Translations under genes and position numbers: made by a program
The notes under the pieces: generated by a model
What the model saw: the letters and a program-made list of their open reading frames with translations, nothing else
The model's database searches: none
What the model was told of the DNA's origin: nothing
Shown: positions 1 to 64,000 of the stretch, piece after piece
How positions within the stretch are numbered: position 1 is the stretch's first letter
Layout of the letters: each line of letters starts with the position of its first letter
Assembly: GCA_017480795.1 (NCBI GenBank)
Contig: JAFURY010000094.1
Location: forward strand, 1 to 64,000
Source: Succinivibrionaceae bacterium
GTDB lineage: Bacteria; Pseudomonadota; Gammaproteobacteria; Enterobacterales; Succinivibrionaceae
DNA length: 64,000 nucleotides
Direction: 5' to 3'

Positions 1-637
1 AGAGCCGGGTGATGAGGGCCGAAGCATCCATGCTTTTCTGAATGCTCACCATGTTGCGCCCGTAATAGATGCCGCAGCCGGCGCTGCTGTCGGCGTGCCG
101 CAGGTTCACCGTCCACGGGTCGGTCTCGGTGTCGAAGTCCCACGTGTACTCCTCCGTCAGCACCTCGCCCAGCGACAATAGCGCGGACAGCAGGCTCACG
201 TTCTCGAAGTGATACTGGAATTGATCGGAAAACTCGCAGACCCCCAGCTGCCACCGGGCCACCGTCTGCCGGGCCAGTATGTACTCTATCACGTCCCGCG
301 TATACACCCCGGTGCCGCCCAGCTCATGGTAGCCAAAGAGCACGTCGTCCAGCAGCGTGGCCATCACGTGCTCCAGGTTATATGTCCTTCTCCCGCCCAT
401 GGCCGTCTCCTCGCCGGAGGGCGTGCCCACGATGCGGTAGAGCCCGGTCTTGCGTGGGCCGTCCGGCAGCTTCACCAGGTTGTGGGCCGCGCACCAGCGG
501 TTGCCGGGATCCCCGGAGGCCAGCGTGAAGCTCGCCGTCCAAAGGTCGTTGTGCTGGAGCGTGTAGCCGATCTTGTCGGCGGTGTCCAGTATCGCCAGTG
601 GCTGGCCGGACTGATCGTAGATCGTAAGGGGCTCCAC
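1..637 (-). CDS. Tail endopeptidase-like protein, N-terminal part cut by window edge
   Basis: N-terminal 212 codons of the 769-residue tail protein that is complete at 39414-41723. It starts at a GTG preceded by AGGAGGTGATA. It follows the distal tail gene by 24 nt, the usual Dit-Tal order of siphoviruses. See the complete copy for domains. Confidence 0.93.
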   Translation of the reverse strand, partial: MEPLTIYDQSGQPLAILDTADKIGYTLQHNDLWTASFTLASGDPGNRWCAAHNLVKLPDGPRKTGLYRIVGTPSGEETAMGGRRTYNLEHVMATLLDDVLFGYHELGGTGVYTRDVIEYILARQTVARWQLGVCEFSDQFQYHFENVSLLSALLSLGEVLTEEYTWDFDTETDPWTVNLRHADSSAGCGIYYGRNMVSIQKSMDASALITRL

Positions 638-661
638 TCCCCTATCACCTCCTCTTGGCGC

Positions 662-1447
662 TTACCAGCGCCCTCTCGCGCTCGCCGTGATGACGGCGGA
701 ATGTGTGCCGCCCGCTTCGGAAGTGAGCGACACCCTGAGCGTGTTCACGCCATTGTCCAGGTAGACCGGCGCAAAGGCCGTCGCGTATTGGAGAGCGCTG
801 GAGCTGCCGATGGTAGCCCCCGCGGGCGGCTCCGATGTGATCTCCAGCTTCTGGCCGCGCGTGAGCCTCATGTCCTGAAGCGTGATGTCTCGGCAGCTCA
901 CGCCCGTAATGGCCGCGCTGCCGTTGTTTTCTATAGTCAGCTTCAGCGGCGCGGGCAAGCCTGTCTGCACCGCCAGCGGAAGCTGCACGGACGTGGTGCC
1001 CGTCGTAGCTGTGACCGTCGCGCTGTGCTCCTCCACGTTGTAGGCGTAGGGCTGCACCAGAAAGCGGATCTGAAGCTCGCCGCCGAACCAGTTCCGCAGC
1101 GTCCACTTGCTGGTCGCGGACAGCTCCGCCATGTAAAAGATGTCCGGCTCATAGTCGAATATCAATTGCTGTCGCCCTGCCGTCAGCCATGCCGAAATAT
1201 CCCGCAGCAGCGCCTGGGCCTCTGCCTGCGTGCGCGGCTCCTCTGCCGGGTACAGCGAGCCCTCCAGGTTGAAGGGCTGCCAGGTTTCGCCGGACAGCAG
1301 CAGCGTGCCGCTCATGCCCGCGATTTGGTAGCTGTTGCGCTTGATTTCCGGGATGGCGATGTGCCCCTCCTTTTCAACGTACAATAGCCCCATGTCGCGC
1401 CGGGAGTGTACGCCGCCAAAGGTGAAGCCGGTCTCGTTTAATAGCAC
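662..1447 (-). CDS. Distal tail protein (Dit-like)
   Basis: 261 residues, the size and position of siphovirus distal tail proteins (SPP1 gp19.1/YomH type), which form the hexameric hub between tail tube and tip. The N-terminal half carries the hub-type beta sequence (GFTFGGVHSRRDMGL near residue 7, LSGETW near 51, WLTAGRQQLIFDYEPD near 87). The C-terminal half (from about residue 138) looks like a beta-sandwich/galectin-like domain rich in V and T. Start is GTG at 1447 with GGGAGGTGA 8 nt upstream. The next gene is the tail endopeptidase-like protein. The tape measure gene normally found just upstream is absent; a terminator and hairpin cluster lie there instead. Confidence 0.85.
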   Translation of the reverse strand: MLLNETGFTFGGVHSRRDMGLLYVEKEGHIAIPEIKRNSYQIAGMSGTLLLSGETWQPFNLEGSLYPAEEPRTQAEAQALLRDISAWLTAGRQQLIFDYEPDIFYMAELSATSKWTLRNWFGGELQIRFLVQPYAYNVEEHSATVTATTGTTSVQLPLAVQTGLPAPLKLTIENNGSAAITGVSCRDITLQDMRLTRGQKLEITSEPPAGATIGSSSALQYATAFAPVYLDNGVNTLRVSLTSEAGGTHSAVITASARGRW

Positions 1448-1465
1448 ATTGCGTCACCTCCCTTC

Positions 1466-1568
1466 AGCAGTCGCGCCACTGCCGCAGGCAGGCGCGACCA
1501 GCCCGCGCGGAATCTTCGATTCCCAGCGCGGCGCTGCCGCCGACCCGCTACGCGAGGGCGGCGGTGCG
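1466..1568. repeat. Three-hairpin cluster A
   Basis: About 103 bp with three consecutive GC-rich stem-loops between the tail chaperone terminator and the distal tail gene. Its reverse complement matches 24769-24874 (cluster B, next to the tape measure stop) through constant linkers, while the loop stems differ but remain self-complementary (GAATC/GATTC here, CATCC/GGATG there). Confidence 0.8.
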
Positions 1569-1572
1569 TTAT

Positions 1573-1606
1573 AAAAAATGGGGGAAGGCTTTTCTTTCCT
1601 TCCCCC
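1573..1606 (-). terminator. Rho-independent terminator after tail chaperone
   Basis: On the minus strand GGGGGAAGG pairs with CCTTCCCCC over a 9-nt loop and is followed by ATTTTTT. It ends the head/tail transcript just after the frameshift product, exactly where a tape measure gene would be expected. Confidence 0.85.
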
Positions 1607-1617
1607 TTTCGTTGGTT

Positions 1618-2234
1618 TCATGGGTGTGGCAGATATTTCAGCCGCACCCGCTTCACGGCCTGCTGGCCGCCACGGTTCTGCGGCCCCGCCGCAGGCTTCG
1701 TGCCGGTGCCCTTTCCCGGCCTGCGTATGTGCCGGATGAACAGGTGCACCGCTCGCGGGCTGGACTTCCAAAAGGTCTCGGCGTCCATGCCGCAACGAAG
1801 CGCCTCGCCATAAAGCCATAGCCAGGGAAAGCCGTCGGTCAGGTCTCCCCGGTCTGCGGAGGGTTTCCCGCGTCACCTTCGGCCCTGGGCAGCGCGTCGG
1901 TGAGCTTTTCCATCAAAAGCTCCCGCACGGAGGGGACGCTGGTCAGCCGGAATTTTTCCGCGTATTCATCCCAGGGCATGGGCTCCTTCTTCTCCGCTGC
2001 AATGCCGGAGAGCAGCGCCCCGTACAGGATCGCCATCACGGCTCCCAGCTTGCCAGCGCCCAGGCTCTTCAGAATCTGCGCGAAGTTGTCGCTGCGTCCG
2101 TACTGGATCTCGTACACGTCCTCGGCCACCCGCATGCACGCCAGGTCAAACCGCAGCGGGTATTCCTTCCCCGCCAGCTCGATGCGGTCGAGGGGCGCGG
2201 AGATGTCCGTGCCCCGGATGTCCTTCTCAGCCAT
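1618..2234 (-). CDS. Tail assembly chaperone, -1 frameshift product (G-T type)
   Basis: Predicted 205-residue product made by a -1 slip at the heptamer G-GGA-AAC (1863-1869). The first 124 residues are shared with the short form. The extension (81 residues) runs through DLTDGFPWLWLYGEALRCG to a basic tail ending in LKYLPHP, stop TGA at 1618-1620. Siphoviruses make G and GT chaperones at a low ratio this way to load the tape measure protein. The slippery site, its frame and the extension are seen; the slippage itself is inferred. The basic RRPGKGTGTKP stretch fits a chaperone tail. Confidence 0.75.
1839..2234 (-). CDS. Tail assembly chaperone, short form (G type)
   Basis: 131 residues, acidic and helical, in the position of lambda gpG/phi13-type chaperones directly after the tail tube gene, overlapping it by 8 nt. 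It opens with MAEKDIRGTDIS, then IELAGKEYPLRFDLACMRVAEDVYE, typical of this family. It terminates in the zero frame at TGA (1839-1841), 21 nt past the slippery heptamer GGGAAAC, giving the short form alongside the fused product. Confidence 0.8.
   Translation of the reverse strand: MAEKDIRGTDISAPLDRIELAGKEYPLRFDLACMRVAEDVYEIQYGRSDNFAQILKSLGAGKLGAVMAILYGALLSGIAAEKKEPMPWDEYAEKFRLTSVPSVRELLMEKLTDALPRAEGDAGNPPQTGET
1863..1869 (-). other. Programmed -1 frameshift slippery heptamer
   Basis: Minus-strand GGGAAAC lies in frame as G-GGA-AAC in the chaperone gene, matching the X-XXY-YYZ rule. The lambda G/T site is GGGAAAG. A -1 slip opens a long frame that continues to 1618. Confidence 0.75.
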
Positions 2235-2832
2235 TGCTTTCCACCGCCTCGTAGACCGACTCGAACCAGCTGGCCCTCGCGGTTTCCATCACGTTCTCGT
2301 CCGCCGTGGCCGCGATGCTCGCCAGCGCGTTGTCGTACTCGCGCCGCACGAAGGTGCCCTCGATGGTGGGGTGCTGGTAGGTCGTGCTGTCGCTGTCGGT
2401 GTGGCCGGTCTGGCTGGGCTCAGAAAACTTGCCCTTGTACAGCACCCACAGCTCCTGGCTGTCGTCGTCCAGCGTCAGCGCAAAGGCGATGGCCAGGTAA
2501 GGGGCCACCTGGTTGCCCTTGATGATCTGCACGCCGTTGGCGTCAGTTTCGCGGCCCAGGATCTCCTTGCGCACCGCGTAGGGGATCTTGTCCGCGTTGA
2601 TCGACACGGTGTAGCTGTCCACCCGGCGCTCGTTCCGGGTCGCCACGTTCGAGGCGTACACCTTGCCCTCCTTGTAGTTGGGCGTGATGGTCACCTCAAT
2701 GGTCTTGGCCAGCGTTTTCATCGCGCCATAGGTCGGGCGCAGCGCCGGGCTGTCCTGCCCGGTCATGAGGGCGTAGTTGATGTCAAGTACACCGCTGAAA
2801 TAGCCCTCAGTGTAGTTGCCGTTATTCGCCAT
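2227..2832 (-). CDS. Major tail (tube) protein, phi13-like
   Basis: 201 residues forming the tail tube. Size, position (after the tail terminator/gp10-like genes and before the chaperone) and sequence (MANNGNYTEGYFSGVLDINYALM at the start; VTITPNYKEGKVYASNVATRN, YLAIAFALTLDDDSQELWVLYKGKF in the core) match phi13-family major tail proteins of Firmicutes phages. ATG at 2832 has AAAGGAGGAG upstream. No Ig-like C-terminal extension is visible. Confidence 0.87.
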   Translation of the reverse strand: MANNGNYTEGYFSGVLDINYALMTGQDSPALRPTYGAMKTLAKTIEVTITPNYKEGKVYASNVATRNERRVDSYTVSINADKIPYAVRKEILGRETDANGVQIIKGNQVAPYLAIAFALTLDDDSQELWVLYKGKFSEPSQTGHTDSDSTTYQHPTIEGTFVRREYDNALASIAATADENVMETARASWFESVYEAVESNG

Positions 2833-2846
2833 TTATTTCTCCTCCT

Positions 2847-3203
2847 TTACCGCTGCCACCACTCGCAGGTGCAGGCGATGTGGTGGATGCCGGTGTCCTG
2901 TTCGTAGTCGTCCGGCCCCCAGCCGAACACGCGAACACCGGCGGCCTTGAGTAGCTCGATTGACATAAAAAAGGCCGTTCGGTGTTCGTCGTCCTGTGAA
3001 TGTGTCCAGGCGTGCAGCTGCACCAGATGCCGCACCCGCGTCACCGCGTTGGACGCGCCGCGCCCGTCCCCGCTCACCTCGTTGAAGGTGACCCAGGTCT
3101 CAGCCGATGAATCGCCCGGAGGCTGGCTCACCGGCACGGGCAGGTCTTTCAGTGCCTGGTAAAAGTGCTGCTGCACCGCGTCGTTGGTCATTAAATCAGC
3201 CAC
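2847..3203 (-). CDS. Tail terminator-like protein
   Basis: 118 residues. It lies between the gp10-like protein and the tail tube protein, where siphoviruses keep the tail terminator (lambda gpU/SPP1 gp17 type). The sequence VRHLVQLHAWTHSQDDEHRTAF, followed by helix and a beta strand (VRVFGWGPDDYEQDTGIHH), fits that alpha/beta fold. Its start overlaps the upstream gene end by 8 nt. Function is from context and fold pattern, not from a diagnostic motif. Confidence 0.65.
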   Translation of the reverse strand: MADLMTNDAVQQHFYQALKDLPVPVSQPPGDSSAETWVTFNEVSGDGRGASNAVTRVRHLVQLHAWTHSQDDEHRTAFFMSIELLKAAGVRVFGWGPDDYEQDTGIHHIACTCEWWQR

Positions 3204-3627
3204 GATTCTGCGCCTCCTCGAAGGCCCGCTGCATGGCCTGCTTGACCTCGGTTTCCGCGCGGCCCACCGCCGGATTAAACCAGGGTTTGGCGCTCATCGC
3301 GGAGATGTCGCGCCCCGGATCTCTGGCCTGCGCCGATCTGCCGTATTCCAGAATATTGCCGATCTTGGCGTAGGGCTCGCCCCGCGAGTTCTTCCCGGTG
3401 GGGCCGACGTCGCAGTGGTAGCCGTCGGCGGCGTTGTATTCCACCTTGCCCGACTTGATGCTCCGCTTCAGCCCGCCGCTCTTCTCCGGCGCGGCTTCGG
3501 TCAGGCGCTTTGCCAGCGCCTTGCCACCGGCGTCCACAGCTTTTTCGCAGGCCTCGTTGACACCCTTTGCCAAGCCGTCGAATCGTTCAAGCTCGGCGGC
3601 AATGCCGCCCGTTTGAAATGTGCCCAC
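3196..3627 (-). CDS. HK97 gp10-like head-tail joining/tail completion protein
   Basis: 143 residues from a GTG that shares one base with the TAG stop of the upstream gene (TAGTG) and has GGAGGCGG upstream; longer in-frame starts would lie inside the neighbour. Features of the HK97 gp10 family: an amphipathic N-terminal helix (VNEACEKAVDAGGKALAKRL), APEKSGGLKRSIKSGK, a central beta region with VGPTGKNSRGEPYAKIGNILEYG, and NPAVGRAETEVKQAM at the end. Acts at the head-tail interface. Confidence 0.82.
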   Translation of the reverse strand: MGTFQTGGIAAELERFDGLAKGVNEACEKAVDAGGKALAKRLTEAAPEKSGGLKRSIKSGKVEYNAADGYHCDVGPTGKNSRGEPYAKIGNILEYGRSAQARDPGRDISAMSAKPWFNPAVGRAETEVKQAMQRAFEEAQNRG

Positions 3628-3965
3628 TACTTCACCGCCTCCCCGGTCACAAGCCGCGTCTTTATGCGGATGTAGTCCCGCATATAGCCTAAGTGGTTGA
3701 CCTCTAAAATGTTGTACTGTGCGCCATGGTGCACAAGCCGCCACTCGGTCGTTATGTCCTCGCGGTACCGCAGCGTCCAGGTCACCACGTCCTCGGCGTG
3801 ATAGGCCTGGGCCACGTAAAATTCGCGCCCGGAAACGTCCGCTTTCCCGGCGTGCACCGTCGCCACGGTTTCCCAGTCGGTAATCCTGCGCCCCTTTTCA
3901 TTGACGCGGCTCACCGGCTTTTGCAGCGTCACCAGCTGCCGCAGGTCGCCTGCCTTGATGCTCAC
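3627..3965 (-). CDS. Head closure / head-tail adaptor protein
   Basis: 112 residues, SPP1 gp16/head-tail adaptor type: N-terminal GDLRQLVTLQKPVSRVNEKGRRITDWETVATVHAGKAD pattern, REFYVAQAYHAEDVVTWTLRYREDI, then the strand WRLVHHGAQYNILEVNHLG. These proteins seal the portal vertex after packaging. The gene overlaps both neighbours (4 nt with the connector, 1 nt with gp10-like), indicating translational coupling. Confidence 0.82.
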   Translation of the reverse strand: MSIKAGDLRQLVTLQKPVSRVNEKGRRITDWETVATVHAGKADVSGREFYVAQAYHAEDVVTWTLRYREDITTEWRLVHHGAQYNILEVNHLGYMRDYIRIKTRLVTGEAVK

Positions 3966-4315
3966 TTTTTATCACCCCTGACAGGTGCGGCGCTCGAATC
4001 TTTGATTCGACCGCCCGCAGTCGCCGAAGGCGACCGTGAATCCCTCTGGGATTCACGCCTCGGCCGCAGCTGGTGGACGCTGGTCACGATGTAGGAGGGG
4101 ATCGCCGCCAGTGCGTCGGCGTTCCCTCGGTTGTCGTACATCCAGGCCGCAAGGTTGGCCACCCAAAAGCGGTAAAGCGGCCCCTCGGTCGTGCGGGGCA
4201 CGTCCGCCTTTTCGTACCATTCCACCGCTGCGTCCCGGATGGCCTCCAGCAGCTCGACGCTTTCCTCGGGGTCAGCGCCCGCTATGCGCCGGATGTACTC
4301 AACGTCCACCGCCAT
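3962..4315 (-). CDS. Head-tail connector (gp6/gp15-like) with hairpin-encoded C-terminus
   Basis: 117 residues from ATG at 4315, chosen because GGAAGG lies 8 nt upstream. The N-terminal 80 residues are the all-helical connector fold (VEYIRRIAGADPEESVELLEAIRDAAVEWYEKAD; YRFWVANLAAWMYDNRGNADALAAIPSYIVTSVHQLR), which docks on the portal. From about residue 88 the sequence turns Arg/Ser-rich (RRESQRDSRSPSATAGGRIKDSS) because it is encoded by hairpin cluster E; this tail is unlikely to belong to the fold. Confidence 0.78.
   Translation of the reverse strand: MAVDVEYIRRIAGADPEESVELLEAIRDAAVEWYEKADVPRTTEGPLYRFWVANLAAWMYDNRGNADALAAIPSYIVTSVHQLRPRRESQRDSRSPSATAGGRIKDSSAAPVRGDKK
3992..4062. repeat. 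Three-hairpin cluster E
   Basis: Three back-to-back stem-loops (CGAATC/GATTCG, GTCGCC/GGCGAC, GTGAATCCC/GGGATTCAC) ending in the linker GCCTCGG, which is shared with cluster F. It codes for the C-terminus of the connector gene. Confidence 0.75.
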
Positions 4316-4328
4316 GCTGCTCACCTTC

Positions 4329-4574
4329 CTAAATCGGGATCCCAGTCTCCTGCGCCTTTTCCAGCTCGTCCTGCATGAACTGTTTGAACATGTCGGAAAC
4401 CGCCTTCAGGTCGTCGGCGTCCTTGATGCCGCCCTGGGGCAGGTCGATGGAAAAATTCACGCTCTTTCCGGGCCGGAGGGAGCAGGTCGCCGTGGCCACC
4501 TGCCTGCGCTCGCTTCCTTCCACGGAAATGGCGTTGCAGGTGGTCTGCTGGGTGTCCATTCTCTCAATAGCCAT
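4329..4574 (-). CDS. Conserved small phage protein between connector and capsid
   Basis: 81 residues, unknown function. Sequence: beta-rich N-terminus with a CNAISVEGSERRQVATATCSLRPGKSVNFSIDLP pattern, then a charged helix (DADDLKAVSDMFKQFMQDELEKA). It lies where some HK97-type phages keep a small accessory head protein. GAGGAGG lies 8 nt upstream of its ATG, directly after a copy of the 24-bp palindrome. I do not assign a role. Confidence 0.7.
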   Translation of the reverse strand: MAIERMDTQQTTCNAISVEGSERRQVATATCSLRPGKSVNFSIDLPQGGIKDADDLKAVSDMFKQFMQDELEKAQETGIPI

Positions 4575-4588
4575 GTCGCGTCCTCCTC

Positions 4589-4612
4589 AAAAGCGCCAAC
4601 GTTGGCGCTTTT
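4589..4612. promoter_or_regulatory. 24-bp perfect palindrome, copy 1 of 5
   Basis: Half-site AAAAGCGCCAAC followed by its exact reverse complement. In the minus-strand transcript it ends 14 nt before the ATG of the 81-residue gene and abuts its ribosome binding site. Confidence 0.9.
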
Positions 4613-4618
4613 TAGTAG

Positions 4619-4702
4619 CGTCCGGCGTTAGCCGGACTGAGGGCGAGGCCATTTGGCTGGCCCGCCCGAAACCCGCGCTTGCCGCAGGCAGTAGCGCGGG
4701 GC
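4619..4702. repeat. Three-hairpin cluster C
   Basis: Stem-loops TCCGGC/GCCGGA, GGCC/GGCT(GGCC) and CCCGCGCTTGCC/GGCAGTAGCGCGGG follow the capsid stop codon. The third hairpin resembles the last hairpin of cluster A. Confidence 0.65.
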
Positions 4703-4703
4703 G

Positions 4704-5942
4704 TCATACCGTGATCGTCTTGCGTACCATCGCGCCGCCGTCGAATTTGGTCACGCCCAGGCGCACAATGCCGCGCACTTCGGTGGAGTCGCTCTTCCAG
4801 GCGTTGCCGCCGATGTCGGTCGACGCCAGCTCAAAGCCGCCGCACCTGAAAAGCGTGGCAAATTCCTTGCCGTCGCCGATGAACAGGTCGGCCTTGGTGA
4901 CCTCGTTGGAGCCGCTGCCGGTAGTGGTGTTCGCCATGGAGGCGTCGCTCACCGCGTGCACGCCGCGTCCCTTGAAGCGGTGGGTGGTGGCGCTGGTCGG
5001 GTCGGGCTGGAGCAAGGGGCGCTTCATATCGTCCTGGAGCTGATCCAGCGCGTCATAGCCCGACTGGTTGGTGATGATCGTGGAAATGGCGCTGATGGCG
5101 GGATCCAGCTCCACGTTCAGGGCCTTCTTGAGACCGGCCACAGGGTCGGTGGTGATGTCCGTGGCGGGCAGGGTCTTGAGCAGGGTGATGAGCAGGCTGT
5201 TCTCCGTGATGACCAGCTTCTTGGCAAACCACCGGCTGATGTAGGCAAACAGGTTCGCCACGTTGTCGGTCAGCAGCTCGTTGGACACCGGCAGGATGAG
5301 GCCGCGCTTTTCCACACTGTACAGCACCTTGTTAAACACGGGCTGGTCGCCGCTGGTGATGGTGCCCATCTCGTTCACCACGGGGAAGCCGGTGGTGGGG
5401 GCGGTGTCCTGCACCCGCCAGCCGGTGGGCGCGGTCACGGTCTCCTCGTTGAACAGCGGGGCCAGGGGATTGAGCGTCCGCTTCAGCTCCCGGATGGAGT
5501 GGTCGATGTCCTCCGGCACCAGGAAGCCGCCGTCTGCGCCGGTGGGCGTGCCGCCCGACTCGGTCAGCGCGTCGTAAAGGATCCGGGCCTCTTCGTGCTG
5601 CCGCGCCGTCCGGCGGTTCAGGCCGTTCTGGATGGCGAAGGCGAAGGCGCGGGCGTACTCGTTGGAGCGCAGCATTTCGCCCAGGTTCCGGCTCTGCTGG
5701 CCGCCCTGCTGCTGGGTCTGCTGCTGCCGCTGCATCCCGCCCGCCTGCGCCGCCACGGCGGTGTCGTAGGCTGCCTGGAGGGCCGCCAGCCGCTTGTTCA
5801 TGTCGTTCAGCCGCGCCTGTTCGGCCTCCAGGTCGGCGATGCTCACGTTGCTGTCAGCCGCGCGGGCCGCGAGGGCCGCAGCGGCAGTCCTGATCTGATT
5901 GCCCAGGTTGGTAATCTGATTCATGAGTTCCTGCGGATTCAT
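4704..5942 (-). CDS. Major capsid protein, HK97 family
   Basis: 412 residues from ATG at 5942 (AAAGGAGAG upstream); an earlier in-frame ATG would be inside the palindrome. Residues about 1-75 are a coiled coil (LMNQITNLGNQIRTAAAALA; LEAEQARLNDMNKRLAALQAAY), the scaffolding delta domain, then a Q-rich linker. The HK97 fold follows: TESGGTPTGADGGFLVPEDI, FNEETVTAPTGWRVQDTAPTTGFP, and a C-terminal STEVRGIVRLGVTKFDGGAMVR. The delta domain is probably removed by the ClpP-like protease encoded just upstream. Confidence 0.92.
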   Translation of the reverse strand: MNPQELMNQITNLGNQIRTAAAALAARAADSNVSIADLEAEQARLNDMNKRLAALQAAYDTAVAAQAGGMQRQQQTQQQGGQQSRNLGEMLRSNEYARAFAFAIQNGLNRRTARQHEEARILYDALTESGGTPTGADGGFLVPEDIDHSIRELKRTLNPLAPLFNEETVTAPTGWRVQDTAPTTGFPVVNEMGTITSGDQPVFNKVLYSVEKRGLILPVSNELLTDNVANLFAYISRWFAKKLVITENSLLITLLKTLPATDITTDPVAGLKKALNVELDPAISAISTIITNQSGYDALDQLQDDMKRPLLQPDPTSATTHRFKGRGVHAVSDASMANTTTGSGSNEVTKADLFIGDGKEFATLFRCGGFELASTDIGGNAWKSDSTEVRGIVRLGVTKFDGGAMVRKTITV

Positions 5943-5963
5943 TTCTTTCTCTCCTTTCATGTC

Positions 5964-5987
5964 AAAAGCGCCAACGTTGGCGCTTTT
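5964..5987. promoter_or_regulatory. 24-bp perfect palindrome, copy 2 of 5
   Basis: Same sequence as 4589-4612. It lies between the protease stop and the capsid ribosome binding site, 21 nt before the capsid ATG; its last base overlaps the protease stop codon. Confidence 0.9.
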
Positions 5988-6910
5988 CAAAACAGGGACG
6001 CAATCATGGAGGCCCGGCGTTCGATGTCCTCCCGGATCTCGTCCTCTAAGGTGGCGAAGTCCGAATTTTCAATTCGGCCTGAGCCATCCGCGCTTCGCGC
6101 GGACAGCTTTGCCCTGGGCAAAGCTGCCTCGGGTTCCTCGATGTCGCGGGCGGTATCGGTAAGCTTGACCGTCCGCAGCGGGTTGAGCTTCATCCCGTGC
6201 GCCTGGGCCAGTGCCACCGCGCGGCCCATGCCGAAGTCGCGGGCACGCATCATCACGCCGTCCTCTTCGTCGGGCTCTTTCTCATCGGGGTCAGGTTCGT
6301 CGGGTTCGTCCTCCCCTGTTCCCTGTTCCCTTTTCCCTGTTCCCTCGTCTCCCTGGTACAGCAGGCCGTCGGCGAAGCCCTCCTTCACGGCCCGGCGGGC
6401 GTCCATGTAGCTCTCGGCCTCCATGAGTTCCTTCAGCTTCGCCCGGCTCTTGCCGGTCTTGAGCTGGTAGGCGGTGATGATGCCCTCCGCGATTTCGTTC
6501 AGCACGTCGGCCTCATGCCGCATGTCGTCCGAATTGCCCGCGATGATGCTCCAGGGGTTGTGCACCATCATGTAGGCCACGGGGCTCATGAGCACCTCGT
6601 CGCCCGCCATCGCCAGCACGCTGGCCGCGCTGGCCGCCAGGGCCGTCACCTTCACGGTCACCTTGCCCCGCCCGGATGCGCTGTGCTCCCGAAGCGCCGA
6701 GTACATCTCCGCGCCCGCCATCACGTCGCCGCCGGGGCTGTTCAGGATGACGGTCACGTTCCGATAGTTTTTAAGCTGTTCCCGAAACTCCTTTGCGCTG
6801 ATCGCGTCGTCATACCACCAGCTGTCGTCGGCCACCAGCACCCCGCGCACATCCAGCACGCCGTCCTCCGGCTCATGTTCGTCGTTTCGGAAATTCCAAA
6901 ACCGTGCCAA
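5987..6910 (-). CDS. ClpP-like prohead maturation protease
   Basis: 307 residues from a TTG at 6910 (GAGGTGGGG upstream, 12 nt after the portal stop). The Clp-type serine protease core is clear: NSPGGDVMAGAEMY (about 57-70), nucleophile Ser97 in ALAASAASVLAMAGDEV, His117 in YMMVHNPW and a later YMDARRAVKEGFADGL. It cleaves the capsid delta domain during head maturation. Residues about 205-235 are an acidic low-complexity linker (EDEPDEPDPDEKEPDEEDG). The C-terminus around ARSADGSGRIENSDF is encoded by hairpin cluster F. Portal-protease-capsid order is canonical. Confidence 0.88.
   Translation of the reverse strand: MARFWNFRNDEHEPEDGVLDVRGVLVADDSWWYDDAISAKEFREQLKNYRNVTVILNSPGGDVMAGAEMYSALREHSASGRGKVTVKVTALAASAASVLAMAGDEVLMSPVAYMMVHNPWSIIAGNSDDMRHEADVLNEIAEGIITAYQLKTGKSRAKLKELMEAESYMDARRAVKEGFADGLLYQGDEGTGKREQGTGEDEPDEPDPDEKEPDEEDGVMMRARDFGMGRAVALAQAHGMKLNPLRTVKLTDTARDIEEPEAALPRAKLSARSADGSGRIENSDFATLEDEIREDIERRASMIASLF
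6061..6132. repeat. Three-hairpin cluster F
   Basis: Hairpins CCGAA/TTCGG, GCGC-TTCG-CGC and CAGCTTTGCC/GGCAAAGCTG separated by GAGCCATCC and GGA. The same linkers, with different but paired stems, recur in cluster D (29791-29870). It codes for part of the protease C-terminus. Confidence 0.75.
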
Positions 6911-6921
6911 GTTTCCCCACC

Positions 6922-8193
6922 TCACTTTCCTAAAGTCCGCCTTGCGGCGGCCTCTTTCTCCTCTTTGGTCTGGTCGTCGTTCCCACTGCCGGATGAAGCG
7001 CCGCCAAGCAGCAGCTCCGGCTGATCCACCATGATGCGCAGCGGCAGCAGGTCGCGGCTGCCCATCAGCTCGTTGCCGTACTTGTCCGGCGGCAGGTATT
7101 CCGACCGCCGCACCTCGTTGGGCGTCAGCCACCCGCCCCGGATCGCCATCTGGTTTTTGTTCGCCGTGGCCACCGTGTCGGCCCTGGTGAGCTGGCTGGT
7201 GTCGAAGCGGATGCGGTAGCCCGCCGCGAAGTCCTCCGGCGTCAGCAGCTTGCGGTTAAATTCCTCCTCCCACTGTTCCACAATGGGGATGATGGTCAGC
7301 TGGAGAAATTCCTGCATCTGCTGCTCTGCCGTGGAGAAGGACGTGTCGGTGTAGTCGCCCAGCAGGTGGGGCGGCAGGTTGTACACCGTGGCCACCCGGT
7401 TGCGGGTGATGCGCTCCACGTCCAGCAGCTGGCTGTCCACCGCCGAGCTGGAGAAGTTGGTGGCCGTCAGGCCGCCCTCCAGCACGATGACCGAGCGCCC
7501 GCTCTTTTCGTAGGTCTCCAGGAAGCGGTCGACCAGGTCGTCCTTTTGCTCCTGGTTGAGACCGCTGTTCGGCACCGTCAGGGCGATGGCGTTGTTCACG
7601 CCGTCCAGCTGGTCGAGGCTCAGCGCCTTCACCTGGGCGTCGTAGTCCAGGCTTTTGCGCAGCACATCAATGGGCCGAATGCCCTTTTGCCCGTTGGCGC
7701 TCATGTGCCGAAGGTTCAGCACCATGAAGCCGGGGGCGAACATGACCTCGCCGTCCTCTGGCTGGATCTGATACCACACGCTCTGGTCGTCGGGATTCCG
7801 CAGCGGCTGCACCCGCGTGGGGTTCAGTATGTCCAGCCGCTTCACCCCGCCCAGGCCGTCCGGGATCTTCAGCGCGTAGGCGTTGCCCTCGGTGTTCCTG
7901 AGCACCTCCATGGTCTGCCTGAATCCAAACGCCGTGAAGTTCGGGTTGGGTTCCAGGTTCAAAAGCCGCTCCAGCGGGTGCTCCGGCACCAGCGTGTAGT
8001 CCTTGTAGATGTGCATGGGCAGGCTCGCCACCGTGTTGGCAATGCGGCTCACCGCCGCGTAAATCGCCTCGTTGCCCTGGATGGTGTTATCTGCCCTGGG
8101 GCGGTTGATCCAGCGCAGGTTGGGCGTCCGGCGGTTCTGCCGGGGCTCGTCCCGCGCCTTCGCTTCGTTCTTGCGCTTCTTAAATGGCCACAT
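6922..8193 (-). CDS. Portal protein, HK97 type
   Basis: 423 residues. The basic start MWPFKKRKNEAK, then GNEAIYAAVSRIANTVASLPMHIYK, LNPTRVQPLRN, PIDVLRKSLDYD and the signature VYNLPPHLLGDYTDTSFSTAEQQMQEFLQLTIIPIVEQWEEEFNRKLL are those of the phage_portal family (dodecameric DNA channel and terminase docking site). The C-terminus is a disordered G/S/E-rich tail. It follows the terminase by 12 nt. Confidence 0.93.
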   Translation of the reverse strand: MWPFKKRKNEAKARDEPRQNRRTPNLRWINRPRADNTIQGNEAIYAAVSRIANTVASLPMHIYKDYTLVPEHPLERLLNLEPNPNFTAFGFRQTMEVLRNTEGNAYALKIPDGLGGVKRLDILNPTRVQPLRNPDDQSVWYQIQPEDGEVMFAPGFMVLNLRHMSANGQKGIRPIDVLRKSLDYDAQVKALSLDQLDGVNNAIALTVPNSGLNQEQKDDLVDRFLETYEKSGRSVIVLEGGLTATNFSSSAVDSQLLDVERITRNRVATVYNLPPHLLGDYTDTSFSTAEQQMQEFLQLTIIPIVEQWEEEFNRKLLTPEDFAAGYRIRFDTSQLTRADTVATANKNQMAIRGGWLTPNEVRRSEYLPPDKYGNELMGSRDLLPLRIMVDQPELLLGGASSGSGNDDQTKEEKEAAARRTLGK

Positions 8194-8205
8194 CCCTCAT
8201 ACCCC

Positions 8206-9945
8206 CTATTGTGTCCTTCGGTGGTTGCGCCCGCTGCCCAGGGAGATGACCCGCACGCGCGGGGCCGTCTCCACCAGCCCGGCTGGCTGCTTGTCCATCC
8301 TCACGCAGTGGGCGTCCAGCCAGGCCATGAATCCGTCGATTTTCCGAAACTTGTTGCGCTTCGTGGGCATCCAGTTGGCCTTGTCGGTGTGCCGGCGCTC
8401 GCCGGAGATGCGCACGTTGTCGGTATACCAGGCCAGCATGGGGTCGTTGTTGGAGACCACCTTCCCGGCCAGCAGCAGCTCCTTAATGTCCTTCATGGGG
8501 TCGTTCAGCGTCACCGGCCCCTGGCGCACCACCTGAAGGTCGAAGCCCTTGTTTTCCAGCATCTGCTTGAGGCGGGTCGCGTTGGCGGGGTCGAAGCCGA
8601 TGGTCACCAGCTCGTAGTCCCTGGCCTGTTCCACAAACCAGTTGAACACGTCCTCCTGCTGGATGTACTCGCCGTCCACGATAGTGAGATACCCCTTCAT
8701 GGCCAGCCCGTAATAGTCGATTTTTTCCTGGTCGAGCTCGGCCTTGCGGCGCGGGAGCCATGAGTGCAGCTTCACGAAGCAGCGCCCGTCGTCCAGCGGA
8801 AACTCCAGCGCCGCTGCGGTGAAGTCCTCCCGGTTGGACAGGTCGAAGCCCCCATAACACCGCCGCCCCAGCAGGCTTTCCATGGGGATGGTGTCGCGGT
8901 TGCGCCGGATGACCTCCGGCTGCACGAAGGCCATGTCGTCGGCGTTCACCATGATGTTGAGCTGCTTGCAGATGAAGTTGGCCCGTTCGCTGGGGATCAG
9001 CTTGTCCCGCTTCCATTCGGCCTCCAGCCGGGACAAATCCAGCGTGTACCCGATGGACGGGTTCGCCTTCACCCACAGGCTGGAGTCCTCAATGTCGTCG
9101 GTGGCGTCCATCTCCGCGATAAAAGCGAACATTCGGTCTGACACGGTGGGGTCAAGGTGCCCCAGCAGCGCGTCGGTGAATTGCCCGTAATAATACACCA
9201 GCGGGCCGTCCAGCACGTTACCCATGGTCGTGATGTACATAATCAGGGGCTGCTTGCGCTTGACAGTCTTTTTCTTGATGATGTTCAGCAGCTTGAAGTC
9301 CCGGTATTCGTGGATCTCGTCAAAAATAGCCCCGTGCGGGTTTAATCCGTCGAGGCGTTTGGAATCGCTGCTTCGGTGCCGGATGGAAGCGTGGGCGCGG
9401 TCATAGTAAACGCCGTCCCGCAGGGTTCTGAATCGCGGGGCCAGGTAGCGGCTGGCCTCGATCTGGGCCTTGCACTCGCCAAACACAATGCCCGCCTGCT
9501 CCTTTGAGTTGGCCAGCAGGTAGATTTCCGGCCCCTGCTCCCCGTCCTTGCAGGCCATGAAGGTGGCGTTGCCTGCCATCATGGTGGATTTGCCGTTGCC
9601 GCTGCCCACCACGATCAGCGCCTCCTGGAAGCGCCGGAGGCCGGTCTCTTTGTCCACCCACCCGAACAGGTTGCACTCGATGAAGCATTGCCAGTCCATG
9701 AGCACCATTTTTTTGTAGTCGCCCTTGGTCGGTGTCAGAAACTGCTCCATGAAGTCCACCGGGCGGGCGGCCTTGTGCTCGTCGAATATCCACGGGTAGG
9801 TCGGGTCAGTCTTGCTTTTTTGAAGGTCATCCAGGAAGCGGCGGCAGGCCATCCTGGTTTTTTCACAGGTGACAATCTCCCCGTTGACAGCTCGCTGGGC
9901 ATAGCCCATGCAGCGGTCAATCGGGGAAGCTGTCGAAGTCGTCAT
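8206..9945 (-). CDS. terL: Terminase large subunit
   Basis: 579 residues, HK97-type (Terminase_1) packaging motor. Variant Walker A VGSGNGKST at 113-121, Walker B AIFDE at 206-210, coupling region YITTMGNVLDGP, and an RNase H-like nuclease domain with GFDLSNREDFTA near residue 370 and GFDPANA further on. Length is normal. It overlaps the small subunit by 29 nt. With an adjacent HNH gene this suggests cos-type packaging as in HK97, which is inference. Confidence 0.94.
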   Translation of the reverse strand: MTTSTASPIDRCMGYAQRAVNGEIVTCEKTRMACRRFLDDLQKSKTDPTYPWIFDEHKAARPVDFMEQFLTPTKGDYKKMVLMDWQCFIECNLFGWVDKETGLRRFQEALIVVGSGNGKSTMMAGNATFMACKDGEQGPEIYLLANSKEQAGIVFGECKAQIEASRYLAPRFRTLRDGVYYDRAHASIRHRSSDSKRLDGLNPHGAIFDEIHEYRDFKLLNIIKKKTVKRKQPLIMYITTMGNVLDGPLVYYYGQFTDALLGHLDPTVSDRMFAFIAEMDATDDIEDSSLWVKANPSIGYTLDLSRLEAEWKRDKLIPSERANFICKQLNIMVNADDMAFVQPEVIRRNRDTIPMESLLGRRCYGGFDLSNREDFTAAALEFPLDDGRCFVKLHSWLPRRKAELDQEKIDYYGLAMKGYLTIVDGEYIQQEDVFNWFVEQARDYELVTIGFDPANATRLKQMLENKGFDLQVVRQGPVTLNDPMKDIKELLLAGKVVSNNDPMLAWYTDNVRISGERRHTDKANWMPTKRNKFRKIDGFMAWLDAHCVRMDKQPAGLVETAPRVRVISLGSGRNHRRTQ

Positions 9946-10291
9946 CTATATCGACGCTCTCCGCTCTGCGACCGTTCGGCGTGAGCCGCAGCTCCGCCAG
10001 CAGCTTGCGCTGTTGGTCGCAGTAGCTCCGCAGGTGGGCCAGGCTTTTGTTGTCCTGCCAGTATTTCTGCCGCCCGTTGTGGCGTTCCTGGCCGATGCCC
10101 CGCTGGGCGATGTCGTCCATGAGGATGCCCTTCACCTGCTCGGCGTAGGCGTAGTCAGCCACCATCATCTGGTCGGCGTCGGTAATCCCGCCCATGCGCC
10201 GGTCGCAGGCGTCGCACAGGTAGTCGTATACCTGCCGCGCCTTTTCGCTGGTGATCCTCTCAAAGTGCATATCCCGCAATACTTCATTCAT
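9917..10291 (-). CDS. terS: Terminase small subunit (P27-like)
   Basis: 124 residues. Position between HNH and TerL, and a helical make-up (ITSEKARQVYDYLCDACDRRMGGITDADQMMVADYAYAEQV, then DNKSLAHLRSYCDQQRKLLAELRLTPNGRR) ending in an acidic tail, fit P27-family DNA-recognition subunits. The LRLTPNGRR motif before the acidic end is common to this family. Confidence 0.85.
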   Translation of the reverse strand: MNEVLRDMHFERITSEKARQVYDYLCDACDRRMGGITDADQMMVADYAYAEQVKGILMDDIAQRGIGQERHNGRQKYWQDNKSLAHLRSYCDQQRKLLAELRLTPNGRRAESVDIDDDFDSFPD

Positions 10292-10305
10292 CTGCCGTTC
10301 ATCTC

Positions 10306-10626
10306 CTATACTTTGATGACCCGCATCCCCTGCCGGGTCGCGGGCGGTTCATCTTTCCGGGCCTGCCGCCCCTTCTCCGGGTGCTCTCTATTATGGCACT
10401 CATTGCACAGGCTGCGCAGGTTGCTTAAATCCAGCGCCAGGTCGGGCCGCTCCTCCACGGGGATGATGTGGTGCACCATCTGCGCCCGGTGGGGCCTTAT
10501 GCCGTACCCCGCCCGGAATCTGTCCATGCAGTCCTGGCACATCCCGTTGTCCCGCTGCAAGGCCATGGCCCGCACCCGCTTCCAGGCCGCCCGGTGGTAA
10601 AATGGGAGGCTTTCCTTGTGCTCCAT
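10306..10626 (-). CDS. HNH endonuclease next to terminase
   Basis: 106 residues from ATG at 10626, which overlaps the upstream TGA by one base. Zinc ligands in MCQDC and CNECH, and the HNH core VHHIIPVEERPDLALDLSNLRSLCNECHNREHPEK. HNH proteins beside terminases of HK97-like phages help cos cleavage together with TerL. Confidence 0.88.
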   Translation of the reverse strand: MEHKESLPFYHRAAWKRVRAMALQRDNGMCQDCMDRFRAGYGIRPHRAQMVHHIIPVEERPDLALDLSNLRSLCNECHNREHPEKGRQARKDEPPATRQGMRVIKV

Positions 10627-10799
10627 CAAAACACCGCTTCCTCGCCCCGGTTCCAAAGGTCGTTGGGATCCGGCTCCCGCTTTTCCGGCTCCCGGCTCTG
10701 CCAGTAGGTGCAGAATTTCCCCGGCTCAGCGTCCGCGCAGGTGTCGCGCAGCCAGCAGAAGGCGCAGTCAGGCAGCGGCGTTTGTCTGGTCTCCGGCAT
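10626..10799 (-). CDS. Small Cys-rich protein, first gene of late operon
   Basis: 57 residues, start ATG at 10799 with AAAGGAG upstream. Contains CAFCWLRDTC and FCTYW, a possible zinc knuckle, then an acidic tail (EPEKREPDPNDLW). Stop overlaps the HNH start by one base, so translation is coupled. Function unknown. Confidence 0.72.
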   Translation of the reverse strand: MPETRQTPLPDCAFCWLRDTCADAEPGKFCTYWQSREPEKREPDPNDLWNRGEEAVF

Positions 10800-10820
10800 G
10801 GTCAATCACTCCTTTATGTG

Positions 10821-10844
10821 AAAAGCGCCAACGTTGGCGCTTTT
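10821..10844. promoter_or_regulatory. 24-bp perfect palindrome, copy 3 of 5
   Basis: Same sequence as 4589-4612. Located in the late-operon leader, 21 nt before the ATG at 10799 and abutting its AAAGGAG site. Confidence 0.9.
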
Positions 10845-10851
10845 GAGCATG

Positions 10852-10887
10852 AAAAACGCCCTGCGTGTGGGCGTCACGCTGGGCGTT
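10852..10887 (-). terminator. Hairpin terminator/attenuator in late leader
   Basis: Minus strand AACGCCC pairs with GGGCGTT, with an inner CGTG/CACG stem, followed by a short T run. It lies between the candidate late promoter and the first late gene, so it would cut late transcription unless overridden. Confidence 0.65.
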
Positions 10888-10987
10888 ACCGGGGCGGGGA
10901 TGTATGGTATTTGGAAGGAAGTAATTCGTTGAAAAAGGCTTGTCTGGCACTTGCTGGGCCTTGCGGCCCGTCCCCCGCCTCGGGTCG

Positions 10988-11017
10988 ATTATATATATAG
11001 CACACTTGGGGGGTAAA
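10988..11017 (-). promoter_or_regulatory. Candidate late promoter
   Basis: Minus strand TATAAT -10 (10988-10993) with a weak -35 TTTACC 18 bp upstream, as expected of an activator-dependent promoter. It follows the ArpU-like gene. Confidence 0.5.
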
Positions 11018-11038
11018 CATCAACTACTCATTGGGTTG

Positions 11039-11068
11039 ACATCGTATAACATCGTATAACATCATATA
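11039..11068. repeat. Three 10-bp direct repeats upstream of late promoter
   Basis: ACATCGTATA, ACATCGTATA and ACATCATATA in tandem (period 10 bp, one helical turn), 22-51 bp upstream of the candidate -35. Proposed binding array for the ArpU-like activator encoded next door. Confidence 0.7.
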
Positions 11069-11085
11069 TACATTTTCGATTAGAA

Positions 11086-11571
11086 TTATTTATGCTTCGA
11101 TTTTATGCGCTTATACTCCCCCTCAACATACCATTCCGGAAGCAGCCGCGTGACCTCTTCAGCGCTGATTGCCCGCAGCCGACGGGTGGCCATGGACTTG
11201 CACCGGCTGACGTGACCGTAGCTCCTGTTTTTGTTCGCGCAGATTTCCTTAAGGGATTCTCTGCGGATATAAAACCCGGTCATGATGCTGCACTCCAAAT
11301 CCGGCAGCTTTTCCAGCAGCTGACTCGCCGCGAGCACTTCGGCGTTGTACTCGTCGTCCCGCTGCTTGATTTCCCGCTCCACGGCGTCGATCTTCGCCAG
11401 CAGTGCGCTCGTGTGGTCGGCCTCGCCGGTGCTCCGAGACCCGATGCCGTCCAGGCTCGCCGTCATGTGCCCGGCGGCGTCCCAGTACATATCAATCCTT
11501 TCCTGAAGGCGGCGCTTGTCATCCTCTGCCCGCCTGCACCGCTCCAGGATCTCCATCGCTGTCAGTGTCAT
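11086..11571 (-). CDS. ArpU/RinA-like late transcription activator
   Basis: 161 residues with GGAGG upstream of ATG 11571. N-terminal coiled coil (LERCRRAEDDKRRLQERIDMYWDAA; IDAVEREIKQRDDEYNAEVLAASQLLEKL) and a C-terminal sigma-region-4-like HTH (LECSIMTGFYIRRESLKEICANKNRSYGHVSRCKSMATRRL). This arrangement is that of DUF1492/ArpU proteins that switch on late genes in Gram-positive phages. It is the last gene before the late leader. Confidence 0.75.
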   Translation of the reverse strand: MTLTAMEILERCRRAEDDKRRLQERIDMYWDAAGHMTASLDGIGSRSTGEADHTSALLAKIDAVEREIKQRDDEYNAEVLAASQLLEKLPDLECSIMTGFYIRRESLKEICANKNRSYGHVSRCKSMATRRLRAISAEEVTRLLPEWYVEGEYKRIKSKHK

Positions 11572-11592
11572 GCTGCTGCCTCCGTCTATCCG

Positions 11593-12000
11593 TTAATTAA
11601 ACGGTAATTCGTCGTCGTCCACCTCGGTGAAGTCGTCATTGTCGGGGTAGGGCGCGGGCTCCTCCGGGCCGGGATCCCCGTTCTTTGCCCTGCCCAGGGC
11701 CTCCACGCTGTCGGCAATGATCTCCGTCACCCAGTGCCGCTTCTTGTCGTCCCCTTCGTAGCTGCGCACCTGGATGGAGCCCTCCACCGCAATCTTGCGG
11801 CCCTTCACCAGGTAGCCGTTGCAGAAGTCCGCAGTGCCCCGCCAGGCCACAATGGTCAAAAAGTCCGCGTCCCGCTTGCCCTCCGCGTTGGCGTATTTCC
11901 GCTGCACGGCCAGCCGGAAGGTGGAGCGGCTGATGCCGCTTTGCGTCGTGAAGGCCTCCGGGTCGGTGGCCAGGTTGCCTATCAAAATGACCTTGTTCAT
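11593..12000 (-). CDS. ssb: Single-stranded DNA-binding protein
   Basis: 135 residues. OB-fold signature MNKVILIGNLATDPEAFTTQSG, RLAVQRKY, DFLTIVAWRGTADFCNGYLVKGRKIAVEGSIQVRSYEGDDKKRHWVTEIIAD and the acidic tip DDDELPFN (the usual partner-binding tail, D-D-x-x-P-F type). Acts in phage replication with the primase-helicase upstream. Confidence 0.95.
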   Translation of the reverse strand: MNKVILIGNLATDPEAFTTQSGISRSTFRLAVQRKYANAEGKRDADFLTIVAWRGTADFCNGYLVKGRKIAVEGSIQVRSYEGDDKKRHWVTEIIADSVEALGRAKNGDPGPEEPAPYPDNDDFTEVDDDELPFN

Positions 12001-12392
12001 GTATCCATTGCCTCCCTAAATTCATTTAATAAATAGATTGTGTCCTTGATGGTGCTCTCGGCGTCTGGATCGCACCATATCGCTCCATCCTTCGCCCGTT
12101 CCAGACATTCAATCAAGCGGACGATTTCCCAATGATTCTCCCAGCACAGGATTTCTAAATGACTCAACTTCGGTTCGTCCACGCACTCGTCGCAATCTTC
12201 CTCCTTCTTAGGGCAAATATCCAATATACCCTGCTCTGCGAGTTCATACTTGAATAGCAAATTCATTTCCATACATTTTCCCATCTTCACCGACCTGCTG
12301 GTGGCGTCGTTCGTTAAATGGTATGGAGACGAAAACGCCCTGCATTTCACGCACGCACTGGGGAGCGCGTGTTCGTTATTTGTGTCTGCCAC
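11997..12392 (-). CDS. Hypothetical Cys-rich protein in low-GC patch
   Basis: 131 residues, no family recognised. Cysteines at ACVKC, KMGKC, DICPKKEEDCDEC and LCW suggest metal binding; the rest is helical (LSHLEILCWENHWEIVRLIECLERA). Base composition is visibly more AT-rich than neighbours. Overlaps the ssb start by 4 nt. Confidence 0.65.
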   Translation of the reverse strand: MADTNNEHALPSACVKCRAFSSPYHLTNDATSRSVKMGKCMEMNLLFKYELAEQGILDICPKKEEDCDECVDEPKLSHLEILCWENHWEIVRLIECLERAKDGAIWCDPDAESTIKDTIYLLNEFREAMDT

Positions 12393-12394
12393 CC

Positions 12395-12757
12395 TTATCC
12401 CTCCTCAGTCGCTGCAATCAATTCATCCATGCTATTTTCGCCTCCCCAGCTTCGTACAAGAGATTCCTCAATCATCAAGTCCTTAATAAGCTGTCCGTCT
12501 ATTTCTAAACGCTTAATCCATACTACTCCGCGATTCAAAGCCGCCACGACGTCCTCGTCATCGTCATAGAATAGCATATAGGCACCTTCAGGATTTGCGT
12601 CTTTGAGGCGATGTCTACCGCAAATCAACGTGGCCCCATCCCACTCCACCTTCTTGCTTTCGGCCTCTAAATAACACAGTTCCACATGCCATATAGGCGG
12701 TACTTCTTCACCATGGTCTAAGACAGGCTTGACATACCAAACTTTCACGTGCGCCAT
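12395..12757 (-). CDS. Hypothetical protein in low-GC patch
   Basis: 120 residues, no family recognised. Beta-rich N-terminus (HVKVWYVKPVLDHGEEVPPIWHVELCYLE), an acidic centre (LFYDDDEDVVAALNRGVVWIKRLEIDG) and an acidic C-terminus. Shares the AT-rich composition of the next gene; both may have been acquired together. Confidence 0.65.
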   Translation of the reverse strand: MAHVKVWYVKPVLDHGEEVPPIWHVELCYLEAESKKVEWDGATLICGRHRLKDANPEGAYMLFYDDDEDVVAALNRGVVWIKRLEIDGQLIKDLMIEESLVRSWGGENSMDELIAATEEG

Positions 12758-12770
12758 ATCGCCGCCCTCC

Positions 12771-13355
12771 TTAATCGCCGCAATCGGCTTTCATGTAATT
12801 CCCCAGCTCCGCGCCCAGCACCACATTCATGTACCCGCAGCCGCCCGCCGGGTGCCCGTTCGATGGCGGGGCGAAGTCCTCCAGCGCCCGGCGCAGCTTG
12901 CACTTCTTGGCTTCCTTGCCCTCCCGCAGGCAGATGGCGCACTCGCTGGCCATGGCCGTGTTGACCAGTGTTGCCAAATCCTCGTCCTTAATCATCCTCC
13001 ATTCGGGCGTCCGCTCCAGGGGCCTTTCCCGAATCAGGATCTCGCCGTTGTCGATCAGCTTTTTAAGGTACAGCCGCCCCTTATAGGGCACGGTGGTGTA
13101 AAGGTTGGTCAGCAGCCTGTCCAGCGTGGAGGCAATCAGCCGGTAATCCCGCCACCCGTTCGGGATCCGCTTGCACCGCTCCCGCAGCGCGTCGCCGCTT
13201 TCGTTGATCCGGCTCTCCATGCCCACCAGGTACTCCACGCACTTGAGCTCCTTGCCGGTCAGCGGCAGCCGGTCGGCGTCCGATGCCTTGCCCTCAATCG
13301 CGCCCTGGCGCTGCCGCGCCTTCGCCTGCATAATCTGCTGGTGTGTGTGCTTCAT
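12771..13355 (-). CDS. Conserved phage protein (possibly DUF5651)
   Basis: 194 residues from ATG 13355 (AAGGAAG upstream). Core LTGKELKCVEYLVGMESRINESGDALRERCKRIPNGWRDYRLIASTLDRLLTNLYTTVPYKGRLYLKKL is typical of a replication-region protein of Clostridia phages; the DUF5651 label is from memory. C-terminal Cys (CAICLREGKEAKKCKLRRAL) may bind metal. Confidence 0.65.
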   Translation of the reverse strand: MKHTHQQIMQAKARQRQGAIEGKASDADRLPLTGKELKCVEYLVGMESRINESGDALRERCKRIPNGWRDYRLIASTLDRLLTNLYTTVPYKGRLYLKKLIDNGEILIRERPLERTPEWRMIKDEDLATLVNTAMASECAICLREGKEAKKCKLRRALEDFAPPSNGHPAGGCGYMNVVLGAELGNYMKADCGD

Positions 13356-13485
13356 GGTCTTTACTTCCTTCCTTCGGTTCCCATGCTTCATGTTCGCCCT
13401 TGCCGCACTCAGCCTCCAGGTTGACCCGGCAGCACCCGCCGCCCAGGTTATGGCGGCAGGTGTCGCAGGTGTGCGTGCTATTCAT
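13294..13485 (-). CDS. Small zinc-ribbon-like protein
   Basis: 63 residues from ATG 13485. CDTCRHNLGGGCC and ECGKGEHEAWEPKE form a short Cys cluster common in phage replication regions. Its 3' end overlaps the next gene by 62 nt, unusually long, so its C-terminus is less certain. Confidence 0.65.
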   Translation of the reverse strand: MNSTHTCDTCRHNLGGGCCRVNLEAECGKGEHEAWEPKEGSKDHEAHTPADYAGEGAAAPGRD

Positions 13486-13630
13486 TGTTGCCCAGTCCTT
13501 CCAGAATGGAAACCGCAACTTCCAGGGCTTCTATTGCTTCGCCCCGCGCTTTATCGCTAACAACTTCGCCGCCCAGTCTGTAAAGGCATATCAACGCCTG
13601 AAGTTCCCGAATAACATTATCGCGTTCCAT
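13478..13630 (-). CDS. Small helical protein
   Basis: 50 residues, ATG 13630 with AGGGAGG upstream, TAG at 13478-13480 overlapping the next start by 8 nt. Acidic, two-helix pattern (VIRELQALICLYRLGGEVVSD; EAIEALEVAVSILEGLGNNE). Function unknown. Confidence 0.6.
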   Translation of the reverse strand: MERDNVIRELQALICLYRLGGEVVSDKARGEAIEALEVAVSILEGLGNNE

Positions 13631-14051
13631 TGTTTTTCCTCCCTTTGATTTCCTTCATGGTCTTGTAATCGTCCCACCCATTGACCTGGGCCATGGCCAC
13701 CTCATACTCGCACCGGGGCAGCTCCTTCGCCGCGTTCGCCCCGAAGCGCAGCTTGATGGCCTTGCGGATGGCGGCGGCCACCGCCTTTTCGTAATCCCGC
13801 GCCGCGTACACCCGGCACAGAGCCGCTGCCCGTTCCCGTATGGCCTTATTGATGGCCCCTGCCTGGGCGGGCGTCACCTTTTCCAGCAGCCGCACCTGCC
13901 GCTGGAGCTGAGCCATGGTCTCGTTGGTCGTCCGCAGCAGGCCCGCCATGGTCTGGAGGGCCTCCCGCATCTGCTGCATTTCAGCCGCCACCGCCTCCGG
14001 GATCGCCAGCGCGTTCCCGGTCTCCATCCTCACCAGCTCGCCCACGTTCAC
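13617..14051 (-). CDS. ORF6C-domain-like protein
   Basis: 144 residues. N-terminal coiled coil (AEMQQMREALQTMAGLLRTTNETMAQLQRQVRLLEKV) followed by TPAQAGAINKAIRERAAALCRVYAA, the ORF6C signature found in phage antirepressor-type and regulatory proteins, here without an N-terminal Bro or Ant domain. GTG start overlaps the upstream stop by 4 nt. Confidence 0.7.
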   Translation of the reverse strand: MNVGELVRMETGNALAIPEAVAAEMQQMREALQTMAGLLRTTNETMAQLQRQVRLLEKVTPAQAGAINKAIRERAAALCRVYAARDYEKAVAAAIRKAIKLRFGANAAKELPRCEYEVAMAQVNGWDDYKTMKEIKGRKNNGTR

Positions 14052-15052
14052 ACCCCCTCAATAACCACGGCCTGCCGGGCCATGTTCACCGAGTGCAGCA
14101 CGTTCTCCGACCATTCCCGAAGCATGGCCGCATAGGTGGCGATTTCTTCCCGTTCGCCGTCGCTCATGGTCAGCAGCCGGTCGGAGTGGGGGACGTACCC
14201 CACCGCACCAATGAACGTCCGGGCGGCCAGCCCCACCGCGTCGGCGGTCAAATCCTCCCGCCCCGGCAGCTCGCCCCGCGCCGCCTGCGTCCGCATGTCC
14301 AGCAGCTCGGCCTGGGCCTTTTCACGTTCCTGGGCCTGGTATTCGGCCATCTGCTCCGCGTCCCGCAGCTGGGCGGTCAGGCGGTCAATTTCTGCCTGGG
14401 CCTCCGCGCTGATGCCCTTTGCCTTCGGCGGGTTGTCCAGGGCGTCCTGGAGGGCCTGCCGGGCCTTTTCTGTTTCGCGTTGCGCCGCAAGCACCTTGTC
14501 GGCATATCGCGCCGACCGTTCCTTGGCCTGCTTTTCTGCCTCCCGCGCCTTTTCCAAATCGCGCTTCAGGTCGTCGCGCTCCCGGGTGACGTCCACCCGC
14601 TCCCGGTAAATGCGCTTGTTGATCTCCAGGGCAGTGTCCCGTTCCCGCGTGACGCGGCTCTCCGTGTTCCTTTCTTCGTCCAGGCTGGCCTTCATCGCTT
14701 CGATGGTCTCGTTCAATTCCCGCAGGCTCTGGTTTTCCTCCACGGCCCGCTCGGCCACCGCTTCCCGCTGCGGCTCCGGCAGGGCCAGAATCGCCGTGAT
14801 CTTGCTGATAGGCAGCTTGGCCATGGCGCTGTCCGGGCTCACTTCCCGCGCCGCTTTCATGAGGCGCTGGGCGTTGCGCTCGCTCATGCCCGTCATGCGC
14901 TGCACCCATTCCTCCCACTGGCCGTGGGGGACGAGGCCGCTGTCCTTCGCTTCGATGAGGCAGCGCCCCACCTCCAGGATGTTTGCATAGGCTCCCTGAA
15001 TGTGGAAGCTGATGCGCCGCTCGATGTTCGCCAACGTGGTCATTTCGTTCAT
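14048..15052 (-). CDS. DUF3102-like coiled-coil protein
   Basis: 334 residues. Residues about 1-70 (MTTLANIERRISFHIQGAYANILEVGRCLIEAKDSGLVPHGQWEEWVQRMTGMSERNAQRLMKAA) are a DUF3102-type domain, found in phage proteins related to partition/replication functions. About 105-250 is a long coiled coil. A short helical C-terminal domain follows. Overlaps both neighbours by 4 nt. Confidence 0.72.
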   Translation of the reverse strand: MNEMTTLANIERRISFHIQGAYANILEVGRCLIEAKDSGLVPHGQWEEWVQRMTGMSERNAQRLMKAAREVSPDSAMAKLPISKITAILALPEPQREAVAERAVEENQSLRELNETIEAMKASLDEERNTESRVTRERDTALEINKRIYRERVDVTRERDDLKRDLEKAREAEKQAKERSARYADKVLAAQRETEKARQALQDALDNPPKAKGISAEAQAEIDRLTAQLRDAEQMAEYQAQEREKAQAELLDMRTQAARGELPGREDLTADAVGLAARTFIGAVGYVPHSDRLLTMSDGEREEIATYAAMLREWSENVLHSVNMARQAVVIEGV

Positions 15053-15261
15053 GACTTGGGTCGCCTCCCTTTATTGATGTCGATGAGTTCACACCCGCAG
15101 CCGTTCCGGCAGCAGATGGCCTTGTAATACTGGTTGACTTCCCAGGCGCTTTTGAATCCCTTGCGGCCCATGGCGCAGTCGATCCAGTAGCCGCCCTGGT
15201 AGCCCGTCCTCGCCTTGAAGTGTGGGCAGTTGGACGTCAGCCCGTCCTTGTGCTGTTTCAC
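15049..15261 (-). CDS. Small Cys-rich protein
   Basis: 70 residues. NCPHFKARTGYQGGYWIDCAMGRKGF and AICCRNGCGCELI suggest a zinc-binding fold. ATGA overlap with the next gene. Unknown role in the replication operon. Confidence 0.65.
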   Translation of the reverse strand: MKQHKDGLTSNCPHFKARTGYQGGYWIDCAMGRKGFKSAWEVNQYYKAICCRNGCGCELIDINKGRRPKS

Positions 15262-15273
15262 CGTCTCGCCCCC

Positions 15274-15825
15274 TTATGTGTCGTCCGCCCAGCGGTAACT
15301 GATGCCCCATGGCAGCGGGAGGGTCGGCTCCCGGTTGCAGTGGCGGTATATCGTCTTTTTCGCCAGCCCGGAGGCCCGGCACGCCGCCGCGATGGTGGGG
15401 TAGATGTCTATCGGCTGGCCGTCCCGGTCGACCTTGACCACGGCCCGCCGTCGGCAGATGGGCCTTATTGCGCCGCTCTCGCGCTTGGTCATGATGACCA
15501 GGTTGCGCAGGCTGTTGTCGCTGTGAAGGCCGTTCCGGTGAACCGCCACAGCATCGCCCTGCATCCGTTCCGGGCAGAAGGCCAGGGCCACCAGTCGCAG
15601 CACCGTGCTTTGGGTTCGCTGCCCGTCTTTGTAAAGATTGACAACGCAGTTCTTTTGCCCGTACCCCCTGCCAGTCACGATCTTGACCGTGTGCCATTTC
15701 CGGCTCCGGGCATACCATCGCCGCACTCGCCCGTTGCTGCTGACCTGGTACAGCCCCTCATAACCGGGCACGTCCCGCCACCGTTCCGGGGCGTCCGGTT
15801 CCCTTTTCAGTCCATGTATTCTCAA
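15274..15825 (-). CDS. NUMOD4-HNH homing-type endonuclease
   Basis: 183 residues, TTG start at 15825 behind GAGGGGGCGAGG. Domains in order: NUMOD4 (WRDVPGYEGLYQVSSNGRVRRW, 16-37), HNH_3 core (VAVHRNGLHSDNSLRNLVIMT, about 93-113) and a NUMOD1-type helical end (PTIAAACRASGLAKKTIYRHC). Free-standing homing endonucleases of this type are mobile in phage genomes. It sits between a palindrome copy and small genes. Confidence 0.85.
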   Translation of the reverse strand: MRIHGLKREPDAPERWRDVPGYEGLYQVSSNGRVRRWYARSRKWHTVKIVTGRGYGQKNCVVNLYKDGQRTQSTVLRLVALAFCPERMQGDAVAVHRNGLHSDNSLRNLVIMTKRESGAIRPICRRRAVVKVDRDGQPIDIYPTIAAACRASGLAKKTIYRHCNREPTLPLPWGISYRWADDT

Positions 15826-15839
15826 TGCCTCGCCCCCTC

Positions 15840-15863
15840 AAAAGCGCCAACGTTGGCGCTTTT
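15840..15863. promoter_or_regulatory. 24-bp perfect palindrome, copy 4 of 5
   Basis: Same sequence as 4589-4612, between the primase-helicase stop and the NUMOD4-HNH start, 14 nt before the TTG and abutting its ribosome binding site. Confidence 0.9.
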
Positions 15864-15865
15864 CG

Positions 15866-18703
15866 TCAGAATGGGTTGTCCGGGTCGTTGACTTCCTTGA
15901 AGCCGTCCATGTCCATTTTCATCTGCTCGGTTTCGGCCTTTGGCCCGTCCATAATGCCGCGCGGGATCCAGAGCAGGCGCTGGGATTTCCCGTCCACCTT
16001 TTTGACTCGCGTCGGCGTGTCGTCGCCCACGTCCGGCGGCAGCTTCAATATGCCGTCTGTCCGCAGGTGCTTGTAAAGGGCCTTGAGGCTCACGGGAAAC
16101 TCGGTGCCCTGCTCCCGGCATAGCTTTGAAACGCAGCCGAAGGCCACCTTGGGCAGCAGATAATAATAGTCGTTGTCGTAATAGCCGACCATATCCACGC
16201 CGGGCTTTTTGCCCTTGGCCTCCTCCGCGCCGGTCAGGTCTTTCATCATGATGCTGCCGCTGGCCAGCAGCTCGACCATGCTGTCCAGGAAGATGCGGGT
16301 GGGCTTTTCGTCGTCCATGCTCCGGGCCTGCTGCTTGCTGGTCGCGGTCAGCACGTGGTGGGCGTGCTCCAGCATGGCTTTCACTTCCTCGTGGGTGTAT
16401 AAGCCGATATTCCGAAAATAGTCCAGCATCATTGCGTAGCCGATCATGATGCAGGCCACGGTCTCCGGGGCGCGGCCCTCCATGCCATTGGCCTCGATGC
16501 ACATTTGCCGGAAATGGAGAAACATCCCGTGCAGCCTGTCCGGCAGGGTGTCGGTCTGTGCCTGGAGCCATTTGATATAGCCCAGCATGGCTTTTTGAAG
16601 GTAGCCCTTTCGCGCCGCTTCCTGCAAGTCGGTCAAATCCTTGCCCACTTCTATATCCCCCCTCTCCACATCGACGATGAAATAACGCGCCAGGCCGCTC
16701 TGGCCAACGGCGGGCAAGTCCTCGCCGGTGATAATGGCCACGCTGCGCGGCGGGTCGGTTGATTTGATGGTGCTGTCCGCGTTCAGTCGTCCACGGGCCA
16801 CGCCATCGCCGAAGGCGCGGGACAGCGCCTGGGCGGTTGCCGCCATCTGCTTCTTTTCCTGGATGCTGCTCACCGGGTGGTAATCATCCACCAGCAGCGG
16901 CATATCCTTGACCAGAAACGCCTTTTTCTGGATGTTCCGGCTGGTGTCGTTGAAGCTGGCGGGCGGGTTTTTCGCGTGGAAGTTTCCGAAGTGGCTCATG
17001 GCAAGGGACGCTGCTGTGGTCTTGCGGGTCTGCGTCTGTCCGTAGAGGAAGAGGCCGAAGGCGGGCACGACGTCCCTTTGCGTCATAAATTCCCGCAGCG
17101 GGGCCAGGTAGGTGGTGCCCAGCAGGGCCACCCCGATCTCCTCTTTCATGACGTATTGGAGGTTCATGCTTTTCTCCACCGCGTCCAGGAAGGTGATCTT
17201 GTCGAAGCCCTCCGCGCCGCTGCCGTCCAGCCGGTAGCCCTTCAGCGCGTCGCCCATGTCCACGGTCACGCCTTCCAGCCCTACGGCCCCGCCGTGGTAA
17301 AGGTAGCACCATTTCCCGCCGATGCGCCGCCAGCCCGTGTGGTTGTATTCGGTCACGCGCTTGGCCGTCATCTGGCCCACCTTTTTGACCGCCCAGGCCA
17401 CCTTATCCTTTGTGGCCGTGCCGGGGGCCAGGCTCGCGCTGAATCCCCACTTGCCGGTCACCCAGTTCATGGCGTCCAGTTCCTTGGCGCTGATGACCGC
17501 CCTGGGCAGCTTGCGCCCGTTGCAGTCCCAGCCGTCCAACACAAACCACATGGAAGTGTTCACGCCGTCGTCGCGGGTCAGCTCCATGCGGGGGATGACC
17601 ACAAAGTCGGTCAGCGCCTTGGTGGTGTCCTGGTTGATTTGGGAAATGCACCCGTTCACCACTCCGTAGCCGGTCACCCGGCTGTAGAGGGCGTTGGCCT
17701 GTTCCATGGGGGTCAGCCAGAAAGGCACCGAGCCGGGATCGAAGTCCCGCGTGGCGGCCACCTGCCGGGCCAGCGCCTCCATGGCTGCCTGGTCGCCCAT
17801 GATCTCCACCATGTCGCTGATGTCGCCCTTGGCGGGGATCTCCGGGCAGGCTTCCTTGATGTCCACCAGCCGCACCCGCTTGGCGAGGGGCTTGGTTTTG
17901 AGCGCCACGTCCAGCGCGTGGTTCTGGCCGGTGAAGTCGTTCTCCTTCACGTCACAGTCCGGCAGGATGATGACGTCCGCGCCCGCCAGCAGCAGCGAGT
18001 AGCTGTCGCGCCATTTGCCCGCGCCGCCGGGATTGCAGGTCGCCACGTGCCCCAGGCGCATTAGGGTCTCGACGTCCTTCTCGCCTTCCACCACATACAC
18101 CGGGCGGCCCTCCTGGATGGCGGCCTTCAGCTCCGGCATTTTGTAGAGCGTGTTGTCTCGCAGCTCGTCGGACACGCTCATCACGTAGCCCTGCTTGTTC
18201 GCCTTCGGGTTTGCCGGGTCGTAATGCCGCTGCCGAAAGGTCTTGCTCCGCTTGCCGTCCTTATACACGGGGTAGCGCACCACCTGGAAGAGCTCCTTCC
18301 CGTCCGCGCCGGTATAGCTGTACACCGCGTCCGGGTGTGCCCAGTCGATCTTGGCTTCCTCCGTCGGCTTCTCCGCAGGCTTCTCCGCTGCCGGTTTGGT
18401 CTGCGGCTTCGGGGCTGGCTTCTTCTTTTCCGCGCCCTTCTTCCATTTGCCGCCCGCCTTTGGTGGGTCGGGGTCGATGATAAGGTCGACGGGCTTTAAT
18501 CCGACCTGTGCCAGAATGGAGTCGTTGGAGCAGCCCGCATGGCAGCAGAGGAAAATGCGCAGGCGTCCGTCCGTTCCGGGCTTCACGCGGGCAGTCAGGC
18601 TGGCGGTCTTGTCGTCGTGACAAGGGCAGCGCATCGTGTATTCCCCGGCTTTATTCGGCCCGGACACGTGGTCGAATCGCTGGTTAAATTCCCTTATGTC
18701 CAT
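15866..18703 (-). CDS. Primase-helicase (TOPRIM plus DUF927-type ATPase)
   Basis: 945 residues from ATG 18703 (AAAGGG 11 nt upstream). N-terminal zinc site CPCH (26-29) and CCHAGC (53-58), K/P/A-rich linker, TOPRIM with VYVVEGEKDVETL near 199 and DVIILPDCD, then a DUF927-like helicase with P-loop variant LYGQTQTRKTT near 552 and Walker B LLVDDYHP near 599, and AIITGEDLP. Such fusions prime and unwind DNA at phage origins. It leads the replication genes. Confidence 0.88.
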   Translation of the reverse strand: MDIREFNQRFDHVSGPNKAGEYTMRCPCHDDKTASLTARVKPGTDGRLRIFLCCHAGCSNDSILAQVGLKPVDLIIDPDPPKAGGKWKKGAEKKKPAPKPQTKPAAEKPAEKPTEEAKIDWAHPDAVYSYTGADGKELFQVVRYPVYKDGKRSKTFRQRHYDPANPKANKQGYVMSVSDELRDNTLYKMPELKAAIQEGRPVYVVEGEKDVETLMRLGHVATCNPGGAGKWRDSYSLLLAGADVIILPDCDVKENDFTGQNHALDVALKTKPLAKRVRLVDIKEACPEIPAKGDISDMVEIMGDQAAMEALARQVAATRDFDPGSVPFWLTPMEQANALYSRVTGYGVVNGCISQINQDTTKALTDFVVIPRMELTRDDGVNTSMWFVLDGWDCNGRKLPRAVISAKELDAMNWVTGKWGFSASLAPGTATKDKVAWAVKKVGQMTAKRVTEYNHTGWRRIGGKWCYLYHGGAVGLEGVTVDMGDALKGYRLDGSGAEGFDKITFLDAVEKSMNLQYVMKEEIGVALLGTTYLAPLREFMTQRDVVPAFGLFLYGQTQTRKTTAASLAMSHFGNFHAKNPPASFNDTSRNIQKKAFLVKDMPLLVDDYHPVSSIQEKKQMAATAQALSRAFGDGVARGRLNADSTIKSTDPPRSVAIITGEDLPAVGQSGLARYFIVDVERGDIEVGKDLTDLQEAARKGYLQKAMLGYIKWLQAQTDTLPDRLHGMFLHFRQMCIEANGMEGRAPETVACIMIGYAMMLDYFRNIGLYTHEEVKAMLEHAHHVLTATSKQQARSMDDEKPTRIFLDSMVELLASGSIMMKDLTGAEEAKGKKPGVDMVGYYDNDYYYLLPKVAFGCVSKLCREQGTEFPVSLKALYKHLRTDGILKLPPDVGDDTPTRVKKVDGKSQRLLWIPRGIMDGPKAETEQMKMDMDGFKEVNDPDNPF

Positions 18704-18718
18704 AGCGTCGCCCACCCT

Positions 18719-19048
18719 TTACCGCTGTTTTTTCATCTGCTTCTTGATGGCCTCGACCACCGCGTCCAGGTCAAAAACGTATTGTTTACCTACCTTGTCG
18801 AAGGGCAGCCATCCCTCGCGGACGCCGCGCCGGATCGCCGACTCGCAAAGCCCCGTCTCCCGCATAACGTCCTGTATGGTCGAACGTTTCACGATGGGCG
18901 GCAGGATCTCCCGCGCCGTGTCCAGGTCAACCAGCGTGCGGCTCCCCAGCATCAGCACTTCCAGCTGGCCGTCGGCGATGGCCCGGCGCACCCGCGTCTC
19001 GGATATGCCCAGCTCCTCGCACACCACCCGCACGGTCTGCAAGTTCAT
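18719..19048 (-). CDS. HTH DNA-binding protein (excisionase/MerR-like)
   Basis: 109 residues with two similar winged-HTH-like halves: VRVVCEELGISETRVRRAIADGQLEVLMLGSRTLVDLDTA and IQDVMRETGLCESAIRRGVREGWLPFDKVGKQYVFDLDAV. Each resembles the helix-turn-helix_17/excisionase fold. Could be Xis or an early regulator; the tandem arrangement favours binding repeated DNA sites. Confidence 0.7.
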   Translation of the reverse strand: MNLQTVRVVCEELGISETRVRRAIADGQLEVLMLGSRTLVDLDTAREILPPIVKRSTIQDVMRETGLCESAIRRGVREGWLPFDKVGKQYVFDLDAVVEAIKKQMKKQR

Positions 19049-19263
19049 TTTGTCACCTCCTTCATGATGTCGATTTTTCCGTAACCGCTAAGGGCTGCTA
19101 TGATCTCGTCCTTGGACATATCAGCCGACCATGCTTTAATTAGGATACGCTTCTTTCCGTCCTTCGTGTCGATTACCGGGGCGGCCAGGCCTACGGTCAC
19201 GCCCTTGGGGTTGGGGCAATGTCCGCCCCACTTGAGCCCATTCATCATTTCCTGCATGGTCAT
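19045..19263 (-). CDS. Small hypothetical early protein
   Basis: 72 residues from ATG 19263, overlapping both neighbours by 4 nt. MTMQEMMNGLKWGGHCPNPKG, then a beta strand pair and SADMSKDEIIAALSGYGKIDIMKEV. Not recognised. Confidence 0.65.
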   Translation of the reverse strand: MTMQEMMNGLKWGGHCPNPKGVTVGLAAPVIDTKDGKKRILIKAWSADMSKDEIIAALSGYGKIDIMKEVTK

Positions 19264-19733
19264 TTCGTTACCTCCTTCACTGCGTCCTCGATTGCCGCGA
19301 TGCTGTCGTCCATGACCCGCCGGAGCGCCACCGCCTTTTCCTTCACCAGCCCCACGGCTTCCAGCTCGCCGCCGGTGATCTTCCCGTCGCTGGCCAGCCG
19401 CGCGAAGCGCAGCGCCATCTCCCGCATGTCGGTGGCCTCGATGGCCCACCGCAGCGCCGCCTGGGTGATGCAGCAGGCGCTGGTGCCGCCGTAATCCGGC
19501 AGCAGCGGGCAGTTCTCCTGGATGTGCTGCCGCTTCAGGTCGTGGTCGCCGTAGGCCTCCACCATCCGCTGCACCACGCCGCAGGGTGGCAACGTCCGTC
19601 CGTTTTCGTAGTCGCTCAATGCGTCCACGCTCACGAACAGCGCCTCGGCGGCCCGTTCCCGGCTCGAATACAGGGGCTCGTCCTGGGCCGCCCGCATCCG
19701 CGCGTTTCTGTAGATGTTGTCGTGTTTTTTCAT
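19260..19733 (-). CDS. XRE-family regulator, first early lytic gene (Cro-like)
   Basis: 157 residues from ATG 19733 (TTGGAGGGAAGG upstream). HTH in ARMRAAQDEPLYSSRERAAEALFVSVDALSDYENGRTLP, followed by a helical domain with Cys pairs (ENCPLLPDYGGTSACCITQAALRWAIEATDM). It is the first gene leftward of the divergent promoter region opposite the CI-like repressor, the position of Cro. Confidence 0.75.
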   Translation of the reverse strand: MKKHDNIYRNARMRAAQDEPLYSSRERAAEALFVSVDALSDYENGRTLPPCGVVQRMVEAYGDHDLKRQHIQENCPLLPDYGGTSACCITQAALRWAIEATDMREMALRFARLASDGKITGGELEAVGLVKEKAVALRRVMDDSIAAIEDAVKEVTK

Positions 19734-19799
19734 GCCCTTCCCTCCAATAAGGGTATAAACCCTGTTTTTTCGCCCATTTCCATGGTTTATTTCCCTTGA

Positions 19800-19819
19800 A
19801 TGTATCGTGCGCAATACAT
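19800..19819. promoter_or_regulatory. Candidate operator (20-bp inverted repeat)
   Basis: ATGTATCG and CAATACAT are near-perfect inverted arms around a 4-bp centre, 20-40 bp downstream of the leftward promoter -10. Likely repressor or Cro site. Confidence 0.55.
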
Positions 19820-19840
19820 ATAATGTGTTTAGTGTCTATC

Positions 19841-19869
19841 ATTGTACGGTTTTTTTTTTTTTTTGTCAA
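19841..19869 (-). promoter_or_regulatory. Leftward early (lytic) promoter, 17-bp spacer
   Basis: Minus strand TTGACA (19864-19869) and TACAAT (19841-19846) separated by 17 bp, most of which is the A run complementary to T 19850-19864 (15 bases). The second copy has 14 bases and a 16-bp spacer. It would drive the XRE gene and the replication operon. Confidence 0.75.
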
Positions 19870-19881
19870 TACGTAAATGTG

Positions 19882-19896
19882 ATTGTTCTCGACAAT
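19882..19896. promoter_or_regulatory. Candidate operator (ATTGT/ACAAT inverted repeat)
   Basis: ATTGT-TCTCG-ACAAT, 12 bp upstream of the leftward -35 and 11 bp upstream of the rightward -35. Placed to control both promoters. Confidence 0.5.
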
Positions 19897-19907
19897 ATCA
19901 CAGCATT

Positions 19908-19936
19908 GTAACAAATAAAACAGGATATGCTAAAAT
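19908..19936 (+). promoter_or_regulatory. Rightward (repressor) promoter
   Basis: Extended -10 TGCTAAAAT (TAAAAT at 19931-19936) with a weak -35 GTAACA 17 bp upstream. It precedes the CI-like gene start at 19965. Confidence 0.5.
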
Positions 19937-19964
19937 AATAAAATATGAGGGGGTGAAATTCGGA

Positions 19965-20486
19965 ATGTTCTACACGGGAAGTAGACTTGAACAGCTAAGA
20001 AAAGAGAAAAATCTGAATCAATCCGTCGTCGCGGATGAACTTCATATGTCCCGCAGCACGTTGTCCGGCTATGAAAAGGGCAAAATGCCCAGCATAGACC
20101 ACGCGCTCGCCCTGGCGAACTATTACCATGTGTCGCTGGACTACATCACCGGCCTGTCCTCCGAGCGCAGCATGAACGCCAGCGCTCTAATATCGTCCTT
20201 TATAACCCTCGGCAATCTCGCCGGGGCCTCCGCGCCAACGGCCAGTGACGTCAGCTCGTTGGTGGACGCCGCCATCATGTATATGTGCCAGGGCAAGCCC
20301 TGCGGAGAGCAGCCCCTCACGGCCTGGCGGGATTTCATGCGGCAGCTGACGGCCTGCCTCTCCGCTGCCACCCAGGGGGATGCCGCGAAGCTGGCCGACG
20401 CCGCCAACGCCGCCACCATCGCCGCCCTGGACGTCACCAAGATGCCCGCACGACTGCTCGAAAACAAAGGAGGCGCTTCAAGATGA
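19965..20486 (+). CDS. CI-like XRE repressor
   Basis: 173 residues, ATG 19965 with GAGGGGGTG upstream. Clear HTH_3 domain: LEQLRKEKNLNQSVVADELHMSRSTLSGYEKGKMPSIDHALALANYYHVSLDYITGLS (about 8-65). The rest is helical and Ala-rich, with no S24 peptidase motif, so it is not the LexA-type self-cleaving repressor; induction may use another route. Divergent from the Cro-like gene. Confidence 0.85.
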   Translation: MFYTGSRLEQLRKEKNLNQSVVADELHMSRSTLSGYEKGKMPSIDHALALANYYHVSLDYITGLSSERSMNASALISSFITLGNLAGASAPTASDVSSLVDAAIMYMCQGKPCGEQPLTAWRDFMRQLTACLSAATQGDAAKLADAANAATIAALDVTKMPARLLENKGGASR

Positions 20487-20803
20487 AAAGGAAACTGCTG
20501 GGCGTGGTTTTCTTTGTGGTTGCCATCGCCGTTATGCTGGCCAGCGCAAATGCCGGTGGAGCCAATAATGCTGGTGCAGGCGTTATAGGTATCGTGCTCA
20601 TTGTGCTGGGCCTGCGCCAATTCGACGTCCTCAATTCTAAAAACGCTTCGGTGTGGGTTGTGCCGAATGGTGACACATACCACAGGAAGCGGCGCTGCCC
20701 GCACATCAAGGGTAAAGGCGTTGTAAAAATGCCGAAGCCTGAAGCGCTGGGAAAAGGCTGTAAACCATGCCGCACCTGCTACCCATACGCGGGCAGGGGG
20801 TGA
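20483..20803 (+). CDS. Membrane protein with Cys/His C-terminal motif, coexpressed with repressor
   Basis: 106 residues. Start overlaps the repressor stop by 4 nt (AGGAGG upstream). Two hydrophobic segments (LLGVVFFVVAIAVMLASA, 5-22; AGVIGIVLIVLGL, 32-44), then YHRKRRCPHIKGKG and GKGCKPCRTCYPY, which resembles the short H-C-C-x-x-C module seen at ends of nuclease/Ada-like proteins. Expressed in the prophage state with the repressor, so a lysogenic-conversion or superinfection-exclusion role is possible; not shown. Confidence 0.7.
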   Translation: MKRKLLGVVFFVVAIAVMLASANAGGANNAGAGVIGIVLIVLGLRQFDVLNSKNASVWVVPNGDTYHRKRRCPHIKGKGVVKMPKPEALGKGCKPCRTCYPYAGRG

Positions 20804-20932
20804 CCGGTCACAGAAAAACGCGGGGCCGGTCACAGTTGAACGGCCCCGGTCTCAGTTGCGCTGTGACCATGAAAACGCCTGGTAATGCGGGCGTTTTCGG
20901 TATTTTTGGGCGTCGGTCACAGTTGTCACAGG
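20804..20932. repeat. GGTCACAG(TTG) repeat cluster upstream of integrase
   Basis: Direct copies of CCGGTCACAG at 20804 and 20826, a variant CCGGTCTCAGTTG at 20846, an inverted CTGTGACC at 20861, and CGGTCACAGTTG at 20914. It sits between the repressor operon and integrase; candidate Xis/Int or regulatory sites. Confidence 0.65.
20872..20897. terminator. Bidirectional hairpin terminator after repressor operon
   Basis: AAAACGCC / GGGCGTTTT stem with an 8-9 nt loop and T run; separates the repressor operon from integrase. Confidence 0.75.
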
Positions 20933-20982
20933 AAAAATGAATATATACCCCATATATTTATATTTGGAAGGAAGTATTCTAA

Positions 20983-22320
20983 ATGGGCACAATAGAAAAG
21001 AGGGGTAAAAACAGCTGGCGTGTGGGCGTCCAGGTGTTTGATTTGTTCAAGGGTTGGCAATGGGTGAGAAAGACCATCCGCATGGATCCCGGCTTGTCCC
21101 AGGAAAAGCAGCGCGAGAAAGCCCAGGAGGCCCTGAACATACTTATGGAGGAAGTGGGGGCAAACCGGGAGCAGCCCGGCGACCTGGGGCACACCGTGCG
21201 CACCTGGTCGGACATATGGATGGAGCAGCACGTCAAGCCGAATTGTTCGCCGGTCACCTATGGCAATTACCGCTTCCTGCTGGACAGCCGTATCCTCCCG
21301 CTGCTGGGGGACGTGCCCCTGGTGCTGCTCACCCCCATGAAGCTCACCGAATGGCTCAACGCCGTCCGGGACGCGCCGCGCCTGTCCACCCGCCTGGAGG
21401 AAGAGGAGCTGGCCCGGCCCCGCGCCCCGTCGCAAAAGCTCACCACGGAAAAGCAGCAGGCAAAGCCCCTCAGTAACAAAACCGTGCTGCATTATTACAC
21501 CTGCATGGAGTCCATGTTGTCGGCAGCCGTCCGGCTGGAATACCTGGATCGCAATCCCATGGAGCGGGTCACGCGCCCGAAGGTCAGAAAGCCAAAGGTC
21601 AAAGTGCTGTCGGAGGAGCGTGCCGTGGAGCTGCTCCGCTGCCTGGCCGATGAGCCGAACATGTGCTATCGTTCAGCCGTGCTGCTGGCCCTGTTGTGCG
21701 GCCTGCGCCTGGGGGAAGTGGGGGAGCTGAAGCTGTCCGACGTGGACTTCGATAAATGGACGATTGACATTAGTCGGGCGCTGAAGTATTCACCCCGCGC
21801 GGGGAATTACGTCGCGGAGCCGAAAACCGAATCCAGCGAGCGCCTCATATCGCTGCCCATGGGGATGATGGTCGTGCTGGAGGAGACAAAGAAATACCAG
21901 GAAGAGTGCCAGCAGCTGGTGCCGCACTTGTGGAAGGGCGAGGGCTGGATCGTCCACGGCTGGGATGGGCGGCAGCTCCACCACGACACGCCATCGAAGT
22001 GGTTTCGGAAATTTGCCGACGCCCACGGCTTCCAGGGCGTGCGCTTTCACGATCTCAGGCACACCCACGCCTCCATCCTGCTGGGCAATAATATGGACGT
22101 GGTGGCCGTCGCGGGCCGCATGGGCCACGGGGATCCCACCACCACGCTGCGGGTCTATGCCCACGCGCTGGAGCGCCGCGACCGCGAAGCCGCCCGCACC
22201 CTCGACCGGCTCTTCGGTGACATCGCCATGCCGTCCCGGCCAGAGCTTCAGCTCACCCGCAAGGGCCAGCCCGCTGCCGACGATGCCCCCGCCCAGGATG
22301 ATGAAGCCCCGGTAAAGTGA
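20983..22320 (+). CDS. int: Tyrosine integrase
   Basis: 445 residues, ATG with GGAAGGAAG upstream. Arm-binding N-terminus (GTIEKRGKNSWRVGVQVFDLFKGW), SAM-like core-binding domain (TVRTWSDIWMEQHVKPNCSPVTYGNYRFLL, 71-100), catalytic domain with Arg242 (LLCGLRLGE), His356/Arg359 (HDLRHTH), His382 (GRMGHGD) and Tyr392 (VYAHALE). It integrates at the tRNA-Pro site located 163 nt downstream of its stop. Confidence 0.95.
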   Translation: MGTIEKRGKNSWRVGVQVFDLFKGWQWVRKTIRMDPGLSQEKQREKAQEALNILMEEVGANREQPGDLGHTVRTWSDIWMEQHVKPNCSPVTYGNYRFLLDSRILPLLGDVPLVLLTPMKLTEWLNAVRDAPRLSTRLEEEELARPRAPSQKLTTEKQQAKPLSNKTVLHYYTCMESMLSAAVRLEYLDRNPMERVTRPKVRKPKVKVLSEERAVELLRCLADEPNMCYRSAVLLALLCGLRLGEVGELKLSDVDFDKWTIDISRALKYSPRAGNYVAEPKTESSERLISLPMGMMVVLEETKKYQEECQQLVPHLWKGEGWIVHGWDGRQLHHDTPSKWFRKFADAHGFQGVRFHDLRHTHASILLGNNMDVVAVAGRMGHGDPTTTLRVYAHALERRDREAARTLDRLFGDIAMPSRPELQLTRKGQPAADDAPAQDDEAPVK

Positions 22321-22375
22321 TAGGGACATTCATGTCCCTATCAATTAACGCGCAGACAACAGCCTGCGCGTTTTT
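22318..22375 (+). terminator. Two hairpins ending integrase transcript
   Basis: TGATAGGGAC/GTCCCTATCA (22318-22343) overlaps the stop codon; AACGCGCAG/CTGCGCGTT followed by TTTTT (22347-22375) is a standard terminator. Confidence 0.85.
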
Positions 22376-22390
22376 CACCCATTTTCCAAA

Positions 22391-22427
22391 GTTTCCCCCA
22401 ATTTTCCCCGCCTTCCCCCAATTTTCC
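22391..22427. repeat. Candidate integrase arm sites, left pair
   Basis: GTTTCCCCCAATTTTC then CTTCCCCCAATTTTCC. A near-identical pair in the same order and orientation lies on the other side of the core (22646-22673). Confidence 0.6.
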
Positions 22428-22446
22428 ACCCTCAAAGGGCAAAAGA

Positions 22447-22481
22447 AAAAGCCCTGAAAACTCAATGTTTTCAAGGCTTTT
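22447..22481 (-). terminator. Hairpin restoring the host tRNA terminator
   Basis: Minus strand AAAAGCCTTGAAAAC pairs with GTTTTCAGGGCTTTT and ends in TTTTTCTTTT, directly after the tRNA CCA. On integration it would terminate the reconstituted tRNA-Pro. Confidence 0.75.
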
Positions 22482-22482
22482 G

Positions 22483-22527
22483 TGGTCGAGGTGACAGGAT
22501 TTGAACCTGCGACCTTTTGGTCCCGAA
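22483..22527 (-). other. attP: attP core: 3' half of tRNA-Pro(CGG)
   Basis: On the minus strand the sequence runs from the anticodon loop TTCGGGA through the 3' anticodon stem, variable loop, T arm (GCAGG-TTCAAAT-CCTGT), acceptor strand CACCTCG and A-CCA. Upstream bases no longer pair with the anticodon stem, so tRNA identity begins at the anticodon loop, a usual crossover point for tyrosine integrases. Confidence 0.85.
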
Positions 22528-22568
22528 GGCCCTTCGATTTGAAAAGGCCACAAAACCGTCCCGAAGGC

Positions 22569-22590
22569 TGCATAAATTACTATTTATGCA
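22569..22590. repeat. Perfect inverted repeat near attP
   Basis: TGCATAAAT-TACT-ATTTATGCA, 42 bp from the core; possible Int/Xis/host-factor site. Confidence 0.5.
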
Positions 22591-22645
22591 ACGTCAAATC
22601 CGCGCCAAAATCGCACGTTTTCGCATATTTCAATATTCCCCCGAT

Positions 22646-22673
22646 GTTTCCCCCAATTTCTTCCCCCAATTCC
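22646..22673. repeat. Candidate integrase arm sites, right pair
   Basis: GTTTCCCCCAATTTC then CTTCCCCCAATTCC; mirrors the pair at 22391-22427 across the core. Confidence 0.6.
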
Positions 22674-22725
22674 CTGTCAATTCATTATCTCCCCGGTTCT
22701 GTATATATTATATATGTTTTCTTTT

Positions 22726-22841
22726 CTGTAACTAATGTAACTACTGTAAAAGGGGGTGTTCTATCCTTATTATAGGGGAATCGCCATTTTGTTACACTGG
22801 TTACAGTTGATACAGTTCAATTCTCAAAGGCTAACTGTAAC
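22726..22841. repeat. TGTAAC-type repeats right of attP
   Basis: CTGTAACTA and ATGTAACTA in tandem (22726-22743), then GTTACACTGGTTACAG and GATACAG, and AACTGTAAC (ends 22841). GGTTACAGTTG resembles GGTCACAGTTG upstream of integrase. Further candidate protein sites. Confidence 0.55.
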
Positions 22842-22859
22842 GGTATCTCAAGCCCCCCT

Positions 22860-23473
22860 CGATTTTTCAAACGGCCCGCGCTGGAAGGGGTTGGGATGTC
22901 GCCGGTGTGGGTGGGAGGCCCTCGGACTTTCAAGGGGAGGGGGGAGTGGTCTCAATTTCAGCCAGCCGCCCGCCCAGGGGGAAAGCCTCGCGCTCAATCA
23001 AAATCAGCAGCGGAAAAAGCGGAAAAATCGACCGCTTGCCCAACACCGCGTAGCCCGCACCCCTTAAAGCCCGCGCTTTTCCAAAGGGAAAAATTATTTC
23101 GGCGGGCGCATACGCGCCCGAGAAAATGGCCAGGCGCTCCGCGCCCATTGAATAGCCAGGGTCGGCCTGCATCCTGCCCGCCACGCCCGCGCACAGCGCC
23201 ACGCACGCGCCCACACGGGGCGCAGGCAGGCCGACCCCACCCGCACCCATGCCCCGCGCTTCAGCGCCCGCACGGCCCCGCACCGGGGCTGACACGGCCT
23301 CGATTAAATAGCATGGCGCTCCGCGCCAAATAAAAATAGTGGGGTCGGCCTGCGTCCTGCCCGTCACGCCCGCGCACAGCGCCGCGCACGCGCCCACACA
23401 GGCCCTCAGCAGGCCGCCCCCGGCCCGCACCCATGTCCATTATTGCAGCGAGCACACGGCCCCGCACGGGCCG
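22860..23473. other. GC-rich structured non-coding stretch with imperfect tandem repeat
   Basis: No convincing gene. A block starting at 23159 is repeated at 23343 (period 184 bp); the first 60 bp match at roughly nine in ten positions. Each copy can form a long stem (GGGTCGGCCTGC at 23159 with GCAGGCCGACCC at 23226; partly kept in the second copy). An open 166-codon frame (22930-23430, -) has a composition like non-coding GC-rich DNA. A structured RNA is possible. Confidence 0.5.
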
Positions 23474-23761
23474 TCAGGTGCCGTCGTCCAGCTGTCGCCA
23501 CAGCCGCCGCAGCTTCCTGTCGTGCCACCGCTGCTCCATGTCCGGGTCAATGGCCAGTATCATGCGCACCTGCGCGATCATTATCTCCACGTCGGCCACT
23601 TCCTCGACCACGGCTTCGATGTCGTCCTCGCTCCACTGCGCCCCGTCAAACAGCTTGCAGATGGCCTGGGTCAATTCCCCCAGCTCCTCGCAGCACTTCA
23701 CCAGCTGCCGCGCCCCGCCGTACTTGTCCACCGCTGCGGCCATGATGTCCCTGTCGGGCAT
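23474..23761 (-). CDS. MazG-like nucleotide pyrophosphohydrolase
   Basis: 95 residues. MazG/all-alpha NTP-PPase motifs: CCEELGELTQAICKLFDG (E-E-x-x-E) and VVEEVADVEIMIAQV (E-x-x-D). Hydrolyses non-canonical or signalling nucleotides; phage versions may affect ppGpp or the dNTP pool. Last leftward gene before the attachment region. Its 3' end overlaps the GC-rich repeat. Confidence 0.85.
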   Translation of the reverse strand: MPDRDIMAAAVDKYGGARQLVKCCEELGELTQAICKLFDGAQWSEDDIEAVVEEVADVEIMIAQVRMILAIDPDMEQRWHDRKLRRLWRQLDDGT

Positions 23762-23768
23762 ACGTCCA

Positions 23769-24747
23769 TCATCCTCCCATTAAATCGAATATCCCCACCT
23801 GGTCGAGCCCCGCGCCGGGTTGCTGGGCTTCCAGGCTGTACAGTCCCACCTGGGCGCACTCACGCTCCAGGCGTTCCATCGCCATGCGGTAATACTCCGG
23901 GTCGATCTCATACCCCCAGGCGTCGATGCCCGCCCGGTGGCAGGCCACCAGGCTGCTGGCGCTGCCCGCGTGGGTGTCCAGTATCTTCATGCCCCGCTTG
24001 GCGTATAGCTTCAAAAGCCATGAATACAGCGCCACGGGCTTTTACGTGGGGTGGAATCGCTCCTCGCCCTTTTTCCCTTGCGGCAGGTAATGGAATAGCT
24101 TGGCGTTCGCATTAAACGACGTCCAGGCATACTCGCACATCGCCATGGAGAATTTTTCCGCTATGCCCTTGTCCCACACTACAAAGCACCGCGTCGGCGG
24201 CAAATCAAAGTAATTCCCGCCCCATATAATCTGGTTTTTGCTGACCCTGGCCAGCTCGTCGAAGTATTCTTGAGGCGGCGCGACATCCCAGTGCCGGACG
24301 TCTGCCGCCCCCGTCGTTCCCGCTGGTATTTCCTCGACCACGTTCCCCCTGTCCGGGTTGCTGATATGGTAGCGGTCAAACCGCTGTCCCCAGCGTCCTC
24401 TGTCTTTACGCTGCCAGTCGGTGCCCCCCCCGCAGGGCTGGGCTGGCCCGACATAGTATTTTCTGAAAATGCCTGAACCGAAGCGCCCGCGCGGGCCGTT
24501 CCAGTCTGCACCGCCGCCCCGAAGGCCGCTTCGATGTGATACTTGTTGAATATTCCCCCGAACCGGCTCCATTTCCGCTGCGTCCAGTCCGATGCCCCCC
24601 CCCCCGCAGGGCGGTGGCGTCGTCCTCTTTGTAGCCGCCGCCGTAGGGCGGGTCTACAATAGCCAAATCGAAAAAGCCGTCCGGGAATTGTTTCATGGCT
24701 TCCATGCAGTCCATGTTGTAGAGCCCCGGCTCCATGATTTTGTCCAT
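23769..24747 (-). pseudogene. DNA adenine methyltransferase, interrupted (possibly phase-variable)
   Basis: N-terminus MDKIMEPGLYNMDCMEAMKQFPDGFFDLAIVDPPYGGG carries motif IV DPPY. The frame is lost near a G11 tract (24595-24605, minus strand). Sequence with DVRHWDVAPPQEYFDELARVSKNQIIWGGNYFDLPPTRCFVVWDKG resumes in another frame and ends at TAA (24042-24044), replacing the Gln expected in the conserved FHPTQKP motif. The rest, VALYSWLLKLYAKRGMKILDTHAGSASS (motif I-type), continues in that frame to 23769. A second G8 tract (24424-24431) lies in a duplicated segment. N4/N6 class beta-type order. Inactive as read. Confidence 0.8.
24363..24611. repeat. Diverged duplication with two poly-G tracts inside methyltransferase
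   Basis: Segments 24533-24611 and 24363-24437 (minus strand) both begin CCCTGC plus a G run (11 and 8), then GCAyCGACTGG-like sequence, and reach a TTTGAC/TTCAAC...TACCATATC/TATCACATC end. Encodes RFGGIFNKYHI and QRFDRYHI in the respective frames. Confidence 0.6.
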
Positions 24748-24768
24748 TGTCACTAAATCCTTTCTTTA

Positions 24769-24874
24769 CGCACCGCCGCTACTGCCCGAAGGGCAAGCGG
24801 CGGCAGCGCCGGGCTGGCATCCGAAGGATGCGCCCGGGCTGGTCGCGCCTGCCTTTGGCAGTGGCGCGACTGCT
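24769..24874. repeat. Three-hairpin cluster B (inverted relative of cluster A)
   Basis: Begins CGCACCGCCGC and ends GGCGCGACTGCT; same linkers as the reverse complement of 1466-1568, with different paired loops. Starts two bases past the tape measure stop codon. Confidence 0.8.
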
Positions 24875-24875
24875 A

Positions 24876-27800
24876 TTATGCCATAACCAGCCGCGCCGTG
24901 CGGCCCTTTACGCTCTGCTTTTGCCGCTGTGCCGTCGCCCGGCTGCTGTACGGCTCTATCGTCTCGCCCACGATCTGGCCGTCCATGGCGATGACGTTGT
25001 ACCCCACGCCGGTCTCCTCGATGGCCTCCACGAAGGCGTCCCGGATGGCGGCATAATCCACCGCCTCGGAGGCCGCCTGCGTGCCGCTCCCGCCAAAACC
25101 CGCAAATCCGGGCTCCGGCTCGGCCACGGCCAGCCCGTTCAGGTACCCCATGGCGTCCTCGATCTCGTCGGCGTTGTCCATCAGGCCCTCAGCGAAGCCC
25201 AGGTCGAACATCTCGCCCAAATAAGCGCCCTTTTTAGAGGGGCTGTTCACCTGAAGCTCCGCGCACGCCGCCGCATAGGCCGCAGCGGCAGCCGCCCGCG
25301 CCGCCGATTCGATTCTCGGGGATCCCCGGTTGATGCCCTCGATCACGCCGTTGTCCATCTGCTCGCCGATGTTGTCGAATTTCGCGTCGGTGACCGCCTG
25401 CGTCAATTCGTCGTAGGCGTCCCCGGCCACGCCGCCGATCACGTCCAGCAGCTCGTCCTCGCCCAGCACAATGCCCGTCCACAAGTCCTCGTCTAAATCC
25501 TTGCCGATCTTTTCGACCGTCTCCTCGGTCAGCACGCCCCGGATGGCGTCCAGCAGCTTATTCGAGGCCTCCTCTGCCGTGGTCTCCAAATCAGGCACGG
25601 TATCGGTCACGCCGGTGCTGATGTCGGTAATCACGCCCGCGCCCACCGCCGTGGCTTCGGTTTCCACGCCTTCATCCTCGCCCCAGCTGCTGATCCACTT
25701 TTTCAGCGCGTTCACGCCCTGCTGGCCCGCGCCCACAGCGGCCTCGCCCAGCCCCAGAGCCACGTCGCCAACACCCGCCAGCACGCCCAGCCCGCGCCCC
25801 AGGCCGTCCCCGATCTGGCTGCCCAGCCCTTCCCAGTTGATGTCCTTGATGACGCCGTAGGCCAGCTCAAACGGCGCGGACAGCGCCTCGCCGCCCACGC
25901 CCGCCGCAGCGATCAGCCCGTTGGGCACCGCTGCCATCGCGTCCGTAAGCCCACTCCAGTTGATCTTCTCAATCAGGTCGTGCCCGTTCTGGAATCCCTG
26001 CGCCAGTAGTTCGCCGCTTATGTCCATCAGCCCATTGGGCACCACGGCGAGGGTCTCGCCCAGCCCCATCCAGTCGATGCCCTTGATCAGCCCGTACCCC
26101 GCTTCAAGCGGCGCGGCGATCAGCTCGCCCGTCAGTCCCAGCAGCCCGTTTGCGATGTGGCCGATGGTCTCCCCCAGCGCGGGCCAGTTCAGCCCCTCAA
26201 TGATGCCGTGGGCTCCTTCCAGCCCCGCTGCCAGCACCTCCGGAACCAGCTCCATCAGCGTCGCGCCGACGGCCTTCAAATCCTCCTTCACGCCGTCCCA
26301 GTCAATCTTCGCGGCCTCGTCCCGGCCGCCCGTGAAGATTTCCGCGACCTTCTCCCCGAAGCCGCCCAGCCCCTCCATGATCTTCCCCAGGATGTCGCCG
26401 CCCAGCCCCGGCCAGTCCGAATCGGTCAGTCCCTCCCAGATGCCCTGGAAGATCTCCGGCAGCTTTTCGATGATCTTCGGAAGCGCCGTCACCAGCGCCG
26501 TGCCGATGGCCGTCATCACCGCCGCTGCTAATTCCCCGATGGCCTCCGCGTTCTCCGCGATGGCGTCCCCCAGGCCCTCCACGATCCTGATGGCCCCCGG
26601 CAGCAGCGCTTGCACCAGCCCAGGCAGCGCGTCGGCCAGCATGTCCGCCACCCGCGTCAGCATCTCCGTGGCCACCGGCAGGTTTTCTTCGATGAATTGC
26701 CCGGTCTGCTTGAGTGCATCCTCCACGTCGTCCAGCACGTCGTCCATCAATGCCTCGAACTCCGCAGGCGACACGCCCTCCTGTAATGCCTTGCTCACCC
26801 CGCCCATGGCGTTTGCCGCCGCGTCCACCAGCGGCTGGAAGGCCGGGATCACCGTCAGGCCAATGCTGTTCGCCAGCGCCTGCCCCGTGGCGTTGAACCG
26901 CTGCATCGAATCGTCGAAGGCCCCCATCTTGTCAAGGTTCTCATGCGAGAACACCGTGCCCATGGCCTCGGCCTCTTTGCCCATGTCCCGCCAGGCCCGG
27001 CTCCCCGCCTCGATCAGCGGGTTGAGCTCCTTCGCGCTTTTCCCGAACAGCTCCATGGCCAGCGCGTCGCGCTCCGTGGGGTTTTCAATCTTCCCCAGCG
27101 CGTCGATACAGTCCATGAACACGTCCTCGGAATCCCGCAGTTGCCCGCTAAAGTCCGTCCAGGAAACGCCCAGCGTCACAAAGGCGTCCCGGGCCGTGGT
27201 CACCTCGCTCCAGGTGTCCTTTTCGCCCTTGGCGATCTTCGCCAGATGCTCCTGCCACTTCTCGGCCTGAGTCTTTTCCTCTTCCTGCGCGGAGGCCATC
27301 TTCTTCGTCAGCTTCGTCATGCTGCCGGTGATGGTCTCTACGCTGGTGTCTATGAAGTTGCTGGCATATTGCCACTGTTGCAGCTTGTCCGTGTCTACGC
27401 CCACCTGGCTGGACAGCGTCAGCAGGTCGTCCGCGTATTTGCCTGCGTCCTTCGCCAGCCCAAAGGCCTCGCTGATGGCCGCCGCAGCCGCCGAGCCGAT
27501 GTCCCCCAGCACGTCCAGTACGCTGCCGATGCCCGATTTCACATTGTCCGCCACGTCGCCCACGGCTCCCAGCGCGGTCTTGAAGGCGTCCATACCGCCC
27601 GCGCCGCTGTCGGCCTTGTCGCCCGCGTCCTCCGTGGCGTCCCCGGCCTCCTCCGCGGCCTCCGCAGCCTCCGCGGAGGCTTTCGCCATGTCGCTCATGG
27701 CCTTCTCCGCGTCCTTCAGTGTCGAGCTGCCGTTGATGACCTCCTCGCCCAGCACCGCCTGGGCGTCGGCCAGCTTCGCCAAATCCCCCTCGGTCTGCTT

Positions 27801-28145
27801 GATCTGGTTGCCGGTGTTGTTCATTTGCGCCGTGGCCCGGTTCAGCGCGATTCGCAGTTCGTCGGCCTGCTTGCTGTTTTTGCCGTAGACCTCCTCGGCC
27901 TTTTCCAGCTGTTCCCGGATAAGCTCAACCTTTTTGCTCTGCACCTCGTAGATTTCGCCCAGCTTCTCCATGCGGTCGTGCATCGCGTCCATGCTGTCGG
28001 CCTGCTTGCCGAAGGCCGACTGGCTGGCCTTCATGTCGCTGTTCAAAACCGCCAGCTGTCTGGAAATCTGCGAAAGTCCCTGTTTGTATTCCTTGTCGCC
28101 CATCAGGCCGACTTTCGTCTTGATGCCGTCGTTGTTGTTCGCCAC
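24876..28145 (-). CDS. Tail tape measure protein (out of usual position)
   Basis: 1089 residues from GTG 28145 (AAAGGGGG 7 nt upstream). N-terminus IKTKVGLMGDKEYKQGLSQISRQLAVLNSDMKASQS and a long coiled coil (about 20-125) are typical of siphovirus tape measures. About residues 613-790 hold four or more 38-residue repeats (I-D/N-W-x-G-L...VPNGL...GELLA). Sets tail length and is loaded by the G/GT chaperones. It lies after the lysis genes and a regulatory cassette, about 14 kb downstream of the distal tail gene in transcription order, instead of between the chaperone and that gene. Confidence 0.88.
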   Translation of the reverse strand: MANNNDGIKTKVGLMGDKEYKQGLSQISRQLAVLNSDMKASQSAFGKQADSMDAMHDRMEKLGEIYEVQSKKVELIREQLEKAEEVYGKNSKQADELRIALNRATAQMNNTGNQIKQTEGDLAKLADAQAVLGEEVINGSSTLKDAEKAMSDMAKASAEAAEAAEEAGDATEDAGDKADSGAGGMDAFKTALGAVGDVADNVKSGIGSVLDVLGDIGSAAAAAISEAFGLAKDAGKYADDLLTLSSQVGVDTDKLQQWQYASNFIDTSVETITGSMTKLTKKMASAQEEEKTQAEKWQEHLAKIAKGEKDTWSEVTTARDAFVTLGVSWTDFSGQLRDSEDVFMDCIDALGKIENPTERDALAMELFGKSAKELNPLIEAGSRAWRDMGKEAEAMGTVFSHENLDKMGAFDDSMQRFNATGQALANSIGLTVIPAFQPLVDAAANAMGGVSKALQEGVSPAEFEALMDDVLDDVEDALKQTGQFIEENLPVATEMLTRVADMLADALPGLVQALLPGAIRIVEGLGDAIAENAEAIGELAAAVMTAIGTALVTALPKIIEKLPEIFQGIWEGLTDSDWPGLGGDILGKIMEGLGGFGEKVAEIFTGGRDEAAKIDWDGVKEDLKAVGATLMELVPEVLAAGLEGAHGIIEGLNWPALGETIGHIANGLLGLTGELIAAPLEAGYGLIKGIDWMGLGETLAVVPNGLMDISGELLAQGFQNGHDLIEKINWSGLTDAMAAVPNGLIAAAGVGGEALSAPFELAYGVIKDINWEGLGSQIGDGLGRGLGVLAGVGDVALGLGEAAVGAGQQGVNALKKWISSWGEDEGVETEATAVGAGVITDISTGVTDTVPDLETTAEEASNKLLDAIRGVLTEETVEKIGKDLDEDLWTGIVLGEDELLDVIGGVAGDAYDELTQAVTDAKFDNIGEQMDNGVIEGINRGSPRIESAARAAAAAAYAAACAELQVNSPSKKGAYLGEMFDLGFAEGLMDNADEIEDAMGYLNGLAVAEPEPGFAGFGGSGTQAASEAVDYAAIRDAFVEAIEETGVGYNVIAMDGQIVGETIEPYSSRATAQRQKQSVKGRTARLVMA

Positions 28146-28164
28146 GCTTATACCCCCTTTGCAT

Positions 28165-28195
28165 AAAAAGGGCACCCACCGTTAAGTGAGTGCCC
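28165..28195 (-). terminator. Terminator between cassette and tape measure gene
   Basis: Minus strand GGGCACTCAC pairs with GTGGGTGCCC (one G-T) over TTAACG, followed by TTTTT. The T run is 6 nt from the tape measure ribosome binding site. Confidence 0.85.
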
Positions 28196-28211
28196 GAATC
28201 GTTCCCTTTTG

Positions 28212-28430
28212 CTACGCCGCGCCCTTCATCATCTGCACCATCGCCGTGCTGTCGTCCACGTCTGCCCGGATGCTCTGCAAACTCTCGGCAATGTGCCACA
28301 TGACATTATCCATGTCCGCTGCATCCATGCTCCCGGCCCCTGCCAGCGCCCGCGTCACCGCCTCCAGCGCCGCCAGCGAGTGGTCGATGTCCTGCAGCTT
28401 GCTCCAAAGCGCTTCCCGCATGTCTCCCAT
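28212..28430 (-). CDS. Small helical protein of the peptide cassette
   Basis: 72 residues from ATG 28430 (GAGGAGGGG upstream, overlapping the end of the peptide gene before it). All-helical: MREALWSKLQDIDHSLAALEAVTRALAG, then MDAADMDNVMWHIAESLQSIRADVDDSTAMVQMM. Unknown; could be an antitoxin-like or immunity partner of the hydrophobic peptides, or a minor phage protein. Confidence 0.65.
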   Translation of the reverse strand: MGDMREALWSKLQDIDHSLAALEAVTRALAGAGSMDAADMDNVMWHIAESLQSIRADVDDSTAMVQMMKGAA

Positions 28431-28432
28431 GT

Positions 28433-28516
28433 TCAGCCCCTCCTCATGTCCATGATTATCAGAATGATTATCGTAATATCCAGAATGATGTGAACAATAT
28501 CCATCGCCATGCTCAT
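28433..28516 (-). CDS. 27-residue hydrophobic peptide
   Basis: ATG 28516 with GGGAGGATGG upstream; stop TGA at 28433-28435, two bases before the next ATG. Sequence MSMAMDIVHIILDITIIILI then IMDMRRG: a single Ile-rich membrane helix with a basic end. Size and make-up are like holin-type or type I toxin peptides. Confidence 0.55.
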   Translation of the reverse strand: MSMAMDIVHIILDITIIILIIMDMRRG

Positions 28517-28595
28517 TTTTCCATCCTCCCATTGACTTATCGTCGCTTTTATGTTATCCTATGGGTGGTCAGGGGATGTGCAGTCCCCCGGCCAC

Positions 28596-28721
28596 TCATC
28601 TGATGATCTTGCTAAGCAAGTCGATGATTTTGCTCAGCAGGTCGAGCGCCACCGTGAGCAGGACGATGATTTTGACGGCCACGTCCAGCTCACGGCCTTT
28701 TTTGTTGCGGCGCTTGCTCAT
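28596..28721 (-). CDS. 41-residue hydrophobic peptide under consensus promoter
   Basis: ATG 28721 with AAAGGGGGTG upstream. Basic head MSKRRNKKGRELD, then a hydrophobic/amphipathic helix VAVKIIVLLTVALDLLSKII with a repeated LLSKII. Driven by a perfect TTGACA-N17-TATAAT promoter. Resembles small membrane-active peptides of type I toxin systems, but no antisense RNA is evident; an Arc-type regulator lies divergently. Confidence 0.7.
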   Translation of the reverse strand: MSKRRNKKGRELDVAVKIIVLLTVALDLLSKIIDLLSKIIR

Positions 28722-28746
28722 TTGTTCACCCCCTTTCGATGGTATT

Positions 28747-28775
28747 ATTATACTATTAGGGCACTAAAATGTCAA
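28747..28775 (-). promoter_or_regulatory. Perfect consensus promoter of the peptide cassette
   Basis: Minus strand TTGACA (28770-28775), 17-bp spacer, TATAAT (28747-28752). An operator copy fills the spacer. Confidence 0.9.
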
Positions 28776-28806
28776 TTAGTGCCCTTGTTAAATTTTAGTG
28801 CCCTTA
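28758..28806. promoter_or_regulatory. Operator cluster of the RHH/peptide cassette
   Basis: Three copies of TTAGTGCCCT: inverted at 28758-28769 (AGGGCACTAAAA), direct at 28776-28786 and direct at 28793-28806 (TTTTAGTGCCCTTA). They lie in the spacer of the leftward promoter, just upstream of its -35, and against the -35 of the rightward promoter. Confidence 0.8.
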
Positions 28807-28835
28807 TTGTTTGGCTGTATTGAATGTGATACAAT
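28807..28835 (+). promoter_or_regulatory. Promoter of the RHH gene
   Basis: TTGTTT (28807-28812), 17-bp spacer, TACAAT (28830-28835), 20 bp before the start codon; abuts the third operator. Confidence 0.7.
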
Positions 28836-28854
28836 GATGGGAGGAGGTGTCATT

Positions 28855-29073
28855 ATGTCTGCAAAACAGAACACAAACACGGTTCAAAAATGGATGAATG
28901 AGAATACCGACCTAATCAGAATCCACACCCGCAAAGCTGACCAAATCCCGCAGCGCATCCAGCAGGCGGTAGACGCGGGCCTGTCGAAGTCCCGCCAGTC
29001 CTACATCATCGAAGCCGTGAAGGCCCGCCTCGACGCCGACGGCATCCCCGCTGCCGACGTTTCGGAGGATTGA
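28855..29073 (+). CDS. Arc-type ribbon-helix-helix regulator
   Basis: 72 residues from ATG 28855 (GGGAGGAGG upstream). DLIRIHTRKADQIPQRIQQAVDAGLSKSRQSYIIEAVKARLDADG is a ribbon-helix-helix pattern (strand, then two helices with S-R-Q-S-Y-I at the second). The only rightward gene between the integrase/attachment region and the second-copy repressor. Probably autoregulates and represses the divergent peptide promoter through the three operators. Confidence 0.82.
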   Translation: MSAKQNTNTVQKWMNENTDLIRIHTRKADQIPQRIQQAVDAGLSKSRQSYIIEAVKARLDADGIPAADVSED

Positions 29074-29077
29074 ATCA

Positions 29078-29097
29078 GGGAGGGCGTTTGCCCTCCC
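29078..29097. terminator. Hairpin between convergent RHH and holin genes
   Basis: GGGAGGGC / GCCCTCCC with a 4-nt loop; weak T runs on either side. It may end both transcripts. Confidence 0.5.
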
Positions 29098-29101
29098 CTT
29101 G

Positions 29102-29554
29102 CTATTCTTCTTCCCCGTCGTTCTTGTCCCGCAGCGCCTCCAGCGCTTTCCGCAGCGGCTTCGGAATCGGCACGCCCATGAGCCCCGCGTTTTCGGTGAT
29201 GCTCAGGGCCTCCGTGGCGATGTAGAAAAACTCGGCAGCCGACCGAAACATGACCACGTTTTCAGAACCGCCGCCCGCGCTGCCCAGCGCCTTGTCCAGC
29301 TGGGCCGCCACCAGAATCACGGCCATCACCAGCGCTTTTTTCAAAAGCCCCAGGAAGGCCACCTGGCTCCAAAAGTGCCCGGTTTCGGTCTTGGTGCTGT
29401 GCCCGGTCAGGGCGCAGGCGCACCCGCTCACGTAGTCCACCACCATCAGCGTCACCAGCACCCGGCTCCCGGCAGTCCAGCCGCCGTACCATCCCGCAAT
29501 CACACCGATGGCGGCGGCAAGCCACCGCACTATTTCACCCCAGTATTTTTCCAT
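29102..29554 (-). CDS. Holin (toxin-secretion/phage-lysis type)
   Basis: 150 residues from ATG 29554 (GAGGGAGAA upstream). Three to four hydrophobic segments: IVRWLAAAIGVIAGWYGGW, VLVTLMVVDYVSGCACALTG, FLGLLKKALVMAVILVAAQLD and FRSAAEFFYIATEALSITENAGLMGVPIPKPLRKALEALRDK. These match the holin_4/phi CP39O family. It releases the endolysin. Confidence 0.88.
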   Translation of the reverse strand: MEKYWGEIVRWLAAAIGVIAGWYGGWTAGSRVLVTLMVVDYVSGCACALTGHSTKTETGHFWSQVAFLGLLKKALVMAVILVAAQLDKALGSAGGGSENVVMFRSAAEFFYIATEALSITENAGLMGVPIPKPLRKALEALRDKNDGEEE

Positions 29555-29775
29555 CTGTTCTCCCTCGCTTTCAAGAAATCTTCTACCAAAACCCCGCCGG
29601 TGACGTCCTTCCCGCAGCACGGACACCGGGCGCGGTAGTAGTAGCCGTTTCGGAAGTCGTTTTGCGTGGTGTATTCATGGCGCTCCGCTTCAAACTCGCA
29701 GTCGCACCCCCGGCACACAAAACGCACCACGGGCCTGTGCGGGATCCCGTTTCTAAGCACTCGCACGGTCACCAC
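29530..29775 (-). CDS. Zinc-ribbon protein in lysis module
   Basis: 81 residues. Two knuckles, FVCRGCDCEFEAE and ARCPCCGKDV, form a classic zinc ribbon. Overlaps the holin start by 25 nt. Found in lysis regions of related phages; function unknown. Confidence 0.72.
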   Translation of the reverse strand: MVTVRVLRNGIPHRPVVRFVCRGCDCEFEAERHEYTTQNDFRNGYYYRARCPCCGKDVTGGVLVEDFLKARENRWKNTGVK

Positions 29776-30008
29776 CTGCCCCGGTGGCGCGCCTCAAATC
29801 TTCGATTTGAGCCGTGCCATCCCGGCCTCTTGGGCCGGGATAAATTTGCCCGCCGGGCAAATTTACCTTGGCGCTTCCCCCAGTAGACAAGCCCGATCAG
29901 TGCCCCCACGAAGGCAGCCCCCAGCGCGTAGAGCAGCGCCTTTCCGATTTCGCACAGGATGATGTCAGCCCATGCCACGGCCACCTGGATGCGCGTCACC
30001 CAGTCCAT
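29769..30008 (-). CDS. Small membrane protein with hairpin-encoded C-terminus
   Basis: 79 residues from ATG 30008, overlapping the endolysin stop (TAATG). One membrane helix (IGKALLYALGAAFVGALIGLVYWG). From KFARRANLSRPKRPGWHG on, the sequence is basic and encoded by hairpin cluster D. Could be a second holin-like or spanin-like lysis accessory. Confidence 0.6.
   Translation of the reverse strand: MDWVTRIQVAVAWADIILCEIGKALLYALGAAFVGALIGLVYWGKRQGKFARRANLSRPKRPGWHGSNRRFEARHRGRW
29791..29870. repeat. Three-hairpin cluster D
   Basis: Hairpins TCAAAT/ATTTGA, CGGCC/GGCCG and TAAATTTGCC/GGCAAATTTA, joined by GTGCCATCC and GGA and ending CCTTGG; linkers match cluster F (6061-6132). Confidence 0.75.
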
Positions 30009-31057
30009 TACTCCACCAGCTTTCCGTACTTGCCGCTCACGCAGGCGTTTTCGCCCTTCCACTCAATCAGGTGCCAGCCGTTTTCGTAGGTCTGGCCCTG
30101 GTATTTGAGCTTGTCCAGGCTGTGCGCCACGCCGATCTCCTTGTATTCGGTGCCCGGCCCCTTGCGCACGTAGCACTTTTTGCCCTTCGCAATCTGCACG
30201 TACTTGGCCGCTGCGGCTTCGGCCTCCGGCACGTCCTTGGCTGCCAGGGCCTTTTCCAGCGCCGCGTGGGTCTCCGGGCCGTACTCGCCGTCCACCTCGC
30301 ACCTGTTCGCCGCCTGGAAGGCCCGCACGGCCATCTCGGTGCAGTCGCCAAACTCGCCGTCCGCGCCATAGCTGCCACAGCTGTACCCCAGGCCGATCAG
30401 GGCCTGCTGCAGCTCCTTCACGTCCGGCCCTTCGGTGTAGTTCTTCAAAAGCCGGTCGCCCAGCTTGTAGGTCACCGCCACCGGCGCGGTCGGGGTGTCG
30501 TAGCCCTCGTTTTCGATCTGGCTGTAATCCACGCTGCCGTAGCCGTCCACGTAGGTGCTCGTCAGGCTGTAGGATTTCTCCCGCACCATGCCGCCGTTGG
30601 TCACCAGGGCGCTGGAGCCGTCGGTGTTGCCCTCGATGGTGTACACCTTGCTGCTGGACACTTTAGTGACGATGCCCACGTGCCCGATGCGGCCCTTGGC
30701 GGAGCTGTAGAAGTAAATCACGTCGCCCCGCTTCGGCGTGCCCTTCCCGCGCTTGATGTAGCGGTCGCGCTTTTTGAAGGCGTTGCTGCCGGTCGGGGTG
30801 TAGTTGGTAAACGTGTAAATCAGCTTCTTTGCAGTCTCCAGCCCGAAGGCCGTAACGAACACCCAGTCCACAAAATTCTGGCACCACTGGTCGGAAAGTC
30901 CGGCGCTGCCCGCCCAGGCCTTCATGTCCCGGTTGTACTTGGTGTAGTTCTTGCTGCCCGCGTTGCCGGTCTTGCTGTCCAGGTCGGCGTTGCTCTTCTT
31001 TTCCAGGTAGCCCAACTCAGCCAGGGCCACCGCGATCAGCCTGTCGATTGCGTTCAT
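30008..31057 (-). CDS. Endolysin: CHAP - PG-binding - SH3
   Basis: 349 residues. N-terminal CHAP amidase/endopeptidase with Cys59 (DQWCQNFVDWVF), His126 (GRIGHVGIV) and an E/N pair (IEGNTDG, 141-147). Middle peptidoglycan-binding domain with a DVKELQQALIGLGYSCGSYGADGEFGDCTEMAVRAFQ pattern. C-terminal SH3 domain (CYVRKGPGTEYKEIGVAHSLDKLKYQGQ). Cleaves host peptidoglycan at lysis. Confidence 0.93.
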   Translation of the reverse strand: MNAIDRLIAVALAELGYLEKKSNADLDSKTGNAGSKNYTKYNRDMKAWAGSAGLSDQWCQNFVDWVFVTAFGLETAKKLIYTFTNYTPTGSNAFKKRDRYIKRGKGTPKRGDVIYFYSSAKGRIGHVGIVTKVSSSKVYTIEGNTDGSSALVTNGGMVREKSYSLTSTYVDGYGSVDYSQIENEGYDTPTAPVAVTYKLGDRLLKNYTEGPDVKELQQALIGLGYSCGSYGADGEFGDCTEMAVRAFQAANRCEVDGEYGPETHAALEKALAAKDVPEAEAAAAKYVQIAKGKKCYVRKGPGTEYKEIGVAHSLDKLKYQGQTYENGWHLIEWKGENACVSGKYGKLVE

Positions 31058-31225
31058 TCAGCACCATCCCTCCATATCCTCGCGGAGCTTCTGCTCCGCT
31101 GCTTCCAGTTGCCCGTCCTCGGTTTCAATGCCGTGCATGGCCAGCAGCTCGGCCTGCCGGTTGATGATGTCCAGCGCCATGCGCAGCATGTCCTCAAACC
31201 GCGCGATGATTTCCAAATGGCTCAC
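31058..31225 (-). CDS. 55-residue helical protein between RT and endolysin
   Basis: GTG 31225 (AGGGGG upstream), stop TGA abuts the endolysin ATG. MSHLEIIARFEDMLRMALDI then INRQAELLAMHGIETEDGQL: helical, acidic. Overlaps the RT C-terminus by 32 nt. Similar small genes precede lysis modules in Clostridia phages. Too short for a classical DGR Avd protein (about 120 residues). Confidence 0.65.
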   Translation of the reverse strand: MSHLEIIARFEDMLRMALDIINRQAELLAMHGIETEDGQLEAAEQKLREDMEGWC

Positions 31226-32279
31226 CGGGCACCCGCCCCCTCGCTACATTCTTGATCTTGTGCCGGTCTAACCCGCCGAAGTAGCGCCGCTTCGCCTGCA
31301 CGCAGTCGGCGTGCTTCAGGCTCCCGGCCCGGCTCAGTATGCCCGCTGCGGCATGGAATGAGGGCAGCCGCCCTGCGGCCAGGGCCTTGCCCACCTTCCT
31401 GCATTGTCGGGTGAATCGCAAAAACGGCTTCGCCCGCAGGCGGGTGTGGCTGTGAAAGAACCGATAGCCCACGAAGTTCACGCCCCGCGCGTCCACCGGG
31501 AACACCTGCCAGTCGCCCTTCAAATGGACGCCCAGCTGCTCCCGCAGCCGCTTGTCGATGGCCTTCACGGCCCGGTGCAGCTTTTTCTTGTTCGGCCCCA
31601 TGAGCACCATGTCGTCCATGTTCCGAACGTAATACTTGACCCCGTCCAGCGTCAGGATGAAGGTGTCCACCGCCTCCAGGTTGAAGTTCGCCAGCCATTG
31701 GTTCGGGTAAAACCCGATGCCCAGCCCCGGCAGCGGATTCGACCGCACCACGCTTTCCACCAGCCGGAGGAAGCGCTCGTCCTTGATCTTGTGCCGCAGC
31801 CTGCCCATGAGGCCGTCAATATCCATGCTCGGGTAATAGTGCCGGATGTCCAGCTTTGCGCAGTATTTCGTGCCGCGCGGATCTCCGTCCAGCGCCCGCC
31901 GCACGTACTTCCTCGCCCAGGCGTTCCCACGTCCGGGGATGCTCGCGCAGCTGAAGCGGTACATGCCCCGCATGATGACCGGCTCCATGGCCATCACGAT
32001 CAGCTGGTGCATAATGCCGTCCGGGTAAAATGGCACAATCGTGATGTCCCGGTCTTTCCCGCAGCTCTTGTCGTGGATGTGCTTCACCTTCGGCCTGGTC
32101 GGCGTGTAGGTGCCCGTGACCAGCAGGTTGTAAACCTTGTCCACGTATTTCTCCGGGTCTTTCAGCACCCGCCGCACGTCCCGGCGGTGCTTCTTTTTCT
32201 TGCTGCCATTCCTGATGGCCAGCCGGATCTGGTCTTTGTCGCACATCTTTTCGTAAAGATGGCCCACCCTTTTAGGCAT
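31194..32279 (-). CDS. DGR reverse transcriptase
   Basis: 361 residues. Motif A AKLDIRHYYPS (Asp144), group-specific motif GFYPNQ (189-194, in place of the retroviral QGxxxSP and like the DGR G-x-x-x-S/N-Q), and the catalytic pair Asp222-Asp223 in YYVRNMDDMVLMGPNKKKLH, where the usual YxDD Tyr is Asn. AAGGAGG precedes the start. Copies the template RNA with errors at adenines to diversify the receptor-binding protein gene. Confidence 0.92.
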   Translation of the reverse strand: MPKRVGHLYEKMCDKDQIRLAIRNGSKKKKHRRDVRRVLKDPEKYVDKVYNLLVTGTYTPTRPKVKHIHDKSCGKDRDITIVPFYPDGIMHQLIVMAMEPVIMRGMYRFSCASIPGRGNAWARKYVRRALDGDPRGTKYCAKLDIRHYYPSMDIDGLMGRLRHKIKDERFLRLVESVVRSNPLPGLGIGFYPNQWLANFNLEAVDTFILTLDGVKYYVRNMDDMVLMGPNKKKLHRAVKAIDKRLREQLGVHLKGDWQVFPVDARGVNFVGYRFFHSHTRLRAKPFLRFTRQCRKVGKALAAGRLPSFHAAAGILSRAGSLKHADCVQAKRRYFGGLDRHKIKNVARGRVPGEPFGNHRAV

Positions 32280-32455
32280 GATCCATAAATGCCTCCTTGT
32301 TTACCTCGGGACGTTTCGAGGCGCGGCCCCCGCCCGGCCCCACTGGGGTGGCGGTTGGCCGCGTCCTACTATGCCCCGTCCTGTCGGTAGAATTTTCAGC
32401 CAGTGCTGCGGAGATACCCACGCAATGAATAACAAGCGATATTTATAAACAAGGT

Positions 32456-32589
32456 GACGGGAGCCGATGTTCGCGTTCGCGTTGGTCGTCGAGTTGTTCG
32501 CGTTGAAGTAGAAAGCACCGTAGTTCCCGTTGGCGTTGTAGTTGCCGCCACAGTACAGCACCCGGACGCCGGAGCTGTTGGAGTTCACG
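32456..32589 (-). repeat. DGR template repeat (TR)
   Basis: 134 nt matching the variable repeat at 32732-32865 except for 15 bases, all adenines on the TR coding strand. Rich in AAC codons (12 of the 13 variable codons are AAC). It lies between the RT and the target gene and is not translated as part of a gene. Confidence 0.95.
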
Positions 32590-32690
32590 GAGCGTAAAAT
32601 CGGCCCAAAGCGTGAGTATCCCCTTGCTTTATTACATCAATGGAATCAGTCCTTTCGTGTAGTTACGCAGCATAGCCTTGATACGTTCCC

Positions 32691-32706
32691 GGGGGCTGCG
32701 GCCCCC
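32691..32706. other. GC hairpin downstream of the variable repeat
   Basis: GGGGGC-TGCG-GCCCCC, 6-bp stem and 4-nt loop, 8 nt after the target-gene stop. DGRs carry such a hairpin/cruciform just past the initiation-of-homing site. Confidence 0.7.
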
Positions 32707-32714
32707 AGTCCCCC

Positions 32715-35700
32715 TCAGGGATTGTAAAGGAGACGGGAGCCGATGTACGCGTACGCGCTGGTCGACGAGTAGTCCGCGCCGAAGTAGAAAGCACCGTAGC
32801 CCCCGTAGGCGCTGTAGTAGCCGCCACAGTACAGCACCCGGACGCCGGAGCTGTAGGAGTACACGTAATCCGGGATATAAGTAGTTTCACTACCGCTGCT
32901 TGCAGTGTCCGGGATAAACGCCCACGGGCACTTATCCGAATAACCAAGGCCGGTAATGTAACCGCTGCTGGGCAAGGTGATGCCCGCAGCCTCCATGCCC
33001 GAAGTGGATTCTCCATAGCTCGCCGGGTCGGTGCTGATGTAGCTGGCCCTGCTGCTGGCCACGTAGCCGTCCACCCAGGTCAGCATATTGCTGAACGGGT
33101 TCTCGATCCAGCGGTAGGCGTTGGTCGCGCCGCTGCGCTTGATGGTGTGGTAGGTCGCGCCCGTCGTCCCGCCGGTGTTGGTCACGCTGCCGGTATTGTG
33201 GCCGGTGCCCAGCACGTCCTGCGCGTGGAAGTTCGCAAACTCCACCAGGTAGAGCATCTGGATGGCGCTCCAGACCTTCAAATCCATCTGCCGCCAGCCG
33301 GTGCCCTTCGCCGCCGAGTACGTCCTGAAGTTGGCGCGGGTCACATTGCCCAGCGGGGCCACGCCGCTCTTGGAGTACACCGCGCTGCTGCTGCCGCTGG
33401 TGTGGAAGCGGCCCACGTACACGCCGGAGCCGGGGTGCTTTTCGTAGCCGGTCTTTGCCGTCGGGCTGATTGCCCACGTCCACCGGGTGTTGTCGGTGTT
33501 CTTTTCCGCCTTGTAGTAAAACTCGGGGATATAGACCACCGTGTCGTTGTTGGTCTCGTCGAAGCTGGCGTCGGTGTCGGGCACCAGGGATCCGTTCACC
33601 ACGTTGTAGCGCTTCATGTCCTTCCACGGCGCAACGGTATCAAACGGCGAGGAGCCGCTGCCGGACACGCTGGTGGCCGGGACGGGATCCGCAAAGCTTG
33701 CAGCCAGGCCACCACGGGCCAGGCCGGTCTTGTTCTGCGAGTAATCCCACTGGGCCGCATAGGTGCCGGTCACGTCAAAGGTCGGATCAGTCCAGACCGT
33801 GCCGGACGCCTCAAACACCGCAGTGTAGGTCGTGTTCGCGTGGATCACGCCCAGGGCCGGGCTCCAGTCCTTGAATTTGTACCCCTCGCGGGTAGTGGTC
33901 GGCGTCGTGATGCCGTCGGCGGTCACCGTCTGGCCGTCCTGGTACTGCTTCGTCCCCAGCGTCTGCCCGCCGTCCTCCGCTGCGGTCACGAAGGTGGCCG
34001 TGTAAACGGGGATGTAGCTGGCCTTGTAGGTCTGCGGCCCGGTCACCGTGGTGATGGTCGGGCTCCAGCCCTGGAAGGGCTTGCTGGAATCCGTCTTGCT
34101 CACCGGCGTGCCGCCCTTGTAGCTGGGCTGATCGCCATAGTTGTAAGTCTCGGTCGCCAGGGCGCTGTTGTCGTCGTTGACCCAGTTGATGGTATAGCTG
34201 CGCACCGTGCGGCTGTAGGCCGCGTACAGCGTCAGGTCGCTGTCGCTGACCGTGCTGGCGTCAAAGTTCGCCGTCTGGGCGTCCTGCGCCGTGTTCCAGC
34301 CCACCGCAGCGAAGGTGTGCTGGTCGGTCTGCGTCCGGGCAGGGACGCTCGGCAGCGGGCCGTTGGGCCTGCCGTCGGAATACTCCACCGTGCCGATGGT
34401 CGTCGAGCCGTCCCAGCTCTTGAAGGTCTTGGTGGAGGAAGTGTGGTCAGCGGTCACGTTGATGGTGGGGTAGCGCTCCTTCCAGCGGGCGATGTCGTCG
34501 CCGCGCAGGGAATCGGCGTGGATCGTGCCGCTCACCTGGGCGTCGTCCACTTCCTCGCCCTGGCCCTGGCCGTTGATCTCAATGCCGCGCATGGTGTCCA
34601 GCTTGTCCATGAGGGCGTCAATTTCCGCTGCGTTCGCCGCCTCCCAGTAGAAGCCGGTGATGCGCACGGCGGTGCCCGTGGGCACGCGGTTCAGAATCGC
34701 CTTGCTGTCCAGGCCAGTCATGTTTTCCAGCCAAAGCTGGTCGATGTTGTCCCAGCCCTCCAGCACCAGGTTCGCGTCCGTCAGCCGGGGCTGGTTGCGA
34801 ATCACCAGGCTGCTGGTGGTCGCGGGCAGCTTCAAAACGTCCAGCACGCCGCCGTTGGGCAGGTCAACGCCCTGGAGCGCCGTGCCCGTCGCGTACACCT
34901 TCTGGAGGTTGGGGCACTGGGTCAGCGTCAGCACCTTCTGGGTATCGGTGCCGAAGTTCACGCAGCCCGTCAGCTCCACCAGAGTCAGCTTCTTATTTGC
35001 GCCCGCCGACACTTCTGTGGTCATTTCGTTGCGGTAGCCCGCCTCCTGGCTGCCCAGACGGATGGCCTGGAGGTTTTCGGCCTTGGAGCCGTCGAAATAC
35101 TGCACGTTCAGCTTTTCAAGGCCGAAGATGTCCTTAATCATCTTGGCGCTGTGCAGGTTGCACACGGCCTGGTTGGCGTCCGTGTAAGGGTTCTCGCACT
35201 GATACGTCAGCGTGTCGCCCACCAGACGCCCGCCGGTGGCGGTGTCGTCCCACAGCAGCTTCACGTAGCCCTTTTTGTACAGCTCCACCGTCACATCGTA
35301 GTCGCCGCTGGCCCGCTGCGCCTCCGTAATGTGGTAGTAGGGCCGGAACATGATGGTCTGCAGCGCGTCGCCCGCGTCGAACAGACTGTCACAGTAGGGG
35401 AAGCGCCAGGTCAGGAAGTCGGTGCGGTGGCCCTGCTTATTGCCCAGCGCCATGGACAGGTAGGTCGTGATGCCGTCGGTGCGCAGCGGGTTGGTGTACT
35501 TGTACTCGCCGTCCTCGTTCCACATGGCCTCCGGCCAGTTGCCCTGCCAGACGTCGATCAGCGCGTTGATATACTCCGCCGAGAACATGCCGGTGGAGCG
35601 CATCCGCTGATACGTGGTGCAGCAGCGATCCCAGAAGGCCTGCCGGAAGTTCACCCACTTCACGTTGTCCTGGCCGTTGTAGACATTCTTGCCGCCGACC

Positions 35701-38700
35701 TGGTCAATATCCTCCATCCAGTACTCGAAGGCAAGTCGGCCCAGATTGTCGGTGCCCAGCGCGGTGTCGAAGTCGTAGGGCAGCTCCCACCACTTCTGCG
35801 TCTCATGCCACCAGGCCAGGTGCTCGTTCTTCTGCCGGTTGTCCGCCAGCAGCAGCACCAGCGTGAACACGTAGAAGAAGGCCGCGTTGTCCAGGTCGTA
35901 CCAGTTGCCGTATTCGGCCTTGAATTTCGCCAGGCGGTATTCGGCGGTGTCGTGGGTGTACGTCGTGCCGTCGTAGGTCACGCTCTCGGCCAGGGCGTCG
36001 CCGGAGGCATTTTCCTGCCAGGTGCCGTAAATGAAATCCGTCATGGCCTGGAGCAGGGTGCTGTCGAAGTAATCCTCCGGGTAGATGGATTCGTAATCGT
36101 TCGTCCAGCTGTCCCCGAATACGTTGGTGCGGAATTTGGAAAGCTGGCTGTCGAAGTTGCGCACGTCCCACACTTGGTCGCCCTCGGTGAAGCCGAAAAC
36201 GTCGGGCGTGCCCTTGTCGTTGTTGAAGTTGTACTTGCCGATGAACACGGGGCCGTCGCCGAAGTCCCAGAACACCGCGCAGGGGAAGCCGTCCATGCCC
36301 TGCCGGATGGCGGTGTTATTCACCTGGGGCGGGGTCAGGATGCCCAGCTCGCGGGAGAGCCTGTCGAACAGGATGGCCAGCACAATGTTGTTGGCGCTCT
36401 CGGAGCTGGCCACGTCCGCCTTCAGGGTGAAGGTGTCCACCATCACGCTGCCGTCCCGGATCGTGAAGCCGATCACCAGCCGCCCGTTCACCGTCGCGCC
36501 GTTTTTGAAGGTGATCTTCAGGTTCTTCACAGCGTAGTACTGCGAGCTGGTGCCCTGCACGTTCACCACCACGCCCGTGGCGGTCAGGTGCCGCGCGGAG
36601 TTGGCGGGCTCGTCGTAGACCATGCTCACGGTCTTTTTGTCGCCCTTGTACTGGGGGCTTTCCGGGCCGGTCAGCACCACATAGGGCAGGTCTTTCGGCA
36701 GTCGGCTGATGGCGATCTGGCCGTTTTCGTAGATGTCGTTGCGCTGATAGAGCTGGAGCATCTCGAAGGCGTCCTGCCGGTCGGCGATGTAGTTCATGAG
36801 CACCTCGTCGCCGGTCAGATAGCGGTCGTACACCCGCAGGTTGTACGTGTCCACGCCGCAGCGGGCATTGTCGCCAATGGTGATGCCCACCGGGTCGGCC
36901 TGCTGGAAGCTGTCCGTGGTGGAATACTGGGAAACGCTCTGGTACACGCCGTCAATGTACAGGTACACCAGCCGGTAATCGCTCTGCCGCTGCACGGTCA
37001 GCGTCAGCCGGATCCGCTTGTCGGTGGCGAACCGAGTGCTCACCTCGGCGCGGGCGCTCTTGAATACCGCGTGGTCGGCGTAGATTTCAAAGCCCCTGTT
37101 GCCGCTCATGCAGCTGATGATGGGGCTGTCGTAATCCAGCACGTTGTGGCTCTTGAACTCGATTTCGATGGTCTTGCCGGTGCTCCTGAAGTCCCTGGCG
37201 TAAATCTGCGCGGGGATGACGGCCTTGCCGCCGCCCATCGTGCGCAGGCAGGTCAGGGCGTTTTCATCCAGCAGCCAGCCGTCCCGCGTCCAGTTGTAAC
37301 CGGCGAACGTGGCCGAAATTTTCCCGGAACCGCTGCCGTATTCCCACACCGCCGGGTCGTTCTCGGAATTGCTCCGGCCCGCCGCGTCCAGGTGCAGGCT
37401 CAGCTGATCGGTCACGGCCTCCGGGTGCACGTCGGACTCGGTAGCGGTCAGCGCCAGCGTTTTCGTGGTCTCGCCGCTCTTGATGGCGATGCTCAGATTG
37501 CCCGCCCGGCTCACGCGGTAGGTAAAGGTCTGCGTCTCGCGGCTGACGGTCGCCGACAACACCTGTACGCCGTCCACCTCGATGGTGACCGGGGCTTCCA
37601 GCCGCGCGGGGTCGTAGACGTTGTACTCAATGGCCAGCGTCTCATACTGCGAAACCGTGGTGCGGTCGAAGTTGGAGACGATGATCGGCGCGTTGCTCAG
37701 CGGATCGATGCAGATGATTTCGTAGTACAGCACGTTGCTGGTCACGGTCTGGCCGTTGATCTCGGCCTCAAACCACGCCCGCAGCACATGCGCCCCGTGA
37801 GTCTGCTTCGGAATGGTGTAGCTCTGCTGGTGGCCGTTGACGCTCGTCTCCACCGTGCCGATCTCGACGCCGCCCACCTCAAAGTGCACCATTTTGCGCA
37901 CGCTGCCATGGGGCGTGTACGCGAAGGCGAAAGCCCCCTTCTGGGGCTGGGTGGCGTCGTGGGTGGATTCGATATACATCTCCTTCACGTCCACCGTGCA
38001 GCGGGCCGTGCGGTTTTTGCCGTAGATGTCGTATACCGTGAAGTCCAGCATGTAGGAGCCGGTGCCCAGCCACTGCGCCACGTCCACGGTCACGTCGCCC
38101 TGCTGCACCTCCAGCATGGCCTCGGTTTTGTTGTTCACCATCACCCGCAGCGTGCCGTTGCCGGTGGGCAGCTCGTTCTCTATGGACGACCACCGCAGCG
38201 TCACCGGGCAGGAAGGCACGGCTTCGTCCTTCTTCCGCGCCAGCGTCATGGACTGCCAGCCGCTAATATTGGTCATCGTGATCTTGGAGTTGCTGCCGCT
38301 GTCGTCGCCGCCGCCACCGCCACCGCCGCCACCGCGTCCGATGTTCTCCACCTCGGCGATGACCCTGCCGTTTTTGTCGGTAAAATACAGCGTGTTCGTG
38401 TCCTCGTCATGGAATACGCCGCCGAAATAGCTGCCGGATTCCAGGTTATACTGCTGCAAGCCGGTTTTCAGCTCGTCGATGTCCGTCGCGTAGGTCGCGG
38501 AGTCATTCTCGGCGTTCGTGGCCTTTTCCAGCGCCAGCACGGCGTTGCCGTTGGCCGTCTCCGCGATTTCCACCGCCGCCGCCGCAATCTGCTCCGCGTT
38601 GGTGGACACTTCCTCGATCTCCGCGACCTTCACTTCCTTGGTGGCCTCCATGGCCGCCGCTGCCGCCTCCAGGGCGGCCTCCTTCTGGTCGTCCATGGCC

Positions 38701-39365
38701 TCGGAGGCGTCGGCCACCGCCGCCGCCTGGGCCGCCGCAATGGCCGCCTGCGCCGCCGTGGTGGCGTCCCCGATGTCGGTCACGGACTGCTCGGCCTGCG
38801 CCTGGGCGTCGGCCTTGGCCGCCGCGATGGCGTCCAGGGCGTCGGTCTTGGCGGCGGCCACGTCGTCGTCCAGGGCCTCCGCTGCCGCGTTCGCCTGGTT
38901 GGCCGACGCGATGGCGTCCGCCATCAGGGCGTTGGCCTGCTCCAGGTTCTCAAGGGTGCCCTTCACCCAGTTGGGCGGGGTGGTGGGCACGCCGTTGATG
39001 TTGCCGTCCAGGGCGGGCTCGATCCAGGTCTTGAAGAGCTGGCTCTTCTTGACCGCGTCGCCCTTCAGCGCCCGGATCTCGGCCCGGCCCGCGCCCGCGC
39101 AGGCGGTGTCCTGGGCAGTGATGGGCCAGGTGACCACGCCGTTCTGCACGGTCACGTCCGGCACGTACAGCTCCCGCTCGCCGGGCCGCATGGCCACAAT
39201 CATAAACGTGCAGCCCTGGAGCGCCACCAGCCAGTCGTTGCAGTCAATGACCACGGTCTGCGTGTCGTTTTCGCCCTGCCGCCCGAGTTTCACCCGTTCC
39301 AGCTCGTCCACCGGAATGGCGCTGTACTCCTCGTCAGGCTCCTGCAATACAATGTTATCTGCCAT
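32715..39365 (-). CDS. DGR-diversified multi-domain tail fibre / receptor-binding protein
   Basis: 2216 residues from ATG 39365 (AAAGGAG upstream). Approximate order: BppU-type N-terminal baseplate anchor (1-130), Ala-rich coiled coil (135-305), Gly run (343-351), Ig-like repeats (360-650), LamG/concanavalin-like (648-858), CotH-like domain (875-1370; GTSSQYYAVKNLKITF, IGKYNFNNDKG, YDFDTALGTDN), leucine-rich-like solenoid (1418-1575), InlB-type B repeats (1642-1852; YTINWVNDDNSALATETY), C-type-lectin/FGE-like ligand-binding domain (1888-2216) ending in the variable residues. Probable adhesin. Confidence 0.88.
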   Translation of the reverse strand: MADNIVLQEPDEEYSAIPVDELERVKLGRQGENDTQTVVIDCNDWLVALQGCTFMIVAMRPGERELYVPDVTVQNGVVTWPITAQDTACAGAGRAEIRALKGDAVKKSQLFKTWIEPALDGNINGVPTTPPNWVKGTLENLEQANALMADAIASANQANAAAEALDDDVAAAKTDALDAIAAAKADAQAQAEQSVTDIGDATTAAQAAIAAAQAAAVADASEAMDDQKEAALEAAAAAMEATKEVKVAEIEEVSTNAEQIAAAAVEIAETANGNAVLALEKATNAENDSATYATDIDELKTGLQQYNLESGSYFGGVFHDEDTNTLYFTDKNGRVIAEVENIGRGGGGGGGGGDDSGSNSKITMTNISGWQSMTLARKKDEAVPSCPVTLRWSSIENELPTGNGTLRVMVNNKTEAMLEVQQGDVTVDVAQWLGTGSYMLDFTVYDIYGKNRTARCTVDVKEMYIESTHDATQPQKGAFAFAYTPHGSVRKMVHFEVGGVEIGTVETSVNGHQQSYTIPKQTHGAHVLRAWFEAEINGQTVTSNVLYYEIICIDPLSNAPIIVSNFDRTTVSQYETLAIEYNVYDPARLEAPVTIEVDGVQVLSATVSRETQTFTYRVSRAGNLSIAIKSGETTKTLALTATESDVHPEAVTDQLSLHLDAAGRSNSENDPAVWEYGSGSGKISATFAGYNWTRDGWLLDENALTCLRTMGGGKAVIPAQIYARDFRSTGKTIEIEFKSHNVLDYDSPIISCMSGNRGFEIYADHAVFKSARAEVSTRFATDKRIRLTLTVQRQSDYRLVYLYIDGVYQSVSQYSTTDSFQQADPVGITIGDNARCGVDTYNLRVYDRYLTGDEVLMNYIADRQDAFEMLQLYQRNDIYENGQIAISRLPKDLPYVVLTGPESPQYKGDKKTVSMVYDEPANSARHLTATGVVVNVQGTSSQYYAVKNLKITFKNGATVNGRLVIGFTIRDGSVMVDTFTLKADVASSESANNIVLAILFDRLSRELGILTPPQVNNTAIRQGMDGFPCAVFWDFGDGPVFIGKYNFNNDKGTPDVFGFTEGDQVWDVRNFDSQLSKFRTNVFGDSWTNDYESIYPEDYFDSTLLQAMTDFIYGTWQENASGDALAESVTYDGTTYTHDTAEYRLAKFKAEYGNWYDLDNAAFFYVFTLVLLLADNRQKNEHLAWWHETQKWWELPYDFDTALGTDNLGRLAFEYWMEDIDQVGGKNVYNGQDNVKWVNFRQAFWDRCCTTYQRMRSTGMFSAEYINALIDVWQGNWPEAMWNEDGEYKYTNPLRTDGITTYLSMALGNKQGHRTDFLTWRFPYCDSLFDAGDALQTIMFRPYYHITEAQRASGDYDVTVELYKKGYVKLLWDDTATGGRLVGDTLTYQCENPYTDANQAVCNLHSAKMIKDIFGLEKLNVQYFDGSKAENLQAIRLGSQEAGYRNEMTTEVSAGANKKLTLVELTGCVNFGTDTQKVLTLTQCPNLQKVYATGTALQGVDLPNGGVLDVLKLPATTSSLVIRNQPRLTDANLVLEGWDNIDQLWLENMTGLDSKAILNRVPTGTAVRITGFYWEAANAAEIDALMDKLDTMRGIEINGQGQGEEVDDAQVSGTIHADSLRGDDIARWKERYPTINVTADHTSSTKTFKSWDGSTTIGTVEYSDGRPNGPLPSVPARTQTDQHTFAAVGWNTAQDAQTANFDASTVSDSDLTLYAAYSRTVRSYTINWVNDDNSALATETYNYGDQPSYKGGTPVSKTDSSKPFQGWSPTITTVTGPQTYKASYIPVYTATFVTAAEDGGQTLGTKQYQDGQTVTADGITTPTTTREGYKFKDWSPALGVIHANTTYTAVFEASGTVWTDPTFDVTGTYAAQWDYSQNKTGLARGGLAASFADPVPATSVSGSGSSPFDTVAPWKDMKRYNVVNGSLVPDTDASFDETNNDTVVYIPEFYYKAEKNTDNTRWTWAISPTAKTGYEKHPGSGVYVGRFHTSGSSSAVYSKSGVAPLGNVTRANFRTYSAAKGTGWRQMDLKVWSAIQMLYLVEFANFHAQDVLGTGHNTGSVTNTGGTTGATYHTIKRSGATNAYRWIENPFSNMLTWVDGYVASSRASYISTDPASYGESTSGMEAAGITLPSSGYITGLGYSDKCPWAFIPDTASSGSETTYIPDYVYSYSSGVRVLYCGGYYSAYGGYGAFYFGADYSSTSAYAYIGSRLLYNP
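32732..32865 (-). repeat. DGR variable repeat (VR)
   Basis: The 3' end of the receptor-binding protein gene. Versus TR: 8 A-to-T and 7 A-to-G changes, altering 13 residues (7 Asn-Tyr, 2 Asn-Ser, 2 Asn-Gly, 1 Asn-Asp, 1 Thr-Ser). Shared ends are GACGGGAGCCGATG and GGAG-x-x-CACG. Confidence 0.95.
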
Positions 39366-39381
39366 GTGTTTCTCCTTTCCA

Positions 39382-39405
39382 AAAAGCGCCAACGTTGGCG
39401 CTTTT
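39382..39405. promoter_or_regulatory. 24-bp perfect palindrome, copy 5 of 5
   Basis: Same sequence as 4589-4612, 16 nt before the ATG of the receptor-binding protein, abutting its AAAGGAG site. Confidence 0.9.
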
Positions 39406-39413
39406 GTGCTGGT

Positions 39414-41723
39414 TTAGTAATCGCCGCCCCCGACCGACTGCACAAACACCTGCGCGGTCAGATTGGCCTCAATGCGGGTCAGGCCGTCCGGCACGATCTG
39501 GATCTCATGCCAGGCCCCGCGCCGGATTTTCCCGTTTGTGTCCTTGCTCAGGTAGCCGATCACGTCGATTTCCCGGCTGGTGATCTCCGCAGCGGGGACG
39601 TCCGTCCCGTCCACGTTGATGGTCACGCTTGAGGCCCGTGTACCCTCGTAGATGCCGTACACGATGTCGTGGGTGTGGTCGGGCAGTATCACGACGTGGG
39701 TGTGGGCCTCGATCTCCACGGTGTGGTTGTGCCCCGGGATCTTCACGCTGTGGCTGTGCGCCGGGATGTCGATGTCGAACTCCGGGATGCGCAGATTCGA
39801 GAGGTAGTGGAAGTGATTCATCCCGTGGCTGTGCTCCGTGATCTCGTGGGTATGATCTCCGGCGTCGCCGGTGGTGTTTCGATCGCTGCCGCTCTCCTTC
39901 GCGCCCGAGGTGCTCGGCGAGGCGGCATCCGTGCTTGGTGAAGCCGCGTCGGTGTTGCCGACATAGTTGTACGTGCTCGGATTGTTCGCGTCGGTGTTGC
40001 CGGTGGCTTTCAGGTCTGCATATTTACCGGCGGGCACGCTGCCGGTGTAGCTGCTGCTGCCGCCCTGTGCGTCGTGCCAGTGCTGCCAGTCGATGGCGTC
40101 GCTGGTGAAGCTGTGGGCGTGTTTGGGCTGCGTGTGGCCGTGGGTCATGCCGTGACTGTGACTGTCCACCGTGTGGCTGTGGCTGTTCACAGTATGATAA
40201 TGATCCATGCTGTGATGATGTCTGCCATCACTTTTGGTCGTCAGCCCCTTGCCATCGGTCGAACCCATGTAGATACCGTCGCCGCTGCCATTCTTGTACG
40301 GCCCACCCGTCTGGCCCAGCGTGTTGGTGCCCGCATCCGCCACTTCCCGCGCTAGCTGCGTGATGGTGGTCTTGCCGCCGTCCTCGCTGGTCTGTTCCAC
40401 TTCGGTCGTCTTAGAGGTCGTCGGCATTGCGCCGCCGCCGCTCTCGCTGGTCTTATTCTCTCCCCCGCCCGACGCCGCGCCGGTGGAATAGGCCCGGAAC
40501 GCCGTGATCTGCCACGACAGCAGCATCTTGTTGATACGCACCATGTCCCGCGGGATGTACACCCGGAATTTTGCGGGGTGGTTTTCGTCGGCGTTGTCCG
40601 CAAACGGGATGGCAAACAGGTTTGTGGCTCCCTGGCTGTACAGCTCGCCGATGCCCACCCGGTCGGCCAGCGTGTTGATGGAATCCGCAGCGTCCCTGGG
40701 GGTGTTGGCGATGGTGATCTCGATGTTGCCGGGGTCGCCGTTCACGTCCCGCTTGTTGATGGACACGATGCGGGCGTCGAAGTCGATGTCGTGCTCGCCG
40801 TCCATGACGGTCACCAGTTTGCCCGGCATGAAGTCGTCCCAACTTTGGCCGGTCTCCCGGTACAGATCCACCGCCTTGGCGGTATAGGAGATATACGGGT
40901 TTTTGTACCCCTCCAGGATCTGGCGGGCCTTGGCCTTAAGGGTCGTGGCGTCCTGGATCCGGGTGTCCGTCCACACGCTGCATTTGACGCCCCAGGTGTT
41001 CACCGTGTCCGCCTCGATGTAGGGCACGCCTTCGTTGACCTCCTTGATGGTCAACTGGTTCACGCCCTCGCCGTAGCCCAGCGGATAGAGCCGGGTGATG
41101 AGGGCCGAAGCATCCATGCTTTTCTGAATGCTCACCATGTTGCGCCCGTAATAGATGCCGCAGCCGGCGCTGCTGTCGGCGTGCCGCAGGTTCACCGTCC
41201 ACGGGTCGGTCTCGGTGTCGAAGTCCCACGTGTACTCCTCCGTCAGCACCTCGCCCAGCGACAATAGCGCGGACAGCAGGCTCACGTTCTCGAAGTGATA
41301 CTGGAATTGATCGGAAAACTCGCAGACCCCCAGCTGCCACCGGGCCACCGTCTGCCGGGCCAGTATGTACTCTATCACGTCCCGCGTATACACCCCGGTG
41401 CCGCCCAGCTCATGGTAGCCAAAGAGCACGTCGTCCAGCAGCGTGGCCATCACGTGCTCCAGGTTATATGTCCTTCTCCCGCCCATGGCCGTCTCCTCGC
41501 CGGAGGGCGTGCCCACGATGCGGTAGAGCCCGGTCTTGCGTGGGCCGTCCGGCAGCTTCACCAGGTTGTGGGCCGCGCACCAGCGGTTGCCGGGATCCCC
41601 GGAGGCCAGCGTGAAGCTCGCCGTCCAAAGGTCGTTGTGCTGGAGCGTGTAGCCGATCTTGTCGGCGGTGTCCAGTATCGCCAGTGGCTGGCCGGACTGA
41701 TCGTAGATCGTAAGGGGCTCCAC
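39414..41723 (-). CDS. Tail endopeptidase-like (Tal) protein with His-rich repeats
   Basis: 769 residues, GTG 41723 with AGGAGGTGATA. Residues about 1-370 are the siphovirus Tal/minor structural N-terminal domain (IGYTLQHNDLWTASFTLASGDP; GRRTYNLEHVMATLLDDVLFG; ITRLYPLGYGEGVNQL; GNIEITIANTPRDAADSI). A middle linker is G/S/T-rich. The second half holds many His-x-His pairs (HHHSMDHYHTVNSHSHTVDS, HTHEITEHSH, IPAHSHSVKIPGHNHTVEIE), as in metal-binding trimeric tail needles. Forms the tail tip hub. Confidence 0.88.
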   Translation of the reverse strand: MEPLTIYDQSGQPLAILDTADKIGYTLQHNDLWTASFTLASGDPGNRWCAAHNLVKLPDGPRKTGLYRIVGTPSGEETAMGGRRTYNLEHVMATLLDDVLFGYHELGGTGVYTRDVIEYILARQTVARWQLGVCEFSDQFQYHFENVSLLSALLSLGEVLTEEYTWDFDTETDPWTVNLRHADSSAGCGIYYGRNMVSIQKSMDASALITRLYPLGYGEGVNQLTIKEVNEGVPYIEADTVNTWGVKCSVWTDTRIQDATTLKAKARQILEGYKNPYISYTAKAVDLYRETGQSWDDFMPGKLVTVMDGEHDIDFDARIVSINKRDVNGDPGNIEITIANTPRDAADSINTLADRVGIGELYSQGATNLFAIPFADNADENHPAKFRVYIPRDMVRINKMLLSWQITAFRAYSTGAASGGGENKTSESGGGAMPTTSKTTEVEQTSEDGGKTTITQLAREVADAGTNTLGQTGGPYKNGSGDGIYMGSTDGKGLTTKSDGRHHHSMDHYHTVNSHSHTVDSHSHGMTHGHTQPKHAHSFTSDAIDWQHWHDAQGGSSSYTGSVPAGKYADLKATGNTDANNPSTYNYVGNTDAASPSTDAASPSTSGAKESGSDRNTTGDAGDHTHEITEHSHGMNHFHYLSNLRIPEFDIDIPAHSHSVKIPGHNHTVEIEAHTHVVILPDHTHDIVYGIYEGTRASSVTINVDGTDVPAAEITSREIDVIGYLSKDTNGKIRRGAWHEIQIVPDGLTRIEANLTAQVFVQSVGGGDY

Positions 41724-41747
41724 TCCCCTATCACCTCCTCTTGGCGC

Positions 41748-42533
41748 TTACCAGCGCCCTCTCGCGCTCGCCGTGATGACGGCGGAATGTGTGCCGCCCG
41801 CTTCGGAAGTGAGCGACACCCTGAGCGTGTTCACGCCATTGTCCAGGTAGACCGGCGCAAAGGCCGTCGCGTATTGGAGAGCGCTGGAGCTGCCGATGGT
41901 AGCCCCCGCGGGCGGCTCCGATGTGATCTCCAGCTTCTGGCCGCGCGTGAGCCTCATGTCCTGAAGCGTGATGTCTCGGCAGCTCACGCCCGTAATGGCC
42001 GCGCTGCCGTTGTTTTCTATAGTCAGCTTCAGCGGCGCGGGCAAGCCTGTCTGCACCGCCAGCGGAAGCTGCACGGACGTGGTGCCCGTCGTAGCTGTGA
42101 CCGTCGCGCTGTGCTCCTCCACGTTGTAGGCGTAGGGCTGCACCAGAAAGCGGATCTGAAGCTCGCCGCCGAACCAGTTCCGCAGCGTCCACTTGCTGGT
42201 CGCGGACAGCTCCGCCATGTAAAAGATGTCCGGCTCATAGTCGAATATCAATTGCTGTCGCCCTGCCGTCAGCCATGCCGAAATATCCCGCAGCAGCGCC
42301 TGGGCCTCTGCCTGCGTGCGCGGCTCCTCTGCCGGGTACAGCGAGCCCTCCAGGTTGAAGGGCTGCCAGGTTTCGCCGGACAGCAGCAGCGTGCCGCTCA
42401 TGCCCGCGATTTGGTAGCTGTTGCGCTTGATTTCCGGGATGGCGATGTGCCCCTCCTTTTCAACGTACAATAGCCCCATGTCGCGCCGGGAGTGTACGCC
42501 GCCAAAGGTGAAGCCGGTCTCGTTTAATAGCAC
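41748..42533 (-). CDS. Distal tail protein (second copy)
   Basis: Identical to 662-1447; here its downstream neighbour, the Tal-like gene, is complete. Confidence 0.85.
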   Translation of the reverse strand: MLLNETGFTFGGVHSRRDMGLLYVEKEGHIAIPEIKRNSYQIAGMSGTLLLSGETWQPFNLEGSLYPAEEPRTQAEAQALLRDISAWLTAGRQQLIFDYEPDIFYMAELSATSKWTLRNWFGGELQIRFLVQPYAYNVEEHSATVTATTGTTSVQLPLAVQTGLPAPLKLTIENNGSAAITGVSCRDITLQDMRLTRGQKLEITSEPPAGATIGSSSALQYATAFAPVYLDNGVNTLRVSLTSEAGGTHSAVITASARGRW

Positions 42534-42551
42534 ATTGCGTCACCTCCCTTC

Positions 42552-42654
42552 AGCAGTCGCGCCACTGCCGCAGGCAGGCGCGACCAGCCCGCGCGGAATC
42601 TTCGATTCCCAGCGCGGCGCTGCCGCCGACCCGCTACGCGAGGGCGGCGGTGCG
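42552..42654. repeat. Three-hairpin cluster A (second copy)
   Basis: Same as 1466-1568. Confidence 0.8.
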
Positions 42655-42658
42655 TTAT

Positions 42659-42692
42659 AAAAAATGGGGGAAGGCTTTTCTTTCCTTCCCCC
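42659..42692 (-). terminator. Terminator after tail chaperone (second copy)
   Basis: Same hairpin as 1573-1606. Confidence 0.85.
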
Positions 42693-42703
42693 TTTCGTTG
42701 GTT

Positions 42704-43320
42704 TCATGGGTGTGGCAGATATTTCAGCCGCACCCGCTTCACGGCCTGCTGGCCGCCACGGTTCTGCGGCCCCGCCGCAGGCTTCGTGCCGGTGCCCTTT
42801 CCCGGCCTGCGTATGTGCCGGATGAACAGGTGCACCGCTCGCGGGCTGGACTTCCAAAAGGTCTCGGCGTCCATGCCGCAACGAAGCGCCTCGCCATAAA
42901 GCCATAGCCAGGGAAAGCCGTCGGTCAGGTCTCCCCGGTCTGCGGAGGGTTTCCCGCGTCACCTTCGGCCCTGGGCAGCGCGTCGGTGAGCTTTTCCATC
43001 AAAAGCTCCCGCACGGAGGGGACGCTGGTCAGCCGGAATTTTTCCGCGTATTCATCCCAGGGCATGGGCTCCTTCTTCTCCGCTGCAATGCCGGAGAGCA
43101 GCGCCCCGTACAGGATCGCCATCACGGCTCCCAGCTTGCCAGCGCCCAGGCTCTTCAGAATCTGCGCGAAGTTGTCGCTGCGTCCGTACTGGATCTCGTA
43201 CACGTCCTCGGCCACCCGCATGCACGCCAGGTCAAACCGCAGCGGGTATTCCTTCCCCGCCAGCTCGATGCGGTCGAGGGGCGCGGAGATGTCCGTGCCC
43301 CGGATGTCCTTCTCAGCCAT
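42704..43320 (-). CDS. Tail chaperone frameshift product (second copy)
   Basis: Same as 1618-2234; slip at GGGAAAC 42949-42955. Confidence 0.75.
42925..43320 (-). CDS. Tail chaperone short form (second copy)
   Basis: Same 131-residue product as 1839-2234. Confidence 0.8.
   Translation of the reverse strand: MAEKDIRGTDISAPLDRIELAGKEYPLRFDLACMRVAEDVYEIQYGRSDNFAQILKSLGAGKLGAVMAILYGALLSGIAAEKKEPMPWDEYAEKFRLTSVPSVRELLMEKLTDALPRAEGDAGNPPQTGET
42949..42955 (-). other. Slippery heptamer (second copy)
   Basis: GGGAAAC, in frame as at 1863-1869. Confidence 0.75.
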
Positions 43321-43918
43321 TGCTTTCCACCGCCTCGTAGACCGACTCGAACCAGCTGGCCCTCGCGGTTTCCATCACGTTCTCGTCCGCCGTGGCCGCG
43401 ATGCTCGCCAGCGCGTTGTCGTACTCGCGCCGCACGAAGGTGCCCTCGATGGTGGGGTGCTGGTAGGTCGTGCTGTCGCTGTCGGTGTGGCCGGTCTGGC
43501 TGGGCTCAGAAAACTTGCCCTTGTACAGCACCCACAGCTCCTGGCTGTCGTCGTCCAGCGTCAGCGCAAAGGCGATGGCCAGGTAAGGGGCCACCTGGTT
43601 GCCCTTGATGATCTGCACGCCGTTGGCGTCAGTTTCGCGGCCCAGGATCTCCTTGCGCACCGCGTAGGGGATCTTGTCCGCGTTGATCGACACGGTGTAG
43701 CTGTCCACCCGGCGCTCGTTCCGGGTCGCCACGTTCGAGGCGTACACCTTGCCCTCCTTGTAGTTGGGCGTGATGGTCACCTCAATGGTCTTGGCCAGCG
43801 TTTTCATCGCGCCATAGGTCGGGCGCAGCGCCGGGCTGTCCTGCCCGGTCATGAGGGCGTAGTTGATGTCAAGTACACCGCTGAAATAGCCCTCAGTGTA
43901 GTTGCCGTTATTCGCCAT
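43313..43918 (-). CDS. Major tail protein (second copy)
   Basis: Identical to 2227-2832. Confidence 0.87.
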   Translation of the reverse strand: MANNGNYTEGYFSGVLDINYALMTGQDSPALRPTYGAMKTLAKTIEVTITPNYKEGKVYASNVATRNERRVDSYTVSINADKIPYAVRKEILGRETDANGVQIIKGNQVAPYLAIAFALTLDDDSQELWVLYKGKFSEPSQTGHTDSDSTTYQHPTIEGTFVRREYDNALASIAATADENVMETARASWFESVYEAVESNG

Positions 43919-43932
43919 TTATTTCTCCTCCT

Positions 43933-44289
43933 TTACCGCTGCCACCACTCGCAGGTGCAGGCGATGTGGTGGATGCCGGTGTCCTGTTCGTAGTCGTCCG
44001 GCCCCCAGCCGAACACGCGAACACCGGCGGCCTTGAGTAGCTCGATTGACATAAAAAAGGCCGTTCGGTGTTCGTCGTCCTGTGAATGTGTCCAGGCGTG
44101 CAGCTGCACCAGATGCCGCACCCGCGTCACCGCGTTGGACGCGCCGCGCCCGTCCCCGCTCACCTCGTTGAAGGTGACCCAGGTCTCAGCCGATGAATCG
44201 CCCGGAGGCTGGCTCACCGGCACGGGCAGGTCTTTCAGTGCCTGGTAAAAGTGCTGCTGCACCGCGTCGTTGGTCATTAAATCAGCCAC
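43933..44289 (-). CDS. Tail terminator-like protein (second copy)
   Basis: Identical to 2847-3203. Confidence 0.65.
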   Translation of the reverse strand: MADLMTNDAVQQHFYQALKDLPVPVSQPPGDSSAETWVTFNEVSGDGRGASNAVTRVRHLVQLHAWTHSQDDEHRTAFFMSIELLKAAGVRVFGWGPDDYEQDTGIHHIACTCEWWQR

Positions 44290-44713
44290 GATTCTGCGCC
44301 TCCTCGAAGGCCCGCTGCATGGCCTGCTTGACCTCGGTTTCCGCGCGGCCCACCGCCGGATTAAACCAGGGTTTGGCGCTCATCGCGGAGATGTCGCGCC
44401 CCGGATCTCTGGCCTGCGCCGATCTGCCGTATTCCAGAATATTGCCGATCTTGGCGTAGGGCTCGCCCCGCGAGTTCTTCCCGGTGGGGCCGACGTCGCA
44501 GTGGTAGCCGTCGGCGGCGTTGTATTCCACCTTGCCCGACTTGATGCTCCGCTTCAGCCCGCCGCTCTTCTCCGGCGCGGCTTCGGTCAGGCGCTTTGCC
44601 AGCGCCTTGCCACCGGCGTCCACAGCTTTTTCGCAGGCCTCGTTGACACCCTTTGCCAAGCCGTCGAATCGTTCAAGCTCGGCGGCAATGCCGCCCGTTT
44701 GAAATGTGCCCAC
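44282..44713 (-). CDS. gp10-like head-tail protein (second copy)
   Basis: Identical to 3196-3627; GTG start shares a base with the upstream TAG. Confidence 0.82.
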   Translation of the reverse strand: MGTFQTGGIAAELERFDGLAKGVNEACEKAVDAGGKALAKRLTEAAPEKSGGLKRSIKSGKVEYNAADGYHCDVGPTGKNSRGEPYAKIGNILEYGRSAQARDPGRDISAMSAKPWFNPAVGRAETEVKQAMQRAFEEAQNRG

Positions 44714-45051
44714 TACTTCACCGCCTCCCCGGTCACAAGCCGCGTCTTTATGCGGATGTAGTCCCGCATATAGCCTAAGTGGTTGACCTCTAAAATGTTG
44801 TACTGTGCGCCATGGTGCACAAGCCGCCACTCGGTCGTTATGTCCTCGCGGTACCGCAGCGTCCAGGTCACCACGTCCTCGGCGTGATAGGCCTGGGCCA
44901 CGTAAAATTCGCGCCCGGAAACGTCCGCTTTCCCGGCGTGCACCGTCGCCACGGTTTCCCAGTCGGTAATCCTGCGCCCCTTTTCATTGACGCGGCTCAC
45001 CGGCTTTTGCAGCGTCACCAGCTGCCGCAGGTCGCCTGCCTTGATGCTCAC
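44713..45051 (-). CDS. Head closure protein (second copy)
   Basis: Identical to 3627-3965. Confidence 0.82.
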   Translation of the reverse strand: MSIKAGDLRQLVTLQKPVSRVNEKGRRITDWETVATVHAGKADVSGREFYVAQAYHAEDVVTWTLRYREDITTEWRLVHHGAQYNILEVNHLGYMRDYIRIKTRLVTGEAVK

Positions 45052-45401
45052 TTTTTATCACCCCTGACAGGTGCGGCGCTCGAATCTTTGATTCGACCGC
45101 CCGCAGTCGCCGAAGGCGACCGTGAATCCCTCTGGGATTCACGCCTCGGCCGCAGCTGGTGGACGCTGGTCACGATGTAGGAGGGGATCGCCGCCAGTGC
45201 GTCGGCGTTCCCTCGGTTGTCGTACATCCAGGCCGCAAGGTTGGCCACCCAAAAGCGGTAAAGCGGCCCCTCGGTCGTGCGGGGCACGTCCGCCTTTTCG
45301 TACCATTCCACCGCTGCGTCCCGGATGGCCTCCAGCAGCTCGACGCTTTCCTCGGGGTCAGCGCCCGCTATGCGCCGGATGTACTCAACGTCCACCGCCA
45401 T
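45048..45401 (-). CDS. Head-tail connector (second copy)
   Basis: Identical to 3962-4315, including the hairpin-encoded C-terminus. Confidence 0.78.
   Translation of the reverse strand: MAVDVEYIRRIAGADPEESVELLEAIRDAAVEWYEKADVPRTTEGPLYRFWVANLAAWMYDNRGNADALAAIPSYIVTSVHQLRPRRESQRDSRSPSATAGGRIKDSSAAPVRGDKK
45078..45148. repeat. Three-hairpin cluster E (second copy)
   Basis: Same as 3992-4062. Confidence 0.75.
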
Positions 45402-45414
45402 GCTGCTCACCTTC

Positions 45415-45660
45415 CTAAATCGGGATCCCAGTCTCCTGCGCCTTTTCCAGCTCGTCCTGCATGAACTGTTTGAACATGTCGGAAACCGCCTTCAGGTCGT
45501 CGGCGTCCTTGATGCCGCCCTGGGGCAGGTCGATGGAAAAATTCACGCTCTTTCCGGGCCGGAGGGAGCAGGTCGCCGTGGCCACCTGCCTGCGCTCGCT
45601 TCCTTCCACGGAAATGGCGTTGCAGGTGGTCTGCTGGGTGTCCATTCTCTCAATAGCCAT
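45415..45660 (-). CDS. Conserved 81-residue phage protein (second copy)
   Basis: Identical to 4329-4574. Confidence 0.7.
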   Translation of the reverse strand: MAIERMDTQQTTCNAISVEGSERRQVATATCSLRPGKSVNFSIDLPQGGIKDADDLKAVSDMFKQFMQDELEKAQETGIPI

Positions 45661-45674
45661 GTCGCGTCCTCCTC

Positions 45675-45698
45675 AAAAGCGCCAACGTTGGCGCTTTT
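45675..45698. promoter_or_regulatory. 24-bp palindrome (second copy of 4589-4612)
   Basis: Unchanged in sequence and position relative to the 81-residue gene. Confidence 0.9.
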
Positions 45699-45704
45699 TA
45701 GTAG

Positions 45705-45788
45705 CGTCCGGCGTTAGCCGGACTGAGGGCGAGGCCATTTGGCTGGCCCGCCCGAAACCCGCGCTTGCCGCAGGCAGTAGCGCGGGGC
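45705..45788. repeat. Three-hairpin cluster C (second copy)
   Basis: Same as 4619-4702. Confidence 0.65.
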
Positions 45789-45789
45789 G

Positions 45790-47028
45790 TCATACCGTGA
45801 TCGTCTTGCGTACCATCGCGCCGCCGTCGAATTTGGTCACGCCCAGGCGCACAATGCCGCGCACTTCGGTGGAGTCGCTCTTCCAGGCGTTGCCGCCGAT
45901 GTCGGTCGACGCCAGCTCAAAGCCGCCGCACCTGAAAAGCGTGGCAAATTCCTTGCCGTCGCCGATGAACAGGTCGGCCTTGGTGACCTCGTTGGAGCCG
46001 CTGCCGGTAGTGGTGTTCGCCATGGAGGCGTCGCTCACCGCGTGCACGCCGCGTCCCTTGAAGCGGTGGGTGGTGGCGCTGGTCGGGTCGGGCTGGAGCA
46101 AGGGGCGCTTCATATCGTCCTGGAGCTGATCCAGCGCGTCATAGCCCGACTGGTTGGTGATGATCGTGGAAATGGCGCTGATGGCGGGATCCAGCTCCAC
46201 GTTCAGGGCCTTCTTGAGACCGGCCACAGGGTCGGTGGTGATGTCCGTGGCGGGCAGGGTCTTGAGCAGGGTGATGAGCAGGCTGTTCTCCGTGATGACC
46301 AGCTTCTTGGCAAACCACCGGCTGATGTAGGCAAACAGGTTCGCCACGTTGTCGGTCAGCAGCTCGTTGGACACCGGCAGGATGAGGCCGCGCTTTTCCA
46401 CACTGTACAGCACCTTGTTAAACACGGGCTGGTCGCCGCTGGTGATGGTGCCCATCTCGTTCACCACGGGGAAGCCGGTGGTGGGGGCGGTGTCCTGCAC
46501 CCGCCAGCCGGTGGGCGCGGTCACGGTCTCCTCGTTGAACAGCGGGGCCAGGGGATTGAGCGTCCGCTTCAGCTCCCGGATGGAGTGGTCGATGTCCTCC
46601 GGCACCAGGAAGCCGCCGTCTGCGCCGGTGGGCGTGCCGCCCGACTCGGTCAGCGCGTCGTAAAGGATCCGGGCCTCTTCGTGCTGCCGCGCCGTCCGGC
46701 GGTTCAGGCCGTTCTGGATGGCGAAGGCGAAGGCGCGGGCGTACTCGTTGGAGCGCAGCATTTCGCCCAGGTTCCGGCTCTGCTGGCCGCCCTGCTGCTG
46801 GGTCTGCTGCTGCCGCTGCATCCCGCCCGCCTGCGCCGCCACGGCGGTGTCGTAGGCTGCCTGGAGGGCCGCCAGCCGCTTGTTCATGTCGTTCAGCCGC
46901 GCCTGTTCGGCCTCCAGGTCGGCGATGCTCACGTTGCTGTCAGCCGCGCGGGCCGCGAGGGCCGCAGCGGCAGTCCTGATCTGATTGCCCAGGTTGGTAA
47001 TCTGATTCATGAGTTCCTGCGGATTCAT
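45790..47028 (-). CDS. Major capsid protein (second copy)
   Basis: Identical to 4704-5942. Confidence 0.92.
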   Translation of the reverse strand: MNPQELMNQITNLGNQIRTAAAALAARAADSNVSIADLEAEQARLNDMNKRLAALQAAYDTAVAAQAGGMQRQQQTQQQGGQQSRNLGEMLRSNEYARAFAFAIQNGLNRRTARQHEEARILYDALTESGGTPTGADGGFLVPEDIDHSIRELKRTLNPLAPLFNEETVTAPTGWRVQDTAPTTGFPVVNEMGTITSGDQPVFNKVLYSVEKRGLILPVSNELLTDNVANLFAYISRWFAKKLVITENSLLITLLKTLPATDITTDPVAGLKKALNVELDPAISAISTIITNQSGYDALDQLQDDMKRPLLQPDPTSATTHRFKGRGVHAVSDASMANTTTGSGSNEVTKADLFIGDGKEFATLFRCGGFELASTDIGGNAWKSDSTEVRGIVRLGVTKFDGGAMVRKTITV

Positions 47029-47049
47029 TTCTTTCTCTCCTTTCATGTC

Positions 47050-47073
47050 AAAAGCGCCAACGTTGGCGCTTTT
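47050..47073. promoter_or_regulatory. 24-bp palindrome (second copy of 5964-5987)
   Basis: Unchanged, upstream of the capsid gene. Confidence 0.9.
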
Positions 47074-47996
47074 CAAAACAGGGACGCAATCATGGAGGCC
47101 CGGCGTTCGATGTCCTCCCGGATCTCGTCCTCTAAGGTGGCGAAGTCCGAATTTTCAATTCGGCCTGAGCCATCCGCGCTTCGCGCGGACAGCTTTGCCC
47201 TGGGCAAAGCTGCCTCGGGTTCCTCGATGTCGCGGGCGGTATCGGTAAGCTTGACCGTCCGCAGCGGGTTGAGCTTCATCCCGTGCGCCTGGGCCAGTGC
47301 CACCGCGCGGCCCATGCCGAAGTCGCGGGCACGCATCATCACGCCGTCCTCTTCGTCGGGCTCTTTCTCATCGGGGTCAGGTTCGTCGGGTTCGTCCTCC
47401 CCTGTTCCCTGTTCCCTTTTCCCTGTTCCCTCGTCTCCCTGGTACAGCAGGCCGTCGGCGAAGCCCTCCTTCACGGCCCGGCGGGCGTCCATGTAGCTCT
47501 CGGCCTCCATGAGTTCCTTCAGCTTCGCCCGGCTCTTGCCGGTCTTGAGCTGGTAGGCGGTGATGATGCCCTCCGCGATTTCGTTCAGCACGTCGGCCTC
47601 ATGCCGCATGTCGTCCGAATTGCCCGCGATGATGCTCCAGGGGTTGTGCACCATCATGTAGGCCACGGGGCTCATGAGCACCTCGTCGCCCGCCATCGCC
47701 AGCACGCTGGCCGCGCTGGCCGCCAGGGCCGTCACCTTCACGGTCACCTTGCCCCGCCCGGATGCGCTGTGCTCCCGAAGCGCCGAGTACATCTCCGCGC
47801 CCGCCATCACGTCGCCGCCGGGGCTGTTCAGGATGACGGTCACGTTCCGATAGTTTTTAAGCTGTTCCCGAAACTCCTTTGCGCTGATCGCGTCGTCATA
47901 CCACCAGCTGTCGTCGGCCACCAGCACCCCGCGCACATCCAGCACGCCGTCCTCCGGCTCATGTTCGTCGTTTCGGAAATTCCAAAACCGTGCCAA
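47073..47996 (-). CDS. ClpP-like prohead protease (second copy)
   Basis: Identical to 5987-6910. Confidence 0.88.
   Translation of the reverse strand: MARFWNFRNDEHEPEDGVLDVRGVLVADDSWWYDDAISAKEFREQLKNYRNVTVILNSPGGDVMAGAEMYSALREHSASGRGKVTVKVTALAASAASVLAMAGDEVLMSPVAYMMVHNPWSIIAGNSDDMRHEADVLNEIAEGIITAYQLKTGKSRAKLKELMEAESYMDARRAVKEGFADGLLYQGDEGTGKREQGTGEDEPDEPDPDEKEPDEEDGVMMRARDFGMGRAVALAQAHGMKLNPLRTVKLTDTARDIEEPEAALPRAKLSARSADGSGRIENSDFATLEDEIREDIERRASMIASLF
47147..47218. repeat. Three-hairpin cluster F (second copy)
   Basis: Same as 6061-6132. Confidence 0.75.
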
Positions 47997-48007
47997 GTTT
48001 CCCCACC

Positions 48008-49279
48008 TCACTTTCCTAAAGTCCGCCTTGCGGCGGCCTCTTTCTCCTCTTTGGTCTGGTCGTCGTTCCCACTGCCGGATGAAGCGCCGCCAAGCAGCAG
48101 CTCCGGCTGATCCACCATGATGCGCAGCGGCAGCAGGTCGCGGCTGCCCATCAGCTCGTTGCCGTACTTGTCCGGCGGCAGGTATTCCGACCGCCGCACC
48201 TCGTTGGGCGTCAGCCACCCGCCCCGGATCGCCATCTGGTTTTTGTTCGCCGTGGCCACCGTGTCGGCCCTGGTGAGCTGGCTGGTGTCGAAGCGGATGC
48301 GGTAGCCCGCCGCGAAGTCCTCCGGCGTCAGCAGCTTGCGGTTAAATTCCTCCTCCCACTGTTCCACAATGGGGATGATGGTCAGCTGGAGAAATTCCTG
48401 CATCTGCTGCTCTGCCGTGGAGAAGGACGTGTCGGTGTAGTCGCCCAGCAGGTGGGGCGGCAGGTTGTACACCGTGGCCACCCGGTTGCGGGTGATGCGC
48501 TCCACGTCCAGCAGCTGGCTGTCCACCGCCGAGCTGGAGAAGTTGGTGGCCGTCAGGCCGCCCTCCAGCACGATGACCGAGCGCCCGCTCTTTTCGTAGG
48601 TCTCCAGGAAGCGGTCGACCAGGTCGTCCTTTTGCTCCTGGTTGAGACCGCTGTTCGGCACCGTCAGGGCGATGGCGTTGTTCACGCCGTCCAGCTGGTC
48701 GAGGCTCAGCGCCTTCACCTGGGCGTCGTAGTCCAGGCTTTTGCGCAGCACATCAATGGGCCGAATGCCCTTTTGCCCGTTGGCGCTCATGTGCCGAAGG
48801 TTCAGCACCATGAAGCCGGGGGCGAACATGACCTCGCCGTCCTCTGGCTGGATCTGATACCACACGCTCTGGTCGTCGGGATTCCGCAGCGGCTGCACCC
48901 GCGTGGGGTTCAGTATGTCCAGCCGCTTCACCCCGCCCAGGCCGTCCGGGATCTTCAGCGCGTAGGCGTTGCCCTCGGTGTTCCTGAGCACCTCCATGGT
49001 CTGCCTGAATCCAAACGCCGTGAAGTTCGGGTTGGGTTCCAGGTTCAAAAGCCGCTCCAGCGGGTGCTCCGGCACCAGCGTGTAGTCCTTGTAGATGTGC
49101 ATGGGCAGGCTCGCCACCGTGTTGGCAATGCGGCTCACCGCCGCGTAAATCGCCTCGTTGCCCTGGATGGTGTTATCTGCCCTGGGGCGGTTGATCCAGC
49201 GCAGGTTGGGCGTCCGGCGGTTCTGCCGGGGCTCGTCCCGCGCCTTCGCTTCGTTCTTGCGCTTCTTAAATGGCCACAT
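48008..49279 (-). CDS. Portal protein (second copy)
   Basis: Identical to 6922-8193. Confidence 0.93.
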   Translation of the reverse strand: MWPFKKRKNEAKARDEPRQNRRTPNLRWINRPRADNTIQGNEAIYAAVSRIANTVASLPMHIYKDYTLVPEHPLERLLNLEPNPNFTAFGFRQTMEVLRNTEGNAYALKIPDGLGGVKRLDILNPTRVQPLRNPDDQSVWYQIQPEDGEVMFAPGFMVLNLRHMSANGQKGIRPIDVLRKSLDYDAQVKALSLDQLDGVNNAIALTVPNSGLNQEQKDDLVDRFLETYEKSGRSVIVLEGGLTATNFSSSAVDSQLLDVERITRNRVATVYNLPPHLLGDYTDTSFSTAEQQMQEFLQLTIIPIVEQWEEEFNRKLLTPEDFAAGYRIRFDTSQLTRADTVATANKNQMAIRGGWLTPNEVRRSEYLPPDKYGNELMGSRDLLPLRIMVDQPELLLGGASSGSGNDDQTKEEKEAAARRTLGK

Positions 49280-49291
49280 CCCTCATACCCC

Positions 49292-51031
49292 CTATTGTGT
49301 CCTTCGGTGGTTGCGCCCGCTGCCCAGGGAGATGACCCGCACGCGCGGGGCCGTCTCCACCAGCCCGGCTGGCTGCTTGTCCATCCTCACGCAGTGGGCG
49401 TCCAGCCAGGCCATGAATCCGTCGATTTTCCGAAACTTGTTGCGCTTCGTGGGCATCCAGTTGGCCTTGTCGGTGTGCCGGCGCTCGCCGGAGATGCGCA
49501 CGTTGTCGGTATACCAGGCCAGCATGGGGTCGTTGTTGGAGACCACCTTCCCGGCCAGCAGCAGCTCCTTAATGTCCTTCATGGGGTCGTTCAGCGTCAC
49601 CGGCCCCTGGCGCACCACCTGAAGGTCGAAGCCCTTGTTTTCCAGCATCTGCTTGAGGCGGGTCGCGTTGGCGGGGTCGAAGCCGATGGTCACCAGCTCG
49701 TAGTCCCTGGCCTGTTCCACAAACCAGTTGAACACGTCCTCCTGCTGGATGTACTCGCCGTCCACGATAGTGAGATACCCCTTCATGGCCAGCCCGTAAT
49801 AGTCGATTTTTTCCTGGTCGAGCTCGGCCTTGCGGCGCGGGAGCCATGAGTGCAGCTTCACGAAGCAGCGCCCGTCGTCCAGCGGAAACTCCAGCGCCGC
49901 TGCGGTGAAGTCCTCCCGGTTGGACAGGTCGAAGCCCCCATAACACCGCCGCCCCAGCAGGCTTTCCATGGGGATGGTGTCGCGGTTGCGCCGGATGACC
50001 TCCGGCTGCACGAAGGCCATGTCGTCGGCGTTCACCATGATGTTGAGCTGCTTGCAGATGAAGTTGGCCCGTTCGCTGGGGATCAGCTTGTCCCGCTTCC
50101 ATTCGGCCTCCAGCCGGGACAAATCCAGCGTGTACCCGATGGACGGGTTCGCCTTCACCCACAGGCTGGAGTCCTCAATGTCGTCGGTGGCGTCCATCTC
50201 CGCGATAAAAGCGAACATTCGGTCTGACACGGTGGGGTCAAGGTGCCCCAGCAGCGCGTCGGTGAATTGCCCGTAATAATACACCAGCGGGCCGTCCAGC
50301 ACGTTACCCATGGTCGTGATGTACATAATCAGGGGCTGCTTGCGCTTGACAGTCTTTTTCTTGATGATGTTCAGCAGCTTGAAGTCCCGGTATTCGTGGA
50401 TCTCGTCAAAAATAGCCCCGTGCGGGTTTAATCCGTCGAGGCGTTTGGAATCGCTGCTTCGGTGCCGGATGGAAGCGTGGGCGCGGTCATAGTAAACGCC
50501 GTCCCGCAGGGTTCTGAATCGCGGGGCCAGGTAGCGGCTGGCCTCGATCTGGGCCTTGCACTCGCCAAACACAATGCCCGCCTGCTCCTTTGAGTTGGCC
50601 AGCAGGTAGATTTCCGGCCCCTGCTCCCCGTCCTTGCAGGCCATGAAGGTGGCGTTGCCTGCCATCATGGTGGATTTGCCGTTGCCGCTGCCCACCACGA
50701 TCAGCGCCTCCTGGAAGCGCCGGAGGCCGGTCTCTTTGTCCACCCACCCGAACAGGTTGCACTCGATGAAGCATTGCCAGTCCATGAGCACCATTTTTTT
50801 GTAGTCGCCCTTGGTCGGTGTCAGAAACTGCTCCATGAAGTCCACCGGGCGGGCGGCCTTGTGCTCGTCGAATATCCACGGGTAGGTCGGGTCAGTCTTG
50901 CTTTTTTGAAGGTCATCCAGGAAGCGGCGGCAGGCCATCCTGGTTTTTTCACAGGTGACAATCTCCCCGTTGACAGCTCGCTGGGCATAGCCCATGCAGC
51001 GGTCAATCGGGGAAGCTGTCGAAGTCGTCAT
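49292..51031 (-). CDS. terL: Terminase large subunit (second copy)
   Basis: Identical to 8206-9945. Confidence 0.94.
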   Translation of the reverse strand: MTTSTASPIDRCMGYAQRAVNGEIVTCEKTRMACRRFLDDLQKSKTDPTYPWIFDEHKAARPVDFMEQFLTPTKGDYKKMVLMDWQCFIECNLFGWVDKETGLRRFQEALIVVGSGNGKSTMMAGNATFMACKDGEQGPEIYLLANSKEQAGIVFGECKAQIEASRYLAPRFRTLRDGVYYDRAHASIRHRSSDSKRLDGLNPHGAIFDEIHEYRDFKLLNIIKKKTVKRKQPLIMYITTMGNVLDGPLVYYYGQFTDALLGHLDPTVSDRMFAFIAEMDATDDIEDSSLWVKANPSIGYTLDLSRLEAEWKRDKLIPSERANFICKQLNIMVNADDMAFVQPEVIRRNRDTIPMESLLGRRCYGGFDLSNREDFTAAALEFPLDDGRCFVKLHSWLPRRKAELDQEKIDYYGLAMKGYLTIVDGEYIQQEDVFNWFVEQARDYELVTIGFDPANATRLKQMLENKGFDLQVVRQGPVTLNDPMKDIKELLLAGKVVSNNDPMLAWYTDNVRISGERRHTDKANWMPTKRNKFRKIDGFMAWLDAHCVRMDKQPAGLVETAPRVRVISLGSGRNHRRTQ

Positions 51032-51377
51032 CTATATCGACGCTCTCCGCTCTGCGACCGTTCGGCGTGAGCCGCAGCTCCGCCAGCAGCTTGCGCTGTT
51101 GGTCGCAGTAGCTCCGCAGGTGGGCCAGGCTTTTGTTGTCCTGCCAGTATTTCTGCCGCCCGTTGTGGCGTTCCTGGCCGATGCCCCGCTGGGCGATGTC
51201 GTCCATGAGGATGCCCTTCACCTGCTCGGCGTAGGCGTAGTCAGCCACCATCATCTGGTCGGCGTCGGTAATCCCGCCCATGCGCCGGTCGCAGGCGTCG
51301 CACAGGTAGTCGTATACCTGCCGCGCCTTTTCGCTGGTGATCCTCTCAAAGTGCATATCCCGCAATACTTCATTCAT
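51003..51377 (-). CDS. terS: Terminase small subunit (second copy)
   Basis: Identical to 9917-10291. Confidence 0.85.
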   Translation of the reverse strand: MNEVLRDMHFERITSEKARQVYDYLCDACDRRMGGITDADQMMVADYAYAEQVKGILMDDIAQRGIGQERHNGRQKYWQDNKSLAHLRSYCDQQRKLLAELRLTPNGRRAESVDIDDDFDSFPD

Positions 51378-51391
51378 CTGCCGTTCATCTC

Positions 51392-51712
51392 CTATACTTT
51401 GATGACCCGCATCCCCTGCCGGGTCGCGGGCGGTTCATCTTTCCGGGCCTGCCGCCCCTTCTCCGGGTGCTCTCTATTATGGCACTCATTGCACAGGCTG
51501 CGCAGGTTGCTTAAATCCAGCGCCAGGTCGGGCCGCTCCTCCACGGGGATGATGTGGTGCACCATCTGCGCCCGGTGGGGCCTTATGCCGTACCCCGCCC
51601 GGAATCTGTCCATGCAGTCCTGGCACATCCCGTTGTCCCGCTGCAAGGCCATGGCCCGCACCCGCTTCCAGGCCGCCCGGTGGTAAAATGGGAGGCTTTC
51701 CTTGTGCTCCAT
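51392..51712 (-). CDS. HNH endonuclease (second copy)
   Basis: Identical to 10306-10626. Confidence 0.88.
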   Translation of the reverse strand: MEHKESLPFYHRAAWKRVRAMALQRDNGMCQDCMDRFRAGYGIRPHRAQMVHHIIPVEERPDLALDLSNLRSLCNECHNREHPEKGRQARKDEPPATRQGMRVIKV

Positions 51713-51885
51713 CAAAACACCGCTTCCTCGCCCCGGTTCCAAAGGTCGTTGGGATCCGGCTCCCGCTTTTCCGGCTCCCGGCTCTGCCAGTAGGTGCAGA
51801 ATTTCCCCGGCTCAGCGTCCGCGCAGGTGTCGCGCAGCCAGCAGAAGGCGCAGTCAGGCAGCGGCGTTTGTCTGGTCTCCGGCAT
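51712..51885 (-). CDS. 57-residue Cys-rich protein (second copy)
   Basis: Identical to 10626-10799. Confidence 0.72.
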   Translation of the reverse strand: MPETRQTPLPDCAFCWLRDTCADAEPGKFCTYWQSREPEKREPDPNDLWNRGEEAVF

Positions 51886-51906
51886 GGTCAATCACTCCTT
51901 TATGTG

Positions 51907-51930
51907 AAAAGCGCCAACGTTGGCGCTTTT
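51907..51930. promoter_or_regulatory. 24-bp palindrome (second copy of 10821-10844)
   Basis: Unchanged, in the late leader. Confidence 0.9.
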
Positions 51931-51937
51931 GAGCATG

Positions 51938-51973
51938 AAAAACGCCCTGCGTGTGGGCGTCACGCTGGGCGTT
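51938..51973 (-). terminator. Late-leader hairpin (second copy)
   Basis: Same as 10852-10887. Confidence 0.65.
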
Positions 51974-52073
51974 ACCGGGGCGGGGATGTATGGTATTTGG
52001 AAGGAAGTAATTCGTTGAAAAAGGCTTGTCTGGCACTTGCTGGGCCTTGCGGCCCGTCCCCCGCCTCGGGTCG

Positions 52074-52103
52074 ATTATATATATAGCACACTTGGGGGGT
52101 AAA
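52074..52103 (-). promoter_or_regulatory. Candidate late promoter (second copy)
   Basis: Same as 10988-11017. Confidence 0.5.
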
Positions 52104-52124
52104 CATCAACTACTCATTGGGTTG

Positions 52125-52154
52125 ACATCGTATAACATCGTATAACATCATATA
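52125..52154. repeat. 10-bp direct repeats (second copy)
   Basis: Same as 11039-11068. Confidence 0.7.
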
Positions 52155-52171
52155 TACATTTTCGATTAGAA

Positions 52172-52657
52172 TTATTTATGCTTCGATTTTATGCGCTTAT
52201 ACTCCCCCTCAACATACCATTCCGGAAGCAGCCGCGTGACCTCTTCAGCGCTGATTGCCCGCAGCCGACGGGTGGCCATGGACTTGCACCGGCTGACGTG
52301 ACCGTAGCTCCTGTTTTTGTTCGCGCAGATTTCCTTAAGGGATTCTCTGCGGATATAAAACCCGGTCATGATGCTGCACTCCAAATCCGGCAGCTTTTCC
52401 AGCAGCTGACTCGCCGCGAGCACTTCGGCGTTGTACTCGTCGTCCCGCTGCTTGATTTCCCGCTCCACGGCGTCGATCTTCGCCAGCAGTGCGCTCGTGT
52501 GGTCGGCCTCGCCGGTGCTCCGAGACCCGATGCCGTCCAGGCTCGCCGTCATGTGCCCGGCGGCGTCCCAGTACATATCAATCCTTTCCTGAAGGCGGCG
52601 CTTGTCATCCTCTGCCCGCCTGCACCGCTCCAGGATCTCCATCGCTGTCAGTGTCAT
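52172..52657 (-). CDS. ArpU-like late activator (second copy)
   Basis: Identical to 11086-11571. Confidence 0.75.
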   Translation of the reverse strand: MTLTAMEILERCRRAEDDKRRLQERIDMYWDAAGHMTASLDGIGSRSTGEADHTSALLAKIDAVEREIKQRDDEYNAEVLAASQLLEKLPDLECSIMTGFYIRRESLKEICANKNRSYGHVSRCKSMATRRLRAISAEEVTRLLPEWYVEGEYKRIKSKHK

Positions 52658-52678
52658 GCTGCTGCCTCCGTCTATCCG

Positions 52679-53086
52679 TTAATTAAACGGTAATTCGTCG
52701 TCGTCCACCTCGGTGAAGTCGTCATTGTCGGGGTAGGGCGCGGGCTCCTCCGGGCCGGGATCCCCGTTCTTTGCCCTGCCCAGGGCCTCCACGCTGTCGG
52801 CAATGATCTCCGTCACCCAGTGCCGCTTCTTGTCGTCCCCTTCGTAGCTGCGCACCTGGATGGAGCCCTCCACCGCAATCTTGCGGCCCTTCACCAGGTA
52901 GCCGTTGCAGAAGTCCGCAGTGCCCCGCCAGGCCACAATGGTCAAAAAGTCCGCGTCCCGCTTGCCCTCCGCGTTGGCGTATTTCCGCTGCACGGCCAGC
53001 CGGAAGGTGGAGCGGCTGATGCCGCTTTGCGTCGTGAAGGCCTCCGGGTCGGTGGCCAGGTTGCCTATCAAAATGACCTTGTTCAT
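52679..53086 (-). CDS. ssb: Single-stranded DNA-binding protein (second copy)
   Basis: Identical to 11593-12000. Confidence 0.95.
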   Translation of the reverse strand: MNKVILIGNLATDPEAFTTQSGISRSTFRLAVQRKYANAEGKRDADFLTIVAWRGTADFCNGYLVKGRKIAVEGSIQVRSYEGDDKKRHWVTEIIADSVEALGRAKNGDPGPEEPAPYPDNDDFTEVDDDELPFN

Positions 53087-53478
53087 GTATCCATTGCCTC
53101 CCTAAATTCATTTAATAAATAGATTGTGTCCTTGATGGTGCTCTCGGCGTCTGGATCGCACCATATCGCTCCATCCTTCGCCCGTTCCAGACATTCAATC
53201 AAGCGGACGATTTCCCAATGATTCTCCCAGCACAGGATTTCTAAATGACTCAACTTCGGTTCGTCCACGCACTCGTCGCAATCTTCCTCCTTCTTAGGGC
53301 AAATATCCAATATACCCTGCTCTGCGAGTTCATACTTGAATAGCAAATTCATTTCCATACATTTTCCCATCTTCACCGACCTGCTGGTGGCGTCGTTCGT
53401 TAAATGGTATGGAGACGAAAACGCCCTGCATTTCACGCACGCACTGGGGAGCGCGTGTTCGTTATTTGTGTCTGCCAC
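53083..53478 (-). CDS. Hypothetical Cys-rich protein (second copy)
   Basis: Identical to 11997-12392. Confidence 0.65.
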   Translation of the reverse strand: MADTNNEHALPSACVKCRAFSSPYHLTNDATSRSVKMGKCMEMNLLFKYELAEQGILDICPKKEEDCDECVDEPKLSHLEILCWENHWEIVRLIECLERAKDGAIWCDPDAESTIKDTIYLLNEFREAMDT

Positions 53479-53480
53479 CC

Positions 53481-53843
53481 TTATCCCTCCTCAGTCGCTG
53501 CAATCAATTCATCCATGCTATTTTCGCCTCCCCAGCTTCGTACAAGAGATTCCTCAATCATCAAGTCCTTAATAAGCTGTCCGTCTATTTCTAAACGCTT
53601 AATCCATACTACTCCGCGATTCAAAGCCGCCACGACGTCCTCGTCATCGTCATAGAATAGCATATAGGCACCTTCAGGATTTGCGTCTTTGAGGCGATGT
53701 CTACCGCAAATCAACGTGGCCCCATCCCACTCCACCTTCTTGCTTTCGGCCTCTAAATAACACAGTTCCACATGCCATATAGGCGGTACTTCTTCACCAT
53801 GGTCTAAGACAGGCTTGACATACCAAACTTTCACGTGCGCCAT
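53481..53843 (-). CDS. Hypothetical protein (second copy)
   Basis: Identical to 12395-12757. Confidence 0.65.
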   Translation of the reverse strand: MAHVKVWYVKPVLDHGEEVPPIWHVELCYLEAESKKVEWDGATLICGRHRLKDANPEGAYMLFYDDDEDVVAALNRGVVWIKRLEIDGQLIKDLMIEESLVRSWGGENSMDELIAATEEG

Positions 53844-53856
53844 ATCGCCGCCCTCC

Positions 53857-54441
53857 TTAATCGCCGCAATCGGCTTTCATGTAATTCCCCAGCTCCGCGC
53901 CCAGCACCACATTCATGTACCCGCAGCCGCCCGCCGGGTGCCCGTTCGATGGCGGGGCGAAGTCCTCCAGCGCCCGGCGCAGCTTGCACTTCTTGGCTTC
54001 CTTGCCCTCCCGCAGGCAGATGGCGCACTCGCTGGCCATGGCCGTGTTGACCAGTGTTGCCAAATCCTCGTCCTTAATCATCCTCCATTCGGGCGTCCGC
54101 TCCAGGGGCCTTTCCCGAATCAGGATCTCGCCGTTGTCGATCAGCTTTTTAAGGTACAGCCGCCCCTTATAGGGCACGGTGGTGTAAAGGTTGGTCAGCA
54201 GCCTGTCCAGCGTGGAGGCAATCAGCCGGTAATCCCGCCACCCGTTCGGGATCCGCTTGCACCGCTCCCGCAGCGCGTCGCCGCTTTCGTTGATCCGGCT
54301 CTCCATGCCCACCAGGTACTCCACGCACTTGAGCTCCTTGCCGGTCAGCGGCAGCCGGTCGGCGTCCGATGCCTTGCCCTCAATCGCGCCCTGGCGCTGC
54401 CGCGCCTTCGCCTGCATAATCTGCTGGTGTGTGTGCTTCAT
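53857..54441 (-). CDS. Conserved phage protein, possibly DUF5651 (second copy)
   Basis: Identical to 12771-13355. Confidence 0.65.
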   Translation of the reverse strand: MKHTHQQIMQAKARQRQGAIEGKASDADRLPLTGKELKCVEYLVGMESRINESGDALRERCKRIPNGWRDYRLIASTLDRLLTNLYTTVPYKGRLYLKKLIDNGEILIRERPLERTPEWRMIKDEDLATLVNTAMASECAICLREGKEAKKCKLRRALEDFAPPSNGHPAGGCGYMNVVLGAELGNYMKADCGD

Positions 54442-54571
54442 GGTCTTTACTTCCTTCCTTCGGTTCCCATGCTTCATGTTCGCCCTTGCCGCACTCAGCC
54501 TCCAGGTTGACCCGGCAGCACCCGCCGCCCAGGTTATGGCGGCAGGTGTCGCAGGTGTGCGTGCTATTCAT
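54380..54571 (-). CDS. Zinc-ribbon-like protein (second copy)
   Basis: Identical to 13294-13485. Confidence 0.65.
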   Translation of the reverse strand: MNSTHTCDTCRHNLGGGCCRVNLEAECGKGEHEAWEPKEGSKDHEAHTPADYAGEGAAAPGRD

Positions 54572-54716
54572 TGTTGCCCAGTCCTTCCAGAATGGAAACC
54601 GCAACTTCCAGGGCTTCTATTGCTTCGCCCCGCGCTTTATCGCTAACAACTTCGCCGCCCAGTCTGTAAAGGCATATCAACGCCTGAAGTTCCCGAATAA
54701 CATTATCGCGTTCCAT
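54564..54716 (-). CDS. 50-residue helical protein (second copy)
   Basis: Identical to 13478-13630. Confidence 0.6.
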   Translation of the reverse strand: MERDNVIRELQALICLYRLGGEVVSDKARGEAIEALEVAVSILEGLGNNE

Positions 54717-55137
54717 TGTTTTTCCTCCCTTTGATTTCCTTCATGGTCTTGTAATCGTCCCACCCATTGACCTGGGCCATGGCCACCTCATACTCGCACC
54801 GGGGCAGCTCCTTCGCCGCGTTCGCCCCGAAGCGCAGCTTGATGGCCTTGCGGATGGCGGCGGCCACCGCCTTTTCGTAATCCCGCGCCGCGTACACCCG
54901 GCACAGAGCCGCTGCCCGTTCCCGTATGGCCTTATTGATGGCCCCTGCCTGGGCGGGCGTCACCTTTTCCAGCAGCCGCACCTGCCGCTGGAGCTGAGCC
55001 ATGGTCTCGTTGGTCGTCCGCAGCAGGCCCGCCATGGTCTGGAGGGCCTCCCGCATCTGCTGCATTTCAGCCGCCACCGCCTCCGGGATCGCCAGCGCGT
55101 TCCCGGTCTCCATCCTCACCAGCTCGCCCACGTTCAC
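54703..55137 (-). CDS. ORF6C-like protein (second copy)
   Basis: Identical to 13617-14051. Confidence 0.7.
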   Translation of the reverse strand: MNVGELVRMETGNALAIPEAVAAEMQQMREALQTMAGLLRTTNETMAQLQRQVRLLEKVTPAQAGAINKAIRERAAALCRVYAARDYEKAVAAAIRKAIKLRFGANAAKELPRCEYEVAMAQVNGWDDYKTMKEIKGRKNNGTR

Positions 55138-56138
55138 ACCCCCTCAATAACCACGGCCTGCCGGGCCATGTTCACCGAGTGCAGCACGTTCTCCGACCAT
55201 TCCCGAAGCATGGCCGCATAGGTGGCGATTTCTTCCCGTTCGCCGTCGCTCATGGTCAGCAGCCGGTCGGAGTGGGGGACGTACCCCACCGCACCAATGA
55301 ACGTCCGGGCGGCCAGCCCCACCGCGTCGGCGGTCAAATCCTCCCGCCCCGGCAGCTCGCCCCGCGCCGCCTGCGTCCGCATGTCCAGCAGCTCGGCCTG
55401 GGCCTTTTCACGTTCCTGGGCCTGGTATTCGGCCATCTGCTCCGCGTCCCGCAGCTGGGCGGTCAGGCGGTCAATTTCTGCCTGGGCCTCCGCGCTGATG
55501 CCCTTTGCCTTCGGCGGGTTGTCCAGGGCGTCCTGGAGGGCCTGCCGGGCCTTTTCTGTTTCGCGTTGCGCCGCAAGCACCTTGTCGGCATATCGCGCCG
55601 ACCGTTCCTTGGCCTGCTTTTCTGCCTCCCGCGCCTTTTCCAAATCGCGCTTCAGGTCGTCGCGCTCCCGGGTGACGTCCACCCGCTCCCGGTAAATGCG
55701 CTTGTTGATCTCCAGGGCAGTGTCCCGTTCCCGCGTGACGCGGCTCTCCGTGTTCCTTTCTTCGTCCAGGCTGGCCTTCATCGCTTCGATGGTCTCGTTC
55801 AATTCCCGCAGGCTCTGGTTTTCCTCCACGGCCCGCTCGGCCACCGCTTCCCGCTGCGGCTCCGGCAGGGCCAGAATCGCCGTGATCTTGCTGATAGGCA
55901 GCTTGGCCATGGCGCTGTCCGGGCTCACTTCCCGCGCCGCTTTCATGAGGCGCTGGGCGTTGCGCTCGCTCATGCCCGTCATGCGCTGCACCCATTCCTC
56001 CCACTGGCCGTGGGGGACGAGGCCGCTGTCCTTCGCTTCGATGAGGCAGCGCCCCACCTCCAGGATGTTTGCATAGGCTCCCTGAATGTGGAAGCTGATG
56101 CGCCGCTCGATGTTCGCCAACGTGGTCATTTCGTTCAT
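55134..56138 (-). CDS. DUF3102-like coiled-coil protein (second copy)
   Basis: Identical to 14048-15052. Confidence 0.72.
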   Translation of the reverse strand: MNEMTTLANIERRISFHIQGAYANILEVGRCLIEAKDSGLVPHGQWEEWVQRMTGMSERNAQRLMKAAREVSPDSAMAKLPISKITAILALPEPQREAVAERAVEENQSLRELNETIEAMKASLDEERNTESRVTRERDTALEINKRIYRERVDVTRERDDLKRDLEKAREAEKQAKERSARYADKVLAAQRETEKARQALQDALDNPPKAKGISAEAQAEIDRLTAQLRDAEQMAEYQAQEREKAQAELLDMRTQAARGELPGREDLTADAVGLAARTFIGAVGYVPHSDRLLTMSDGEREEIATYAAMLREWSENVLHSVNMARQAVVIEGV

Positions 56139-56347
56139 GACTTGGGTCGCCTCCCTTTATTGATGTCGATGAGTTCACACCCGCAGCCGTTCCGGCAGCA
56201 GATGGCCTTGTAATACTGGTTGACTTCCCAGGCGCTTTTGAATCCCTTGCGGCCCATGGCGCAGTCGATCCAGTAGCCGCCCTGGTAGCCCGTCCTCGCC
56301 TTGAAGTGTGGGCAGTTGGACGTCAGCCCGTCCTTGTGCTGTTTCAC
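56135..56347 (-). CDS. 70-residue Cys-rich protein (second copy)
   Basis: Identical to 15049-15261. Confidence 0.65.
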   Translation of the reverse strand: MKQHKDGLTSNCPHFKARTGYQGGYWIDCAMGRKGFKSAWEVNQYYKAICCRNGCGCELIDINKGRRPKS

Positions 56348-56359
56348 CGTCTCGCCCCC

Positions 56360-56911
56360 TTATGTGTCGTCCGCCCAGCGGTAACTGATGCCCCATGGCA
56401 GCGGGAGGGTCGGCTCCCGGTTGCAGTGGCGGTATATCGTCTTTTTCGCCAGCCCGGAGGCCCGGCACGCCGCCGCGATGGTGGGGTAGATGTCTATCGG
56501 CTGGCCGTCCCGGTCGACCTTGACCACGGCCCGCCGTCGGCAGATGGGCCTTATTGCGCCGCTCTCGCGCTTGGTCATGATGACCAGGTTGCGCAGGCTG
56601 TTGTCGCTGTGAAGGCCGTTCCGGTGAACCGCCACAGCATCGCCCTGCATCCGTTCCGGGCAGAAGGCCAGGGCCACCAGTCGCAGCACCGTGCTTTGGG
56701 TTCGCTGCCCGTCTTTGTAAAGATTGACAACGCAGTTCTTTTGCCCGTACCCCCTGCCAGTCACGATCTTGACCGTGTGCCATTTCCGGCTCCGGGCATA
56801 CCATCGCCGCACTCGCCCGTTGCTGCTGACCTGGTACAGCCCCTCATAACCGGGCACGTCCCGCCACCGTTCCGGGGCGTCCGGTTCCCTTTTCAGTCCA
56901 TGTATTCTCAA
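56360..56911 (-). CDS. NUMOD4-HNH endonuclease (second copy)
   Basis: Identical to 15274-15825. Confidence 0.85.
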   Translation of the reverse strand: MRIHGLKREPDAPERWRDVPGYEGLYQVSSNGRVRRWYARSRKWHTVKIVTGRGYGQKNCVVNLYKDGQRTQSTVLRLVALAFCPERMQGDAVAVHRNGLHSDNSLRNLVIMTKRESGAIRPICRRRAVVKVDRDGQPIDIYPTIAAACRASGLAKKTIYRHCNREPTLPLPWGISYRWADDT

Positions 56912-56925
56912 TGCCTCGCCCCCTC

Positions 56926-56949
56926 AAAAGCGCCAACGTTGGCGCTTTT
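56926..56949. promoter_or_regulatory. 24-bp palindrome (second copy of 15840-15863)
   Basis: Unchanged, upstream of the NUMOD4-HNH gene. Confidence 0.9.
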
Positions 56950-56951
56950 CG

Positions 56952-59789
56952 TCAGAATGGGTTGTCCGGGTCGTTGACTTCCTTGAAGCCGTCCATGTCC
57001 ATTTTCATCTGCTCGGTTTCGGCCTTTGGCCCGTCCATAATGCCGCGCGGGATCCAGAGCAGGCGCTGGGATTTCCCGTCCACCTTTTTGACTCGCGTCG
57101 GCGTGTCGTCGCCCACGTCCGGCGGCAGCTTCAATATGCCGTCTGTCCGCAGGTGCTTGTAAAGGGCCTTGAGGCTCACGGGAAACTCGGTGCCCTGCTC
57201 CCGGCATAGCTTTGAAACGCAGCCGAAGGCCACCTTGGGCAGCAGATAATAATAGTCGTTGTCGTAATAGCCGACCATATCCACGCCGGGCTTTTTGCCC
57301 TTGGCCTCCTCCGCGCCGGTCAGGTCTTTCATCATGATGCTGCCGCTGGCCAGCAGCTCGACCATGCTGTCCAGGAAGATGCGGGTGGGCTTTTCGTCGT
57401 CCATGCTCCGGGCCTGCTGCTTGCTGGTCGCGGTCAGCACGTGGTGGGCGTGCTCCAGCATGGCTTTCACTTCCTCGTGGGTGTATAAGCCGATATTCCG
57501 AAAATAGTCCAGCATCATTGCGTAGCCGATCATGATGCAGGCCACGGTCTCCGGGGCGCGGCCCTCCATGCCATTGGCCTCGATGCACATTTGCCGGAAA
57601 TGGAGAAACATCCCGTGCAGCCTGTCCGGCAGGGTGTCGGTCTGTGCCTGGAGCCATTTGATATAGCCCAGCATGGCTTTTTGAAGGTAGCCCTTTCGCG
57701 CCGCTTCCTGCAAGTCGGTCAAATCCTTGCCCACTTCTATATCCCCCCTCTCCACATCGACGATGAAATAACGCGCCAGGCCGCTCTGGCCAACGGCGGG
57801 CAAGTCCTCGCCGGTGATAATGGCCACGCTGCGCGGCGGGTCGGTTGATTTGATGGTGCTGTCCGCGTTCAGTCGTCCACGGGCCACGCCATCGCCGAAG
57901 GCGCGGGACAGCGCCTGGGCGGTTGCCGCCATCTGCTTCTTTTCCTGGATGCTGCTCACCGGGTGGTAATCATCCACCAGCAGCGGCATATCCTTGACCA
58001 GAAACGCCTTTTTCTGGATGTTCCGGCTGGTGTCGTTGAAGCTGGCGGGCGGGTTTTTCGCGTGGAAGTTTCCGAAGTGGCTCATGGCAAGGGACGCTGC
58101 TGTGGTCTTGCGGGTCTGCGTCTGTCCGTAGAGGAAGAGGCCGAAGGCGGGCACGACGTCCCTTTGCGTCATAAATTCCCGCAGCGGGGCCAGGTAGGTG
58201 GTGCCCAGCAGGGCCACCCCGATCTCCTCTTTCATGACGTATTGGAGGTTCATGCTTTTCTCCACCGCGTCCAGGAAGGTGATCTTGTCGAAGCCCTCCG
58301 CGCCGCTGCCGTCCAGCCGGTAGCCCTTCAGCGCGTCGCCCATGTCCACGGTCACGCCTTCCAGCCCTACGGCCCCGCCGTGGTAAAGGTAGCACCATTT
58401 CCCGCCGATGCGCCGCCAGCCCGTGTGGTTGTATTCGGTCACGCGCTTGGCCGTCATCTGGCCCACCTTTTTGACCGCCCAGGCCACCTTATCCTTTGTG
58501 GCCGTGCCGGGGGCCAGGCTCGCGCTGAATCCCCACTTGCCGGTCACCCAGTTCATGGCGTCCAGTTCCTTGGCGCTGATGACCGCCCTGGGCAGCTTGC
58601 GCCCGTTGCAGTCCCAGCCGTCCAACACAAACCACATGGAAGTGTTCACGCCGTCGTCGCGGGTCAGCTCCATGCGGGGGATGACCACAAAGTCGGTCAG
58701 CGCCTTGGTGGTGTCCTGGTTGATTTGGGAAATGCACCCGTTCACCACTCCGTAGCCGGTCACCCGGCTGTAGAGGGCGTTGGCCTGTTCCATGGGGGTC
58801 AGCCAGAAAGGCACCGAGCCGGGATCGAAGTCCCGCGTGGCGGCCACCTGCCGGGCCAGCGCCTCCATGGCTGCCTGGTCGCCCATGATCTCCACCATGT
58901 CGCTGATGTCGCCCTTGGCGGGGATCTCCGGGCAGGCTTCCTTGATGTCCACCAGCCGCACCCGCTTGGCGAGGGGCTTGGTTTTGAGCGCCACGTCCAG
59001 CGCGTGGTTCTGGCCGGTGAAGTCGTTCTCCTTCACGTCACAGTCCGGCAGGATGATGACGTCCGCGCCCGCCAGCAGCAGCGAGTAGCTGTCGCGCCAT
59101 TTGCCCGCGCCGCCGGGATTGCAGGTCGCCACGTGCCCCAGGCGCATTAGGGTCTCGACGTCCTTCTCGCCTTCCACCACATACACCGGGCGGCCCTCCT
59201 GGATGGCGGCCTTCAGCTCCGGCATTTTGTAGAGCGTGTTGTCTCGCAGCTCGTCGGACACGCTCATCACGTAGCCCTGCTTGTTCGCCTTCGGGTTTGC
59301 CGGGTCGTAATGCCGCTGCCGAAAGGTCTTGCTCCGCTTGCCGTCCTTATACACGGGGTAGCGCACCACCTGGAAGAGCTCCTTCCCGTCCGCGCCGGTA
59401 TAGCTGTACACCGCGTCCGGGTGTGCCCAGTCGATCTTGGCTTCCTCCGTCGGCTTCTCCGCAGGCTTCTCCGCTGCCGGTTTGGTCTGCGGCTTCGGGG
59501 CTGGCTTCTTCTTTTCCGCGCCCTTCTTCCATTTGCCGCCCGCCTTTGGTGGGTCGGGGTCGATGATAAGGTCGACGGGCTTTAATCCGACCTGTGCCAG
59601 AATGGAGTCGTTGGAGCAGCCCGCATGGCAGCAGAGGAAAATGCGCAGGCGTCCGTCCGTTCCGGGCTTCACGCGGGCAGTCAGGCTGGCGGTCTTGTCG
59701 TCGTGACAAGGGCAGCGCATCGTGTATTCCCCGGCTTTATTCGGCCCGGACACGTGGTCGAATCGCTGGTTAAATTCCCTTATGTCCAT
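56952..59789 (-). CDS. Primase-helicase (second copy)
   Basis: Identical to 15866-18703. Confidence 0.88.
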   Translation of the reverse strand: MDIREFNQRFDHVSGPNKAGEYTMRCPCHDDKTASLTARVKPGTDGRLRIFLCCHAGCSNDSILAQVGLKPVDLIIDPDPPKAGGKWKKGAEKKKPAPKPQTKPAAEKPAEKPTEEAKIDWAHPDAVYSYTGADGKELFQVVRYPVYKDGKRSKTFRQRHYDPANPKANKQGYVMSVSDELRDNTLYKMPELKAAIQEGRPVYVVEGEKDVETLMRLGHVATCNPGGAGKWRDSYSLLLAGADVIILPDCDVKENDFTGQNHALDVALKTKPLAKRVRLVDIKEACPEIPAKGDISDMVEIMGDQAAMEALARQVAATRDFDPGSVPFWLTPMEQANALYSRVTGYGVVNGCISQINQDTTKALTDFVVIPRMELTRDDGVNTSMWFVLDGWDCNGRKLPRAVISAKELDAMNWVTGKWGFSASLAPGTATKDKVAWAVKKVGQMTAKRVTEYNHTGWRRIGGKWCYLYHGGAVGLEGVTVDMGDALKGYRLDGSGAEGFDKITFLDAVEKSMNLQYVMKEEIGVALLGTTYLAPLREFMTQRDVVPAFGLFLYGQTQTRKTTAASLAMSHFGNFHAKNPPASFNDTSRNIQKKAFLVKDMPLLVDDYHPVSSIQEKKQMAATAQALSRAFGDGVARGRLNADSTIKSTDPPRSVAIITGEDLPAVGQSGLARYFIVDVERGDIEVGKDLTDLQEAARKGYLQKAMLGYIKWLQAQTDTLPDRLHGMFLHFRQMCIEANGMEGRAPETVACIMIGYAMMLDYFRNIGLYTHEEVKAMLEHAHHVLTATSKQQARSMDDEKPTRIFLDSMVELLASGSIMMKDLTGAEEAKGKKPGVDMVGYYDNDYYYLLPKVAFGCVSKLCREQGTEFPVSLKALYKHLRTDGILKLPPDVGDDTPTRVKKVDGKSQRLLWIPRGIMDGPKAETEQMKMDMDGFKEVNDPDNPF

Positions 59790-59804
59790 AGCGTCGCCCA
59801 CCCT

Positions 59805-60134
59805 TTACCGCTGTTTTTTCATCTGCTTCTTGATGGCCTCGACCACCGCGTCCAGGTCAAAAACGTATTGTTTACCTACCTTGTCGAAGGGCAGCCATCC
59901 CTCGCGGACGCCGCGCCGGATCGCCGACTCGCAAAGCCCCGTCTCCCGCATAACGTCCTGTATGGTCGAACGTTTCACGATGGGCGGCAGGATCTCCCGC
60001 GCCGTGTCCAGGTCAACCAGCGTGCGGCTCCCCAGCATCAGCACTTCCAGCTGGCCGTCGGCGATGGCCCGGCGCACCCGCGTCTCGGATATGCCCAGCT
60101 CCTCGCACACCACCCGCACGGTCTGCAAGTTCAT
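59805..60134 (-). CDS. Tandem-HTH DNA-binding protein (second copy)
   Basis: Identical to 18719-19048. Confidence 0.7.
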   Translation of the reverse strand: MNLQTVRVVCEELGISETRVRRAIADGQLEVLMLGSRTLVDLDTAREILPPIVKRSTIQDVMRETGLCESAIRRGVREGWLPFDKVGKQYVFDLDAVVEAIKKQMKKQR

Positions 60135-60349
60135 TTTGTCACCTCCTTCATGATGTCGATTTTTCCGTAACCGCTAAGGGCTGCTATGATCTCGTCCTTG
60201 GACATATCAGCCGACCATGCTTTAATTAGGATACGCTTCTTTCCGTCCTTCGTGTCGATTACCGGGGCGGCCAGGCCTACGGTCACGCCCTTGGGGTTGG
60301 GGCAATGTCCGCCCCACTTGAGCCCATTCATCATTTCCTGCATGGTCAT
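60131..60349 (-). CDS. 72-residue early protein (second copy)
   Basis: Identical to 19045-19263. Confidence 0.65.
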   Translation of the reverse strand: MTMQEMMNGLKWGGHCPNPKGVTVGLAAPVIDTKDGKKRILIKAWSADMSKDEIIAALSGYGKIDIMKEVTK

Positions 60350-60819
60350 TTCGTTACCTCCTTCACTGCGTCCTCGATTGCCGCGATGCTGTCGTCCATG
60401 ACCCGCCGGAGCGCCACCGCCTTTTCCTTCACCAGCCCCACGGCTTCCAGCTCGCCGCCGGTGATCTTCCCGTCGCTGGCCAGCCGCGCGAAGCGCAGCG
60501 CCATCTCCCGCATGTCGGTGGCCTCGATGGCCCACCGCAGCGCCGCCTGGGTGATGCAGCAGGCGCTGGTGCCGCCGTAATCCGGCAGCAGCGGGCAGTT
60601 CTCCTGGATGTGCTGCCGCTTCAGGTCGTGGTCGCCGTAGGCCTCCACCATCCGCTGCACCACGCCGCAGGGTGGCAACGTCCGTCCGTTTTCGTAGTCG
60701 CTCAATGCGTCCACGCTCACGAACAGCGCCTCGGCGGCCCGTTCCCGGCTCGAATACAGGGGCTCGTCCTGGGCCGCCCGCATCCGCGCGTTTCTGTAGA
60801 TGTTGTCGTGTTTTTTCAT
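60346..60819 (-). CDS. XRE-family Cro-like regulator (second copy)
   Basis: Identical to 19260-19733. Confidence 0.75.
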   Translation of the reverse strand: MKKHDNIYRNARMRAAQDEPLYSSRERAAEALFVSVDALSDYENGRTLPPCGVVQRMVEAYGDHDLKRQHIQENCPLLPDYGGTSACCITQAALRWAIEATDMREMALRFARLASDGKITGGELEAVGLVKEKAVALRRVMDDSIAAIEDAVKEVTK

Positions 60820-60885
60820 GCCCTTCCCTCCAATAAGGGTATAAACCCTGTTTTTTCGCCCATTTCCATGGTTTATTTCCCTTGA

Positions 60886-60905
60886 ATGTATCGTGCGCAA
60901 TACAT
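60886..60905. promoter_or_regulatory. Candidate operator (second copy of 19800-19819)
   Basis: Same ATGTATCG/CAATACAT inverted repeat. Confidence 0.55.
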
Positions 60906-60926
60906 ATAATGTGTTTAGTGTCTATC

Positions 60927-60954
60927 ATTGTACGGTTTTTTTTTTTTTTGTCAA
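60927..60954 (-). promoter_or_regulatory. Leftward early promoter with 16-bp spacer (second copy)
   Basis: TTGACA (60949-60954) and TACAAT (60927-60932) are unchanged, but the T run is 14 long (60936-60949), so the spacer is 16 bp instead of the 17 bp at 19841-19869. Confidence 0.75.
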
Positions 60955-60966
60955 TACGTAAATGTG

Positions 60967-60981
60967 ATTGTTCTCGACAAT
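60967..60981. promoter_or_regulatory. Candidate operator (second copy of 19882-19896)
   Basis: Same ATTGT/ACAAT inverted repeat. Confidence 0.5.
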
Positions 60982-60992
60982 ATCACAGCATT

Positions 60993-61021
60993 GTAACAAA
61001 TAAAACAGGATATGCTAAAAT
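60993..61021 (+). promoter_or_regulatory. Repressor promoter (second copy)
   Basis: Same as 19908-19936. Confidence 0.5.
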
Positions 61022-61049
61022 AATAAAATATGAGGGGGTGAAATTCGGA

Positions 61050-61571
61050 ATGTTCTACACGGGAAGTAGACTTGAACAGCTAAGAAAAGAGAAAAATCTG
61101 AATCAATCCGTCGTCGCGGATGAACTTCATATGTCCCGCAGCACGTTGTCCGGCTATGAAAAGGGCAAAATGCCCAGCATAGACCACGCGCTCGCCCTGG
61201 CGAACTATTACCATGTGTCGCTGGACTACATCACCGGCCTGTCCTCCGAGCGCAGCATGAACGCCAGCGCTCTAATATCGTCCTTTATAACCCTCGGCAA
61301 TCTCGCCGGGGCCTCCGCGCCAACGGCCAGTGACGTCAGCTCGTTGGTGGACGCCGCCATCATGTATATGTGCCAGGGCAAGCCCTGCGGAGAGCAGCCC
61401 CTCACGGCCTGGCGGGATTTCATGCGGCAGCTGACGGCCTGCCTCTCCGCTGCCACCCAGGGGGATGCCGCGAAGCTGGCCGACGCCGCCAACGCCGCCA
61501 CCATCGCCGCCCTGGACGTCACCAAGATGCCCGCACGACTGCTCGAAAACAAAGGAGGCGCTTCAAGATGA
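61050..61571 (+). CDS. CI-like repressor (second copy)
   Basis: Identical to 19965-20486. Confidence 0.85.
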   Translation: MFYTGSRLEQLRKEKNLNQSVVADELHMSRSTLSGYEKGKMPSIDHALALANYYHVSLDYITGLSSERSMNASALISSFITLGNLAGASAPTASDVSSLVDAAIMYMCQGKPCGEQPLTAWRDFMRQLTACLSAATQGDAAKLADAANAATIAALDVTKMPARLLENKGGASR

Positions 61572-61888
61572 AAAGGAAACTGCTGGGCGTGGTTTTCTTT
61601 GTGGTTGCCATCGCCGTTATGCTGGCCAGCGCAAATGCCGGTGGAGCCAATAATGCTGGTGCAGGCGTTATAGGTATCGTGCTCATTGTGCTGGGCCTGC
61701 GCCAATTCGACGTCCTCAATTCTAAAAACGCTTCGGTGTGGGTTGTGCCGAATGGTGACACATACCACAGGAAGCGGCGCTGCCCGCACATCAAGGGTAA
61801 AGGCGTTGTAAAAATGCCGAAGCCTGAAGCGCTGGGAAAAGGCTGTAAACCATGCCGCACCTGCTACCCATACGCGGGCAGGGGGTGA
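61568..61888 (+). CDS. Membrane/Cys-motif protein (second copy)
   Basis: Identical to 20483-20803. Confidence 0.7.
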   Translation: MKRKLLGVVFFVVAIAVMLASANAGGANNAGAGVIGIVLIVLGLRQFDVLNSKNASVWVVPNGDTYHRKRRCPHIKGKGVVKMPKPEALGKGCKPCRTCYPYAGRG

Positions 61889-62017
61889 CCGGTCACAGAA
61901 AAACGCGGGGCCGGTCACAGTTGAACGGCCCCGGTCTCAGTTGCGCTGTGACCATGAAAACGCCTGGTAATGCGGGCGTTTTCGGTATTTTTGGGCGTCG
62001 GTCACAGTTGTCACAGG
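61889..62017. repeat. GGTCACAG repeat cluster (second copy)
   Basis: Same as 20804-20932. Confidence 0.65.
61957..61982. terminator. Terminator after repressor operon (second copy)
   Basis: Same as 20872-20897. Confidence 0.75.
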
Positions 62018-62067
62018 AAAAATGAATATATACCCCATATATTTATATTTGGAAGGAAGTATTCTAA

Positions 62068-63405
62068 ATGGGCACAATAGAAAAGAGGGGTAAAAACAGC
62101 TGGCGTGTGGGCGTCCAGGTGTTTGATTTGTTCAAGGGTTGGCAATGGGTGAGAAAGACCATCCGCATGGATCCCGGCTTGTCCCAGGAAAAGCAGCGCG
62201 AGAAAGCCCAGGAGGCCCTGAACATACTTATGGAGGAAGTGGGGGCAAACCGGGAGCAGCCCGGCGACCTGGGGCACACCGTGCGCACCTGGTCGGACAT
62301 ATGGATGGAGCAGCACGTCAAGCCGAATTGTTCGCCGGTCACCTATGGCAATTACCGCTTCCTGCTGGACAGCCGTATCCTCCCGCTGCTGGGGGACGTG
62401 CCCCTGGTGCTGCTCACCCCCATGAAGCTCACCGAATGGCTCAACGCCGTCCGGGACGCGCCGCGCCTGTCCACCCGCCTGGAGGAAGAGGAGCTGGCCC
62501 GGCCCCGCGCCCCGTCGCAAAAGCTCACCACGGAAAAGCAGCAGGCAAAGCCCCTCAGTAACAAAACCGTGCTGCATTATTACACCTGCATGGAGTCCAT
62601 GTTGTCGGCAGCCGTCCGGCTGGAATACCTGGATCGCAATCCCATGGAGCGGGTCACGCGCCCGAAGGTCAGAAAGCCAAAGGTCAAAGTGCTGTCGGAG
62701 GAGCGTGCCGTGGAGCTGCTCCGCTGCCTGGCCGATGAGCCGAACATGTGCTATCGTTCAGCCGTGCTGCTGGCCCTGTTGTGCGGCCTGCGCCTGGGGG
62801 AAGTGGGGGAGCTGAAGCTGTCCGACGTGGACTTCGATAAATGGACGATTGACATTAGTCGGGCGCTGAAGTATTCACCCCGCGCGGGGAATTACGTCGC
62901 GGAGCCGAAAACCGAATCCAGCGAGCGCCTCATATCGCTGCCCATGGGGATGATGGTCGTGCTGGAGGAGACAAAGAAATACCAGGAAGAGTGCCAGCAG
63001 CTGGTGCCGCACTTGTGGAAGGGCGAGGGCTGGATCGTCCACGGCTGGGATGGGCGGCAGCTCCACCACGACACGCCATCGAAGTGGTTTCGGAAATTTG
63101 CCGACGCCCACGGCTTCCAGGGCGTGCGCTTTCACGATCTCAGGCACACCCACGCCTCCATCCTGCTGGGCAATAATATGGACGTGGTGGCCGTCGCGGG
63201 CCGCATGGGCCACGGGGATCCCACCACCACGCTGCGGGTCTATGCCCACGCGCTGGAGCGCCGCGACCGCGAAGCCGCCCGCACCCTCGACCGGCTCTTC
63301 GGTGACATCGCCATGCCGTCCCGGCCAGAGCTTCAGCTCACCCGCAAGGGCCAGCCCGCTGCCGACGATGCCCCCGCCCAGGATGATGAAGCCCCGGTAA
63401 AGTGA
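62068..63405 (+). CDS. int: Tyrosine integrase (second copy)
   Basis: Identical to 20983-22320. Confidence 0.95.
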   Translation: MGTIEKRGKNSWRVGVQVFDLFKGWQWVRKTIRMDPGLSQEKQREKAQEALNILMEEVGANREQPGDLGHTVRTWSDIWMEQHVKPNCSPVTYGNYRFLLDSRILPLLGDVPLVLLTPMKLTEWLNAVRDAPRLSTRLEEEELARPRAPSQKLTTEKQQAKPLSNKTVLHYYTCMESMLSAAVRLEYLDRNPMERVTRPKVRKPKVKVLSEERAVELLRCLADEPNMCYRSAVLLALLCGLRLGEVGELKLSDVDFDKWTIDISRALKYSPRAGNYVAEPKTESSERLISLPMGMMVVLEETKKYQEECQQLVPHLWKGEGWIVHGWDGRQLHHDTPSKWFRKFADAHGFQGVRFHDLRHTHASILLGNNMDVVAVAGRMGHGDPTTTLRVYAHALERRDREAARTLDRLFGDIAMPSRPELQLTRKGQPAADDAPAQDDEAPVK

Positions 63406-63460
63406 TAGGGACATTCATGTCCCTATCAATTAACGCGCAGACAACAGCCTGCGCGTTTTT
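63403..63460 (+). terminator. Integrase terminator hairpins (second copy)
   Basis: Same as 22318-22375. Confidence 0.85.
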
Positions 63461-63475
63461 CACCCATTTTCCAAA

Positions 63476-63512
63476 GTTTCCCCCAATTTTCCCCGCCTTC
63501 CCCCAATTTTCC
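63476..63512. repeat. Left arm-site pair (second copy)
   Basis: Same as 22391-22427. Confidence 0.6.
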
Positions 63513-63531
63513 ACCCTCAAAGGGCAAAAGA

Positions 63532-63566
63532 AAAAGCCCTGAAAACTCAATGTTTTCAAGGCTTTT
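63532..63566 (-). terminator. tRNA-Pro terminator hairpin (second copy)
   Basis: Same as 22447-22481. Confidence 0.75.
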
Positions 63567-63567
63567 G

Positions 63568-63612
63568 TGGTCGAGGTGACAGGATTTGAACCTGCGACCT
63601 TTTGGTCCCGAA
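63568..63612 (-). other. attP: attP core, 3' half of tRNA-Pro(CGG) (second copy)
   Basis: Same as 22483-22527 with the same phage sequence on both sides, so it is attP or a phage-phage joint and not attL/attR against chromosome. Confidence 0.85.
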
Positions 63613-63653
63613 GGCCCTTCGATTTGAAAAGGCCACAAAACCGTCCCGAAGGC

Positions 63654-63675
63654 TGCATAAATTACTATTTATGCA
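63654..63675. repeat. Inverted repeat near attP (second copy)
   Basis: Same as 22569-22590. Confidence 0.5.
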
Positions 63676-63730
63676 ACGTCAAATCCGCGCCAAAATCGCA
63701 CGTTTTCGCATATTTCAATATTCCCCCGAT

Positions 63731-63758
63731 GTTTCCCCCAATTTCTTCCCCCAATTCC
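63731..63758. repeat. Right arm-site pair (second copy)
   Basis: Same as 22646-22673. Confidence 0.6.
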
Positions 63759-63810
63759 CTGTCAATTCATTATCTCCCCGGTTCTGTATATATTATATAT
63801 GTTTTCTTTT

Positions 63811-63926
63811 CTGTAACTAATGTAACTACTGTAAAAGGGGGTGTTCTATCCTTATTATAGGGGAATCGCCATTTTGTTACACTGGTTACAGTTGATACAG
63901 TTCAATTCTCAAAGGCTAACTGTAAC
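63811..63926. repeat. TGTAAC-type repeats (second copy)
   Basis: Same as 22726-22841; the window ends shortly after, in the GC-rich block. Confidence 0.55.
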
Positions 63927-64000
63927 GGTATCTCAAGCCCCCCTCGATTTTTCAAACGGCCCGCGCTGGAAGGGGTTGGGATGTCGCCGGTGTGGGTGGG

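Follow-up and report, generated by a model that had tools for sequence, protein, structure and literature searches.

Can a homopolymer that sits between the two boxes of a phage early promoter change in length, and could such changes bear on the choice between lysis and lysogeny? The question is raised by the window, a stretch of 64,000 nucleotides taken from a contig of 73,830 bp (G000:C76) that holds about 1.8 copies of a temperate phage unit of 41,086 bp. The initial annotation held that a T-run is the only difference between the two genome copies, and this was borne out over the 32.7 kb present twice: there are no mismatches upstream of the run, none in 3,055 bases downstream of it within the window, and none in the 12,875 bases compared downstream when the whole contig is used. 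The lengths and positions given to the two runs were confirmed as well.

19850-19864, plus strand: T15 homopolymer of copy 1 (A15 on the promoter strand)
60936-60949, plus strand: T14 homopolymer of copy 2

The C8 and C11 runs of the unit have the same length in both copies. No other A/T run in the unit exceeds 7 bases, and a run of at least 14 arose in 4 of 20,000 simulations under a first-order Markov model trained on the intergenic region minus the run. The presence of the T-tract is not due to chance.

The tract occupies the spacer of a leftward early promoter that is the best predicted of the region (11/12 consensus, both boxes being predicted).

19864-19869, minus strand: -35 box TTGACA of copy 1, with one base common to the run
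19841-19846, minus strand: -10 box TACAAT of copy 1, spacer of 17 bp
60927-60954, minus strand: leftward early promoter of copy 2, TTGACA-16-TACAAT

Read on the minus strand, TTGACA-17-TACAAT spans 19869-19841 in copy 1, and its counterpart with a 16-bp spacer spans 60954-60927 in copy 2, which upholds, for predicted boxes, the earlier placement of the run within the spacer (17 versus 16 bp) and facing the CI-like gene. The pattern TTGACA-N15-18-TANAATG has two matches in the window, which are the promoters of the two copies, and none in 100 shuffles. The promoter is directed towards the Cro-like and primase-like genes and opposes the CI-like gene. The HTH repressor-like gene and the Cro-like gene diverge, and the predicted early promoter lies between them, in a CI/Cro-type switch layout. 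Lambda has the same layout, with an early promoter between divergent repressor and Cro genes; its early promoters are not known to contain a homopolymer.

19260-19733, minus strand: Cro-like HTH regulator, 157 aa, first gene of the leftward operon (PHROG 6499, Pfam HTH_31)
18719-19048, minus strand: HTH_17 excisionase-like protein, leftward operon
15866-18715, minus strand: primase/helicase-like protein, 949 aa, leftward operon
19965-20486, plus strand: CI-like HTH_3 regulator, 173 aa (PHROG 8)
20983-22320, plus strand: tyrosine integrase, 445 aa
22478-22527, no strand assigned: attP core, with a match to the end of tRNA-Pro(cgg) where phage and host DNA join in the JAFUCP prophage

The unit also encodes a large terminase and a reverse transcriptase. 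This phage integrates and excises: JAFUCP010000076.1, a contig of a Clostridia MAG from roe deer jejunum, holds it as a prophage at tRNA-Pro(cgg), and attP is found uninterrupted, twice, in the window contig. The family of the integrated copy and of the relatives differs from that of the window's MAG. In a search of 394 genomes of the window's order with alignment A1, the window genome was the only match, and the true host may thus be another than the bin; mis-binning of the phage contig or a broad host range could explain this.

Two further promoters are predicted around the tract.

19796-19824, plus strand: opposite-facing promoter TTGAAT-17-TATAAT (prediction only)
19908-19936, plus strand: CI-proximal promoter with a TG-extended -10, GTAACA-17-TAAAAT (prediction only)

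In a transcript from the first of these, the T-run would lie at about +20 to +34. This promoter and the A-tract promoter point at each other, with overlapping predicted starts, and such face-to-face promoters recall P2/186 arrangements. The spacer of the opposite-facing promoter is of 17 bp in 6 of the 7 tract-bearing lineages, whereas the A-tract spacer ranges from 15 to 18 bp. Other possible roles were also considered, and those of a terminator and of a coding sequence were set aside. Candidate dyads that could serve as CI operators beside the early promoter are mostly no better than shuffles, and dyads beyond the -10 seldom exceed them (the best, in L011, is reached by 1 of 60 shuffles, and that of the window by 10 of 60). 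A terminator role finds the region's single terminator-like site elsewhere (19750), with folding no better than in shuffles. As for coding, ORFs cross the run on both strands, but their frames and starts vary between copies and relatives, and better starts lie beyond the run at 19965 (plus strand) and 19733 (minus strand).

Relatives were found through the CI-like protein, its alignment and that of the Cro-like protein, and eleven lineages carry both genes (window/L014, L010, L015, L033, L011, L012, L016, L039, L040, L041 and L042; L033 is near-identical to L080, and L011 lies on the same contig as L082). The homopolymer between predicted -35 and -10 boxes is present in 7/7 of the closest lineages, the window among them, those with a CI-like identity of at least 51%, all of which have a pure, unbroken A-tract of 11-16 bases in the same spacer. 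Length varies among related phages, a comparison that the initial annotation had suggested: across the seven lineages the runs measure 15/14/14, 14, 16, 11, 12, 15 and 13 bases, and the matching spacers 17/16/16, 16, 18, 15, 15, 17 and 16 bp. Each tract adjoins the TTGACA of the leftward promoter or lies one base off it, as in L033, where a single C intervenes. In the other six lineages the promoter is 85-96% identical to that of the window, and the flanks are at about the shuffled level where enough columns were aligned, three flank alignments that kept just 2-14 columns being uninformative. The Cro-side flanks slightly exceed their controls in L010 (0.78 versus 0.72) and L015 (0.80 versus 0.70).

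The four lineages with a CI identity of at most 45% are without the tract, and their spacers include those of L039 (TTGACA-17-TAAAAT), L040 (TTGACA-17-TAATAT) and L041 (TTGCAT-17-TATAAT). L039, with its 17-bp non-homopolymer spacer, clusters with the tract-bearing L012 (support 93), which means that the tract either can be done without or has been lost; this grouping speaks against a simple single gain, and loss, recombination or repeated gain would account for it. L079 and L080 are 99.8% identical over 5,984 bp and both have a run of 11; just past the promoter, these two IMG/VR records differ by clustered changes, most of them to A. L081 is 100% identical to L082 over 5,044 bp and starts 16 bp past the tract, an adjacent assembly break. 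The matches L043-L065 are to the HTH region, and the run scan covered L043, L044, L045 and L049 among them. L013, an HTH-only match with a different upstream sequence, was left out of the counts, L083 and L084 are unrelated matches, and in L073, which has the Cro-like gene only, a promoter match was not found.

The collections searched for the promoter and its phage were IMG/VR, GTDB genomes and phages, without metagenome contigs. An exact scan of IMG/VR (2.9 million contigs) for TTGACA-A12-N2-6-TANAAT returned three contigs, all three of this phage group, and the exact flank pattern had no matches there. In the host family, a similar pattern occurred in 4 of 308 genomes, at five sites, two from this phage and three bacterial; it allowed spacers of at most 17 bp, so that of G058 (18 bp) was missed by design. 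Among A/T runs of at least 12 bases, the promoter tract is the sole one in two genomes that bear the prophage, G056 (3.4 Mb) and G058 (2.9 Mb), and one of four in G060, and G000 has one more, on contig C46. Against phages, neither a megablast search with 10 kb nor a search with the Cro-like protein gave a match, and the CI-like protein matched 33 records, each at less than 60% identity and over less than 80% of the query. Rare promoter-like sites with a poly-A spacer were also seen in the host family, within DNA that is bacterial (L090 and L092 in G602, L089 in G499, L096 on contig C35 of G060), and these are possible chromosomal counterparts.

In near-identical copies of the phage, the run is T15 in copy 1, T14 in copy 2 and T14 in the JAFUCP prophage. 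Over 41.1 kb aligned, the prophage differs from the window by two SNPs (one in the att core), by C10 versus C11, and by 16 substitutions in the variable repeat of a diversity-generating retroelement (DGR), while its T-run equals that of copy 2. All 16 changes fall at template adenines, which is what a working DGR would produce. The last base of the contig directly precedes the first DGR-variable position (32745/32746); the population sampled is therefore likely to have been mixed. Variation within a population thus comprises one T15/T14 pair and one T14 prophage, the differing lengths being otherwise between lineages. The DGR itself spans 31194-32865, with the reverse transcriptase at 31194-32279 (minus strand), an Rfam RT-18 RNA at 32293-32408 (minus strand), the template at 32451-32589 and the variable repeat at 32727-32865; two natural variable repeats are known from it, with 16 differing positions.

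The explanation that we favour, with a confidence slightly short of even, is that these temperate phages of gut Clostridia carry a conserved, slippage-prone poly(dA:dT) spacer in their leftward early (lytic) promoter, which tunes early-gene expression. Replication slippage would often alter the run length by single bases, and each change would reset the -35/-10 distance and phasing; through this reset, the strength of the early promoter relative to the repressor is proposed to change. The members of a phage population would differ in their propensity for induction or lysogenisation, and the outcome would be a heritable, reversible rheostat and not an on/off switch. Judging from the sequences, random one-base slips could retune the choice between killing and dormancy. 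The fixed 17-bp spacer of the facing promoter (6/7), against the drifting 15-18 bp of the A-tract spacer, fits a homopolymer slipping within a working range. The assembly break beside the tract in L081 counts in favour of this explanation, and the equal runs of L079 and L080, together with the tract-free L039, count against it. The phase-variable lysis/lysogeny switch originally proposed for this run is supported in part, by the site in the spacer, by the pure tract of variable length in seven lineages and by the T15/T14/T14 copies. Its strong form fares less well: in excerpts of a study on a synthetic library in E. coli, spacers of 16 and 17 bp give the same strength on average (PMC8695583), so the step from 17 to 16 bp may have little effect, and a graded rheostat fits better.

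Homopolymers in promoter spacers belong to a class of mechanism already known in bacteria. In M. hyorhinis, a poly-A tract between -35 and -10 controls vlp expression; those genes encode Mycoplasma surface antigens, whereas the present tract lies in a phage early promoter. According to excerpts of one paper, H. pylori promoters contain A/T homopolymers of 9-16 bases, some of them between -35 and -10, as with the 14A of hopZ and babB, and in sabA and hp_0350 the tract length tunes output in a rheostat-like manner (PMC4081817). The H. pylori tracts described there belong to chromosomal genes in which outer-membrane proteins are over-represented, in contrast to a single tract in the early promoter of a 62% GC temperate phage. 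In Neisseria, the portions of a further source that we consulted place a repeat tract between -10 and -35 of fetA and porA, and the length of the fetA poly-C changes spacing and transcription (PMC5320596); these are poly-C or mixed T/G tracts of bacterial surface-protein genes, unlike the phage poly-A/T. In S. pyogenes, T9-T11 lies between the divergent genes Spy1336/R28-Spy1337, and a one-base change shifts both transcripts (PMC7098570), but this tract serves a virulence-gene pair and is not placed as a -35/-10 spacer in the passages of that paper at hand.

The same tract might instead be kept for DNA structure, a rather doubtful alternative, with stiff, pure poly(dA:dT) serving promoter strength, repressor binding or host-protein binding and changes of one or two bases being tolerated noise. 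Such a role agrees with a purity better conserved than length, with every spacer lying within 15-18 bp, and with the equal strength that 16- and 17-bp spacers can have (excerpts of PMC8695583). It sits less easily with L039 and L040, which have the same gene pair and manage without the tract, and interrupted A-tracts might be expected to be tolerated, yet 7/7 lineages are unbroken. We favour the rheostat over this structural role on the strength of the A/T-tract tuning in H. pylori and the poly-C tuning of fetA. The action could also lie on the opposite strand, where the facing promoter would place a U-tract in the CI leader and its length would govern pausing, slippage or early termination; this is unlikely, in spite of the recurrence of TTGAAT-17-TATAAT in position and with a 17-bp spacer in 6/7 lineages, since the hairpin ahead of the run is no stronger than shuffles (z -0.66), a nearer promoter-like site with a TG-extended -10 lies ahead of CI in the window, and the tracts adjoin, or sit one base off, the leftward TTGACA. 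Homopolymers can grow by slippage, and the tract could be a functionless product of it; we hold this neutral origin to be very improbable for a tract that is unique in the phage unit, is kept in seven lineages though the flanks are near background, and has its IMG/VR matches in this phage group only (3/3).

A different matter is whether the T15/T14 difference is a sequencing or assembly error, the tract being real and its variation here not. We consider this quite possible, if on balance not the probable account. Homopolymer runs of this length are error-prone, and the assembly has made the contig longer than the 41-kb phage unit that it represents. The T14 copy, moreover, agrees with the JAFUCP prophage, which apparently comes from the RGIG study, with PCR-free Illumina libraries according to excerpts of PMC8199421. 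Against error stand the C11 run, the same in both copies, the contig end beside the DGR-variable position with its probably mixed population, and the differing run lengths of relatives. The initial annotation had named sequencing error as the main alternative; it may account for the T15/T14 pair but cannot explain the conserved tract. Such an error is possible under either the rheostat or the structural reading, so the confidences overlap.

The usual account of lysis-lysogeny decisions rests on protein circuits and the conditions of infection. If the rheostat reading is true, a conserved hypermutable spacer makes the lysis-lysogeny set-point an inherited, fast-evolving trait, one measurable through tract-length counts in virions and lysogens. 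A broader view, which we advance tentatively and with less assurance, treats the tract as a contingency locus in the master early promoter, its slipping poly-A spacer acting as a mutational bet-hedge between lysis and lysogeny beside the DGR and a methyltransferase gene with a G-tract-dependent frame; a population would then contain a range of early-promoter strengths, each heritable and reversible. Among the entries listed for open-access papers on phage and prophage homopolymer phase variation, repressors and early promoters, no such phage promoter was found. The signature TTGAC, A11-16, N3-5, TANAAT can be used to find such phages.

The methyltransferase gene offers a separate observation. 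It encodes a phage N6/N4 DNA methyltransferase (PF01555; 24406-24753, minus strand) and has two G-tracts, C8 at 24424-24431 and C11 at 24595-24605. Its frame in the window is broken at the second tract, with another stop further downstream, and is open in a relative (L026:18956-19933, 325 aa). The L010 contig terminates within a C18 run at the site of the first tract, and from its sequence the gene looks phase-variable.

What the first reader, a model, noticed from the sequence alone, without database searches (positions are those of the whole stretch)
28596..29097. Divergent RHH regulator / small hydrophobic peptide cassette with three shared operators
A perfect TTGACA-N17-TATAAT promoter drives a 41-residue membrane-type peptide leftward, while a second promoter drives an Arc-type ribbon-helix-helix gene rightward. 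Three copies of TTAGTGCCCT cover both: one in the peptide promoter spacer, one upstream of its -35, one against the -35 of the RHH gene. Hairpin terminators bound the cassette (28165-28195 and 29078-29097). This is a self-contained moron-like unit: an unusually strong promoter held off by its own repressor, expressing potentially membrane-active peptides. I know no named system with this architecture; toxin-antitoxin, superinfection exclusion or lysis timing are possible roles (inference).
Basis: partly seen in the sequence, partly recalled or inferred. Interest (0 to 1): 0.82.

Follow-up and report, generated by a model that had tools for sequence, protein, structure and literature searches.

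The report
Repressor-locked prophage toxin-like peptide cassette
A gut-bacterial prophage carries a small inserted cassette of two membrane peptides that seems to be held off twice, by its own DNA-binding repressor and by a predicted antisense RNA; the same repressor switch, with different operator 'keys', controls other genes in related mobile elements.

Summary
A perfect TTGACA-N17-TATAAT promoter and three exact TTAGTGCCCT sites separate a leftward 41-aa peptide gene from a rightward 72-aa RHH-like gene. The leftward operon is longer than reported: 41-aa P1, 27-aa P2 and a 72-aa protein. It is a moron: two related rumen-type phages have the holin joined directly to the tape-measure gene, without the cassette. 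The phage is a 41,086-bp temperate siphophage, also found integrated at a tRNA-Pro in a Clostridia MAG.

(1) The RHH/three-operator/divergent-promoter switch recurs in five other genomes with much the same geometry but different operator sequences; in three it drives an ArdC anti-restriction operon. (2) P1 and P2 have homologues at other loci, apparently chromosomal where flanks were read. Every copy (5/5) has a predicted promoter between P1 and P2 pointing back over P1, plus a GC hairpin. This is the layout of the SPbeta yonT/yoyJ/SR6 type I toxin-antitoxin system.

Best reading: a type I-like two-peptide locus placed under an RHH establishment switch, a doubly locked burst module. Toxicity, the antisense RNA and RHH binding are predictions. 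New variant of known kinds.

The parts
28855..29073 (+). 72-aa RHH-like regulator gene (predicted autorepressor)
   Evidence: ORF with strong SD; homologues in several genomes of one bacterial family; RHH fold not proven by sequence
28807..28835 (+). PR, promoter of the RHH gene: TTGTTT-N17-TACAAT with extended -10
   Evidence: 8/12 match, -35 just beyond O3 as in the homologous modules
28795..28804 (+). Operator O3, beside the -35 of PR
   Evidence: exact repeat; same place in homologous modules
28776..28785 (+). Operator O2, directly upstream of the -35 of PL
   Evidence: exact repeat; same place in homologous modules
28758..28767 (-). Operator O1, in the spacer of PL
   Evidence: exact repeat; same place in homologous modules
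28747..28775 (-). PL, TTGACA-N17-TATAAT promoter of the peptide operon
   Evidence: 12/12 consensus; homologous promoters 12/12 or 10/12
28596..28721 (-). P1, 41-aa cationic/hydrophobic peptide gene (toxin candidate)
   Evidence: SD AAAGGGGG; homologues L062, L063, L068 and decayed L069; internal repeat differs only synonymously
28565..28595 (.). GC hairpin directly after the P1 stop; near the 5' end of the predicted antisense RNA
   Evidence: hairpin in 5 of 5 homologous gaps
28532..28560 (+). Predicted antisense promoter TTGACT-N17-TATCCT, extended -10 TG
28567..28785 (+). Predicted antisense RNA over P1 (start approximate; end unknown, O1/O2 inverted repeat is a weak terminator candidate)
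   Evidence: promoter and hairpin prediction only
28433..28516 (-). P2, 27-aa hydrophobic peptide gene
   Evidence: SD GGGAGG; P2-type peptides follow P1 in L062, L063, L068
28212..28430 (-). 72-aa acidic protein of unknown function, third gene of the operon
   Evidence: SD inside the P2 tail; homologue in the L062 locus, 35% identity, E 6e-12
28170..28195 (-). Terminator hairpin between the operon and the tape-measure gene
   Evidence: 11-bp stem and T-tail; a hairpin stands at the same place in L015 and L016
29078..29097 (+). Hairpin after the RHH gene, weak terminator
   Evidence: 8-bp stem, poor T-tail

Best explanation
The cassette is a moron in a temperate Clostridia phage, inserted between the holin and tape-measure genes. 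It joins two modules. Module 1 is an RHH-type autorepressor with three operators that shuts a consensus promoter PL (O1 in its spacer, O2 behind its -35) and damps its own promoter (O3). Module 2 is a type I toxin-antitoxin-like operon: hydrophobic peptides P1 and P2, with an antisense RNA started between them, pointing back over P1 and beginning with a stable hairpin. In a lysogen the RHH protein blocks transcription and the antisense RNA disposes of leaked P1 mRNA. When phage DNA enters a cell without repressor, or the repressor is diluted, PL fires a burst of membrane peptides until repressor and antisense RNA accumulate. P1 probably inserts in the membrane and depolarises it, as TisB does. 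Shown by sequence: anatomy, insertion, homologous switches and homologous peptide loci. Inferred: protein-DNA binding, the antisense RNA, membrane action, toxicity and the burst.
For: Empty site in L015 and L016. Same cassette, identical, in an integrated prophage. Same RHH/three-operator/divergent-promoter arrangement with different operators in L042, L043, L044, L047, L048. ArdC operon behind three of these switches. P1-hairpin-P2 loci in L062, L063, L068 and decayed in L069; third gene shared with L062. Antisense promoter in 5/5 gaps, shuffle p 0.001-0.011, P1 strand control 0.43; genomic controls 0.0007-0.043 and 0.003-0.05. P1 net charge +6 in four copies. yonT/SR6/yoyJ has this gene order; tisB is locked by LexA plus an antisense RNA; Reg_p576 is an RHH repressor of a transient establishment promoter.
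Against: No transcript, binding or toxicity data. The promoter test followed a pattern seen by eye and the five copies share ancestry, so combined p-values are optimistic. The window's antisense promoter is only 9/12. P1/P2 match no known toxin family in Pfam or NCBIfam. P2 has no clear SD in L068 and P1 no start codon in L069. The RHH fold is unproven: no Pfam hit, profile comparison with Arc/CopG/NikR probability 0.3%. The third gene is unexplained.
Confidence: 0.5

Rival explanations
1. An establishment burst without toxin function: P1, P2 and the 72-aa protein are early anti-defence or membrane-modifying factors made briefly on DNA entry, then shut off by the RHH repressor, as Reg_p576 does for ardC. 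Any antisense RNA only sharpens the shut-off.
For: Homologous switches drive ArdC anti-restriction operons in three elements; Reg_p576 precedent; the third gene is not toxin-like.
Against: P1/P2 homologues also stand at apparently chromosomal sites with other regulators, where an entry burst has no obvious use; the conserved antisense layout is typical of toxins.
Confidence: 0.22
2. One reading: an RHH-repressed membrane-peptide moron acting in the lysogen, for instance in superinfection exclusion, with no antisense RNA.
For: Moron anatomy and autorepression; autorepression leaves a basal level in the lysogen; small membrane proteins of prophages often exclude other phages (general knowledge).
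Against: Ignores the antisense promoter in 5/5 gaps; a consensus promoter covered by two operators suggests tight repression in the lysogen.
Confidence: 0.15
3. The + strand promoter at 28532-28560 serves mainly as a second promoter for the RHH gene, and its overlap with P1 is incidental.
For: It points towards the RHH gene and the hairpin between them is only a weak terminator candidate.
Against: The promoter is also present at L063, L068 and L069, where the sequence read upstream of P1 shows no divergent RHH gene.
Confidence: 0.08
4. Lysis-timing accessory: P1/P2 are pinholin- or antiholin-like helpers of the neighbouring holin and endolysin.
For: Position beside holin and endolysin; small membrane peptides.
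Against: Relatives keep holin and endolysin without the cassette; homologues outside phages; own repressed promoter.
Confidence: 0.03
5. Type II toxin-antitoxin pair with the RHH protein as the protein antitoxin of P1.
For: RHH antitoxins are common in type II systems (general knowledge); the best PDB sequence match, not significant, is antitoxin MazE4, E 0.28.
Against: The genes are divergent, not an operon; homologous RHH proteins control unrelated cargo; P1 homologues occur with other regulators.
Confidence: 0.02

Closest known systems
yonT/yoyJ/SR6 type I toxin-antitoxin system, Bacillus subtilis prophage SPbeta (PMC5848175)
   Same: Prophage; one mRNA with a first and a second small toxin gene; antisense RNA promoted between them and running back over the first toxin; downstream genes on the same mRNA.
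   Different: No sequence relation was tested or claimed; YonT is 58 aa; no dedicated divergent repressor with operators was described in the parts read; here the antisense RNA is only predicted.
Reg_p576 establishment regulon of conjugative plasmid p576 (PMC8708921)
   Same: Small RHH autorepressor that shuts strong establishment promoters, including that of ardC, giving transient expression after entry; our homologous switches also drive ardC.
   Different: Reg_p576 operators are paired TTATCCC heptamers upstream of the -35; here TAG-N-CTA type operators sit in the spacer, behind the -35 and beside the divergent promoter; the window cargo is peptides. No sequence comparison with Reg_p576 was made.
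P22 immI region (Mnt, Arc, ant)
   Same: RHH repressors, divergent promoters, operator between -10 and -35 of a strong promoter (from general knowledge, not read here).
   Different: Cargo is an antirepressor; operators are different; homology not shown.
tisB/istR-1 of Escherichia coli (PMC8309996)
   Same: Toxin peptide under two locks, a transcription repressor and an antisense RNA; amphiphilic helix with a narrow strip of alternating charges, as in window P1 (D13, K17, D27, K31, D34, K38).
   Different: Repressor is the global LexA, not a dedicated gene; IstR-1 acts at the 5' region of the mRNA; no second peptide.
Type I toxin-antitoxin systems of Clostridioides difficile prophages (PMC6563280)
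   Same: Clostridial prophages, small hydrophobic toxin, convergent antisense RNA.
   Different: Those toxins have a hydrophobic N-terminus and a lysine-rich C-terminus; P1 is the reverse. The terms 'repressor' and 'two toxins' did not occur in that review.

Membership tests
Type I toxin-antitoxin system | Toxin under 60 aa with a hydrophobic membrane segment and charged end | tested here: met
   P1 41 aa, 19-residue GRAVY 2.2, net +6
Type I toxin-antitoxin system | cis-encoded antisense RNA overlapping the toxin mRNA | tested here: inconclusive
   Promoter and 5' hairpin predicted in 5/5 copies; RNA not observed
Type I toxin-antitoxin system | Overexpression is toxic and the RNA relieves it | not testable with these tools
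   needs expression experiments
yonT/yoyJ/SR6 | Order toxin 1, opposing antisense promoter, toxin 2 | tested here: met
   Anatomy in window, L062, L063, L068
yonT/yoyJ/SR6 | Sequence homology of the toxins | not tested
   YonT sequence was not at hand; no Pfam or NCBIfam match of P1/P2 homologues reached the curated cut-off
RHH (Arc/Mnt/CopG) repressors | RHH fold | tested here: inconclusive
   No Pfam hit; weak PDB match to MazE4 in register; profile comparison uninformative; poor single-sequence model
RHH (Arc/Mnt/CopG) repressors | Operator repeats at own and divergent promoter | tested here: met
   Three sites in window and in five homologous modules
Reg_p576-type establishment regulon | Autoregulated small repressor plus strong promoter of establishment genes such as ardC | tested here: met
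   By anatomy: ArdC behind homologous switches L053-L055; in the window itself the cargo is peptides
Reg_p576-type establishment regulon | Paired TTATCCC heptamer operators upstream of the -35 | tested here: not met
   Different operator sequence and placement
Phage moron | Extra unit with own promoter and terminator, absent from relatives at the same site | tested here: met

The most novel reading that the evidence does not exclude
The rightward promoter at 28532 makes one RNA that is both the antisense antitoxin of P1 and, by read-through of the weak O1/O2 hairpin, the messenger of the RHH repressor, so RNA and protein locks are made together. The RHH three-operator switch is a diversifying family of mutually insulated 'keys' that mobile elements of this bacterial family swap between cargoes (ArdC, peptides and others).
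Probability: 0.15. Interest if true: 0.78.

Novelty: new variant of a known kind. Interest (0 to 1): 0.6.

Why it matters
If true, it adds a clostridial family of two-peptide type I-like loci found in a prophage and at apparently chromosomal sites, and shows a toxin-like operon captured by a phage and placed under an entry-burst repressor otherwise seen here with anti-restriction genes. The six homologous repressor/operator sets, similar geometry but different operator cores, are a natural data set for how such repressors change specificity and for building insulated switches in gut Clostridia.

Tried and rejected
IMG/VR searches with the RHH protein, the 72-aa third-gene protein, RHH profile A1 and the L031 RHH protein: no relatives. 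IMG/VR with P1 profile A3: none confirmed. INPHARED and PLSDB tblastn with the RHH protein, and INPHARED with its L031 homologue: none; INPHARED with the L062 P1 and third gene: nothing relevant. DNA scan for the O1/O2 inverted repeat: one unrelated hairpin, L014. DNA scan for TTGACANNTAGN6CTATGRTATAMT: 32 viral loci, none with a set of three operators and an RHH gene, so that promoter string alone is not diagnostic. Rfam: nothing in the cassette. Single-sequence structure model of the RHH protein: pLDDT 60, too poor to search. Weak P1 profile hits: L072, L075 and L077 were inspected and do not look like the locus; L070, L071, L073, L074, L076 and L078 were not inspected.

Full report
Observation. 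The reported elements are all present. The three TTAGTGCCCT sites are exact and are the only matches in 64 kb even with one mismatch. PL is a 12/12 match. The leader of P1 would be about 19 nt and that of the RHH gene about 12 nt, each with an SD sequence (direct reading; start sites inferred from the -10 boxes). The leftward operon is longer than reported: P1 (28596-28721), P2 (28433-28516), a 72-aa gene (28212-28430), then a terminator (28170-28195).

Context. The window is G000:C76:1-64000. The contig (73,830 bp) contains 1.8 copies of a 41,086-bp unit at 99.997% identity, so it is a circular or concatemeric phage genome. PHROGs identify terminase, portal, tape measure, holin, endolysin, integrase, primase, methyltransferase and a reverse transcriptase. 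The same phage, identical through the cassette (28000-29700), is integrated in MAG RGIG4372 (Clostridia, roe deer jejunum) between 50-bp repeats at a tRNA-Pro (tRNA identity by reading). The G000 bin carries a TonB-receptor-like gene (by reading), so the phage contig may be mis-binned there (inference).

Moron. L015 and L016 align to this phage over holin and tape-measure genes at about 74-85% DNA identity. In both, the holin stop is followed by a short hairpin and the tape-measure gene, without the cassette. The insertion therefore lies between holin stop 29102 and the hairpin at 28195. The third relative, L017, has other genes there and is not informative.

RHH switch. Close sequence searches found only the identical copy, but profile A1 and then the L031 protein found homologues in other genomes of the same bacterial family. 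Of these, L042, L043, L044, L047 and L048 have the same arrangement: a leftward consensus-like promoter with an operator in its spacer (12/12 in L042, L043 and L044; 12/12 with an 18-nt spacer in L048; 10/12 in L047), a second operator directly upstream of the -35, a third against the -35 of the RHH gene, and the RHH gene rightward. Operators have the form TAG-N6-CTA with different cores: TAGGATATCCTA, TAGGTAGCACTA, TAGTGTGGGCTA, TAGCTTCACCTA, TAGCGCAAGCTA. O1 and O2 centres lie -11 and +9 from the -35 centre, except O1 at -17 in L048, whose O2 is also imperfect; L042 has the same 20-bp O1-O2 spacing and a 12/12 promoter (the 8/12 line for it is an artefact of the cut region). In the window, O3 is about 11 bp nearer, one helical turn. 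L046 has a decayed version, and L020 a more distant one with ATTCCGGAAT repeats. Cargo differs: L053, L054 and L055 carry ArdC with both its domains, in L053 and L055 after a small gene. The window RHH protein is a homologue of these (37-48% identity), but the fold assignment by sequence remains inconclusive.

Peptide cargo. P1 homologues occur in G1025 (L062), G1038 (L063) and G969 (L068), and a decayed one in G1016 (L069). L062 has P1, hairpin, P2, an inserted RHH-like gene and a homologue of the 72-aa protein (35%, E 6e-12); its contig begins with an operator-like palindrome TAGGGTGCACCCTA just before the -10. L063 has P1, hairpin, P2 and an RHH-like third gene; L068 has P1, hairpin, P2 and an HTH gene. 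L062 and L063 stand among what read as housekeeping genes. P1 carries net charge +6 in the four intact copies, with polar residues at heptad spacing most clearly in the window and L062 copies. The DLLSKII repeat in the window P1 differs at three sites, all synonymous, which supports the reading frame.

Antisense layout. In each P1-P2 gap the strand opposite to P1 carries a sigma70-like promoter with a TG extended -10, followed by a GC hairpin and then the P1 complement. Scores beat dinucleotide shuffles in 5/5 gaps (Fisher 6e-10, limited by 1000 shuffles), while the P1 strand of the same gaps does not (Fisher 0.43); hairpin Fisher 8e-6. Against random genomic windows and against windows downstream of ORFs the scores are in the top 0.07-4.3% and 0.3-5%. 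I noticed the pattern by eye before testing, and the copies share ancestry, so the combined p-values are optimistic. This is the gene order of yonT-SR6-yoyJ.

Mechanism. With autorepression, PL is off in a lysogen and free on entry to a repressor-less cell; Reg_p576 works so for ardC. A toxin whose only antitoxin is a cis-encoded transcription repressor cannot kill cells that lose the element, because the gene is lost too; an antisense RNA acting on a longer-lived mRNA can (inference). The double lock resembles LexA plus IstR-1 on tisB. I commit to a type I-like two-peptide locus under an RHH establishment switch, at about 0.5; the burst-only reading is the main rival.

Limits. There are no expression, binding or toxicity data; the third gene is unexplained; the antisense 3' end is unknown, and the O1/O2 inverted repeat is only a weak terminator candidate. 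P2 lacks a clear SD in L068 and P1 lacks a start codon in L069 (direct reading).

Noticed in passing
window 31194-32865 (RT 31194-32279, TR 32451-32589, VR 32727-32865): Diversity-generating retroelement caught in action: two copies of the same phage differ at 20 positions in all, 16 of them in VR, and all 16 fall at adenines of TR; TRs are identical. An RT-18 RNA family match lies at 32293-32408.
   Followed up: yes
window 41087-64000: Assembly concatemer: repeats window 1-22914; features there are second copies of the same phage genome.
   Followed up: yes
window 22478-22527: attP core: this 50-bp stretch flanks the integrated copy at a tRNA-Pro in a Clostridia MAG.
   Followed up: yes
L053, L054, L055: ArdC anti-restriction operon with a resolvase-type gene behind the same RHH three-operator switch; likely establishment regions of other mobile elements.
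   Followed up: partly
L032, L039, L040 (G767:C5:18325-19571): Three RHH-like genes in tandem with repeated flanks, weak relatives of the window regulator.
   Followed up: no
window 23124-23470: An imperfect 166-bp repeat pair (80% identity) of unknown meaning near the integrase end.
   Followed up: no
L069:410-543 (-): Molybdenum cofactor riboswitch on the fragment that holds a decayed P1 copy, which argues for a chromosomal site.
   Followed up: no
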